DNA of 64,000 nucleotides from Mesaphorura yosii (Eukaryota > Arthropoda > Collembola > Poduromorpha > Tullbergiidae). Shown in pieces: positions 1 to 64,000 of this stretch (positions within the stretch are counted from its first letter, which is position 1; each line of letters opens with the position of its first letter). The position numbers and the translations under genes are program-made. The notes under the pieces were generated by a model that was given only the letters and a program-made list of their open reading frames with translations, searched no databases and had not been told where the DNA came from. The stretch is from assembly GCA_009869945.1 (NCBI GenBank), contig WIXG01000057.1, forward strand, positions 1-64,000, written 5' to 3'.

Positions 1-3000
1 CTTAAAAATCTAAGATCCATTTCTCAGGTCTAACAATTTTACCATAAGCATTTGTTAGCATGCCCTAGAAGATGGAATAGGTGACAACTTGAATCTCGAT
101 ACGCACCTCGTAGCATCTCCATGTGAGAAGAGGGCGAGGCTGAGATGAAAGGAAGGCTCCTTCATTTACTTCAATTAAATTAATCGCGTCGCGTCGTGCT
201 TAATGTGCACTTAATTAAACTGAGGCTGAGGAACAGTCCGCAGAATTTATCGCACCTCTCCCAGAGATTTGCAGATGTGAGTCAGGCATGGCAGGCAAAC
301 AGGTTCATCGTTCATGTCCTGTTGAAGGCGAGACACCATACCAGTACAAGGCAAAGCGAGTGAAGATCGAAGAACAATACACTTTGCAAAAAGTAAATAT
401 TATAACAAAAGAAAATAAGAATGTTTTCTTGTTCCACTAATCTAAAAAATAACAGCATCCCATTATCACTCATTCACTGCTCGTACGGCACGGCTGTGGT
501 GTGCTGTGACGCTCGTCGTCTTCTGTATTCGGTACTTGGTTCATTTTACGCCGTGCTATGCGTTATGTGCAAATGTGGTCAAGGAACCAAACGAGAATGA
601 GATTCGAGATGATGATGAGATGAGGATATGCAAGGCAAAGGTAGCAAGAAATGAAATGAACTTGCCATTCGAAATGCGACGGAATGCGTGAAGAATACGA
701 AAGACGAAAGAAGAAATTCACGTATCGCGAATCGCATATCGCGTTTCATTGTCACAGCCACGGCTCGCCAAGCCATTCGCCAATTGGCGAGCGCAGATGA
801 AACTGTTAAACTGATTCTAATCGATGGCACGCCAAAATTTTGATGCGGACTCAGCGCAGCAATGATACTCAATTATTAAGGATGCTTTGTATTTCACGCT
901 GTACTCAAATAGCGATACGTTTTCCTCGTTACGTTACCGTAAGTCGCCGTGTCGAGGCGATGCACGTCACGCGTGTCGACCGTCGTCGTAAACAGACAGA
1001 ATTGCCCATGATTCACATTCGCACTCGCATCCGTGGCTCGCCAATTTTTTCGTGCATTTGCCGAGTTTTATGGAATTTTTCAACTCGTGCAAATTATCCG
1101 CTCATGCTTACGCTTATTGCTTTATGCATTATTGTGATTATGTGATCGCGATCACATTCTTCACTCTGAGCTGAGCTCTGATTGTGATATTTCGTAACAA
1201 TAGAATTTTTTGCCAATCAACCTTCGAATGTCCTTTTTATTCATCCATCAAGCAGCAGCAAACTGCAAATGGCAAATTGCGATGATTTGTGCGTGGGTGA
1301 GCATTTTTCTAGTTGATCTACTATTTTGTGGTGAACGATCCGCCATCAATAACTGATGTGACTGGTTTGAGCATGAAAATTCTTCGATTCGGTCGGTGAT
1401 TTTTAATTGTGCTGCCAATAGCCAATTTGAGTTGAAAGTAGCTTGTTTGTACTCGTGTTCGTACTCGTCTAGCATCGCAGAACGCACAAAGCTGAAGGTA
1501 GGTAAAATTGCATAATATTTTCTCAGCGCATTCGTGCCTGATTCATTAATGAGAAAATTGGCTGACATTGTGTAAAATATGAATATGAAATTAGTTCAAT
1601 GTTCAATATCACACACTTGAGCGACTTCATCCAAAACGCAGTCGCAGCGTTTTACGCTTCTGCTTCTCACAGAACAGATGGGAACGAAAAACACGAAACT
1701 GAAAATGAAGTTACAAGGCACAACTTTCAGTCATGCCCAAGCCATAATTTGGCAGCGTTGTGCTGGGTTGAGTTGATGAAATGTGAAATATTTAGCATAT
1801 AATGAGTTTTAGTTCTGGCTAAATGTGGTTATCACAGCCATGAGGACCATTAAGTTATAAATTATGTGGTGCTGGTGCGTCTTTGCCAGTCCAAAATTAG
1901 TCGGATGGCTGTAATTGTAATTGCAATGATATTCATTACCGTTGAGTCCTAATTTGCATGCAATTTCGCCAGTGACGAACCAAATTCTACTAATAATCAT
2001 TTAATTCAGTATTAGTTAAGCTGTGCTGTGGGCTGTAGGATCATTTTCAAAGGAACAGCGCAGCAGCCATCCGGATGAGTCGAATAATTGAGTTACAGAT
2101 TATGCACTTGCACATTTCAATTTCAAACTGAAAGACCTGTTGAATGCGCTCTACGCTGCCATCCTTTTCAGCCACAACTACCTTACAATTGCAGCTGCAT
2201 TCACTCCATTGAGCTGAGTAATTTCGCCTTCACGTTTCAGACAATCAACTCAGTTTAGTTTAGTTTGTTCGCCGTCGTGAGTGACGTGACGTGATTTCTT
2301 TTAAATAAGAACAGCACAGCGACTCGTGTACGGTAGTTTGATTGTAATAAGAGGAATACCCAGAATTGCAGGATTTCAACTTGCAGTTTTTTAACGTGTC
2401 CCGTAAATGAGAAATCAGTCGCAAAAACGCTGTGGTGAGCAGTGGGCTCTGAGCCTTTGATCGTGAATCGTGATTTCAGATCGAACTAATACACGTTTTG
2501 AGAAGTTTGAAGTTTAATTGGAAATTCGATCCCGTGTCTTGCCGTGTTAAATGCAGTGCAGTGAAGTTAATCATGCAAGTTTCTTTTCTTCGACCTGACC
2601 CCATTTTACCATTTCTCAAATGGTCAGTTTACTGATTGACCTTGCGGCGAGCCATTCCTGAATTCATTGTTTTATTTGGCACAAGTGGTGACTGAGCGGA
2701 GGAGGTAATTATGGCGTATTTTGACACTTTCTGTACGCATTATGTAGGATTCACATAGAATGCAGAACTAGAAGCAGAATGTCAGCGTCAGCGTCAGCGA
2801 AGAAGTGCGAATGCGAAGATAATTAAGATAGTTGATGCTGAAACCGTTGCTTGCCGCTTCTAAGATTCTAATTAAGAGTCCTGCTCGTGATTCGGCTGCA
2901 AATGAGCGTGGAGAGACAACTTAATTGCCGTTCGCTGTGCACTGTACTGCGTACAGCGTACAGCATTTTAACAGTACATCCAAGCAGCAGTAGCTTGATT

Positions 3001-3538
3001 AATCTAGGTTATTACATGCAAGCAACAACAAAGTCAAAGCTAAGTTAGCGTTGGCGCCGGGCACAGCACCGCTGCCGCGCTGCTCTGCGCGTAATTACAA
3101 ATAATTTATTGCTTTGAGCATTAAAATGACAAGACAAGGCCAAAACCTGTAAAACTGTATTTAAGCACGTAGCACGTGTGCCCGTGCCTCGCCTAAAATG
3201 ACCCATGCGGCAACAATAACAATGGAGTTCATGTGTCATTCGGAGTGAGTATCAGTGTTTTCGATCGAAACGCAGAAATTCGACCTTCAATTTCCTCTGC
3301 TGTGCTCTGCAATTTGCGAAAATCGAAATAGTAATAGTAATAATGCCAATTCGCGATTCCGGGCTTAACAATGAGTTGTAATTGAGCGTATGTATGCAGC
3401 GTAAAATGCGTTTTAAATTAGGTCTTCATTGAATTTTGAATGTAGAGCAAACAGATGAGTTGCGTTTCATTACTTAACTATGCCCAATGTTTTATATTTA
3501 ACAGACGTGGAGGTCAGCGCAGTTCAGCAGCAAATGAG
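1..3538. other. non-coding 5' flank of the cordon-bleu-like gene
   Basis: No reading frame here looks like protein and no RNA gene is recognisable. The short open frames have no plausible domains or splice partners. The first coding exon of the downstream gene is preceded by a good acceptor ending at 3504, so at least one untranslated first exon probably lies somewhere in this stretch. A short GTCAGC tandem run sits near 2779-2795. Confidence 0.6.
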
Positions 3539-6500
3539 ATGGCTCCACCACCCAGCAGCGGGAGCACGGTGGCTGTGACGAAGAGCCTGACTCCTGTTTC
3601 TCATCCGATGATGAGGGAAGTGACTGAGGACACCCCGGCCGATCTTCTCCTTGGCACGATGGATCTCGTTGTGGTGCTCCCATCAAAGGCGTCCGTGAGG
3701 ATGACGGTTAATCGAAGGTTCGTGTGATTGTGATTTACTTTTACTGCTACGGTGTAACTGCGCTGTGCCTGCATTTTGCTATCGTATTCGCAGATCTTCA
3801 GATCTCACAGATGTGAATCTGTGTTAATTTATGATTAATTGCAATAATATTGTGAGTGACATGAATAGAGCAGAACTGACAAGTGACGTGAAGAGATCGT
3901 CTGTCCTGTTTTGAATAGTTTCTTAGTTTGTATTCGTGTGTAACTTGCAGGACTCCAATGATGGATTTGCTGATTCAAGTCACCACAGCCAACAAGATTA
4001 ACCCTGGCGGTCACATCGTTCTTGTGCGAAACGAACGTGGAATTGAATTGCGATACAAACCGAGCACGCCCATTGGTAAGAGACTCGCCGTGCCCGTGCC
4101 ATTCACTCTTATGGCGTGCCCTATGGCTCTTTTACGCAGGACTTAGTCGAGTTAGCTTGAGCCATTTTACTTTGTGTGTTTGAAGGTGCACTAGATACAA
4201 CAACACTGGAAATCGTGCCAAAAAACCAAGTCAATGAATACATGATAGTCAAAAAGCCTCCTGTAAATAAACCGGCCAATCAACCTTTCGAGCAAACATT
4301 TCGTCTTCAGGTAAGATTTCGTTTATTCGTTTTGTTTGCTTTATTTCGAGAAATTCCTCTCTATTTTTATGATTGCATACAAAACACAAAAACGCACCAC
4401 ACAAATTGCCGAATGAAAGTGAAACCTGAAAACAGCCCTTGTCACTTTACTTTTGTCTTTGTCGCATTCGTGAATCTACATACTGTGACAATCAGATGTA
4501 AGATGCATTTAGCATTTCAATGCAATTAGCAATAGTAATTCGACGAATGAGACGCGACACTTTCTGCAAAGATTCTGCAGAAATCAGAAAATCTGCCTCC
4601 ACAATCTGCCTTACCACGAAAGGGCGATGTAAAGATGCAATGCGAAGTGATGACGCGAAAAGTAATGCGAGTGAACGCATTTTAATCAGGACACTGCTAA
4701 GAGCTGGTGCATACAGCGTAATAATAATTGGATGACTTACATTGATTAAAATCAAAAGTGTGAGTGAGCAATTTATCATTCTCCTAGTATCTCTAAGCGG
4801 CTTCCTTAAAAAAAATTATGTAGTGGAGTCGACGTCGATTTTATCAAAAGTCACGACATGCTATAATACATCAACTCCAACGTCAACTCGTGATTGCGTT
4901 TGGCTGGCATGAGACAATTGAGACCTGGGCCTCAGCTTTGTGTGAACCATTAACGATCAATTAAGGCGTGCGTGCACCAATTAATAAGAATAAAAGTTGT
5001 AATAGTGAGGCAATTTGCTGATCATCGAGTAATGAGTAATCGTAACTAAGACAGCCTTCAGTACAGAGAAATTGGATCAGAGCTTTTATGACTTTGATTT
5101 GTTCCAGGTTCACTTACCTCGGCAGCAACTTTATGTAATGAGAGTGGGCTTCAAAACAGTACTTCAAGACATTCTGGACGAAGTTTGTCAGGAGAAAAAC
5201 TTGGACATTTCCAAATATGAACTTCGGCACCCAAGTAAGAACAATTTCGGAATTTAATGGCTTGTGCATTATTTTAGCTTGCTTGTTTGTAGTTCTCATG
5301 CTCATGATTTCTTGCTTGTGCAGTGAATCTGGACGAGAAGCTCAACCTGAGCAATACTTTGGGAGATTACGGCCTTCAGCAAGTTACCGTCGTTTCAAAG
5401 AGTTCCAAGTCGCACTCCGTGTCCACAGCTGACATCATGGCCATTCAACAGAGTGAAACTGGAACGAAGACGTATCTGGACTCACCGTTTAAATACAGCC
5501 GTTCGGTAAGCCGATGAGTTTCATTGCAAATCATTGTATCTGGACCTGAGTAATTATAAAAGATCCAGCACTCGAATGCCACATTATAGCCTCATTTTAT
5601 GATAAAGAGATTCCAGCACAAAAACATATCAGTTATGATGGCTTAATTTCTAATTTCGTACACTCCAGCCGGCAGTCTAGCATAAATCATACAGAAGCAT
5701 AAAAGCAAAAGCATAAATCCGAGTGTCGTTGGTTTTGGATGCTGGAAGATTACACGAGTTCAAGCAGTAAGCAGCCTGATTTATTAGGAACTCCAGGAAT
5801 CAGGGTCGGCCAGGAGCGAACAAATCGAGACAAATATCAAAATGAGTGACGGCGACAGCAGAATTTTTAAGGCATGTGGCATGGCATGCGCTGTGTTCAT
5901 GAAAATATAAACAATCGAGTACCTGCGTTCGCGTTCCTGGGTGTTTTGCAATTCTGAACGCTGTAAATGAGATGAGAATGTAGATCTGACCTGGCTGGAA
6001 TAGATTTGTAATTTCACCACTCGGCTTATCAAGGTTGTCGTGCTCTCAATGTATTCATATATTTCAATGGAATTTTATCTAAATGGATAAACGCCGAGTA
6101 CAACGTATCATCACCATACAATAGACCATGAAAGATGAAAGTCGAGAGGCCATAAACTGGCTCACTTCTACCTGAGTAGGGAATTGGAATGGAAAGCTTT
6201 ATCAGTACGAGTTTTATCGCGTATTACGCATGCAGGCAGTGTAGAAATACCTTTCGCGATGCGATTACTACTCTCTCGCCGAACGAGCACTTGGTTTACA
6301 TTTGCGTGCTGAGTGTGTAAAGAATCCCTCATTGTCATTTTGCAATTTCATAATTAATTTCATTGTCATAATTTCTTACTTATTTCTTATTGCTTTTTAT
6401 CTAAAAAACCGTACTTTCTTAGAGCGTCGGTGACAGCAGCGCGAGCAGTGAAAGTGCTGGAAGTGGATGCGGTGTCTCGCGATCCGACGACGACTACCGT

Positions 6501-9500
6501 TCCGTTTCTCCGTTGCCTCCGCCAGTTTCACGTGCGAAGGCCAAACTTAATACTACAGTCAGCAACGCTTCCAGTTCCAGCGAAGCCAGCTCTACCGCAG
6601 TCCAGAAGTCCGTGCAGCCAGCGAGAATGGATGCGTTTGGCAAACCCAAGAAACGTGCACCCGCACCTCCTGGAGGGCAAGACGCCTCTAAGAAGGTCGA
6701 CCCACCCAGAGTACTTAGCAAACACGAGTCGCTTCCGGCGCAGAATCACTCCAGGCACAGCTCAGATAGCAGCGGGTATCATGATTCATCGCCGTCAATT
6801 CCTTTGGATAATCTGGACCAAAAAAGGAACCAGAGGTAATAGTTACGGTTACGGGCGATTTCTGAGCTCTAACTGTAGCTCACGTACTTACAGTTTATTG
6901 CTTTTGTCGTAGGCCACTTTCAATTCAACAAGTGCCAACTAACTATGGATCCTCGCCCTTAACCAAGTCTTCTGCTACGAGTTTAACAAACTTAACGTCC
7001 GTGTCGAGCTTGTCCTCCACGTCATTGGCTTCATCGAATGGCGGTATTCGCAATAAAAGAAAAGCCCCGAGGCCTCCTCCAGGCACTGCCGGGTTTACTT
7101 TACAAGCGCAGTCTGAGTTGGACGAAGAATTCACGACTGAAGGTGAGAACGGTGTCGGCGGCGGTGGGGCGTCCGGTCAAAGTCCAGAGATGAAGAACAA
7201 TGCGCCATCACCACAGTCGCAGTCACAGGACATTATAGGCACAGAGACTGAGAGTAAAGCTGCCGAAGAATTTGTGGTTCAGATCCGCAAACCATTAAAG
7301 CAAAGAAGTTCAAGTTCCATGTCTTCGCTTAGCAGCCCGACTTCGGCGTCACCGGCACACTCGACTGCATCGTCCCCTTTGCCTGCTGCTGACTTGCCAG
7401 TGCAAAACGCCAACGCGAAGACCAAAAGCCCAGTGCCAGAAGCGGCGTTGGTGGCAGCCGAGATTGACAACGCGAGAGCCAGCTCCAGAAACAGCCAAGG
7501 TTAGAACTTTCTCATTTCAATGGCCACCTCAAGTTATTTCATAAATTGATATTGGTCGCATAGTCGCATTTCAAGCAAGTCTTCGTCTCAGTTTCTGACA
7601 TTTGTAATTTGGACCGACCAAACCAAGACTGCGAATATTTAATTTAATTTAGCGCAAAGTGGTTGCACTTTGCGAGCCTATTCATTCAGCTATTCTTCTT
7701 GGTATGCTAGTAGGAAGTTTGCAATTGAGCAGAAATGTTTTCATTCATAGCAAAGCAATGGCAATGGCATGTTTTGAGTTTTCATGTAAAGAGCCATTGT
7801 CGTGTACACAGCATGAATTCCTTCTTTCTGTTTGAGAAAACAAAAGAGGCTCGTTCGGCTGAAAGACAGAGAGTCAAAGAGAAGAATTCAAGAAGATGCT
7901 TCGGCGCTTCGACGCGTGGCTCTGTCAGTTTCTGTTTTGAGAACGAACAATGCTTCCTTTAGTTAATCAGTTCTTTAACTTTTACGAGCATTTCTCTGAA
8001 TTTTCTTCTTTCTATTTCTGGCATTTTCATTTCCAATTTAATATTCGAATTTGCCAATTCGTGAATTCGCTTCGTCACTGAAATTGATTTTAACTGTACT
8101 CCTAATTAGAAAATGCCATGGATGGCGGGTCCGCTCGTTAATTATCAGCGTACTTTGGCTATTCTGATACGCATGGCTTGGTGAATGGTTTGAATTTAAG
8201 ACTACAGCCCTTTTAAACTGCTAAACTGGTAAACTTTGCATGGTTGTCGGTTTTGCTACGAAAGATCGAAAATCGCCAATTATACTCGCTCTTTCTGCCT
8301 TCCTCTCTGATTTAATGCTTTGGCATGTCTTACATTGCTTCTTAATTCTCTAGCAGCTTCCTCTTCATTGCCTAAGCCTCCGCCTCGTACTGCTCGAACT
8401 GTCAAATCGAGAGACTCGTCCAACATGCAAACTACTGAGCCTGACTCACAACAAGAGACTGTCAACGTTCAGCCCAAGCCGAAACCAAGACCAGATCGTC
8501 GTGGTAGTAATGATTTGGAGCTGGATGGTAGCCAGAAAAAAACAAACGCTAAGGCAGACACAGATGCGAGTCAAGCTATTAACCAGCTGACTCGATTCGG
8601 AGTCAAAGTTTTGCCAAACAATGCTTTGCAAGAACGCGCAGCACGTTTTCCAGCTATTGATGCAGGTGATAAAGTGTCACGTCAAAAGAATGCGGCAGAA
8701 TGCGAGTTTCCAGCGAATACTCGGCCTAGAACTGCTTCTGATAAGAGATTGCCAATCAAAGTCGAGTCACATCAGCCCACACGCACGTCGCGTCACGCTA
8801 ACACAAGTCATGAACTTCCTTTGGCACAGAAACTCCAGAAATTCGACTCGCAAGGGAGCTCTCCCTCTCCAGACGACGATTCGGACAATCTGGAAGAAAA
8901 TTTGGAGCTCTTTGAGGTGCGGCGACAAGAGCCCACTCAAAATAGAAGAGAAACGGAAATAAGTCATGACAAGTTCAGAAACCCACTTTATGACAATCGC
9001 AATCACGACAAAATGTTACTGACTGGAGAAGAGCGACTGAATCGCTGGAAGAATTTTGAGTCGCTCGATAAAGCAGCGTCGATTGAAGACGTCGAATTGA
9101 AGACTCTGAAACGGACAAAAACTTCCTCTTCTGTTGCGAAATCAAAAACAAAACCGGTGACATCGTCCCATGACAATCTGACATCAGATAACGAAGGCGA
9201 TTCAGGTGCGGATTTATTTGTGATTTTGCACCGTGCCTGTTGGAATGAAATCGGCTCACTCCATGCCGTGTTAATTGCATTTAGTATTTTGCTTTGTTTC
9301 TTCGGTCCTAATTTTCTGGGATTCTGCTTCTGTTTCACGTCTTTTTAGTGTTAGTTTCTTTTTTCCTATGCTTACGCTTAAGTTTTTAGTCCGTGCACTT
9401 CTCGTCACTTTCATTAATTTTTGTGAAGTATTTTAGTGGTTGTTCGCCGTTGAATTACCTTCCAGGAACGCTCACGTTGCACCTGCACCCATAAAAGCAA

Positions 9501-12500
9501 AAGCAGCATTATTGCAGCAGTTGTCATCAGTATCAGTATTGTTTTGTATTCTTATTTTGTCGCACGTCACAGTCGCAGTCATGCCGCACCTGTTGAGTTG
9601 TTGAATTTCTTGCGAATGAAGCCGCCGAGTTTTATTCCGTGCCTGTTTGCCTGCGTAATTAATAAGGCATAATTAATTTAAACTGAATTTGATTTGCCAG
9701 AAGAGCCGCTTGACGAGGGGCACGTTCACGTCTCGTCGTCAGGATCCGAATTATCATACTCGGCTGACTCTGGCGTCCCGACCACGGCAAATCCAACTCC
9801 GACACCTTTGCCACTGGAAAGACTTGAAAGCGAGCAGACTCAAGCCGACGGAGAAGGAAACAAAGTAAGTTCATGTCGGCACACTGTTGCCAAATCCCGT
9901 CCACCTGCGGTACTCAATTTTTAACTGCTTTAGAATGAAACACCTGTAACTTCTCCAACTTCTGAAGCTGTCAGTGCGAATTGGTCTGAAATACTGCAGT
10001 CGAAGGCGAAGGACCAAGAAGCGGTAATGAATCTCGCCATTTTTCCGACTGCGTGTTGGCTGTCTGAATTATTTCTTTACCCGATTTTTTATTATAGAAC
10101 ATGGAGAAAGCCCTGTATGCTGCCGACTTTGGCACTAAAGTGGATGAAGTCGATTCGACAAATGATTCACCGACTCAAAAAGCAGAAAGAAACTTTGAGC
10201 TGATGCAACAAGACATTAAAAAGAATGCAGATGACAATGAAGTTTCAGATAACGACGCAGATGACGTACCTCCTCCGAGGGAGGACGAACTGAAAATTAC
10301 GGAAGTGCACCTGAAAAAGGAAATTCCGAAACATAACAACTCTAAGCTTGACCCAACGTCCAAACGAGAAGCATTCGCACAAAGCAGCAAAAGTTCCAAC
10401 AAAAACCAGACATCAAACTTAAATTCGACATTGCACTTATCAAGCAGCGAAGAAGACTTGCGAAAGCCGGAGTCTGCCCAGCGTTTTACATCAATGCAGA
10501 ACTTGTCGAGTGGAGAAAACGATAAGGATAGCGACCACGACGCTAAGAAGAAAGTGCACGGGAAGGAAAATTCAAACACCGGCACAAAAGATGAAGATGA
10601 ATCGACTCCAAACGCGAAAACACCCAATGTAATGGGAATAACCGATGTAGAACCGGAAATTGCGCAGGATCCCAAACTAATGCAAACATTCCGAGTTGAG
10701 CTAGAGGCGCAATTTGAACAATGGAAAGAGCAATTCATGCAAAAACATGCTCTCAGCACATCCAATTCAGGAAGTAAAGAATCGGCTTCAGCTTCGGTGG
10801 CTCCTTCGTTCGATGAACAGGTTCGTAAAGTTCGAATGCTTTACTTATCGGAAATTATTACGTATGGCTCTGCGCATTTTTCGCCTCTGGAATTTTCTGA
10901 GCCTCAGAAGAATGTACACGTGTGCATTAACGCTTCACGAACTAAAGGATTAAGCGTGGGTTTTGTGGTATCAAACAAGTGTACTGGATTTAGTACTGAT
11001 TTAAATACCAAACGACTAATGACGCGTTTGAGCTTGCAATAACTAGTTTATTGTGCCAGGAATGTTTGCATTTCGAAATCGAATCACAATCAATTCAAGG
11101 CCACGCCGCAGCAGCGTCGACAGCCCTTGTGGCTATTTCTGACTGCAGGAATTAAATACTTGTGGCTCTTGAGCAGTTGGGACTAGAGGACATGTTACTA
11201 GCATTTAATAAAAAGATTAGTCGAGTCATCCGTCATGACATGAGTGAGCATTATGCTCCGCTTTCACGTATACACGTCTAACGCTCGTGATAAGATAAAG
11301 GATTTTACCACGAATTTTCCGCTATCCGCTCGTTTTTGTTTTTGACCTTTGAAGTAGTAGAGGTATATTGGAAGTTGTGAGTTGCCTAATGCCTACATAC
11401 ATGTGCTAATTCACAATTCATGTCAACCCCAGAATTTATTATAATGCAACGGACACTTCTCATCGTGTCCATGTTAAGTTCACTCCAATTGCCGTATTCG
11501 GTATTTGATACCTGAGAGTTTATCACTAAACATTTGTCACTGCACTACACGGATTGAATACCCTAATTACCCTATAAGGTCTTAATTCAAGAAGTAGTCA
11601 GAGTGTTTAAACTACGTAAGCTTGTACGTAATTTAGGCCAATCAAGCCGAATCACGCGCTGATTGTGATTAATTAGATCATTTCGTTTGCCCATTTCAGG
11701 AAATTGTTGCAGAAGCTCCTGATGCAGCAGTTGCAGTTAGCGAAATTGATTCCTCTGCCACCGCCGCAGTTCCAATAAAAGAGAAATACGAAAGAAAAGA
11801 AAACTCGTCTGACCGTGAAATATCTCGAAGCCCAGAGCCTTCCGCAGTGCAAGTTCAAGCGCCGGATACTGAAGAAGCAATTGATGAAGATAGGAAAGTT
11901 GCGACAAATACATTAGAAACTAGTCAAAGTGACACGGAAGCTCATTACGAGACAGAAACATCCGAGAATCAGAATCAGCAGGCCAGGTAAACTGCTTAAA
12001 TTAACAATTCAGTATTCAATGAGATTCTGTATGCTCAATTGCTGACTTTGTTGAAAAGAATCTTTCGTCTTTGCAGCGAGATGAAAGCCGTAAGCGGAGA
12101 ATCAACCCAAAACGGAAAAGATGTGCAGTTCTACAAATACTCGGGGCCTCCCGCAATTCAAATGGCGACTTGGAGCGAAAGGCCGCGTGCAAACATCTCC
12201 GTAAGGAACGATTCCGACTACAAAATGGGGATGGGCCAGCACGACCCCAAAACTGCTGCTGAGTTTAGGCCGAAGTTGGGTTCCGCTGCAAGCAGGGTGC
12301 ATTCGTTCAATGGCGGTCCATTGGCTTCACCAACCGCGACGACGATGAGCAAGCCAAGCCCTTTTACGCGAAGCAATTCTTCCGCTGTCCCGACAGTTGT
12401 CGCCAACTGGAAGCAGAACTTGCAGACCAGCGAAGAAGAGAGAAGAGCGAACACACCCGAACGACCCATGGTTATTAAAGAAAGCAAATCGGAATCGGCA

Positions 12501-14127
12501 TCATTTGACGAAGACAAACTCCCAAGAAAATCAGCTTCCGTGACCAACACGTTGGAAAGACCAGCAAAATCAAAGGCTAATTTTACAATTACTTCTGCAT
12601 CAAGTACTCTGGAAAGACCAGCCAAGAAGCTCAATGCACCGGCTGTTTATGGCATTCAAAGTCAGCAAAATGGGAAAGACGTGCATGCGAACGTGACCAT
12701 TAACGCTTCTACCAGCAATGGAGCGGCGGCAAAGACCACGACTAGCAATTCTACGTCGACGTGGCTCAATAACAAGTCGTCTGAAAATGCAAGCGGCAGG
12801 AGCTTTGAATTGAAGGAACAAAGCAGCTTCGAAAAATACAAGCCATCAAACCATGTTTCCACGGTCATCCTCAATAGCAATGGCAGTGAAGTGAATGGCC
12901 GTTCTTCACCGTCCCAGCCGCAGTTACAATCGTCCCAGTCTCTGCGAGAGAAGAAAGCTTTCTTTCAAGGTGTGTCGCCGGTGGAAAGTCCCACGAAAGA
13001 AGTTCCCACACCGCCATCAATCAGCATGAAGAGCAGCATTGCAACGATTCAGAAAGTGTTTGAGCAGAAACGCGAGAAGGAGAAGGAGAAGCAAGCAGGG
13101 ACAGGAGTTGAAACTCTGACGAAGGAGCCGACGACCAGAGAACAATCGCCGTCTCCCTCGATTTCGTCGTCGTCTTCATTCTCGACGAGTCGCTCATCCA
13201 ATTCACCAACTCCAGAATTTATCGGTGGGCCGAACCAGTCTACTCTAATGGTACAAAAGGTGTTGAAGGCAAACTCGTTCAATGCATTCGCAAATCGGAC
13301 GTCATCGCCCAGCACGCCGAGACCGGTGTCAAGTCCAAGCCCAAGAAGCACGCCGTCGCCCACTGTTATCGACACTTCGTCCAACAAGATTTATCAATCT
13401 AACCATTCAACAGCTTCGCCAACTCCAGCTTCGACGTCGACATCAAGCAGGGACACGTCATACTACGACAATAATAAAGCGATTATTATCATCGGTGGAG
13501 AAAACACGTCAAACGGCAATGTAGGAAACGTGTACAGGCAGAAGCTGAAAGTAATGGGAATGTCACAGGAGAAAGAGACCGCTCCAAACCCAGTCAAGCC
13601 GAACGTAGGAAAATTGAACATTAACGGACACGCTGCCAACAACACGCAAGTCATTACCATAAACCAAACCGCCGCTGCTGAAAAGAGTCCGTTTGGAGTC
13701 ACATTGAAGAGTAAAAACGATGCCAGTCCTATTCCAATTCCAATTAAGAATATGGGACCCCGAAAGTCGATTGAGATAACCGAGGGTGAATTAAGCAAGA
13801 GAAATGTTGGACCAATGAAATTAGCCGGTCAAACTCCGACCCCTCCGCCACCTCCAGTAATGCCAGTCGTGAAACCGACGGCACTCGCAATCAGCCCGGC
13901 GGACAAACGAGGGAAGCCATCTTTTGCGAGTCCCAGTTCAAATCCAACTAGCCCAATGTCCCCGGATCCACGGGCAGACATTTTCAACGAAATCAAGAAT
14001 TCTGGTGGCCACTTCAAACTGAAGAAGGTAAGCATTTAAGACGAAGGAAATTTAATTCCGAGGAAGTCTGGAGGGTTTATTGAAAACTCTTATTTTGTAG
14101 ACTGGGTCAGCAGCATTGCTGCGTTAG
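3539..14127 (+). CDS. cobl: cordon-bleu-like actin-binding protein (Cobl/COBLL1 family)
   Basis: Predicted actin nucleation or actin-binding scaffold of the cell cortex. Fourteen exons join in phase: 3539-3717, 3951-4075, 4186-4310, 5108-5234, 5324-5505, 6423-6835, 6913-7499, 8354-9205, 9701-9864, 9934-10023, 10098-10820, 11700-11986, 12077-14027, 14101-14127, giving about 1,943 residues. Residues about 20-245 resemble the Cobl ubiquitin-like N-terminal region. Two KRAP-type motifs follow, KKRAPAPP (near residue 321) and KRKAPRPPPG (near 432). A long Ser/Pro-rich disordered middle leads to one C-terminal WH2 motif, DIFNEIKNSGGHFKLKKT, whose LKK|T core is split by the last intron. A single WH2 resembles COBLL1 rather than Cobl, which has three. 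The start is the ATG followed by MAPPPSSG after a 5' acceptor; an upstream in-frame extension is possible. Family identity is from recalled motifs; the middle exons rest on open frame and phase. Confidence 0.85.
14068..14073 (+). other. cobl: intronic position check: last intron of cobl
   Basis: The last intron of the cordon-bleu-like gene runs 14028-14100, between the strong donor GTAAGC and the acceptor TTTTGTAG. It is noted because reading through it would add only VSI and a stop, losing the threonine that completes the WH2 LKKT core. Confidence 0.6.
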
Positions 14128-15052
14128 AGGCCATGCAATCAAAGCAGAACCAGCCAGAAGCAAGCACTGAATGCAGCATTATTTAATTTGTTTAATTATA
14201 TTACTTTGTTGTCCTTTCTTTTTCTGTAGATAAGCTCAAGTGATTCCAACTTAATGAATACTTGCTCAAGACAAGAGAATGCATTATCAACATATAGTTT
14301 TCTAACGTCGTAGGAAAGATAAAGAAACTTATTCGGAAAGCTAAACCTAATCACGATAATTAAGTATTAAGATGCGTGTAGACAATTGTTCCCAGAGAAT
14401 TGTTTCCACTATGACGAATGACGAAGTGCAATCATTACGCAATTTTTTGATTTAAGATGTCCATTTTCTCCATCATAGAGTATTTTGATTAATGCCCTGT
14501 AGAATATAGAACCGTGAACTTATATTAATGCCGGATCCACAAAAAGAATATTCATTACATTGTTACGATTGATTGAATTACGATAGCGTAGCGGGTATCG
14601 AAATACTTAAATAATGAAATACTGTATACATTATCACCAGTATCATTCATGTACGAGAAAAGTTTCGAATAAACGATTGAATAAGATGAGTTTAATTGCG
14701 TCCATTATTTTTGACGAGGAACTATGCTGCCAGGATCGAAAGCCCGGCTGCACTTGACGTGTCGGGTCCACGTAGGCGCGGACTCCTTGGTGGAGTTCGT
14801 GTAATGACCCGAATTTTGACAATTACTATAGGATTACTTCACAATCATCTTCCGATTCCGAGCTTCCAAGCTCCTGCGCATTCGATTTCATTCGAAAGTT
14901 CAAAAGGACGGGCATAATCCGCGTGATATTTTGTACGAACGCAACGCATTCCGTCGAAGTTTTGGTCGAAGGCCATCTCGCCACTCATTCCGAAGAAATG
15001 CATCAAAATTCAAATTGGAAATCCAATTATCTCCAAATTATCCTGATTCACT
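14128..15052. other. cobl 3' UTR and PKA 5' flank
   Basis: AT-rich up to about 14690 (3' UTR of the upstream gene), then more GC-rich sequence that probably holds the PKA promoter and 5' UTR. Small open frames at 14696-14917 and 14931-15254 have no coding character. Confidence 0.5.
14668..14673 (+). terminator. polyadenylation signal, cordon-bleu-like gene
   Basis: AATAAA about 540 bp after the stop codon at 14127 and before the PKA gene; the likely 3' end signal of the upstream transcript. Confidence 0.55.
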
Positions 15053-16374
<1,322 letters not shown>

Positions 16375-16455
16375 GAACGCATCCTTCATTCACTCAAATC
16401 AAAATTCTGAGCTGCAAAATTGATGAGCAATCTTGAATTAACGATTGGCATGATT

Positions 16456-16461
16456 TTTATT
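16456..16461 (-). terminator. polyadenylation signal for D2HGDH
   Basis: AATAAA on the minus strand, about 105 bp past the D2HGDH stop. Confidence 0.5.
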
Positions 16462-16509
16462 GCGTCAACGTCAACAATCAAGACAATTGAATTCTAAAAA
16501 TGAACAAAT

Positions 16510-16515
16510 ATTAAA
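16510..16515 (+). terminator. candidate polyadenylation signal for PKA
   Basis: ATTAAA on the plus strand 136 bp past the PKA stop. It lies beyond the signal used by the opposing gene, so the two convergent 3' UTRs probably overlap by tens of bases. Confidence 0.35.
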
Positions 16516-16564
16516 ATATCGTCCTTATTTTTTCGTGTCGCCTTTCGCGGAATGAAAAATCAGT

Positions 16565-18732
16565 CTATCTCGTCGGCAAAACTTTGTACGGGTTTAGTAT
16601 TCCATTCGGGTCGAACAGTTTCTTGATCTGCTTCATCACAGCAATTGACTCGGGCGATTTTGAGTACGACATGAAGTTAGGCTTCTTGAACCCAAGGCCG
16701 TGTTCGGCGGATACACTTCCCCGAAACTTCCGAATGTATTCAAACACGTAAGGTTCGATTGCGGCTGTTATTTTTGGATCATACTCGGTCGTCGTAATAT
16801 TCAGGTGAATGTTTCCATCACCTAAAAGGGCGGGTGTAAAGTATTCAGGAATCAGCAAGAATGCTAGATCAATGAAACCTAATTAGCCTGATTTGGTTAC
16901 CAATGTGCCCGTATCCAGAACACCGCTTCACAGTCGTGAAGGACTTCAGATGCTCTTTCATGTCGAGCACCAGCTCATTGAAATGCTTCAACGGTAAAGA
17001 TAAATCGTACTTGTACACGTATCCGTCGTGCTTCAGCGCTTCAGATATGCTTTCGCGAACTTTCCAAATTGCCTGAAATCGCATCATTTTATATTCATAA
17101 CATTATTGCCTTCGAGGTCGGTGGGGCACAATTTTACCAGCATTTGACTTGTGTCTGTAGCCACCGTTCCACCATCTGCAATTGCTTTCTGACCTCCATT
17201 GCCTCCTTCCATGATATTTTGTAGGAAAGTGTTGAGCTTCTCTTCATCGTGCGCTGAATTTGATCCCGAACACTCGATCAACATATAAAACGGATACTCC
17301 CCAATTGGATTTCGTAGATTTAAGTTCTCTGTCACACATTTCATCGAATCAGAATCAATGTATTCGCAAGAAGACAGGATCTCTCCTAGATTGCGTTTGG
17401 CGAGTTTGAACACTTCAAGGAGCGCCTCAAATTTGTTCAGCCCTGCGAATCAAGACGGCAAGATCTTCAAGAGGAGCCCTTAGTGTCGACAGATATTCAC
17501 TATTCAGTACCTAGTAATGCCAGATTAATAGCGTTCGGTTTTGGAGGACAGTGTATTGCTACTTTGCTCACTACGCCAAGAGTTCCTTCTGACCCAATGA
17601 ACAAGTGCTTTAAATCGTAGCCGGTATTATCTTTCTTCATTTCATTCATGCAATCAAGTACAGTCCCATCCGCGAGAACCTGTTCAAAAAAGAGCGTGGG
17701 ATGAAAATTAAGGACTGAACGAACTTGACCAAACTTACAGCTTCGACCCCAAGCACAGTTGAATGTAAGCTCCCATATCTCAGCAATCGCAACCTAAAGA
17801 ATTACAAGATAATACTGGTTAATCAAAGTCCCTTCTGTGACTTTTGAGAGCATAATTTTCCAGCTTTACCCTCCTGCATTTGTTGACACATTCCCTCCGA
17901 TGTGGCAACTACCTTTTGCACCCTTAATTAATGTAAAACTTATTAATGCATGGGATAAAGCACGTAAAAGTATAATTACTTGAGAGTTTCGTTTGTTTCA
18001 TCATACCAAATCAAGAGGCATCATTAGATTTCGGTTTAGCAGGTAATCATTGAGGACTTCCAGGACACAGCCGGACTGACAAGTCAAGACACCTTCAAAG
18101 AATCAGAGTTTATGCTATATTATTAACAAGCTCTTACACAGTTCGACCGTTATCTTCCCCACGTACCTGAAATCTCATCCAAGCTAATAATTTGATTCAT
18201 AAGAAGTGTTGAAATAATGATTTCATCGAAGACGGGCACGCTCCCACCAACCAACCCAGTATTGCCAGCCTGAGGACAAACAGCCAGCTTTCGTTGATTG
18301 CAGTGTTTCAAAATCTGACTCAATTCTTCAGTCGTCTTTGGCTTCAAAAGAAGCTGACTTGCTCCTGGGATCAAATTAACAGAATTATTAACCTCAGGCG
18401 TCAGCAGGCCAGGCATATCGCACCACAGATCATACACAAATCACTCTTACTTACCAACCTCTGACAATTCCAATCCAATCAGTATTGTGTCCTTCCAAAT
18501 CGGTCGGGTCGCTGATTACTCGAGACTTCCCGAGAATGTTCTCAAAATGTTTGATGTCTTGCTCCTCCAGCACGGCATAACTTCCTCTTGACACCTGGTC
18601 CTTGTAGCGTACGCTCGTCAGCTCCACTTGGGATGCCATGTTTCTGCTGGCCACGGCGCAGGACCGGGAAACTGTCTTCCTGACCGTGCTGGCCACAATT
18701 CGGGATGACAAAGTACAAAAATTTGCAGCCAT
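16565..18732 (-). CDS. D2HGDH: D-2-hydroxyglutarate dehydrogenase, mitochondrial
   Basis: FAD-linked oxidase of the mitochondrial matrix that converts D-2-hydroxyglutarate to 2-oxoglutarate. Nine exons on the minus strand: 18732-18459, 18364-18167, 18092-18007, 17922-17870, 17793-17739, 17679-17511, 17442-17138, 17072-16901, 16821-16565. They join in phase to 522 residues, the size of animal D2HGDH. The N-terminus ([16 protein letters not shown]) is Arg/Ser-rich and lacks acidic residues, as a mitochondrial presequence should. FAD-domain motifs [32 protein letters not shown] and [10 protein letters not shown] are intact. The C-terminal oxidase half has [13 protein letters not shown] and SVSAEHGLG, and the protein ends [11 protein letters not shown]. 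It is tail-to-tail with PKA (190 bp between stops) and head-to-head with DRC7. Confidence 0.96.
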
Positions 18733-19305
18733 CGCTTATGGCTACTGCGTCTTTTTCCTGGGTTCCTTCTAAACGTTCGTAACGTCCAAAATCAGTCACT
18801 CGGCTCGCAGATGGCATGCAACTGAATCAGACAAACAAATACTTCAAACTTCAAACATAACCTTCGGCTCCTTTGACTGATAACCTTGTCACTGTCACTG
18901 TACTTTGTTTCGTGCGATTCAAACTTGAACAAACCACGCTCCGACTTGTGCGCAGCAGTGCGATCAGCTGAGTTGAGCTGAGGTTTGACAATTCCAAGTG
19001 CCAACCAAACCGTACGCGTGCATGCGCTGTATCCGTGAAAGAAGCTTGAAATTGATCTAATTCCTGTGTACATTCCTAGTGGGATGACTCCGATCGTTAA
19101 ACTCCTTTGCTATGGAACGATGTTTGATCCATGACACGCAAAGATATGGAACACGCCGCCGCGGATGATGATGGGCTGTTTGCTGCTGGAGGCACAGCAT
19201 TATAATCCGAATTCAGGATTGCTTGTAGAGAAGTCTTGAAAGTCTCGTTGAAAGATATTAAAAACCCAAGTTGAATTAGCCCTGCGATCTCTGATCAGTT
19301 CCACC
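18733..19305. promoter_or_regulatory. shared divergent promoter region, D2HGDH / DRC7
   Basis: 573 bp separate two divergent start codons, so both promoters and 5' UTRs must lie here unless untranslated exons extend further. No TATA box or other definite element was recognised. Confidence 0.5.
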
Positions 19306-22300
19306 ATGAGCGTTCCACAAATAAAGTCAGTGGAAATCACCAGTGAGGCGGAAGAATCCGGCCCCGAAACGGAAGGAGAAGAGGAAGAGTCCGAATTCGA
19401 ATATGATCAAGATGACAATGAGGAAGAAGGAGGGGAAGAAGAAGACACCCAACCGTCTGCATCTCAGCAGCACCAGCAATATTCGCAGTTCGTACTTCCG
19501 GTGGACTTTGACTTGGAGGAGGAGGAAGAAGAGGAACCCGAATTAACTGAGAAGTCATACCGAATAAAGCGAAACAATGAGCTCGACTTTCTCAACGTGA
19601 AGGAACTCGTCAACTCCCTGTCGAAGATAACACTTGTCTGGCCGGAAGATCTGCCCGATTACAACGAAGCCGAGTTTAAAGCCGATCCAAAGTAAGGAAA
19701 TGTTACTTTTAATTTTAGACACAATAAACCGAACCAATTTGCAAGATTTGCACGATTTGAGCCTGCGTCTTCTGTTTCAGGCGTCTCAACCTCCCATCCT
19801 CCTTTTACAAGTGCTCGCCGCTGGAAAAAGCCGTCCTATTCTACGCTGAGAACTTTCGCAAGCAGTTCCTCTACAAATTTCCAGGTCGACGACCGCCGCT
19901 ACTTGCACCAAAGAATGAGTGCGACTGCCAAAAACTGTTTTCGACGTACATTCAGCCCACAGCTGCGCTTGGATACCTGGAATTTTACAATCCGGAAACA
20001 TGCGTGAAATTCTTTAAGGACTACTTTTCGCCACAAATGCTTGAGCCTGTTCCGGATCCGGTTAGAATTCTTTTACATTTTTAGGCTAGTTAGCTCTAGA
20101 AAAACTTAGTTTCGGAATTCAGCTTTGTTTTCGATCGTTTTGTAGCCAACTCGAATAAGATCCCACGTCTCAGTTCTGAAAAATCGACTGGCGAACGTAT
20201 TTGAGCATTCGATTGTGGTGGTTTCGCTGCTGATTGGCGCTGGCTACAATGCATACGTCGTCGATGGTTATGCATCGGAGGAAATAACAACAATGTGCGG
20301 TCGAGATGACTACACAGAAGACATGCCCGATAAATTGGATTACTTTTCTGATAAGGTGATCAAAACTACACTACAAATCCCTTACTTGTCTTGGGCTAGA
20401 TAGCTGGCAGATTCACTGCTCTTTCTGGTTTTGATCTCAGTTTGCCAAACACAAACGGGTCGGCCACAAACCGAAAGCGACTGACAGCAGGCATGACGAA
20501 ACTGAGATGGTCGGAAAGGACTCAGAAGCCGTGACTTCAGTGTTTCCAATTAAGTACCGTCTGAAGCCAAAGAAGGAGTTTAAAAGCAAGTATGAAATGG
20601 AGATGGAGGAGCGTGAAGAAAAGCGGAAGCAGGACGAGGAGAGACTTCGTGAAGAAAAGGAGTATAGAGAGTGGATGGTTAGTCCAAAGTGTATATGCAC
20701 CTTTATCATTGTCAATTTCAGTAAATTATGTAAACCTTATGGTTCAGAAAAATCAACGGCCTCCACCAGCGGATGTCATGACCGGCCACCGATCGCACGC
20801 CTGGGTCCTTATTTTGCCAGGCATGATTCCTGAGATAGGGCCACATGGAGAAACAGCCGGTCCTTATTTCCTGGAAGTCTTCTCTGGAACCAAACGACCG
20901 GCTTCTGACCCGAATTTTCATGGTATCGAGGCTGTCTTCAATCACAAAAATTACTGGGTCAATCTTCAAGCTCCGGGCAAAAATTGCTCCGTAAGTTTGT
21001 GTTATAGTTGTATGGAAAGGAGAAAAGTCGTGTCTTCGTTGATTCGGGTTCCGTCAAACGCAGGAGATTAACTTCAATCTGGAGGACTTGGAATGCTGGG
21101 CGAAGATGATTTATGAACCGTCCCTGCAGAAGAAAGTGAAAGAAGCTGAGTCTATATCCAGCTTCCAAGATGAAGAGCACGAGGAGATTGTGATGCCAGA
21201 ATTGCATATGACGATGCCTCCTTCATGGACAACTGAGCTGCAAATCTCTGAAGAAGGTTCAAAGTCGGCATTTGTTTTTGTAAGTTTCTAACGTGATATT
21301 AATCAAGCGCATTTTGCAGATTATCGGAAGAAATTCCCTGGTGGTAAGAAAACATTCGACTTCAACGACGCCATGGTCGAAGTGGCGGCTCCGTTTGTTA
21401 ACGAGGACGGACTCGTGAAAAGGATCATTAAATTTTCTGGCAAACCGAGGGATCCGAAGAATTTGCTGTACATCGAAGAAAGATTTGATAAACGGAAGGA
21501 CAAAATGCAGAAGCGAGTCTGGCACAAGAAAGGACGCGTCGTTCATGAATATTTTGATAAGGGAAGAAAGGACGCATTGAAAGGTAAATTCTATCGCCTT
21601 TGTCTGATTTTCCGATGTGTTCTCTCCAAGCGAATTGCTTACATAGAACACATTCACGTGTCTGGGAGAAATAAGACTCACTTCCCACGCCACTTGTATT
21701 ACTATTCAAACGTCCACCCGGAAGGTGTTAACCATCGTCAAGTTGTCCATCGGGGCTTAGGTACTCAAAATCGTGGACGTTTCTCGTCCATTCTCCATGC
21801 GCTATGCTAAAAGAAGGCATCTCATTTAAATAGTTGAACACTTCGAAAATCGTCATGATTTTCTGTACTACCGATTCACTGCGTTTGGCGGGGTCCTCTG
21901 CCGAACTCTTCAGCCAAAGGACGTGAAATCCAAAACCAAAATCTTTGTGGAGTTTGTCAAAGGAGACACGAGTCGAAATCGGTCCAGGAGAAAGATAATT
22001 GTGAGCAAGTACACCAAAGTCCGGAGCATGATGGGTAAACTTAATGATGTCCATTCTCATATCTTCCGAAGGGAATCATAGAAAAATTTCACCGGAATCC
22101 ACAGAAAGAAGCGGACCACGACATTGCTGAAAAGCACATGCTCATAGAGGAAGGCAAGTTCCGCATTCTCTTTCACTACGGCGATGAAAGCTTCACAAGG
22201 CGATCGCTCGAGTTCTTCAAGTCGGTTAAAGGATTCAAGAAGGAGACTGTTGACTTTAAGCCGGAGGATTGCATCGAATATCGGGTAAATGCGGCTCTTT

Positions 22301-23456
22301 CGAATTGTGATCAAGGGATTAAGGCAATTTGCAATTTGCAACCTACAATGTGCCCTTTTTCTTTGAAGGTCGATCCATTCTCTCCTCGTACTCCGATATT
22401 TGAGAAATACGTCATCCTTAAGCAACTCCAAGCGGACCAGGTCAGGTCCATCGATAAAGCCAGAGAGGCCGAGGACGAGGTAGTTAATCGGGACAAGCAG
22501 TCAGTTATTCCGAACCTCGCATTAGTATTTGCACTCGTTTCTTTTCAGGTTTACCAAACAGTGACGAATCGCGTGCAAGAAGACTGGAAAAATGAACTCG
22601 AACTCGATTATAGCACACAGGCTGCCACGGAGGAGGAAAAAGCAAGAAAGAAAGAAATGGTAAGCGACTAAATGCCTTGCCAAAGCGGTTTCCCTTTACG
22701 ACTTCAGTCTGATTCTTTCGCTCAGGACTCGGAAGAGGAGATGGACCTGTCCGGAATCGATTTCGCATCTCCGTACTTAGAGCTCATGGTCCCGAAGAAT
22801 TTAGACGAGGAATTGGCTCTCAAACAATTCATTCTACAGAATGCGAAGGACAGAATCATGAGACAAGCTGAGCACATCGCACATTGTTACCAATTGGAGA
22901 GTGAGAATTTGAAGAATCTTCTGAAGTCTCCTCCTAATCCTAAGGACGAGCTTGACGCACAAAGCCATGGCTTTGCAACGTATTATGATCATGTTCTCTG
23001 CAAAATGCACATAATGGAACAACGGTTGCTTCGACACCGGGTCAAAGCTCCTGGTAAAGTATCTCCAGTCTCCTGCAAACAAGGAATTTTACTAGTAACA
23101 CTGTTCATTGCGTTCCAGGTGACTACACCAGCCTTCTCATTAAAGTCCTTCAGCACCCACTGCTAAATAAATTTACGGAGGAGGATAAACTACAAAAACA
23201 GCGTCAGTTAATCGAGGCGTTGGCCCCACCGCCAGAAGAGAAAAAGCCTGAACACCTGAGCTGCTGCGTGCTTGACTACGTGTTCAAGTACACAGAAAAG
23301 AAGAAGCAGGTCGAAGAGAAGAGAATCGTGACAGACGCAGACGAAGAGGAGGAAGAGGAAGAAGAGGCCGGGCAGCAGCCTGCGCTGATGATTCCGACTG
23401 AAGAACGAGCAAGCGTGAGCCAGAGACGTGAGACCATGGCAATGGCGCACCCGTAA
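19306..23456 (+). CDS. DRC7: dynein regulatory complex subunit 7 (CCDC135/lobo)
   Basis: Structural subunit of the nexin-dynein regulatory complex in motile 9+2 axonemes, in arthropods mainly sperm flagella. Thirteen exons join in phase (19306-19691, 19781-20060, 20146-20355, 20441-20677, 20748-20990, 21064-21256, 21320-21583, 21834-22000, 22072-22284, 22369-22479, 22549-22659, 22726-23053, 23119-23456) to about 1,026 residues. Order: acidic N-terminus (about 10-75), the DRC7 block including LFYAENFRKQFLYKFPGRRP, a transglutaminase-like segment with SLLIGAGYNAYVVDGYAS, a charged coiled coil (about 335-370), the conserved HAWVLILPGMIPEIG and GIEAVFNHKNYWVNLQ segments, MORN-like DFNDAMVEVAAPF, and a Glu-rich C-terminus. 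Where family members have a Cys-containing NC(F/Y)(D/E)FS motif, this protein reads NVFEHS, so the ancestral nucleophile is absent. Long but otherwise complete. Confidence 0.93.
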
Positions 23457-23511
23457 TTCTTAAAGCTCTACGCGTGGTCATGATTGCTGTACACACGTTG
23501 ACTATTTTGGC

Positions 23512-23517
23512 AATAAA
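23512..23517 (+). terminator. polyadenylation signal, DRC7
   Basis: AATAAA 56 bp after the DRC7 stop codon. Confidence 0.6.
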
Positions 23518-24533
23518 AAACTGAATAATGCGACGACAGGCTCTCAACATGCTCCATCGAAGTCACTGTCACTGTCACCGCTTTGGGTGGTCACGTGCAG
23601 ACTTTCGCGTAATGAAAGGAGGACAGGAAAGGGTGCCGAGTGCAGGCAACAACCAACACGCTCATAAAAGCCATTATTACTGAATGATTCCCGTTTAACC
23701 CTCGTCTTTCGAAAGTGAGTGCGATTGTGTTAATTCATTACATAATAGGCTGGGAAAATGGGAAATGGGTGCTCTTATTTGTCAAGTGCGTGCGGCATGC
23801 GTTGCGTTCCTGAACCAGCACGGGCGGATGATTATACCCTCAGCGAGGCAGGCAGCTTCCATTGTCCGTGAGTGTTACGGACCATGTAATTGTATCAAAG
23901 TCAATGATGCATGTTGTCGGCGGCATCGCTTGGTGCATGGCGTATTGTTCCAAGTTATCAATAAATTGACAATCGCAATCGCTCCAGTTCCCGTCCGTTC
24001 GTCACGTCTATGAATAATCTGTAATCTGCGTTTTGTGATGCGGCCAATCTGTTTTTATGGTTTGGTGTATGGACTCTATTATTACGATTAGCCTTGTCGC
24101 CCTCAACAGCTTCAGGCTCGGGGCTCTTTCCTTTGTGAATTGTATTGACTGTTGATCTGTGGGAACCTGCAAACCCGGTTTAAAATTCGGATTTTGGATT
24201 TACTGATTTGCATCTCGCCTTTCGCGTGTGTCATGAATTCATTCTCATCACTATTCATGGAGAATTTTATACTCTTGCATTTTGCCATCGTAGAGAGAAA
24301 AGGGTTGCGTTATTTAAATATTTATCCATGTTTAAATTAAAATGTTACATTAACTCATTAATTTTTCGACCTTTTACAACGCAATTTGTGCCTGTGTCTG
24401 TATCGAATAGCATTACAGTTGACTAGAATTAAATGGAAGATTCTGCGTAGTGCTAAATGATCGAATTTATGAAATTTGCGAGGCTAATTCAGGCCAATAA
24501 ACTGAATGTCTGTGTATTAGAATGATCTATGCT

Positions 24534-24625
24534 GGAACAATTGCGTGGAACATTTTACTGGGAACAATTCTCGGAAAAAATTGTCTGGGAACAATTTATT
24601 GTCTTGGAACAATTTTCTGGGAACG
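24534..24625 (+). repeat. imperfect tandem cluster of GGAACAATT units
   Basis: Units CTGGAACAATT, GTGGAACATTTT, TGGGAACAATT, TGGGAACAATTT, TTGGAACAATTTT and TGGGAACG recur with spacing of roughly 12-22 bp, so this is a short degenerate minisatellite. Each intact unit contains AACAAT, which matches the core bound by SOX HMG proteins. It lies about 110 bp upstream of the putative peptide precursor. Regulatory use is an inference. Confidence 0.55.
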
Positions 24626-24734
24626 TCGATGTTCTAGAAAGAATTCTCAGCTTCCATTTTTGGCTAAATTGCAATGCGACAATTAGTTGAAATGTCGTTG
24701 GTTTTTTAAAGAAATTTTGCTGAAACCGACCGTT

Positions 24735-25085
24735 ATGTGTGTTGTTGCGCTGATACTGCTAGCCTCGGCTGTACAGACCACGCTCGGTAGCCCTCTGCCC
24801 ACCAATCTGTGTATTTACATCTTTCTCTCCTCTTTCGAAATTAATGCAAAAGTCGAAATAAGTCAATGGAATGAAATTGATTTGTTCTGCATTCTATTGG
24901 ATCTGAGTGCGCTGTACAGGTTTCTAAATGTCAAAGCAAATACGCCAATTTCTGTCTAATTTGCATTAAAATTGGCCCAAATATGAAGTATTGGCTCTAC
25001 AGATTTCGTGCCCGCACCGCAGTTCGTGGAAATCACAGACAAGGGCCGATTTTTTATCCCGGTGCGGCGCGGTAAGCGTACTTGA
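24735..25085 (+). CDS. putative small secreted peptide precursor (neuropeptide-like)
   Basis: Two exons, 24735-24786 and 25003-25085, join in phase 1 (CTC G|AT TTC) to a 45-residue protein. It opens with a signal peptide (MCVVALILLASAVQTTLG) and ends GRFFIPVRRGKRT. The GKR before the end is the standard amidation plus dibasic cleavage signal, so cleavage after the signal peptide would release one peptide of about 22 residues ending VRR-amide. No known arthropod peptide family was recognised. Weak points: the first donor (G|GTAGCC) is not the strongest, the exon could end earlier at the strong donor GTAAGC (25072), and no conserved homologue is known to me. Upstream there is a SOX-core-like repeat cluster, and a TATA box lies just downstream. 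Confidence 0.4.
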
Positions 25086-25089
25086 AATG

Positions 25090-25098
25090 TATAAATAG
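25090..25098 (+). promoter_or_regulatory. TATA box (TATAAATAG)
   Basis: A consensus TATA box reading rightward. No convincing coding exon follows within a few hundred bases; it could serve an untranslated first exon of the Fer2-like gene 2 kb downstream, or be chance. Confidence 0.35.
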
Positions 25099-27100
25099 AC
25101 AGAGGAACTTATTGACGAAGGTCGCGCGTCCACGCCAGTCGCACAGCGAGTATTTACAAACACACCGCAATCCGTGAAATCTCAATTTGGCTCGGTGACA
25201 TGATGTGGGGCATCTTCTTCGGGTGGTCGCGTGCCGAACCGTCCGCCACGCTTTCGAATTTCCACATACAAATATTTAATCGTTGCTTCGAACAATTGCG
25301 ACAAACTTTTCGACTGGCTGCAACCGAGTGTCCAATAATTTTCGAATACGCGCACGCGTCAGGCACAAAGCGTATGGCGAGTGCGAGTAGCGACGTGTGC
25401 CGGATTTGTACTTTGTCCGATTCGAATTCATGAGTCGTGATTCTGCTCGTGAGTTGCGGTCCTTCCGCTCGAACTGCAAACACATTAATTTCAAGTGTGC
25501 GGTGGTTTAAATACGGAACGCTCACCCTTTGGCACTAAAATTGATTTGTTTTGTGTGCGAATTGATTAATTCAGGAGCGACGAAGCTTAAAATGTTGAAA
25601 ACCTGCTTCTTCGAAGGAAAGACTGCGAAACCAGCGAAAGTGATTACGCTCAGGGAAATTGGAAGATCACGATGCTATTTCAAGCAGAAGCTCTGCTAGC
25701 TGACTGCTGAATTTGACAGGAGGGCGGAGACAAATGAGAGAATAAAGTCGCCGTCACCGCACTCGCACTACAGTCAAGTCAAGCAACGCACTGCAATGGA
25801 TCTTTTCCTCAAGTAGCACAAGCACACCACACCAAGAATAAAGTTCGGTGCGGTACGGTGTGGATTCTGGAGTCTGGAGCAAATGTGCTTTCACTCGAGT
25901 TATTTTGCTGTCAAACGCAGATACATTAAAAACGAGAAAGTGAGATCATTACAAGCTGAATACACACAAGTCTCAGAAATTGGGAAGGCTGACGCTGACA
26001 ATAAATTGTTAACTGTGCATTGATCAAGTTTGCGATTTCACATTCTGTTAGTCCTGAGAGCAAAAAATACAGCGCCAGTAAGTACACGCATAAAAATTCG
26101 AGAAACGGCAGATGTAATCTGTAGTTATAGTATAAAGAGGAAATTGTTGTAAGCCAATTGTATGGAACCTTAAGACTGACTGACTCTGATCTACTCATTT
26201 TTAGCTATCTAAAATTTTCGAAATTGCGTTATTGTGTAGAATCCAGTAATATATTCTAATTTTTTGTTTGTCTTGTTTCAAGACAATGCGAAATCGAGTT
26301 GTTGTAAGACTAATCATTGAACGAACTTGTAATTTACTCATTATTGTTGAAGATGCAATGGTAAAATGGTGCTTAAGGTCAGAAAGATTCATCCATCCAC
26401 ACTTGTACCTCACAGTTCAATTCAATTTCAGATTCCAGCATCCCGTTCCGTGCTCCACATATGTAATTGCAAAGTAATGCAGGGAAACGGTGAAACTTCT
26501 CCCGGACGGTTGTATCAATGCACACGAATTCGGTTGGTGATTGGAGCAGAGACGACAAAGGGTTCTTTGCTTCCTGCGGTGTGCTCCAGGATTGGATAAA
26601 AGTGTGCCGGAATGAAAAGGGGAGGGTTTCAGTCGTTTCAGGCTCGCGTACGGTACGCTTTTGTACACATTCTCGCTATTCTTTTCTGGTTCTTCTTTCG
26701 CTTTCTCTCAGCTCCGTGAAATGATTTCAAGTTCTATGAAAAACAAAAACCGAATCTCGCTTTTCATTTCATTTTCGTTTCGTGTGTCAGAACCAGTCGT
26801 CCTGCATGTGTCATTTCCAAGCTCCTTTCTTCTCTTTCAAGCGCCGTGTATTCAGTCTTGGAAAGCAGGAGCCCCGCATTTGAATTCTATTATAAAAGTT
26901 TTGGCAAAAGACTTCCAAAGTACTTTGCTTTGCTTGCTTTGAGTATTGAGTTCAATTTATTCGTCTTGAAATAAACAAGTGCCGTGCTTGTGCTTTGCTT
27001 TGCCGTGTGACCGTGCCCTATTCAGGTCTGGACGTTGAGATTCTTTGAGAGTTGGAGATTGAAATTGATTTCAGGCCAAGCTCGGCTGCTGGCTCTGAAA
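25099..27100. other. non-coding upstream region of the Fer2-like gene
   Basis: No reading frame with coding character. A frame at about 25574-25699 follows a good acceptor (ATTAATTCAG) and could be a terminal exon with three cysteines, but it has no identified partner. A splice acceptor TTTCAG at 27069-27074 just before the Fer2 start suggests an upstream non-coding exon in this stretch. Confidence 0.45.
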
Positions 27101-28476
27101 ATGGAGTCGTCTTCGTCGTATTTTCAGATGCATCCGAATCCGCATCCGCACTCCGACGCATCTGCTGCGGGGCAATCCGAGAATTCCGTTTCCGTCGTCG
27201 CAGTCGCATCTCTCCAGGATTTCGAAATGGCTTCATTCCAGCAGGCGCAGGCACATTATCATCATCAAGAAGACCTCTCACTCGAGGATCAGCACCAGCA
27301 ACAATTCGAACATCTGCATCAGCATCATTACCAAAGTGAGATTGTAGACATGCACCACCATCACGACGTTGTAGGAGTGGGACTTCATCAGCATCGGCAA
27401 GCGCACTCGCACCAGCATATCGAGCGACATCCTCAGCAGCAGCATCACCATCACTCTGTGTCGGTGGCGAGTCCGTCGGAGCTCGAGCTCGAAAACATGG
27501 ACCACGAGAATTTGCCGTCGTGTGTGTACTCGACCGGTTCTTCGGCGGTTTCGGCATCGACGTCAATGTCGAGGCGTAGAAACAACATCAACATGGATTT
27601 ATCAGCAGAAATTGCTGGCCCATCCAGCTCAGCATCACACCAACAGCAAAATTATGGAAATCCAACAGGTAAACGATTCTTTGTGTAGTGTCTCATCGTT
27701 CGATTCGATAAACTTGTGTCATTGACGATTTGGTTTTATAATGGGTGCAGTTTCTGACGACGTTTGCGCCCAAGGCCACAATCTGTCTGAAGACTACTTT
27801 GTGGGCGTGGGCGTGAGCGCGCCGTATAAAGCCCAGCGTCAGGCCGCCAATGTTCGCGAGAGAAAGCGAATGCTGAGGTCCGTGCCAAGGTCAGATTACA
27901 TGCCTATAAATCATTTCCGGAAATCGCTGTGCTATTTGCCATGTAGTTTGTCTCCTTGTTCTGTAGCATCAATTCTGCATTTGACGAACTTCGTGTGCAT
28001 GTTCCAACGTTTCCGTACGAAAAACGACTATCAAAGGTACATAAACTTACTAAAATGTAAATTTTTCCAAAATGTACAGGGGCAATTGAATTTCTTTTGC
28101 GAAACTGTCATTTCAATGCAGATTGACACTCTTCGACTGGCCATCGCCTACATTGCACTGTTACGGGAAGTTTTAGTGAGCAAGTACGATCCGCTGACTT
28201 ACGTGGAGAAATGCTTGAAGGGAGAAATCAAGAGTGAAAAAGCGTCCGAATGGAACACAAGCGGTAAGTTCTTCCAGGTATTCTCGCTTCCATTTTCGAT
28301 TTGTGGAATCCACCAATTCTAAAGAACGTGTGGCGTACTTTTCTTGATTTGGCTCCTGTACAGATTTGACTGCTCGTCTTTCGTGGATAAATTGGGAGAA
28401 TCTGGGAGTTCACGCCAATACCAACAGAGGAATGCTGTCATCAATGTCAATGTGCTCCGAGAATATGAACTGCTAG
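27101..28476 (+). CDS. Fer2: bHLH transcription factor, Fer2-like (PTF1A/Fer subfamily)
   Basis: Class A tissue-specific bHLH factor that dimerises with E proteins (daughterless) to bind E-boxes. In flies Fer2 acts in dopaminergic neurons. Exons 27101-27668, 27751-27877, 27967-28036, 28122-28263 and 28364-28476 join in phase to 339 residues. The N-terminal half is His/Gln-rich and disordered. The bHLH begins QRQAANVRERKRM at about residue 220; helix 1 continues LSINSAFDELR, the loop is VPTFPYEKRLSK and helix 2 is IDTLRLAIAYIALLREVL. Two introns interrupt the domain. A conserved tail DLTARLSWINWENLGVH follows; I associate this tail with the Fer2 branch, but a Fer1 or Fer3 assignment cannot be excluded without alignment. 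The ATG chosen (MESSSSYFQ) follows an acceptor at 27074; an in-frame frame continues upstream. Confidence 0.88.
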
Positions 28477-29570
28477 TGCGAATGCAGATGGTAGTCAGTT
28501 AGAATCAGGACGCAGTGCGAATTAATTATATATCATTCAATATTTAATTCAATTTAATTCAATTGTAATTACACTAAAGAATAAAACTCGTATCATTCAA
28601 GAACTTATGGCAAGTCTCCTGCTCCTTCTTCCAAGATTCCCAGGGCTTTCTGGTTACTGTTCAATTCAATGCCTTTAAAAGATTCAAAGCTCTAGGCTTT
28701 TATGTGTTACAACTCAAACAGGTGTGTTCCAGAACCCTCTTCGGAACGATTGCGTGTTGTAGGCGTTTTGCCGAGCGTGCATTTTTACTGTGAAGTTAGT
28801 CACTTCCAAATATTGCTGGAGTTTTTTAATCGTCCACTTTTATTTCCGACTGATAATTGACGTACTATAATGAGATTGAATTTAAAATATTGCAAGGTTT
28901 TGATATTTTGATCATTTGGCTCGTGATGTCTGCCAGCCAGCTGCAAGGCAGGCAGGCAGAAACATTGGCTCTTCATTTATGATGGCAAACGTGACACACA
29001 CTCAGCTTCATTTTTATAATTACAATTGCACAGTGTTACTTGCCTAAAAGTTCCGAGTTCATTGGCACAATGACCTAGCGCAATACAAAGTTACATTTTG
29101 TAGAGAACATAGACGAGTTACTCTAATATTTGCTAAATCCTATAAGGTAATTAACTGCGATAATGCATTATTTGTGCACAATTGCTTATTGTCAGATTTG
29201 GCACGTTTTTAAGACAAAGACAAAGTCACGTACGTAAATTGAGTGATATTTAATCTATTGTGCCACCATCGCTCACTAACTTATTATTTCGTTAGAAACT
29301 TACTCTAACTCTACTAACTATTAGCTATTGGATAAGGACAATTGAGTGGACGTAACACAGTACAAGGAATGACATTTGCAACGACCGTATGTAAATATTT
29401 ATATTGGTATTGGCAGAAGTCTTGATATTTAGTGATATTGATATTATAAAAGATCTAGAACTACTGAAAGGTGTACTTTGCATTAGTAACTTAATGGAAG
29501 AAATATTTGGAATTGCAACAGCAGCCAAGTGACCCCTTAATTGCTATAAGATGCGATGCGATGTGACTTT
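28477..29570. other. convergent 3' flanks, Fer2-like and DUF4803-like genes
   Basis: AT-rich, no coding or RNA gene seen; it holds the two opposing 3' UTRs. Confidence 0.5.
28580..28585 (+). terminator. polyadenylation signal, Fer2-like gene
   Basis: AATAAA about 105 bp beyond the stop codon. Confidence 0.6.
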
Positions 29571-32500
29571 CTAGTAATCGGCATCATCGCCATCCTCCTC
29601 GTCGAACTGAGATCTCATCAAATCTATGACATTTTTCGTAAAGACGCGAGGAGCAACGAAGCCGCCGTAGCCACTCCGGCCTTTGTGATAAATTCCAACT
29701 CCGGTCAGCCATGTTGGAGGACTTGGAACCACGGATTGTGTGTCAATGAAAGGAATTGTGGTTTGTGATACGTCCTTCGATCCTGAAAAAAGTTCAACAT
29801 CAATACAGTGAAGACTGCAGGCTCGCATGTTGGATTCTTGCAAAAAGGGAAATTAAGCCTGGCCCACTCGCCCACTTACTTGACGTTGCTCCAAATTCCA
29901 AGTACTGGTCATGTTGAGAATCAGGAACTGACGGCAATTTGGTCATCGTTGGAACGTCGGCGTCGTCCAGGGTTAACTTTCTCCTCGGATTAGCGTTACT
30001 TTCGGGAGTATTATCGTTGGAAATCCAGTGGCTGGAGCTTGGAATGAGTTCGGCGGTTAGTGGATTAATTTGGGTGGCCTGAAAGACGCATTACTCAATT
30101 TGCCACATCTAGCTTGGTCTTAATTATAAGTTCGTTCATGGGTTCAGAAACGAACCTGTACTTCGAAGTTGACATGAGCGCCCAAGTTTCGGAACCTGAC
30201 TCCAGTAACCACATAATTCGGAGGAACCAGAACATCGTCCAAGTCAAACGCACGATTGGCATAGTTCAGCTGGGTAACGAGTTGGCCATTCCTCTTATCT
30301 AACTTCTGCACTGCCTTCCATTCGATTGATCCCGGCAGAACGCCTCCGTTCTTACTTGCTGTTCCATGTTGAATCTACTCAGCAAATAAACATGTATTAC
30401 GATCAAATCTATCGCTAACATTTTAGTCAAGACATCCACGTCGCACTCAGCTTACTTGCATATGAAGAATGTCATCTTTCATAACGAATCGGACACCGGT
30501 GACAATTTCATTCGATGCGACTTCGGTTGTGGTTGGAGCGAGACTTATGTGACGGACGGTTGTTGGACTGTTTGGATCGTCACAGAGGCAGAAGCAGTTT
30601 GAGCAGTGGTAGAAAAACCTCCAGTAACTATCTCGGCGAGTCGTTTCTCCCTTGCAGGTGTCAACTGAAATGAATTGAAAAAACCAATTAACATTATCGC
30701 AGACATCTTGGACTAATTCTGAGCTGTTTACGTTTGCCAAGCACAGGTCCTCGTCGGTAGTCAATGTAGTCGAATCTCCTCGGCGGACTGGACAAGCAGA
30801 CGGTAGCATCAGCGGCGATGTAACGACACTGTGGATTTGAATATTACTTTATTAGGTTGCGTAACAGTGAACTCTTATAAAAATAGACACCAGGGCAGAA
30901 ACAAGAACATTAATTTGGCTTAAGAGTACTCGACTGGTATACACACTCATTCATTCAGTAAACTTTAGGTCAGCCAGAAAAGGAAGGTGCCAATTTGAGC
31001 AATTTGCATAGCTTTATGATGCATGCGAGTATCCGTTCGCCTTAATTTCAAAACGTGACGACGCGATGATTAAGAACTGACTCACAACATTAGATATCAA
31101 CTTACTTCTACCAGATCGCCGGTGCAAGCACGGTGTTTAAAACATGACTCATCGTCCGGGTACTGACATCTGCTCTTCACAAATGTGTAGTCAGCACAGG
31201 ATTGTTTGCAAGAGCCTTTCGGATGCATGCGCACTTCGTTCTCAATATAACCCTAATAAGTTGGTCAAATACTCATCGTTAATTTGGTTCCAGTTGCGAA
31301 ATAGCCAAGATTCTTTCTAACCTGGAGAAGTTCTTTGAACTGAGCGTAGTTTTGCCCTTCCACATATTTCGCTGGATCGCATTTCCAAAATCCTGGAGAC
31401 GACTTGCCTAACGGTCCTTTCGCCACGAGATTTTTCTCCAATGCCTTACTTCGCAGTGACAATGTAGCGTCTACTCCATCATTGGCATTCAAGGCTAAAC
31501 ACAAAATTAGCATTTAGCATGTTAATACTGCATCAAAACAAAACTTGGTTGGTATGCATGAGCGGATGACTCACTTCCATTTATGATATACTGAAGCATT
31601 CGAGCAAAATTCACAACCGCGTATTCTTTCACGTCGGTAAGCAAAAGTGAGGTGTAAAATCCGTACAGAAGTCTTTGGGGCGTTTTGTTGTTCCAAAGGC
31701 ACCAGTTTGACTTGTCCAACGCCTCCTGCAAAGAATTTATTAACGTCAGTTCGATTTTGCCCAAAAATGCAGTAGTTAAAGCTATGAATGAAATGAGGAA
31801 CGTGCTCACATCAATGTAGTCTACCATTAACGTGAAAACATCTTTGTCACGTTTTGAGATTGCTGTGGAATGCGCGTGGTCGATCATGTATGTTAGAGTG
31901 CTCGTGCCCTTGTTGTCAATTGTGTAAAGTGGCTTCAAGATCAAGTCTGTCACCGTCAACGCATCAAAGTCCATCTGATCGGATCCCGGCGCAAACGATT
32001 CAGGCATGTCCTGCAAATATTGTGTCAATATTGATCAAACTGAGATGACTTGCAGCATTTTGCATATCTGAGAATTTTTGACTTACTGGAAATATTTTGA
32101 AGTGTCCGTACAAAATCTCCACTGGTGATGTCAACGTGATGATTTCAGACCACTTCTGCTTCCACATTCCAGAGACACTGCACGGCAAAATTGATCATAC
32201 ATTTCAATATTTGACAAGGAGGATGATTGCATGATTGGACAAAGGCTGTACTTACTTTTTCATTTCGCTCAATGATTTTAATGCTTCTTCGTATTCGTAT
32301 GCACTTAGTTCATGTTCAACTCTGCTGATTGATTCCGGGACTCTTTTGAGAAGCTGTGCCAACTGTTTCATACGATCTTCAATTGTCTGTCCATCTTTTG
32401 GAGTGGCCTGACAAATCAAATCAAATGCATTAAGAATTTACTTCAATTAAGCTGTGATTCAGCTACAACGCAGATATACATCTAGCAACGTTACGAAGTT

Positions 32501-32876
32501 ATGGCTCAATGCAACGCTCGATCAAAGTCTGAGCTCATTTCCGTTTCGAACCGGAAGTTACATTAATTGTTAATAGAACGTGATGTTTATTTTGATGCGC
32601 TTTCTAATCTTGGCCTTGTTCATATCCTCTGAGCTCAGAATAAATCGATTTAGCGAGTATTGTATAATTAGCATAAGCTCACTTTCAATTTGTGCTAATT
32701 TGTAACTGAATTACTGCACTGGAGACTGGGGACAAGTCTTTTAAAAACGTTCTTACCTTAAGTTGTCTCCACGCCAATTCGATCTGTCCGATGACTGCTT
32801 CTCGTGCATCATCCACAATTAAAGTTGAGCTTGCGATGGTTAAACTCACTAACAGCAGTGCGATTATCTTCTCCAT
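29571..32876 (-). CDS. secreted protein of unknown function, DUF4803-like
   Basis: Twelve minus-strand exons join in phase to 656 residues: 32876-32757, 32407-32256, 32177-32087, 32010-31810, 31725-31575, 31494-31322, 31252-31106, 30828-30732, 30664-30456, 30374-30156, 30078-29880, 29782-29571. A clear signal peptide (MEKIIALLLVSLTIASS) shows secretion. A helical middle follows (EYEEALKSLSEMK, LYGFYTSLLLTDVKEYAVVNFARMLQYI). Then comes a Cys-rich segment (CKQSCADYTFVKSRC, and CSNCFCLCDDPNSPTT). The C-terminal part contains a duplicated motif: IVTGVRFVMKDDILHMQIQ and later VVTGVRFRNLGAHVNFEVQ, each about 20 residues. The pattern matches my memory of the arthropod DUF4803 family; no biochemical role is known. 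The C-terminus is acidic (DEEDGDDADY). Confidence 0.8.
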
Positions 32877-35800
32877 GTTTAACTTGAGTACTTGAGGACT
32901 TAACGGTTCCAGGCGTGAAAAACGCGCAACGTGCTCACAGTTCACGGTTCACTGAAACACAACGTCGTCCTCTGCGTTGATGTGGACTGGGCTGCTGGAG
33001 GTAAATAACAAAGTCAGTGCGGTGTTGCGTTGTCGTTGTCTCTTTATGTTGTGTACGACAAAATCCACAACTCACAAATATTTTACGGCTGACTCACTGG
33101 CAAAGGAATGAAGGTGATTGCACTTGTTAGCTGGTTTGCTTGGCTGGCGACGACGGAACAGAAAAAGAATGCACGGCTCAACTCCAAACTCCAACTTGTA
33201 CTCTGATGAATTTTTATCCAGGAGTCAAGGCCTACATTCCCGATCCTTGAAGACAGGCAGACAGACAGTACTCCCAGCCCCGATTCAGCGCCCACAACTA
33301 ATTTCAATGCACAAGAGACAGGATTCACGCTCACACCGCCAGTAGGCTTCTGCTACTGTTAAATGCAGAAATGATTCAGTGTAATTAAGTCGCGAGAACG
33401 GAAAAGGGGTACCTAACCCTCAAAATTGATGGCTACTGTTCCTATCACTAACTGCCTTTGTGTCAATTGTCAATGCGTTATGCCTTAAGCACGTTATGCG
33501 TTATGCAACGATATTTGCATTAGTTGTCTAAACCTGGCATTGTGCACGACACAGATAATTACGTACTGAGCACCGAGCACGTCGAGCAAACAGCAAATAT
33601 TGTCACGCAAAGTCCTAAGACGGCCAACAATAAATACCTTGCCTTGTGCTGTTATTTTTATGTGTCTTTCTAAGTAAGTGGTTCATAAGAAGTTGGGCCT
33701 GTCTGAAGCCTAATACGCGCAGAACCAGTCACCGACTGAAACTGCCGACGTGCTTAAACTTAAATGAACAATGACAGTGACCAACACAACATAGCAATTA
33801 AAAAATGCACGAAACACGTGTGTGTGTGTTTCGCCTGTACTTTTTTCTCTATAGTTAAGCGAAGACAAAGTGGAAAGAACAGCTCAGTTTGCCGAATTTC
33901 GCAGAAAATTCGTGCATGGAATATGAAACAAAGGCAAATTCCCATTTTTATTGCAGAGTAGATTAGTCAGGCACAATGCGAGACGTGAGACTGAGACGTT
34001 AATCGCGTTAAATATTTGCTATTATGCGTAGACATAAACAAAACAATATATTTATTTACACCATACAAGATGAGGTACATTAAAATTGTTGGGTACCGTG
34101 CTAGGCCAAGCCAAGTGCTCAGTACTGGCTTTGCTGTGCACAGCGTTTCTGCTTTAAAATTGCATGCATTACGCACGAGTTGATAACAGATATCAGCAAT
34201 TAACGCTGGCTGGATCAGGAAGGAAATGAAATGTGTGAACTTACCATTCAATGCAATGCTGCCTTGCGGTCTCGCTGGGCGATTTAATTCACATGCACTC
34301 ATAGAAGACCTCTGAGGAGGAACTGATCAGCTGCGTTTCCGTGTCGTGTTAATTTTAGAAAATATTGTAACTGTCAGTCAAGAAAAGATTGGCAAATGCA
34401 AATTGGCACTCTTCACTCAGGCTCTTAGCGTACAACCGTTCATCCGTTCAAGGACACGAGTAAATGTAGTGTTTTGAAGAGATGAATGTTGGCATGCAAG
34501 AAGAACGGCCAATAAATCACTGTGCAGCAATATGCAAATTAAATTAGCACAAATCTGTCTCGTTAGCTTTATTGAAATAGTCCAGTATGACTTCTGCTGT
34601 TTGAACTTCTTCAAAGCACTGAGCACAATAATTTTCCAATTTGCTGCAATTACTCAATCAATGCACGATGTTATTGTTACTGTTGTTGGAACTTCCTGCA
34701 CTAAATTAAAACGCAAAATGGCAATGACAAAATTGAAGGCACGCAATTCTCAGCGTCGCGTTAGCGTAAATGTCGTATTATTTCACAATTCACTATCGTT
34801 TGCTGGATAGAAATGGAATCGCACATCCTCTGACTGAGCTGAGCCTCGGACTTTTGTCCGCCCGTATGTGTATTGGAAACAGAACGGGTTAATACTTGTG
34901 ACTTGTACTTTACCAACTTTATACAGTTTCCTCTCCGCAGTAGACATTACGACTACGACCACGACGTAGCAGTGAGCAGTGAATTGAATATTGCTATCTG
35001 CTATGGCATATCGAGAGTTCCGCAGATTTGGTTTGGAGACAAACACAAACACGCGATGCGCGACGCAAAGGGCAAGATAAATTCTGCCTGCCTAGCTGAG
35101 AGTCGTCTGAGTTCTGAGAGTATCGAATTCAATATAACCCATAAACTCGACTCGACTCAGTTCGCAGGGGTCGAGCAGATCAATAAATGCGAATAGGATG
35201 GAAAAGTTCAAAGATATGGTTTATGGACGTACGAATGAATTGTGACATGGCTTCTAAATGTAATTGCTATTGCGTCTTACAAAATGATGATGGCTTTAAT
35301 TAGATATTAATTTAATAATTTAGGAAGACCCAACATACAATCATTAAATTATCGCGTGGGCATCGTATTTCGTTGAGAAATTGGACGTGAATTGAAACCA
35401 TTCCATTGAAGCTGCATTCCCGTCCCTAGCCGGAGGATTCTGCTGTAGATGTTTCTATTTTCATCTTGAGGAACGTTTCCTTTGTTTTTGTTTACCAGCT
35501 GCATGCGCATCTTTTTAGGATGTCAGTTCCACAAAACTTTAACCGCCGTCTCAGGAGAGGCAATGTGAGATTTTAAAATGTGTTTACATGTCAGGAAATG
35601 AAGGTTTTGATCGGCTCGAGACTGGACTGACAGATTAGCTAAACTTTTTAATTGAGTTTAGCTGGAGTGAAAGCAAATGAAGGTTGCTTTGCTAAAGAAA
35701 GTCATAAGGCCAAGTGGAAGTGGTGCGAGTGTGTCTCTTACGGCGAAAGTTAACAATTTAAAAGCTGAACACCTTTAATTTGGGCTGATTGTTATCCTGA

Positions 35801-36058
35801 TATCTGACTTGTAGTGCCTCAGCCCTTAACCAAGTGTGAATGTGAGTTTGGGCAGTTTATTCAGTAGGTGAGATTCAGAAATTAAGGTGGCAGGTGGGGT
35901 AATTAAGTTTTGATTGAAACACAAAGCGAAGGAACAAATTGTACGAATTCCTTTGTAAAATATTTGTACCTTACTTTATTCCCATTATTACAGGAAGATT
36001 CCTGACCTCAAGACTGGAGTTAGAACCAGAATCAGATACGACGCCTGAATTGATTACC
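32877..36058. other. non-coding region upstream of the DUF4803-like gene
   Basis: About 3.2 kb with scattered short frames and no supported gene. It must include the promoter of the minus-strand secreted-protein gene near 32877-33100. Confidence 0.5.
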
Positions 36059-36481
36059 TTACAACTTGAAACTGAACTCCAGCTCGATGGAAATGTCTAC
36101 TGCTGACTTCTCGTAAAGAGGCTGGTGTGTAATGCACAATATTGACAAAACTTTATCCCGGCCTGGAGTATTGTATTGGTAACGTGGAAGACCGTCTTCA
36201 ATGAACAGTGGAAGTTCGCGGTACCAGATCGTGACTGACACGGCGACCCATATCCACCCATCTATTAAATCACGGGTTAGTGACAAATCTGAAAACAAAG
36301 TGCTCGCTTGTTCACAGGACGAATGTGTGTATACTACTTCATTGTATTATAATAATATTACTCTCTTACAGATAATATTAAGAGTAGACAACAAATTGTT
36401 ATCATTTTCATCACAAAACTTGGATGGATCGAATTTACATTGTGTATTAAAGGACGTCATGTCTTCATTGTAATCTTTTTG
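36059..36481 (-). CDS. unidentified short gene, two terminal exons (5' end uncertain)
   Basis: Minus-strand exons 36481-36370 and 36261-36059 splice in phase (ATC T|AT GGG) through a donor GTAAGAG and acceptor TTTAATAG. The product includes CKFDPSKFCDEND, then NIIYGWIWVAVSVTIWYREL, then DGLPRYQYNTPGRDK and ends ISIELEFSFKL. The codon choice and phase make coding likely. I do not recognise the family. Exon 36481 starts after an acceptor (CTTCCAG), so either a 5' exon lies upstream or translation starts at the internal ATG 36460, giving about 97 residues. The rotatin start codon is only 147 bp away on the other strand, leaving little room for a promoter; any upstream exon would overlap rotatin. 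Confidence 0.45.
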
Positions 36482-36627
36482 CTGGAAGCCTCAACTTCAA
36501 ATGGGTTCCAAATTATTCTCTGCGTGAATGGCCTTGTCCATCCACCTCATGGAGTATATGTGAATGGCGTGAATGGTTTAGCTAATCAATACTCCGACGT
36601 CTGAAAACTTTATCCATTTACTTAATT

Positions 36628-39600
36628 ATGATAATGGCGAGTCCGCTGTCAACACTGTCTCACACTTCCAGAATGACCAAGAGCCTCGGTTCGCCTTTAC
36701 GACATGGAAATAGTTGCACACAACAACTTTCAGGGAACGACGTGGGCCTCGCTCAGCTTATTTCCAACTTGGGTAAGAGTAAATACGTTTTAGTTCAGAA
36801 ACTTTCAAAGTAATCCTATCTCTGTATAAAGAATAGTTAGTCTATTAAGTCAATTTGTCTATTACACCCTATTCTCCCTTACCTTAGTTCACATTGTACT
36901 TGTTCAAACTCATTCTACTACCAGTCAGCTTAAAGGAGCATTTTCTTTGCTGCAGCTTTCTATGCCTCAAAAATGACATCCATTTTCGACTTTCCCATAC
37001 GTAACAACGTAACTCTATTTTATGCATTTTGTTTAGATCATGACATACCTACGATTCGAATGCGTGCCCTCAAGAATTTGCAAGAGAAATTGGATCATGG
37101 GCTCATCCCGGTGAATGTTTTGTCGAAACGTGTTGACCTTATGCACAGGCTGTCCTGCTGGCTTCGCTCAATACAAATGACGGATATAGAACTTCATTTG
37201 ATTATTAAGTTTCTCTCGCACATGAGCAAGGTAATGACTTCACGATGTCCCTACGATCCACGACAGAAATAGAAGCATTAGCATTGAAGCGTATCATTAA
37301 TCGTTTGCGTTTCTTAGAACTCGGGCTTCAGAAACAACTTTCTTCGTTCGCAAGTGACCCGTTTGCTTGCAGTGGAGAAACTAGTTGTGAAACCGGACAC
37401 GAAGATTATGTACGACGAGTTGCTTCGCTCTGTCGAAGGCAATTTTGATATTAACATCAGCTACAAAGGGTCTCCAGCGTATGACGACAACACCGCTACG
37501 CCTCACCTCACTTCAGGCTCAACAACTTACCGATTGTTATCAAGCCCTGCTGTTCACTCAAGTTCCGGGCGTAAAAGAGAAGATTTGGGAGCGCATGAGA
37601 AGATGGAGAAAGGCCAGGGTGAAGAAGACTTTAGGAGTTCAACACCTCGTGAATTTTATTTCACTAAACGTGTGACAACGGGTAAAGGAAGAATCGTTGA
37701 GTTTGGACTCCCGACCTTCAATATACAAGCGACTGATCGACGAGTGATTACTTCAACAACAGAGTCCATTTTGTCAAAAGACGAACTACTTGTCTTTCTA
37801 ACCACCTGCTTTATCCGGGATGTATTGCTGAATGATTTTCCGGTAGAGGTTTTCATCCAGGAATCTGGCTTATCTCTGGTAAGCAATTTTACCAAGGTTT
37901 CTTCTGGTGATTATGATTACACCTGTGTTCAATTTCTCTCTCATTCGCAGGGTTTACTTCAAGTTGTTGAAGAATCTTGGAATAATGAAAGATTGAATTA
38001 TTCGGCCTTTCAATCTTTGCTCAAATTATCCAACTTGCTTCGATCTAGATTTGGATTTCTTAACAAAATTGATTACTATGACCAAACTAGAAGTTTGGGT
38101 GGAAGCAGCATTCCACGTCACACCGTAAGCTACTTCTGAAAAAAAATTCAAGTATTAAAATTTTAAATTTCAGATTTTGTTCAATCTTCATAGAGTGCTA
38201 CGGGATATCGATCCAGTCGACAGAGCCCGTACCTGATTACCAGAGATTCAAACAACGACTACTTCATGTCAAATCTATCGCAGCTTCTGAAAGGAATTAT
38301 TCGAGGACTCAATTTCAAATCCAACTGCACATGCCTGTGGATACTTTTAAGTAGTTATTGCTTGACGTTCAGCAAATGTTATCATCTTTTTGGAAGATCC
38401 AACACGTTGGCACTTATGGTTCAAGAGATTCTGCTAGAACTCTCCCAATTCTTCCTGAAGTACTCAAGATTTGTGAACCCTCCAGTGCTAGCCACAGCAA
38501 TGAGCTCGCTTCTGTCGTGCCTTGAAAGCGCGGACAGTATAATTCTATCGACGGACATACGCCATGCAATTTGGAATCTCGCGGCAAAATCGAGTTTGAA
38601 GGAAAGATCTCCAAGAACCCTCGAAAGGTTCATTGAAAATGCCCGTGGTTTTCAGTCGGGACTGGACGACATTCTCACCAGAGACGCAGAGCCGCAGCTC
38701 CCGGATTCGGATTTCGCATTCAATAGAGTTTATGACGAGTGGTGGCGTTTCGAGAAACCGGACCAATTCAGGGTGCCAAGCAACGAATCCACCGGTCCTT
38801 GTGATCCACAGTCTACAATTCTCAACAGTTTGTATTCGATTCAGAATGCAACGCAGCACAGTGATGTTGAAAATGGACTGGATTCCCTGCGAGAATTTAC
38901 CGTTACACTACTAGTTGAGAAGAAGCTAAGAATATGTGAAAATTCTCAAGGAGACAACGAAGTAGTGACAGAACAAAACCTATTGCAATGGGAAGTAGCA
39001 TTTGATAAGTTCATTTTAGTTGAACCAAGCTGCGAAGAAGATGAGTACTTGCTCGTCAAAGTGCTTGACTTCCTGAGCTCACTAATTTCCTGGCTTGAAG
39101 ATTCGGAGAGAATTCGTTCATGGATTCAACCGAAGACCACCGAAAAGGGATCGGCACTCCTTCGAGTCCTCATGCAAAACTGTTTACACAATGCTGAAAC
39201 CTCTGGCACTGATTTGACCACTTTGAGACCCATTCTACGCTCGCTGTTTGACTTCTACTTTGTAATGCTTTTTGGAAATGGACACAAGTCTGTCAGCGCT
39301 GAGACCAAGTGGGATTTTCTCCAAATCATGGCGCAGACATTGGAACGAATCGCCGTGAACAACTTCAACTCGACGGGTCAGATAACTTTCTACTGCTACT
39401 TGTCTCTATTCTGGTGAAATTGCTCATGGGTAATTCCTATTTCATTTTAGCATGCCTTCATTGTGTCCTACAAGGGCTGGTCAAATTAACGTCTGAACAA
39501 AGCATCATTGAGAAGCTGGTTCAGGAGGATAGACTCTACTCTCCTTTGTTAAATTGTTTAGTCGAGACCATTTTTGTTGGGCAACAAAGTGCTGGGCCTG

Positions 39601-42600
39601 AATCGTTCAGAAATAGTGCAACAATTTACTACGCAGCGAAGTCAATCCTACATTTGGTGGCGAAGAACGATGTTTCTTCACAAGAATGGAACCCAAAGGT
39701 AACTTTCATCTTGCCACTGCTGTGGGAGTCTTCTGACGCAACCGTTCGAACTGTCGGCTTCCAGGTATAAGTACAATCATTTATGCCCGCTTGATAGAAC
39801 TGAAGCTAATCCATTCCATTTTAATAGATCTGCGAGGTTTTCAGCCGAACTCCGTCTGGAACTGCCACGCTACTTTCACGACTCGAGTCTCCCGCAATAT
39901 TGTGGACCACTGCATACTCGTAAGGTCACATTCTAGTAGCCACTGCCAGCCACTTGGGACAACCAGCCTTGATAAAGAATTATTTGTCTGTTTTAGGCAC
40001 TTGATGAATCCGGGTGAAGTTCCTGCAGTCAGACAGGCCGCAGGTTCTGTTATAACTAACATCATAAACGGTTGGGAAAGCATGCAGCGTATACTTGATC
40101 CAAACCTGCAAGTTCCGAAATGGAAAATCCTCCAAGATTTGGCAATCTTGCTATGCGGTGTGCACTGGCATGAGGATGTCTCCAGGACATGCCCCGAAAG
40201 TAGTATGGAGAATGACGCAAGTAATCGAAAGTTATTTCTCGGAATACGAATAAACGACATGAGAAATGTGACAAAAAGGCTTTCCACATTTTTTAGAACC
40301 AGAAGGATCGGGGGACACTACAAAACCACTGATTACTCCGAAGGCTTTGGCTACAATCGCAAGATTAGCAAAGGCGGCCCTAAACAGTTCCGACGACGAC
40401 AGCAATGCGAGCACTGAACCTCAATCAACCGAGATAATCTTGAGACAAATATGTAAAATGCTTCTTAGGTACGGTCACTCTAACTTCACTGGAGCATTTA
40501 CTGTCAAAGCACTATTCCAGTATTGATTGATGGCTTTGATTTCCTGACTATAGTTTGATTGGAGATCATGAGGTCAACTCCAAAATGAGTGAGCATTGGT
40601 GGAAGGAATCTTGTGCCTCACTTTTGCAGGCGGTTCAAACTTTAACAGCTTTTGTAATCTCCCAGCCAAGCTTGTCATTGGTTTTACTGTCAGACAAATT
40701 CAGCCTGTCAGCTTTAATCCAGCTTTGTGCGCTAAAGCGTCCTGAACGTAAGCTAAAGTAGTCTGATTTAATTTTATCACTTTAGTTTATCCAGCAATCC
40801 GCAATGTTAATGTACTCCATGATTTGTTCCAGGGATTTCGGAAAATGAAGCCAAGTACATAATTGAAGACTTCGAGAGTAGCACAATAGTTTTGCTTACA
40901 GCGCTGTGCACGTCCTCAGGGCCGCATTTTGAAGACTTCGAAAGACTTGTTTTAAGCCACAGAAATATCATATTTCCAGTGCTGACAAGGTGGTTAGATG
41001 CGCGCACTGAACTGAAACGGAGAGGATTAGCAATCGAATTTATTGTAAAGTTTTTCACAATATGTTGTGCGAAAGAGGAGGAGGGAAAGGAAAGGTCGCA
41101 CTTGCGAAATCTTTGGGGCGACGCGGGTTCCCAGTACGCGTCGTTGTTAAGTCAAAAGCTAGCCGTCTTAGTGAAGTTAACGACGAGAGCAGACGAGAGA
41201 ATTTCGTACCTGATTTGCTGCGACATTATGCTACGATTTCTAAAGACCTCCAAGCATCTTCTCGATCAAGATTTGATTGGGATACTTGTGAATATTCTTC
41301 GTATTTATGGAATCAAAAGCATCGAAGTTAGCAGCCATCAATATGAGAAGGTGGTAAACAATTCACTTTGTCCATGTATGAATTTTTGAAAGCAATAATC
41401 AAATCATTCTTACGTAGGATCACTTGGCGCTCGAGGAAATTAAGTGGGTTTTACTTGTCCTATCGACCATGTTTCACCAGGACGCTGGAAGCAGGAAAGA
41501 AGCTGTATCGAAACAATTTTCGTCGGTTTTGCATACAACGAGAATCACTTCTCTCGCTGCCACGAAGTACTCTGACCGAACACTGCTTCATGTTTTGCTC
41601 GAGACGCTTGTCAATTTCACAAATGATTTCCCAGAAGGTACAAACGTTTCTATTCCGATTGTTGATGCAATTTAACTAATAACTATGATAAACTTGAATT
41701 CAAGGCGCACATCCTCTGACGGTCACCACTGGAATAATCGGAGTTTCATCGCGAAAATCAGCCGTGCCAAATTCTTTGCTGGCTGAAATACTAAGTAAGA
41801 GTTGCAAAATAAAGGTTAATAAGATTAATTTTAAATTTCCGAACTCTCAAGCAATTTTTCTTGGTCAGGAATTTTACAAAGTGAATTTGATCTCATTGAG
41901 TTTAACTCCAACGTCTCGACAGTCGACTTAATCATGCCCCTCCTAAATAACATTACCTTCAGCTCAGATTGTCGCAACATTGTAATGAAGGTAAACACAT
42001 CTGAAGCGTCAGCCGTTACGATCATTATGCCAGCCATTTTCGAACATGTATTTTCTATGTCCTAGACAAATATCCCCATGTTCATTCAAAAACTGCAATA
42101 CAAAAACGTCAAGAAATGGAATTTCAAGCAGCAACACATAAAACTTGCATTCATGCAGTTTCTCCTCCACATGTCAGTCTATCCTGAAGTCCAATCCTAC
42201 ATTGCGAAGGTACACATTCAATGTTCACGAGTTAATGTGGACAGCCTAAGCATTAAGCATTCGCATGCAATTTTCACATGGACAAAATAAATCTTTCAGA
42301 CTGACGATGCCATCAGTATCTTGATTCAGCTGGGTGAGTCGGACACGCAACCTTCTTCCATGATGGCTCTTGAGATTCTACGAAATCTCTGCTTTCACGG
42401 TAATAATCGTGCCAGACTTCTGACTGATCGTAAGTGGAATTCATTTTTCAAGCCAAGACTAATCTCATGCCATAATATGATCTATTGTTTCCTTTTTTAA
42501 TTTATAGCCGAATTTCTTCCACTCCTTTCTCATTGCATATCGACAAACGAATCACTCCCGGAGATTAAATGCTCAGCAGTGGCGTTATGGGCTCTGGTCT

Positions 42601-42788
42601 CAAACTGTGAGCGAGGCAAGGTGGCTGCCAAAGCGTCCGGTTGTGGAATCAGCATAGCAGATTCAATAGCAAAATTAAGGAAACGAAGAACAAACTCTGA
42701 ACGGGAGGAGCAAGACATCGCATCATTAGTGTCTCTTCTAAAAAAGCTGGCAGATATTTTGAATGCATCAGTTGAGTACAAATTATGA
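36628..42788 (+). CDS. RTTN: rotatin / Ana3, centriole assembly protein
   Basis: Large armadillo-like protein needed for centriole integrity and ciliary basal bodies. The N-terminal exons (36628-36772, 37037-37230, 37318-37878, 37951-38124, 38194-39376) carry the rotatin signature LISNLDHDIPTIRMRALKNLQEKLDHGLI-type start. The rest is helical repeat sequence: SAAMSS-like helices at 38470-38660, AVRQAAGSVITNIINGW near 40030, and a C-terminus with IKCSAVALWALVSNCERGKVAAK. About twenty exons, total length shorter than human rotatin (about 2,200 residues). Exon limits between 39800 and 42500 are approximate. The acceptor at 38193 (CTTCATAG) must be used rather than the one at 38173, because the latter leads to a stop. 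The stop at 42788 is followed 75 bp later by a MITE. Confidence 0.85.
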
Positions 42789-42854
42789 TAAATGTAAATT
42801 ATTAGCTAACAAACATGTATTTTATTAACAAGTCAAAGTAAGTCAAAATAAGCT

Positions 42855-43104
42855 ATTGTAAGCAGGGTTGGCTGATATAAATCGACGATGATATTTTTGA
42901 GATGTGTAGCGCAAAGTACTTTCCAATGACTATCCAGCGCTTTTCGCACGTTTCCGTGAGAAAATCAAAAATATCAACTTTTCCCTAAAATCATAGGTAT
43001 TTTCGATATAAATCGGATTTTTTCGATATATATCATGATATATATATCCAATATATGTCGATATTTTTGAAAAAATCACGATTTTTTCCAACCCTGATTG
43101 TAAG
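42855..43104 (+). mobile_element. hAT-like MITE copy 1 with 8-bp target duplication
   Basis: A 234-bp non-coding element at 42863-43096 with inverted ends CAGGGTTGG and CCAACCCTG, flanked by identical 8-bp copies of ATTGTAAG (42855-42862 and 43097-43104). CAGGG-type ends with an 8-bp duplication are typical of the hAT superfamily. The inside is AT-rich with ATATATCATGATATATAT-like palindromes. No transposase. It sits 75 bp after the rotatin stop, so in its 3' UTR. Confidence 0.92.
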
Positions 43105-43562
43105 TCAACAATTAGTTTAAATATGCGCAATGTACCAAATCTTATTGAATGTAAATGATAAAGTAATGTTTTGCATGCAACCGTAGTCTCGTTTGCAAGG
43201 ATTCTTCAGAGAGTTGACTCTTATTTCCGTTCTTAATTGAAGTGACACCAAAGACCGACGTTAGCCCTAAAATGGTGGACAAAACACCGCCTATTATAAT
43301 TCATTTTAGCGACTCACTGCCTATAATCAATAATTAATGATCTCCTACTATTCTTTTGCTTACATTTTTTTCGAATTACAGTAAGTTAATCAGTGATGGA
43401 CCAAACAGTTGACCTTCGAACGGTGAACCTCCTTGTCGTCCTTGTCCCAAGCAAGCTTTCTTAAGAATATCGTGCATTTTCTGAAGAAGTACACAAAAAA
43501 TGAATAAACCAGCCTGCTTTACGAGTGCTTTTAGTGACTTTGTAAACCTTCAATTCATTTTA

Positions 43563-43820
43563 CATGTGAGCAAGTTGGAAAAAATCGTGATTTTTTCAAA
43601 AATATCGACATATATTGGATATATATATCATGATATATATCGAAAAAATCCGATTTATATCGAAAATACCTATGATTTTAGGAAAAAGTTGATATTTTTG
43701 ATTTTCTCACGGAAACGTGCGAAAAGCGCTGGATAGTCATTGGAAAGTACTTTGCGCTACACATCTCAAAAATATCATGATATATATCGTCGATTTATAT
43801 CACCCAACCCTGCATGTGAG
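43563..43820 (-). mobile_element. hAT-like MITE copy 2, inverted, with 8-bp target duplication
   Basis: A 242-bp copy at 43571-43812, reverse-complementary to copy 1 and very similar along its length. It differs by an extra ATATAT-type block of about 9 bp near the right end and a damaged left end, CAAGTTGG instead of CAGGGTTGG. Its flanks are identical 8-mers CATGTGAG (43563-43570 and 43813-43820), proving a separate insertion. It lies 61 bp beyond the DEAF1 stop, in that gene's probable 3' UTR. Confidence 0.92.
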
Positions 43821-43880
43821 TCCATTCGCGAGTCTCGACTCTCAGGTTTAGAGGATTTCCTCTTTCACTTCGTCCTTCGA

Positions 43881-45230
43881 CTATCCTCGGTCTTGACAAT
43901 CAGCCTGGTGATTTGACCAATCCTTATTTTGGCAAAACGAGGAGCAGTAGTGAGCTGCATGGCAGCCAGAACATTCCAAGCTTCCTTCTCGCCCACAGTT
44001 GTCGCATTTTGCAAGAGTAGCTGAGCTAGTCTGCATTACCGTGGAGGTATCGGGATCCAGAAGCTCTATCGTGTAAGTTTGCGTCCGGTCGTGATCGAAG
44101 ATTCGAATTAATTGCGGATGACCGACGACTGGGTTCATTGGGCTGTGCTCAGTTCTTTCAAGCGGGTCTTGCAATTGAGATCTAAGTTCTTCAGTCTCCT
44201 GTGTCGTTCTTTCCTTCATTTCCTGGACCATGTTTTTCAGATTGACCGCTGCGGTGACAATTCGGTCCGCTTCTTCGTCAAGCACTTTCCATGCGTCGTC
44301 ATTGGAAGTCGGCAATGTAATTGGGTTGAATTTCAACAATGCTTGCGTTTGCGCTAGAAGGTCTAGACAGTCATTGTCATTAGCCATGCCTGACGTGCCA
44401 GGCGTACCAGCCTCAGATGACTCGTCAGTGCACGAATCCATGGATGTATGCCTCCCCAATTTGTGTTTCTTTTTCAGGTTATCGCTATTTTGTGGCTTTC
44501 GCTTTCTCTGATATGGCGTGAAGGGGCGAATTGGACCAGTCGCTGCCAGATCTTCGACGCAATTCGAGCAGATGCAGCTGGAAGCGTGAGGGACAAGGAA
44601 TCCCTTGTCAATCAGTGTCTGGAGTGGCCGTCCCCCGAAGCGAATACTTCGCTTCCAGTCTTTGCTGTTCGCTTTTCCACAGACCGCTTCGAATTCCGTC
44701 GGTGTGAACCACTCCGTCCCTGATTTGATGGACTTTCCTTTGTTCCCGGATCCGAACTTATTCCTGTAGAGCTCGGCGTTGGTGTCCTTGCACCGAACTG
44801 AGAGAATGGGGGCGGATACGGCCTCCTCGAATGTCAAATGAGAGAGGGAGGAGGAAGACGACGAAGGATTTGGGTCTCCGGCGGTGGTGGTGTTGATGAT
44901 AGGCACTGTCGCCTTACTGCCACTAGGAATGGACGCCACAGCGGGGAGCCCCTCTTCTTGCACCAGCAAATTTTGCGACGGAGCGATTACAGTTCTGTTC
45001 TCGTCACGGCGTTTCTTGTACTGGCAACAGTAGCCATCACAGCTATCAACTGACATTGATGCCGAACGACTTTGCAATTTGATTCCCGACTCCTCGTCCG
45101 GCCCGTCCCCATCGTCCATTTTAAACTGAAACATCATCAATTCTAGATTCTTAGATTATCAGAACAGTACGCAGTACGAGCAGGGCAGTACCGTCTGCAT
45201 CTCCGGGCCAATCGGGATTTTGACGTCCAT
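43881..45230 (-). CDS. DEAF1: DEAF-1 transcription factor (SAND and MYND domains)
   Basis: Sequence-specific regulator that binds TTCG-rich sites; in flies it controls Deformed and immune genes. The main exon runs 45125-43881. The SAND domain (about residues 115-200) includes NKFGSGNKGKSIKSGTEWFT and the DNA-binding KDWKRSIRFGGRPLQ, followed by a CxC...C zinc-like cluster (SSCICSNC). A KRKPQ basic stretch may be the nuclear signal. A coiled region precedes the C-terminal MYND finger CDNCGREGSLECSGC...CSSFCQNKDWSNHQADC, which has all eight ligands. A first coding exon 45230-45192 (MDVKIPIGPEMQT) joins in phase through a 66-bp intron, giving 427 residues; alternatively translation starts at ATG 45119. 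Head-to-head with codanin-1. Confidence 0.93.
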
Positions 45231-45772
45231 GTGGGTGATTACTTAATTGTTGATTCGGTATGGTTTAACCCAATAAAGCGATGATGCAATTCAATATAAC
45301 TCAATTATTCAATTGCTGCTGCTTTGGCCGCTGTAATCGTCAGAGGATTTATCGTTTATGCTTACACATTTAAGTTTTATTGGACTAATTAAAGAAATTA
45401 CTAATTACACTGGAACAACAAAGTTAGGAAGTCTGAGATTTCGACGTACAATTTCAGCGCTTGCATGCAGGACAGCCATGCACTCTCCGTCGAAAGCCGT
45501 CGATTTTAAGTCTGGCATCCTTGATCTTTGCTTGAGCTGCTCGAACTTCCGGAATCTGTCAGGATTCAAAACTCACAGCCACAAAGAATCAAAGAAAGAA
45601 CTTACAGAATTAAACCATTTACACTTGTCAGTTGCAAATTTTAGGTTTTCATTCAGATTTATCGGTCAAGGAGTGAATTGAAGATGCTTCGACTTTAAGG
45701 CAGTGTATTGTGAATGTTACATTGTGCTGATTTGTGACATTGTCATCTTGCCAATCAAGCCAGACAAGAAAA
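45231..45772. promoter_or_regulatory. divergent promoter region, DEAF1 / codanin-1
   Basis: 542 bp between divergent start codons. It contains the unexplained minus-strand coding-like segment 45454-45571, listed separately. Confidence 0.45.
45454..45571 (-). CDS. orphan coding-like terminal exon
   Basis: After a pyrimidine-rich acceptor (CTGTGAG) the minus strand reads LNPDRFRKFEQLKQRIKD, then ARLKIDGFRRRVHGCPACKR and a stop. This is a charged amphipathic helix with a CPAC ending, of a kind seldom seen by chance. There is no start codon in it, and no upstream exon with matching phase 1 could be found before the codanin-1 gene. It may be the last exon of a small unannotated gene, a pseudogene relic, or chance. 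Confidence 0.3.
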
Positions 45773-48585
45773 ATGTCTTCGTCACGAGCGGCGATCGTAC
45801 CACCCCAAAATACAAGACCTGCCGGGGCAAGGGCGCTGAATTTCGAGGAATTCGGAGGGCAAGGGCAACAACCCAGGTTCAACGTTAAGAAGCGGATTTC
45901 AGTCCAGAAGGTCAGCCCCCAACCTGCAACTCCACACATCCAGTCAGTTGCGCAAGAGTTCGGGTTTGGAAGTAGTTCCACCTTCCAGCAACCACTGGTC
46001 AGCACTAACATTTCAGATAGGACCTCTCGGAGGAAACCCAACTACGTATCTTCAGTAGTTTCGAGCGGAAGCGCAGTTCCATTGACAAGTAAAAGTGGGT
46101 GCGTGGCATTTCAATATGAGACTGACGGCAGAAGTACATTTCCAAATCAGAAGGATTTCCACGACTTCTGCAAACAACGAGACCTTTTCTACGGAATTAA
46201 GGAGATCTGGACCACGCAGCGATCAGAACTTTCACAGCAGCACCAATTCACCACGAGCAATTATGACCCGGCATACAGCAAGATGAAGCTTCTATTTCAA
46301 CTGAATTCTACCCCCACAAATATGAATCGTCTTGCATTGCTGTTCTTATCTCAGTGTATCCTAGACTGCGTCTTCTGTGGAAGTAATGCCAGCCAAGCAG
46401 AAGGCGGCTCAGCAAATGTTTCAAGAATGAATCCTGAAAGCCGCAAGGCGGAGAACAGTGTTCGACAGTTTTTGCAATCAAACCCATCAAGACTGGAATT
46501 GTTGAGGAATCGTGTCGCTCCAAATCCGGCGGTGTCAGAAATTGACTTCATTCAAATCAACGATCCAATTGCGTTTCTAAAATATTTCATCGGCTCGTCT
46601 GCGAGCATACCAACCTTCTCTCAATATCTAATTGATCACGCCATTCACGAGTTAACTGAGGTATGAGTCCAATAATTGTAGTAAGGGAAAAGAGAAACAA
46701 GATTTAAACGTCCCGTTTTGTTGCCCTTTAGATTGAAACTACATTGGACACGGATGGGCCGCCGACAGAGCCAAAGGAAATTATTGACCTGATGCAGAAG
46801 TCAATCTTGTTGGGCAAAATGTTGGGGTACTTGTACTATCTTCCGTATGTGCAGAATTTGAACTCGAAAATTAATACAACGACCTTGGAGCAACAAGCCG
46901 CCTTACGATCGTACCAGTCTCCTCCTCTCGACATTTACTCGCTCCTTATCAAGGCTTTCAAGCAAAATAGGCTAGTTAGCACTCTTCCTTGGGTGGTGGA
47001 ACTGTTTTCACAAGCGGATCCTGTCGTGCAGCACCTGCCGAAGTATAAGCCGACCATTCAGCTGATTTCCTTTCTATACCACAAATGCCTTTGTGAAACC
47101 GCCGACAGAAGGCGAAACGTCAAGTTCCATGCAATTGATCTAGAAAATGTTCAGCTTCTTCGCCTATACATTGAGAATTTAATGGGAGGTTACACTTTAG
47201 TCAAAGAAAACGTTCCTGAGACTGAGCAAGTCGAGTTGGAGACGACTTTGCTAACAACAAGTGACAGCGTTGAATCAAATGAAATCACGAACGAGTATGT
47301 GGATTCGCAGGGTTTCATCGGCACGACTTTACTGCCAATGCGATTCCCAAAGGCACAGCGTGCAGATGCAAAATTGAGTGTCGATGATTTTCCTCCGCTT
47401 GTCCCATCCACATGCAAAGTGCCCGATAGCCCGTTTCCCGACAGGATTCTGCGTAAGATTTCTGTACAAGCAGCGCCGCGTGACCCGATGCAAGACGCGC
47501 TGGAAGTTGAGTTTTACAAAATGCACCCAGCCTCTCTGAGGAAGACTGTAGACTTTGTAGCTGAAAGAATTGCGTCAAACTTTGTCAAGAATCTGCGAAA
47601 CTTCCTCCTGCTCAAGATCAAACAAGGCTTAATCGCGAGAAAGATTTTTCTACAAGCCTCAGTCACAGTGGCGAAAGAACAAGTGCAAGAGGCGCAAAAA
47701 GAATTTTGTTCAGATCGATGCAAGAAAGCTCTGTTGTGTCTCCTCGATGACAGTCTCAGCGCGGGAGTAAAGGCGGTGTGTTGCTCGCTCGCAATTAGCA
47801 AGGCTGAGGAGAAAATTACGACATGGGTCGATCGGCACATTACTCAAGGTTAGTTCCAAGAAAGAAAGGCCACAAAAATAAGCGTTGCTGACGTAAACTA
47901 ATTAAAAATCCATGCTTTTATAGACTTGTTTCCCGTCGTCGAGTTCGACGCGGACGTGGACGTGGTGGACGCAAATGCTCAGAAGACTGACCCAGCCTGC
48001 GACAACGTAAAGACTGATTCAAAGGGACCGGATGAACTGTACAAGTACGAGCTGTTGATACTTCTGCATCGATCTATCCACAATCTCCACACGAATCACC
48101 CCGTTCCCGTCCAAAACATTAACCAAATTCTCCGCCACGCTCACAAAATTTACGCTTACCACCAACCGTGGGTAAAAAATTCGATTCTGAATGTGGTAGC
48201 TGCTATGATCGCCTTCCAACCCAGTGACTTCACCAGCGCGGTGCAGGGCGAGTTTATTAAAGTGTTCAAGACCTTCGGGTGGGTCATCGAAGAGAATGCG
48301 CCACAACTCCTCTCAGCAAGAAATCTGATGCTATTTTCCCAATCAAAAGTTGCGGACGATACTTGGAAGGTGTTTGGTACATTTGTGACCACGTTACATA
48401 GAAGTAAGCTGTTAAACACGAGGGCACTCGAAGATTTTTCTCTGGTGCTTCTTCGACATGACTGGAATCCACGCGTACACATTCATAAACTGCTGACCCT
48501 ACTGAAACATGAGGTTGGAGGTAAAGTCGACGTGCTGGGTTGGACTGAATGGGATTACTCTGGCAGAGAGGATGAGAGCTTTTAA
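45773..48585 (+). CDS. CDAN1: codanin-1 (CDAN1, ASF1-binding)
   Basis: Cytosolic regulator that binds histone chaperone ASF1 and limits its nuclear supply; human mutations cause congenital dyserythropoietic anaemia I. Exons 45773-46660, 46732-47848 and 47924-48585 join in phase to 888 residues, shorter than human (about 1,227). The N-terminus has ALNFEEFGG and FNVKKRISVQK; the latter is a basic stretch in the position where codanin carries an ASF1-binding motif (inference). The conserved core includes LLGKMLGYLYYLPYV, the VSTLPWVVELFSQADPVVQHL block and LISFLYHKCL. The C-terminal third is helical. The start ATG (MSSSRAAIVPPQ) lies after a possible acceptor CCAG at 45763. Confidence 0.85.
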
Positions 48586-48742
48586 AGAATTAGCAACTAA
48601 GTTAGAATGCAATGTCCAGTTCATTTGTGCATGAAGCATAAATGTTTAATGTTTACTCTAAGATTGATAGCAAATTGTGATACTGATATGAAGGGTTTGC
48701 CCACAAAATCTGAGCATGTAATATAATTTCCAAACTGTTTGG

Positions 48743-48748
48743 AATAAA
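48743..48748 (+). terminator. polyadenylation signal, codanin-1
   Basis: AATAAA 158 bp after the codanin-1 stop and only 40 bp before the stop of the opposing gene. Confidence 0.6.
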
Positions 48749-48787
48749 GCCTAATGCTTCTTTCAAGGAATTGTGTTTGGAAGTTCA

Positions 48788-49246
48788 TCATTTTCGTCCG
48801 TAATCGCCTCCGTGAGGATTGGAGCTCGCCCCACCTGCAGAATGCAGCAACGTGCGTTTAGGAAATGGATTAGTGTGCACCACCAAATACAAAGAAAAAA
48901 CATGGATATTTCAACTTATTTACAGCGCTTACCTGAGACGAAACGACCATAATTACCAATGGCGCCTGCTGTGGTTCTAAGAATTTTAAAAATTATGCAT
49001 TTAACTTAGAATTCATGAAGTCACGCACAAATTCTTCCATTGGCCTTACCCCGATCCGAATGTGGCGTAACCTCCCGTGAAACCCGTAGCGAAGATGCTC
49101 TCGAAGGGCGTTGGTCCCGGTTGCAATCCTGGAATGGGGATGCCACACTCAACGACCGAAATGGAAGCAAGGCCGAGGGCAAGGACAAGTGCGATAAAAA
49201 CGTTGGCAGCCGCAGTGCTGATGCGCGAATTGGATTTGGTAGCCAT
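48788..49246 (-). CDS. small secreted Gly-rich protein, unidentified
   Basis: Three minus-strand exons (49246-49050, 48976-48933, 48834-48788) join in phase to 95 residues. An N-terminal signal anchor or signal peptide (NVFIALVLALGLASISVVECG) is followed by a Pro-rich segment IPIPGLQPGPTPF and a Gly/Tyr/Ser-rich tail (GGYATFGSG, GNYGRFVS, GGDYGRK). The tail is like cuticle-associated or antimicrobial Gly-rich peptides of arthropods, but no family was recognised. The signal peptide, three good splice pairs and consistent phase support it as a real gene. Confidence 0.7.
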
Positions 49247-51040
49247 TGTACGAGGTGCAGTGTAAAATTTTGGATGCCTGACTTGCTTGAAAATGCTTGC
49301 TTGACTTATTCAATCTGTCGTTAAACTGAAACTGATGACTTCACGTTTTAATTCTGATCTTTGATGCTGAGTATAATCAACTCATTCGTGTATGCACTTG
49401 TTACATCATTCAATTAAGACGTTTGCAATTACGATGTAAGTGAACTCAATGCAATGAACAGTGATACTTGCAAATTGGCTAATTGGCATATATAAAATGC
49501 AGTGCATCAAAAGTTTCAGCGTACCTCTTGACTTGTAGACGATTTTCAGGATTGGAGCACAATGCTCAAATGTACACAACGGATTTCGTTCATTTTCATT
49601 GAGTACACGGACACACGCAGATTATTTTGTAGAGGAGCCATGAACTCAGATTCCAAATGGATAGGATAATGGATGGATGTGAGCAATAAGCCATGTCAAG
49701 CCACAATGAGACTTTCAGCGAACGAGAGAAGCGTCCGGAGAGTACAAATGGATGGAAATGGATTCACGGGTCAATTAAATTTGGGTGGAGATCAATTTTT
49801 CGGTTTACATTGTGTGAATTTCACTGAAAGCTCGCTACCAGCCACCAGCCGTTGTCAGATGAAAATCGAGGCGAGCATGATCAATACGTGTTAGAGTTAG
49901 AATGAATGGTAGACCGACCGACCCACTTTCACCTTGGAAGGGCATGGCATGGCAGGAACTTTTTATATTCCATTCCAGCCCCAGACAGATGTTTGTTAAC
50001 GTTAACTGGATATTTTTCATTTTCATCCTCGCAGAAGAACCATGAATCTAGGTTATTTACACAGCATAAGCGAAACGATCGCTGATGTCTTCCTGGAAAA
50101 TGAAATGGATACTTCACTTCCTCGTGAGGTAACGTGAAACGTATTTCATGAACTCACGTTATGTAATTCATGCGAATGTTGTTAATTAGCTGCTAATTGC
50201 TAATTCACGATGTCGGTTGACATATGTGAATTGTGAATTTTGAGCTGGTAGAAGCAAGCACCCACAGAATGTGGCACGGAACGGGCCAGAGATTCTAGAC
50301 GGGAGAAATAATCCAATATTCCGATGTAGCGTGAAGTTCAGGCTCCAGCTCCAGCGAGTTTTGGTCATGCATGCGTGAGTGATGAACGTAAAACGCTAAA
50401 CGAGTCGAAGACTCGTGTCTGCCAGGCCTGAATAGCCACAATTTTTGAAACTGAGCAAACATTCCATTCTTACTCTTCACGATCTCAGCAAGAAAATCTG
50501 ACTTGAGTATTTGCTCCAACTCGCAATTTACAGCTACCTTATTTTGTAATTGTTGCAAATCGCCCTTTGTACTTTACGTTTTAGCGTTTAATCATGCGTT
50601 TGGTTTCTGTCTTTTGTGTACTTTCCTTTGCTTTGTTGAGACGTTTGACTTCTCAATTCAAAAGATTCCGAATTTAATTAAAGTAAAAGCTTCTCCTTGT
50701 TACGCAACCGAATCACGCCATTGTTTCCCGATTTCGACGGAAACTTATCCTTACACTGCTTACTGCTGTGTGAACAGTGAGGACTTTGTCAGTGTTTACG
50801 TTTTACAAAATCTCTACTTGATTTGTCATTCATTCATCAGATAAATGAGTCGTGAGACAATGGCAGAGGTGTACAAACGACGGTATGCCAAGTGAATCTG
50901 TGTGATTCGTTTCTGTGAAGGAGTGGTGCAAATAAATAAATCATCGCCGACCCGAAACGGAACCGGACTTCAGACGTTTGGTGTTCCAGCCGGCGCGGCC
51001 TTGGCGGACAGGAAGCGCGATCGAGGAGAGAAATTAAAAC
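49247..51040. other. non-coding region before TMIE
   Basis: No supported gene. A TATATAAA element at about 49488-49495 could serve the minus-strand secreted-protein gene only in its reverse sense (TATATATG), so it is not assigned. Confidence 0.5.
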
Positions 51041-54000
51041 ATGCCGAGCATCGGGAATGGGAATGAATGTCCCAATGACACGGAAGAGGTGAGAACATCC
51101 TCCTCTCATTTCGATTATTTAGCACGAGCAGAATGCTTTCGTTAGAAGAATAGAATTATGACTGCAAACACTAACACAAGGGCGAAGGCGAATGGACAAA
51201 ATGTTTAGTTTAATTGCTCCTCGCCTATTAAGCCCCACGGATCCGTCTGAAAACTTCTCCGCGTTCGTTTCTTGTTTGCATTTGCTGCTTTTGTTTCGCA
51301 TTTTCACGCCTCGCCTACCGTTTTAAGCTTTTCAGATTTATATGTCTGATAAGGTAATCTGGCGCCTGCCTGGAAGAAACTACTCAGAGTTGAGGCTTGA
51401 TTTTGATTTCACTAGATTTCTATTTTCTGTGCAGGATTGTGATCATCATGCACCTGCAGCAACCACCGTCGCCAACGCGAGTAAAAGCGTCGCGATGCTC
51501 TCGGACGACGAGTGGCTCGAGGAGGAGCTGGCGTACGGGTTTCGACTTTGGCACGTCATCTTTTTGTCAATTGCAGCGACCCTTACGCTGAGTAAGTCCT
51601 TCAAGCACGTCGGGATCCGAAGTTCGCTTATCGGCTCCCCGTACTCTGATAATCAATCTTCTGTAATTCTTACAGTTATCCTGCTCTGCTGCTGCGTAAA
51701 ATTCCGGATTCCACGCACAAAACAAGAGATTGAAGGAGATTATATACGGAGAAAAATCCTGAGAAAGTTCAGAAGACGACTCAAGTCGATCCAGAATCAA
51801 GAACTGGATGACATGGATCTCAAAAAAGGTAATCATCGACATTTTCGACATCGTAATGTCAGTCGGCCATTACACGACAAAAACCAGACAACGAACACTT
51901 GAGAAGAAGCGTTAAGAAGTTAAGAAATACGAAACTGCATGCGCTGGTTCTCATTAGCTTATGAAGCTGTGAAAATGAGGTAGATTGAACTCTGACCTGC
52001 CTCAGTCTTAAAATAATTGCAATCTGTGCGATTCATTTTTAACTGTCCAATGTTGTCAACTTGCTTTGCATTGCATCAAATTTTTTGTCTCTTGCTCTCC
52101 TTCCTTGTGTTTGCGTAACAAAAACTTCAAAACATATATGTGCTCATCAACTGAAATTGTGTACCGGAATGTAAAACACGTGTAAGTTCGTCAGAATTCA
52201 GTGCACGGTCCCGGTTCCTGGCTTCAATCAATCAAGCCGAGAGTCCTAATGGCTCTCAGGGGCGTAAAGGTGCTGGAATTGGCCGGCTTGGCTCCGGTGC
52301 CCTTTTGCGGGATGATTCTCGCGGATTTTGGGGCCTCCGTCGTGCGAATTGATCGAGTAAGTCGCCCTTCTGTTCGATTCATGTCAAGAATTGTAAGATG
52401 CATGTGTCATGCCTTAGGCCAACGTCGCCTTCCCAGTTGCGGACATCTTATCAAGGGGCAAAAGATCAATTGTTGTTGAATTGAAAAACGCAAAAGGACA
52501 GGAAGTTGTACAGAAGTTGGCCTCGAAATCAGATGTCTTGATTGAACCGTTCCGCCCTGGTATCATGTTTGATTTACTCCATTGGCTTGACTCGCCCGAC
52601 CACCAATTCTTCTAAACTTACAGGGGTTATGGAACGGGTGAATCTGGGACCCGATATACTGATGAAGGATAATCCTAGCTTGATCTACGCTCGCTTATCA
52701 GGGTAACTATAATTGCAAAAGGCCCATTGGCTTTTGAAGCCAGCTTCTCACTTCTTGACTGTTGATCTAGCTTCGGACAGACTGGACCGTATCGATTAAA
52801 GGCAGGGCACGACATTAATTATTTGGCCATATCAGGTAAAATCAATCCACGCATGCAGTAAAATGAGCTAGGAGGCTTTAATTGAATTTGCGTCCTTTTG
52901 CATCGGCAGGCGTACTATCCATGTTGGGCAGGAAGAATCAGAACCCAACACCTCCAATCAACCTACTTGTTAGTTATATCAGCCAAAAGCCAGTATTTGT
53001 CACAAGTTACTACGCGGTTATTGTTGATCTGTAGGCCGATTTCGGTGGAGGTGGGCTCCTCTGTGCGCTTGGAATTCTGATGTGTTTATTCGAGCGCCAA
53101 ACATCCAAGAAGGGCCAGGTGAATTGAACCATCTCTGCCAATAAATTCATACACAGCAAGCAATGGGATAACAACTTAGAACCTTGCCTTGAACAGGTGG
53201 TGGACTTGAGCATGGTTGAAGGCAGTGCCTACTTGAGCAGTTTTCTGTTCAGAGGAAGAGACAATCCAATCTGGGGAAACCCACGCGGGGCAAACGTGTT
53301 GGACACAGGCGCTCCTTTTTACGACACTTTCAAAACAAGCGACGGGAAATACATCGCCGTTGGCAGTTTGGAGCCGCAATTTTTCGAAGCTTTCAAGCGA
53401 GGCTTGGGATTGGACATTGATCAGTTTGACGACTTTGCCACAGCCAAAGACAGAATCAGCCTTCGATTTGAAACACGGACCAGAGACGAATGGGTGAAGA
53501 TATTCGAAGGACTCGACGCGTGCGTGACGCCCGTCCTGGAGTTGGATGAAGCGATCGAGGATGGGCACAACGTGTTCAGGAAGGCGTTTGTGAAAAGCCC
53601 GCACAGGAACCACGCGGAGCCGGAAGCAGCACCGAAATTGTCAAGAACGCCAGGAAAAGCTGAGATTGTCAAAGCAGATCCGAAAGCTGGCGAACACACG
53701 CTTGACGTACTGCTGGAGTACGGATTCAGTCAAGACGAAATCCAGAAATTGATAGAAACTGGCGTGGTTGAACAACTACAGGATGAGGCCAAACTCTGAA
53801 ATCTTCGTAACATATGCATTTAATTGTCATTTGTACGTTTTTATCGCTAAAATATGGTAGTCAATCGAATAAAATGTAGAAGAATTTGTATTCCATTTGA
53901 ATGATTGAGATTTTCATCTCCTACCGCACTGATTTGATCTCAGGTTATTGGGTTTCCTTTGTGCAAGAAGGATTCTAAAGTTGTGGTTGTTTTAAAAATG

Positions 54001-54971
54001 TCATTTATGACCATTTTTTTTCCTTCCTGACTTAGCACTGGACAAGATCCGAGCTGAGTTCAAATCTGATTCGGAGAGCATTGCCCAGTCCGAAGTCAAC
54101 TATTCCGAAGGAACTGCGAGCTCTGCAAACGGCAAGCCCGGGCTTCCTTCAACTTCAACTTACCGAAGAGCGTCTCAAATCGCAATGGGTAAAAACTTCA
54201 CTCGCACATGGGCTAATTGAATTAACTTGTGGGCTGATGTTGCAATTTCTATGCGTTCTTGCAGATATTTCGCTGGAGGATCTGCGCGCACACTCGCTGG
54301 GCGTCGGTGCTCGAGTCGCCCTTGCTGTGTCGAGATTCTTCGGTCGGTCCAGAGTTTCGCAAACCACTCGAGTCGTGAATGCAACCGCCAAGGGACCCGT
54401 GGACAGCCACGCTGTCGCCGTGCCAGGCACGTCCGCTGGCGGACATGCACCTCAGGTGCCTGAACCCCAGATGCCGAAGAAAATAATCAAACCCACTAAG
54501 GCGGCAGCGACTACGGCACCTTCCGCCAAAGGTCCTGCTGCGAAGGATGCTGCCAGCAAACCGGACGGCAAGAGCGACAAGACGACCGACCCCGCGAAAT
54601 CGAAATCGGCGACGGCAGCGGCAGACAAGAAGGGAAAGCTGAACAAAGCGGAAGTCCCGAAAGGCGACAAAGAAAAGAAGTCTGAACCAAAGAAAACCGA
54701 AAAGACGAAAGAAGAAGCAAAGAAATCAAAGTCGAAGAAGAAAGACGCTGTGCATCTTGAAAACGAAACGACCAAAATAAAGAGCAAAGATGAAAAGACG
54801 AAGATCAAAGAACAAGAAAAAGAAAAGGACAGTAAGCCAAAGAAGGAAGACAAGAGCAAGAGCAAAGGCAAAGAGAAGAAAAGCGATAAGAACAAGAACA
54901 AAGATAAAGGCAAGGACAAAGATAAGAAGAATGAGGATAAAGATAAGAAGAAAGATAAGGCAAAGAAGTAG
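51041..54971 (+). CDS. TMIE: TMIE (transmembrane inner ear protein) orthologue with long Lys-rich tail
   Basis: Subunit of the TMC mechanotransduction channel complex in hair cells and, in worms, touch-sensing cells. Exons 51041-51088, 51435-51591, 51676-51828, 54036-54188 and 54265-54971 join in phase to 405 residues. The diagnostic block is [16 protein letters not shown] (membrane helix) followed by [24 protein letters not shown]; the CR(I/V)PRT(R/K)xEIE pattern matches vertebrate TMIE. The C-terminal 180 residues are Lys/Glu/Asp-rich repeats; vertebrate TMIE also ends in a Lys-rich tail but is far shorter. Intron 3 (51829-54035) contains the whole AMACR gene. The phase-correct [11 protein letters not shown] junction and the lack of a start codon in exon 4 argue that the tail belongs to this gene. 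Confidence 0.85.
52249..53799 (+). CDS. AMACR: alpha-methylacyl-CoA racemase
   Basis: Class III CoA-transferase fold enzyme that interconverts (2R)- and (2S)-methylacyl-CoAs for peroxisomal and mitochondrial beta-oxidation of branched fatty acids and bile-acid-type intermediates. Seven exons (52249-52356, 52418-52559, 52624-52702, 52771-52835, 52910-52968, 53035-53118, 53197-53799) give 379 residues, matching the human length of about 382. Conserved: [30 protein letters not shown], the [15 protein letters not shown] stretch containing the catalytic His, NLLADFGGGG with the catalytic Asp, and [11 protein letters not shown]. The C-terminus ends AKL, a peroxisomal targeting signal type 1. It lies entirely inside TMIE intron 3 on the same strand. 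Confidence 0.95.
53868..53873 (+). terminator. polyadenylation signal of AMACR, inside the TMIE intron
   Basis: AATAAA 69 bp after the AMACR stop and 163 bp before TMIE exon 4. TMIE transcription must pass through it. Confidence 0.6.
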
Positions 54972-56825
54972 AAAAACAAGTAAACTGCACGCTAAAAGGC
55001 ATTAATTACGTAAAAATCTTGATGTTAATTACGAAACGAGGCGAGGCATTTAACATTCAACGAATTTTTATTGAACTTTTCTCTCTTTGCTTTTGCTTTT
55101 GCATTTATCGTGTTGACAATGCGCCCGCGTTGCAATACGCAGCATTAGTGAAATGATTGTAAGAATGACGTTGGATTTACAACGGTTAATTGTAAATTAT
55201 TTTGTTTCAATAAAGTCTTAACATTTCATTAGTTTTACAATAGTTATAATAATAATATAGTCGTAAGGTTAATATAACTTTGTCATTCGATGATGTTGAA
55301 ATCGGTTATTGTGTTGGGCGCTTGGGCGTCTTGCATTGCAGTTTGCATTTTCGTGTTGTGAGTGTGAAACTGAGGCTACATAAAACTAGTGAGTGGCAAG
55401 TCGGCAGTTTTAATTGTAATTGCAGCGTGTGTAGAAATTAAAACTATTGTTCGTGCCGCCTGCGCAGTGATCCCTTGCTAAAATGGTTGGATTGAATTAA
55501 AGTAGAATCAGACAAAGAATTAAAAGAATTTCAGTTGAATTGTCAATTGACTTCGTTACTAGTTGTAGTTAAATTCCGGGCTTTTGATATTCGGTGGCAG
55601 TGACTTTTAAGAGACCATAGCCAGTGTTCAGTATCCTAGTCTTAATTAGCCTAGTAATTAGCATCATGTATAGTATAATGTGCATGGATGAATGGAGTAA
55701 TAAATGGACGAGGATTCTAAATCATAACTATCGAGCTTGTGTCCGCTTTTCTCTCGCCGCGCGCCTTCGCTTTCTCCGTTAACGGAAGCGTACAAGGTGA
55801 AAATGGAATTTCCGTATAGCGAATGCAAAGCAAATAAACATTTCAATGGCAAAGTGATGGATGGAAGAGAACGTGCTGGAATTTAGATTATGGACAATTA
55901 CTTGGTCGGTGCTGCTTGCAACTAGAAACCAATTCAATAAAACTCTTGTCGTGGCTCGTGCCATGGTGTGGGCGAGATTAACATTAAGCAATTGCATTAG
56001 TGTAAGGACTTGAGTTAGGTACAAAGAATTTCGAGGGACGTGCGTGGAGTGCCGGAATGAAGTGCGTCGTCTCGTCAAAGGAGGCGTGAAGGCAAACAAA
56101 TGCATGAATAAGCCAAATCAACCGTGCAGGCAGGCAAATGCAAACAGGAGCTGAATGCTGAAATTTGGGCATCGGCATGCATTCGTACAGTGCCAAATAT
56201 TGGCTACGTGTTCCCTTTCTCGGAGTAATTGTAATCTTGGAATTGTACTATGGAATCAATCGATAATGGAAAGGAATGTCCGGCGCACTAAACTAAACTA
56301 AGTATTGGATGGCTATGATTGTAATGCAATTTTAACAGAGCAGCCGAGCTGATAGCACAATACGGGCGCGGATTCGCGAATGATTGTAATTGTATGAGTA
56401 TATTGGCTAGCACATTTCGGTCCGTTTCAACTTCAACAATGATTCTAATTTAAATTCAACAATGGAAAGGAATTCTATCAGGATTCGGTAATTTTCCTAT
56501 TCTCTGATTACAGCAAGACAGGACAGAAAGGACAGGGTCAGGACTGAAGAATTTGCATTATAAACTTCGAAATTCGCGCTCGCGCGTCGCTTTTATACAT
56601 AAACTACTTAGAAATTACATTCGAACTCGAATTAGTGTTTAGTGTTTCCGGTATGGCGTGGCGTGTGTAAGACAATTCCAGAAATAGAAATTAAGTAATC
56701 TTTTCCACGTGTTGCATTTGCATATTAAGGTATACAAGATTATTACTTAGTGTGCTCTTTGTATGTAAAGTTGCATGTACGTACGGTAATGATTAAGTGA
56801 TACTTTACTTATGGCTTGGAAGGGA
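54972..56825. other. convergent 3' flanks, TMIE and YjbQ-like gene
   Basis: AT-rich, no supported coding or RNA gene. Confidence 0.5.
55209..55214 (+). terminator. polyadenylation signal, TMIE
   Basis: AATAAA 238 bp after the TMIE stop codon. Confidence 0.5.
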
Positions 56826-58385
56826 TTAGCTCCGATTATGACTGTGCGAGTGACTGGCTGCACTGTGACTGTGACTAGCTGCGCTGTGACATTGACTACT
56901 GCTGCCGTGGTGTGGATTAGGATTGTTGTGTGTGGAAGAAGACGTTGAAATCGGAGTTCCAGGAGCCAGGCACCCGTTCAGTGTGCACACCAGTTTTCTG
57001 GATCCGGCATGATTTCGATGCTCGCATAACCAAATGCCTTGCCAGGTTCCAAGATTAAGTCGGCCTGAAAGAGAGAAGATCTGGATTATGCAATCTCCAA
57101 TGCTGCATCTGAGAAAGAGAATAATATCTTACCATCGGAAATTGGTATTGACAAAGATGAACTCAGAAGACACGCCTTCACGTGAGCAGGCTGTTCAAAC
57201 GAAGAATTACACATTACAGCATGAACATGATGACCACATGACCAAAACAACTGAACATGTAACAAACTACAAACATTATCCCAATCGTCAAAAGAGTTAT
57301 TGCATAAAAATGAGTCTTGGAGCATGAAAGCTTTATGTGCAATGCTTATCCTACTGCCTGCTGGGCTACTCTATAAAGTACGTGATAAATCACTTTGCTC
57401 CAACTTTAGACAAAGGCTGATCGTTAGACAAAGACAAGACTAGAAATCAACTAGACGCAAGGCACGTTATTCCTGTACAACGCCCATTAGAATTGTACAT
57501 CAATATCAACATGAAAGAGAAGGGATTAAAAATTAATTCGCATTTGTATTTGCAGCTCTTCAATCAACACATCATCTCATTCGTAAAATAGAAGCAAACT
57601 ACATGAACAACGAATCCAGCCCGACTTTCTGTTAATATCAAGAATTTTGCAAACGGCTTACCATATCGTCGGGACCCTCACATGAATGCTTGTAAGGCAG
57701 TCCCTGCAAACAAAAACAAAGGACATGAGTATTTTAACATTGAGGTCTTAAATAATGAAGCTTTTAAATCTTAAAGTCTCACCTCAGGCACTAATTTATT
57801 AAGCATCATCTCCATATCATCTCTAACATCTGGGTCCCAACTTTCGTTAAGTGCTAGACTTGCCGATGTATGAAGTACTAAAATTAAGACACAAGAGCAT
57901 AACAAGGATTAGGGATTAGTTTTTATGTCGTGTCACCTGCATTATTAAGTGACAAATTCGCTATTCACTTTTATTGCTCGCACGCACTCACACGGACAAC
58001 ACGACGCGTACACGACAAAGGGGATAAAATATTTAATGGTAAATCCTCAAGACTTTCATGACAGACAGCGATCGAGGAAAAACGCCCGATTAATTGCTTA
58101 ATGAATTTTAAATGTTTAAATCCACTCCACCCGCATTTCGGATTGTTACGATAAGCCCCGAGCACGAGCACGTGGCTGAAGATTATGTCCACGAATCAAG
58201 GTTATTAGTTATTAAGAGCACTTACTCTGTAAATGGAAGAGACCCACAGTAAAGTTGTGCAGTTCTGGAACTTGTCTAAGGATTTCCTCCGTGACGAGGT
58301 GAACACCTCTGTGTTGAGGTCGCAAGTTAATTTTCTTTTGAAACCATGCATTGCCAATTTGGATTCCTCGACTCGATGAGGCCAT
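56826..58385 (-). CDS. YjbQ/UPF0047 family protein with His/Ser-rich tail
   Basis: Five minus-strand exons (58385-58226, 57877-57783, 57703-57662, 57190-57133, 57064-56826) join in phase to 197 residues. The full UPF0047 signature is present: [80 protein letters not shown] and a final beta strand KLVCTLNG. Bacterial YjbQ folds as a small trimeric beta protein with conserved His and Glu residues and has been reported to have weak thiamin-phosphate synthase-like activity; the animal function is unknown. After the family's usual end it carries an extra tail of about 40 residues rich in Ser, His and Asn, including two AASHSHS repeats. No targeting signal is evident. Confidence 0.93.
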
Positions 58386-58994
58386 TATACGACAAAGTTA
58401 AGTATACGATTAAATCACGGGCTCGCTCACTGCCGTCACTAATTTTATGCATACAAGTCGATCAATTCAATCAATCGATCACAGTTGCACTCACAAACTC
58501 AACGAGTGATTCTGATTCGTAAGACGCGGCGGCCACTAGTCGACGCACCATCACCACAATCGAAGGTATAACTAAATGAGCAAAGATGATAACGGATTAA
58601 CTAGTAACAAGGATTCGCTTTGTACCACCAAGCATGATTTATTGCAATGCAGAATGCGGCTAGTTAGCAGAGAAGATTCAGCTCCGAGTCGAAGTCTTGT
58701 GCTCCTGCTCTTCGTTAGTAAGTGGTGACATAATTTCAATCACGGGCGTCGAGTTGAGAAGAAATTTCTTGAGTTAGCACCAACGAGTGAACCGGAAGAG
58801 CAGCGTTCGTCGGAGATCAACCAAAATTACGTGCGGAGTTTAAACGGAATGAATTGATCCCACTTTAGCATAGCAGCATTTAAAACCAAGTTGACGAGTC
58901 GAAAGAGCTGAAGCTGAGTTTATCACAAATTGGCTTTGTTAAGATTAAGACAAGGAGAGTCGTAGTCGTACTTTACTTATTGCATCAGAACTCC

Positions 58995-59171
58995 ATGCTG
59001 CTAACTGTTAATCTTGCATTAAGTTCACTTGTCTTCGTCGTGGAATGCACCAAAACACAACAGCAGCAGAAGTTTCCAGATTGTCCATGCTTCTTATCTC
59101 AACTTGCTGTCAGAGACTTCATGACCAAAAACTGGATTGTCGAACTAACAAGGGTTCAATGCTCCGTTTAG
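58995..59171 (+). CDS. possible small secreted Cys-containing peptide
   Basis: A single-exon frame of 58 residues. It opens MLLTVNLALSSLVFVVEC, which resembles a signal peptide, and later contains PDCPC and ends VQCSV. No homologue is recognised and a frame of this length may arise by chance. Confidence 0.22.
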   Translation: MLLTVNLALSSLVFVVECTKTQQQQKFPDCPCFLSQLAVRDFMTKNWIVELTRVQCSV

Positions 59172-59361
59172 CCAGCTAACGAATGCGAATGTTTTATTAA
59201 GTTGAACACATTGTTGTATTAATTATAGATGAACGTAGTGAACTCACGCACGAGCACGGGCACGAACACGAGTACAAACCCCTAAATGAATGGCAGTTGA
59301 CTTTATTAATGTTTCGTACCTTAGATTACGCACACAACGAGGGTCGTAGTCGTAGTCGCAG

Positions 59362-59392
59362 TCATGGTGGTGGTGGTCGTCGTCGTCGTCGT
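59362..59392 (+). repeat. GTG/GTC trinucleotide repeat
   Basis: Runs of GTG followed by GTC triplets (GGTGGTGGTGGTCGTCGTCG and onward) form a short compound microsatellite in non-coding DNA. Confidence 0.7.
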
Positions 59393-61421
59393 GGGGCTGC
59401 TGGAGTGTCCACATGCTCACTACCCAAACCCAATTTGCAATCGTCCTTAGCAATAAATGCAGCAACAGCAAGCAGGAATGTAGCCTGGCCTGGCAGTCGT
59501 CCTTCCAGCTCCAGTGCGCTGTGCAGTGAATGTTCCTTGTCTTTTTCATTCAATACTGATTTTTGTGTGATATATTGCACTGTTCTGCTCTGTTCTGTTC
59601 CACTACGACGGGCCACGGCACGGGAATTGTATTGGCAAAGGAAAGTAGTCACTAGTTAAGTCAAGTCTGCTGCGTGCCTGCCTGCAAGTAGAAAACTCGC
59701 AAGTCTCCTGGAATACAGTTTATATTGGCACAATTCTATTCTACGCTAAGAAGACCAGCTCCAGTAATAGCGCTAGCACGAGGAAACCAGACCAAGAGCA
59801 GACCGAACGTGTAGTACAATGTACAAGTGTACATGTTCACGTTCACGGTGTTAAATCCTTTTGAACCGATCCTGCTGCAGTACTTTCTTCTTTCCCAGCA
59901 CGAATCTGCCTGCATACTTGCGTAGAGAAAGTAGAAAGTATCGAATGGCCCATTCCATAAAGTGGAGCATAAGCATAATGTGGGAGCCATGGACGTAGTG
60001 CAGTGCTTGCATTGCAGTACGGCATTGCTTGGCTTTAGCTTTTACTCCTTCTACTTTCTACTTGGTCTTGGTGTACTGCACTGCACAGAGAAAGAAACCA
60101 TAATAAATGTTTTAGTCTGGGCAGCCAGGCACGAGAGATTCGCGATTCACCTTGGAAGACTGCGTAGCGTAGCGTAGTAGTAAAAATATTTCACCTACAT
60201 TAAGTATTCATGCGATTTCGGTACCATAAATTAAAATTAGATTGTCCGATTGCCTTTTCAGTGCTTTGCGGCTTTCGTATGCTTTTGACTTTGACTATCA
60301 CGTCTATGCTTGGCTTGGTTTGGCTTATCCCTGCTAATCCCCAAACTTGCGATGGATTAACAACTACAAGCACAAGCACATTGTAAACAAGAACCAGCAA
60401 CAGCAACCAGCGCAGTAGCGGCCAGGCAGAAGTGGAATTTGATTCACTCTCGAATAGAGAATGGTGTCAATGGTCTGAGATTTTCGTGGAGACAGGAAGA
60501 GATTTACAAGGCCGCAGCTCCCTCGAAGCAGGTTAAGTAGCCATGTTTTGTGGGACGTGAAGTTTCCTGTTCTCCTTTCACTCTACTTTCACACTCCACT
60601 CTTCTGACTTATGGCTTTCACCGCAGTGCGAATGTGAAGAGTGCAACTATCTTCTGCTGCTTTTGCTTCTTGCACGCCTTGCATGCAGATATCGTTATAA
60701 TGCCAATTAAGAGCCCATTAACTTCCGGATTCTTCATTTTCCAGCCTGAGAGCGTAATTAAATCATGTGTATGCTGTAAGCGTGGTGCCGGCACAGGACG
60801 CAGGATTTATGAGGAGTTAACCTCGTCATGCACGTACGATTCGAGATTTGCCATTCACGGCGCTCTCATCTCGTGCCATGTGGTCGTGCATGTCTGCAGT
60901 CTATGAAGGACGGCCGCTGGGGAGAAAATTATCACACTGTCAAGAATGATTTAATAATACTCGCGCCATGAAACGCCATGCCATATTGATTATCGTCATC
61001 GAATCGTGGCTCGGTGCGGTCGCCAAGGCTGTGGCCCGACTATTACTGCAACAACAAATGAAATACGCGTACGTGAACCACATGCTCATAGCCGTCAGAC
61101 CATTGGGCAATGCGTTGCATTGCCAGTGTTGTGACGAAATGCCGAAATGTCACACATTTTTATGTATTCTATTATCGAGTGATTGTGATTGTGGCTTTCG
61201 CAGCGTATCGTTGCCGCCTTCGCTTTCGTTGTACTGTTGTGGAGTTGCGACTTGACGACGACGACTCTTTTGACACCTCGCCTGAATAGACTGAATACAG
61301 TGGATTAGTGGAGTTTAATTAAATTTTTGTATAGGAAATCCATTACTGCCTGTCAACCGAGTGAGTATTATTATAATTCTTATTTCGACGGTGCGGCGAG
61401 TCGTACGACAAAAGAAATCGA

Positions 61422-62388
61422 ATGGAAACCGAAACTGCTGCACGATGGACTGCTTCATCTTACCGCCAGCTCATAGAGAAAGTGACGCTTTCACTCGTTC
61501 GAGAATTCCTTCTGAGAAAGGTACGAGTCATGAACGTAAGCAGTAACTTATGTTGATCTTCTGCCAGCTTGTGCTTTGCATGCAAAATCGAAGAATGCAG
61601 ACTAGAATGACTATGACGGCAATTAAATCTGGAAGCTTTTGAAACTGGCCTTCTGCTAATATTTGCCGTTTGCGATATTTTCACAATTTCACAGGGCTAT
61701 TTTGAAACACTGCAGCGTTTAACTGAAGAATGCCAGTCCCGTTCCTCGCCCAATGATTTATACATAAGTCGACGTTCATTAGGGAAAGATTTAGGACTGC
61801 AGACGGCAATGAGAATCAATAAACGGTCGAGCAGCCCGCTCAGATCAATGCTCGAGGTACTCGTCGGCAATTTTCTCCAATACCAAGACGAAATTAACAG
61901 AATTCGAAGCAGCGCACGTACGTGTTCGCGTGTCGACGTTGCCACAAGCCCAATTCTTCCATGGACGAGCCGCAGTAGTAGTCACAGGAATGCGGGGACA
62001 GATACGTCAGTGGGACTGGTGGAGACGGCAGAGAAGGGACAGAACACAGAAATTGATCGCGGTCCCGAAGAAGAACGTGAACGTGAGTCCGACGGTCGGC
62101 TTCCAATTTTTGATGGGCACGGCCACGGCACGAGCAATTCGGGAGCTTCACCAGGCCCTGGCCAAGATAAGGGAAATAGCAATAGGAAGATGCATTCGCA
62201 GAATTCGCAGCAAAAGGAAGAAATCGCTGTCGCTGGTGTAGAAAAGCAAGACCAAAAGCAAGAGCAAGATGTGCATGTCAAGATGCTAATCTTCAACGGA
62301 AGCAGCCACAGCAAAGGCAAAGGGGATGGCGATGGCGAAGTGTTACGGAAGAACAAAAATAAATGCACGAACGCGGAGAAAGATAAAG
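61422..62388 (+). CDS. MINDY4: MINDY-4-like deubiquitinase, N-terminal exons (partial)
   Basis: MINDY-4 (FAM188B) belongs to the K48-specific MINDY deubiquitinase family. Exons 61422-61520 and 61695-62388 join in phase at LRK|GYF. The N-terminal LisH-like block VTLSLVREFLLRKGYFETLQ, then DLYISRRSLGKDLGL and SPLRSMLEVLVGNF, matches my recollection of the MINDY-4 N-terminus. The rest of exon 2 is a charged, low-complexity linker. It ends in a phase-1 donor (AAAG|GTACAG). The catalytic domain is not in the window and would lie past 64000, so no statement on active-site residues is possible. Confidence 0.7.
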
Positions 62389-63612
62389 GTACAGTTTACA
62401 ATTTCAATTTAATCAACAGCGTCTTGAATTGCGTTGCATTGCCTCGCCTCAGGATAAAAAATTGACTGCTTAAAATGTGAGCGTGCCTATTTTGCATTTC
62501 GCGTCTGACATCTTTGCTTTCACCGACGCAGAAGCCAAGGCAGAGGGCTGAGGCTGAGATGGAAAGAAAAGGAAAACAATCGAGTGTAATGTGAGAACAA
62601 ATTGTCCCGGCTTTTCATACGAATTACGACACAAATAAAAGTTGGCCAGGCCAATTTTATTCAGTTCAATTCCTTCCCAATTCGAAAATCGATACGAGTA
62701 ATCACACAACACAATGCAAATGCCAAATACGCGTTCGCATACGTGTATGGCGCAAATACCAGAAAATTGGCGTACTAAACGTTGTAAACCGGAGTGGAAT
62801 TTTTGCATGCACATTGACTTGACCGAGTTTGCAGTTTGTCCAATTCAACAAAATTACATGTTTGTTTGCCTCGACTTAGTCGACTTGACTTGGCGGCGTT
62901 TGTACTTCAAGAATTTAGTAAAACACGAACACGAATACATAAAAACATACGACGCGACGTGTCGGTGAAAGTAATTTGAGGAATTTGATGCCATAAATTC
63001 GGGACATGTTTCATTTTCGCCTTCGCACTTTTCCCGAGTGTTGATGAAAGAGGAAGTCTGACGCGTGACGTGGCGATGGCGGGCGTGAAAGAGAGCACAA
63101 GGCAAGGCAAGTCGCAAGCAAAGATTAAAACCATAGTGGATTCATAGTTTGCATTCTTTTGCTATTTCCTGAGTTGAGCCGAGCCGAGTGCGAATGCGAG
63201 CCAGCCCTGGAGTGGATTACTCTCCAGGCTTTCAGTGAGATGATGGGAAAGTTGGTTAAGTCGAAAAGTTTGTTGCGCTGCTGTGAGTTGAAGTGCCGTG
63301 TGACAGAAAGAAAGAAAGCTGAAAGCTGCTCAACTTTCTCTATGCTTTGACGATTGCTTTCACGTAGCAAATTGCATTGGGTGCCGATGCTCGATTCGAG
63401 TCATGTGCAATGCAATCATGTGGTGTGTGTTTGCAGCAGTGTACAAAGCAGAGAACAGACAGCCAGCATAAACATAAATCAATACGCAATTTACATTCCT
63501 AATTCGTTATTCGGTGACTGGTGACGTACACGGAAAAAACAATATCGGTACGTGTACTTTTAGTTTCAGACGCAGTTAGTGCTAGTTTTAGCAACAGACT
63601 AGTTGATAATAG
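62389..63612. other. intron or intergenic DNA after the MINDY-4-like exons
   Basis: No coding exon recognised; probably a long intron of the MINDY-4-like gene. Confidence 0.4.
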
Positions 63613-63635
63613 TTAATGTGAAAACTACGCGCAAA

Positions 63636-64000
63636 ATGAATCCAATATTTCGAATTCGAAGCAACAAATTCGAGCATTCTTCGTCCTCATCATCTTCTCC
63701 GTCTCGGCAAACAAGTAAATCGATTGGACGAGCACGGATTTACGGCTTTTCTAATGCGTACACGCTTTGCTGTCTTTTTTTCCAGAAAGAAGCCCCTCTC
63801 GGATCAATTCGCTAAGAACTTCACTGTCCGAAGAGTTTGGGTCCGACGATGCAGAAGAATCTGTAGAAGGGCACAGGCCCGGGTACACAAATTACTCTGG
63901 GCCTGGGGCTTCGACAAGTAAACCGTCCGGTAAGGCTCGCAAAGCGGGCAACCGAGCGAATTCGACGGTGCTACTTCTCCATTCTCCAACACGCAACCCG
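63636..64000 (+). CDS. Ser-rich exons running off the window, probably MINDY-4-like linker
   Basis: An exon ending at 63714 (MNPIFRIRSNKFEH, then a Ser run) joins in phase 1 to 63786-64000 (KRSPSRINSLRTSLSEEFGS onward), which is open to the last base. If an acceptor at 63612 is used, the exon begins at 63613 and fits the phase-1 donor at 62388, making it a continuation of the MINDY-4-like gene. Otherwise ATG 63636 starts a separate gene. The disordered composition fits a linker but carries no family signature. Confidence 0.5.

Follow-up and report, generated by a model that had tools for sequence, protein, structure and literature searches.

What are the two nearly identical sequences that lie in opposite orientation between two genes of the collembolan Mesaphorura yosii, how did they come to sit so close together, and what might they do to transcripts that run into them? 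The locus is part of a stretch of 64,000 nucleotides (contig WIXG01000057.1, positions 1 to 64,000), which was analyzed as a whole and which we call the window. An earlier note, made from the letters of this stretch, had read the two sequences as recent hAT-like MITEs, each inserted in the 3' UTR region of one of two convergent genes.

Two copies of one short element lie between convergent genes

On the left-hand side, the last open frame of a rotatin-like gene, as translated, spans 42510–42788 on the plus strand, with a splice-acceptor-like AG ending at 42507 ahead of it and a TGA stop codon at 42786–42788. A match to RTTN_N is found further upstream on the same strand (36934–37272, E = 2.1e-5, score 25.6 bits, cut-off 25), and we infer that the gene is continuous from this exon to 42788. 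On the right-hand side, the 3' open frame of DEAF1, which encodes a SAND domain (E = 3.2e-27) and a MYND domain (E = 5.9e-9), occupies 43881–45155 on the minus strand and ends with a TAG stop codon at 43883–43881. The two genes thus converge, as had been described, on a native interval of 592 nt. Convergent genes can form cis-natural antisense pairs, and the tail-to-tail arrangement of this locus, with ~1.09 kb between the stop codons, resembles theirs, although an overlap of the two mRNAs is here only guessed from hexamers.

Copy 1 starts 74 nt past the rotatin stop codon. It is a non-autonomous hAT-type element of 234 bp (42863–43096, plus strand), which begins with CAGGGTTGG, finishes with CCAACCCTG and is bracketed by a perfect 8-bp target-site duplication, ATTGTAAG, at 42855–42862 and 43097–43104. 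Copy 2, which is reached 68 nt past the DEAF1 stop codon, is the same element inverted (43571–43812, minus strand, 242 bp), within a perfect 8-bp duplication of its own, CATGTGAG, at 43563–43570 and 43813–43820. The sequence confirms the coordinates that the earlier note gave for both copies, as well as the perfection of both duplications. Its attribution of CAGGGTTGG-type ends to both copies needs to be corrected, however. Inverted ends of the CAGGG/CCCTG type, which are typical of hAT elements, are found intact on both sides of copy 1, where they form 9 perfect base pairs with mismatches thereafter, while in copy 2 one end is intact and the other, inner one has decayed to CAAGTTGG. A short tandem repeat (AAGTCAAAAT, 2.3 units) occupies 42830–42852, immediately ahead of the target site of copy 1.

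When the two copies are aligned with MAFFT, 3 of 233 aligned bases differ and there are two gap events, one of them 9 bp long and due to a ATATATATC unit that is absent from copy 1 and present in the other three full copies that we found. The high similarity over about 230 bp that had been noticed is therefore real. The gap between the copies measures 474 bp. An inverted-repeat tool finds arms of 205 nt (42888–43092 and 43574–43778), to which it assigns 100% identity, but which contain one C/T difference according to the alignment. These values agree with the hairpin that had been sketched for the locus, with arms of more than 200 bp and a loop of about 474 bp. We rejected the idea that the whole is one larger composite repeat, since each copy has its own duplication and the 458-bp spacer between the duplications (43105–43562) has no second match in the 93-Mb assembly, its sole match being the window itself. 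Given the orientation of the copies, the element is predicted to have the same sense in both mRNAs, and the rotatin and DEAF1 mRNAs would therefore not pair with each other through it, unless one of them crosses both copies.

The element belongs to a group of hAT-type MITEs with shared ends

With copy 1 as the query, a genome search returned 9 matches, including both window copies, and a 99-base core returned at least four at E up to 10; all such counts are lower bounds. Two full copies were found outside the window, C4 (246 bp, in two pieces) and C146 (204 bp), as well as partial matches on C12 and C105, which brings the full copies of the subfamily found by these searches to four, window pair included. 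C146 is flanked by a perfect 8-bp duplication (GAAGAAAT), and C4 by one that matches at 6 of 8 bases. Beyond this subfamily, there is a wider group of elements that have common ends and differing interiors. Genome searches for the two ends hit 29 places versus 2 for the reversed pattern, a second end-pattern search hit 139 versus 37, and a related 547-bp element has at least 45 matches in the genome.

We compiled 22 non-redundant end pairs, in which each end deviates from the 9-bp end by one base at most and the two ends lie 80–700 bp apart. Some pairs of this set share one end (two in L032 and two in L035). Copy 2 of the window is not part of it, nor are L085, with two mismatches in its right end, and L093, with an end too close to the border of its locus. 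An 8-bp duplication was exact in 8 of the 22 pairs, had at most one mismatch in 14 and at most two in 15; when adjoining stretches of other lengths were compared, the numbers that matched exactly were 0 (6 bp), 1 (7 bp), 0 (9 bp), and 0 (10 bp). When the right flank was shifted by 1–19 bases, the means fell to 0.0 (exact), 0.05 (at most one mismatch), and 0.53 (at most two), with maxima of 0 for exact matches and 1 for at most one mismatch, and when flanks of different elements were paired, 1 of 462 combinations had at most one mismatch. The 8 end pairs without a duplication of this quality include L005 and L036, in which it is apparently shifted by one base and was not counted. The earlier reading would have been refuted by a lack of other copies in the genome, or of 8-bp duplications around them, and the further copies of the subfamily and the wider group do not refute it. 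Judged by length, there is no room for a transposase gene in the 20 elements that combine an end pair with a duplication of two mismatches or fewer (L049 and window copy 2 among them), whose sizes run from 107 to 553 bp.

The duplications themselves carry a signature. In 18 of them, from both window copies and 16 elements elsewhere (including C4 and L085, with 6 of 8 bases matching, and leaving out the CAGGGTG-ended L054 and L090), a T in second or an A in seventh place is present at 21 of the 35 sites that are informative (p = 0.0001, for an assumed background of 28.5%). This was the strongest of 16 position/base tests, followed by G1/C8 (p = 0.0055), and it is a property of the set, the duplication of copy 2 itself having no T at position 2. 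An nTnnnnAn target pattern is reported for Hermes, a hAT transposon (PMC10368747), which the window element group thus resembles in its target bias. The assignment of both copies to non-autonomous hAT-type MITEs is therefore well supported, because 8-bp duplications occur far above the controls and show a Hermes-type bias; together with the further copies and the wider CAGGGTTGG-ended group, this upholds the hAT-like reading from which we started. The genome contains 39 matches to the hAT dimerisation domain.

The class of element is already known, and the window pair is an ordinary MITE insertion pair. Like the hobo-MITEs and Mar of Drosophila as they are presented in PMC5913719, the window element is short, has inverted ends and no transposase gene, and shares with these hAT MITEs the 8-bp duplications and the division into subfamilies that have common ends and other interiors. 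It departs from them in that our searches turned up no more than four full copies of the subfamily and that its perfect inverted end is 9 bp long, hAT terminal inverted repeats being given as 10–25 bp in the same source. Among the titles and abstract openings surveyed in the literature, none names this element, which is no proof that it is unpublished.

Two side observations concern related sequences. A CAGGGTTGG element on C12 (346832–347239; L034, L005) has its subterminal sequence repeated several times in the interior, which suggests that it may have grown by internal duplication. There is also a second short family with CAGGGTG-type ends, represented by L045 (C184:87), L053 (C758:121), L054 (141 bp, duplication matching at 7 of 8 bases) and L090 (107 bp, perfect duplication). 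Such ends are also seen at C71:114, C132:102, C161:100, and C195:101, and they recur ~100 bases from contig starts, as if the assembly broke there.

The window copies are each other's nearest relatives

The window pair shows 1.3% substitutions, versus 5.7–8.6% for the other five pairings of the four full copies, in which 12–17 of 195–218 aligned bases differ; with gaps counted, C4 is 81% and C146 is 76% identical in the genome search. The window copies are thus each other's nearest relatives among the copies found. Since these nearest relatives sit 474 bp apart in an assembly of 93 Mb, a local transposition or a subsequent gene conversion is a more probable explanation than two unrelated insertions. 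The earlier statement that the copies inserted independently consequently holds for the number of insertion events, which is two, but not for their origin. By comparison with C4 and C146, copy 1 has lost the 9-bp unit, while copy 2 has changed at position 10 and its end has decayed. Because each has changes of its own, neither copy as it stands today is simply the parent of the other. The mid-element C/T difference is not assignable to either copy, C4 having a C and C146 a T at this place.

Short-range transposition would be the simplest account of the pair, and is the most likely one. Local transposition is on record for another hAT element, hobo, in a title cited in PMC5913719, and a review (PMC2874221) counts Ac among the elements with local hopping. 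We find it rather unlikely, if conceivable enough to be weighed, that there was no recent short hop and that two older insertions had their middles homogenized by ectopic gene conversion. Three of the four difference events do fall in the outer parts of the element (the decayed inner end, position 10, and the gap of 9 bp that follows position 25) and one in the middle, and this gathering at the ends would fit conversion as well as a recent hop. Four events are few, however, their clustering was a post hoc observation, and the perfection of the target duplications at the two copies speaks for recent insertions.

Candidates for a transposase-bearing partner

The earlier note had proposed a search for an autonomous hAT transposase with the same ends, and this part of its program yielded no such element in 20 of the 39 hAT-domain loci, which we read with flanks of at most 1.5 kb, perhaps too short. 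None of these 20 loci has an exact CAGGGTTGG end within those flanks, and several have single one-mismatch ends. At L027 (426–2539), CAGCGTTGG, which is one mismatch away from the element end, is found on either side of the hAT domain, the two ends being 2114 bp apart, but the 8-mers that flank them do not match and there is no duplication. A scan of the 20 loci and L082 for exact 8-bp duplications with inverted ends, which had no chance control, picked out L013 (1238–2143) and L022 (697–1959), where exact duplications and 16-base inverted ends surround a hAT domain. These ends begin with TAGTG and TAGG, and the two loci are possibly other, TAG-ended elements of hAT type.

A putatively hAT-like frame on C272 (L082:2086–3572, in several pieces) was considered as the autonomous partner and rejected, since it adjoins a complete element rather than lying inside one. 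This is a CAGGGTTGG element of 490 bp (L082:1475–1964, duplication matching at 7 of 8 bases), which ends ~120 bp upstream of the first ATG of the frame. We call the frame hAT-like in view of matches beside the hAT domain (C472, C735, C863, and others) and of motifs in it; a Pfam search with two of its pieces gave no transposase domain at E up to 0.1. The stretch that comes after it is presumably mariner-like. The smallest contigs that we met are just over 10 kb long, and the partner may therefore lie in contigs outside the assembly searched. A separate observation made among these loci is a frame similar to intradiol ring-cleavage dioxygenases (L057:566–943, PF00775, E = 9.4e-7), a type of gene known in some animals by horizontal transfer. 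Another search of the assembly, for COX1, gave no match.

A likely history of the locus

We regard the following account, taken as a whole, as highly probable. One short hAT-type MITE has been inserted twice, in opposite orientation and each time with its own duplication, in the ~600-bp native interval of two convergent genes. We infer that a hAT-type transposase supplied from elsewhere recognized the CAGGGTTGG ends and inserted the element with 8-bp duplications. A short-range hop of the first copy would most likely have given rise to the second, or else gene conversion may have homogenized the two later. Located a short way past the stop codons, both copies would now be passive passengers that are likely to be transcribed within the 3' UTRs. 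The points that count against this account are that no CAGGGTTGG-ended transposase element was identified in the 20 of 39 loci, that the flanks at L027 are unmatched, that the perfect end has 9 bp rather than 10–25 bp, and that 8 of the 22 end pairs are without a good duplication.

If this history is right, the locus is a clean natural case in which, through two hops of a tiny transposon, a long inverted repeat has come to lie between converging genes. Hairpin RNAs, RNA editing, or new poly(A) sites could develop from such a repeat, and the pair could serve as a simple, one-kilobase test case for the regulatory effect of an inverted pair.

Possible effects on the transcripts of the two genes

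Where the two mRNAs end determines whether either would cross both copies. Across the interval, AATAAA occurs only once in rotatin's sense, at 43503–43508 (plus strand), 715 nt past the stop codon and between the copies, and only once in DEAF1's sense, at 42821–42826 (minus strand), 1055 nt past the stop codon and beyond both copies. There is no ATTAAA in either gene's sense across the interval, and neither of these hexamers occurs between either stop codon and its copy. As AATAAA/ATTAAA is expected by chance 1.29 times on the rotatin-sense strand and 1.44 times on the DEAF1-sense strand of the 592-nt native interval, the position of the DEAF1 signal is only a hint that the DEAF1 mRNA might cross both copies. 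At other gene ends, the first AATAAA/ATTAAA is 0–272 nt past the stop codon in eight of eight cases. These ends belong to six tubulin-domain genes (eight stretches were fetched, and L107 and L108, which have no readable end, were dropped), to DRC7 and to the window's codanin-1 gene. The ends of DRC7 and codanin-1 were read by eye, the stop coordinate of DRC7 being off by a base and codanin-1 being presumed continuous to 48585.

Alternatively, both genes may use variant signals, some of them inside the elements. Each copy offers two TATAAA and one AATATA in the sense of its own gene, and this, together with the lack of AATAAA/ATTAAA ahead of the copies, is what would be expected if the host genes took their poly(A) signals from the elements. 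We nevertheless consider this unlikely, as AT-rich DNA abounds in variant hexamers and the rotatin stop codon is already overlapped by one, GATAAA, at 42787. A transcript crossing both copies, for its part, is predicted to form a stem of 205 bp. In the minus sense, 42863–43812 (950 nt) has a predicted folding energy of −477 kcal/mol versus a mean of −197.8 (SD 7.4) for 20 shuffles (z = −37.6), and the plus-sense transcript has one of −455.6 kcal/mol. Copy 1 alone reaches −68.9 (z = −6.65, better than 200 shuffles), which is expected because the element has palindromic repeats. No known structured RNA scores above the gathering threshold in 42500–44200. The Dicer dimerisation domain has matches at two places in the genome, and so does the ADAR deaminase domain, the better of whose matches covers positions 1–328 of 329; since genes with either domain are present, dicing and editing are both possible fates of the putative transcript.

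Would the pair then be a hairpin RNA locus, in which Dicer cuts the 205-bp duplex of such a transcript into siRNAs? The strong predicted folds in both senses, the two Dicer matches and the location of DEAF1's only AATAAA beyond both copies would all agree with this, as would the report of endo-siRNAs from inverted Alu pairs (PMC7668262). Like the window pair, those are near-identical, inverted, a few hundred bases apart and able to form a long intramolecular duplex; in contrast, the window pair consists of DNA transposons rather than retroelements and lies between convergent genes. We judge the reading improbable all the same, because any long inverted duplicate automatically folds strongly, because a hexamer is expected 1.3–1.4 times per strand by chance, and because a 1055-nt UTR would be unusual next to the 0–272 nt of the eight other gene ends. 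It is just as doubtful that the duplex forms and is edited by ADAR, or is only retained in the nucleus, and gives no siRNAs; the two ADAR places and the same predicted fold would be in keeping with this outcome, which requires the same read-through. A more specific scenario, in which the DEAF1 mRNA ends at the AATAAA of 42826–42821 with the whole hairpin in it, and siRNAs antisense to the element act in trans on the rotatin mRNA through copy 1 in its 3' UTR, strikes us as extremely improbable. Were it true, two insertions of one MITE would link the gene of a transcription factor, DEAF1, to a centriole gene, rotatin.
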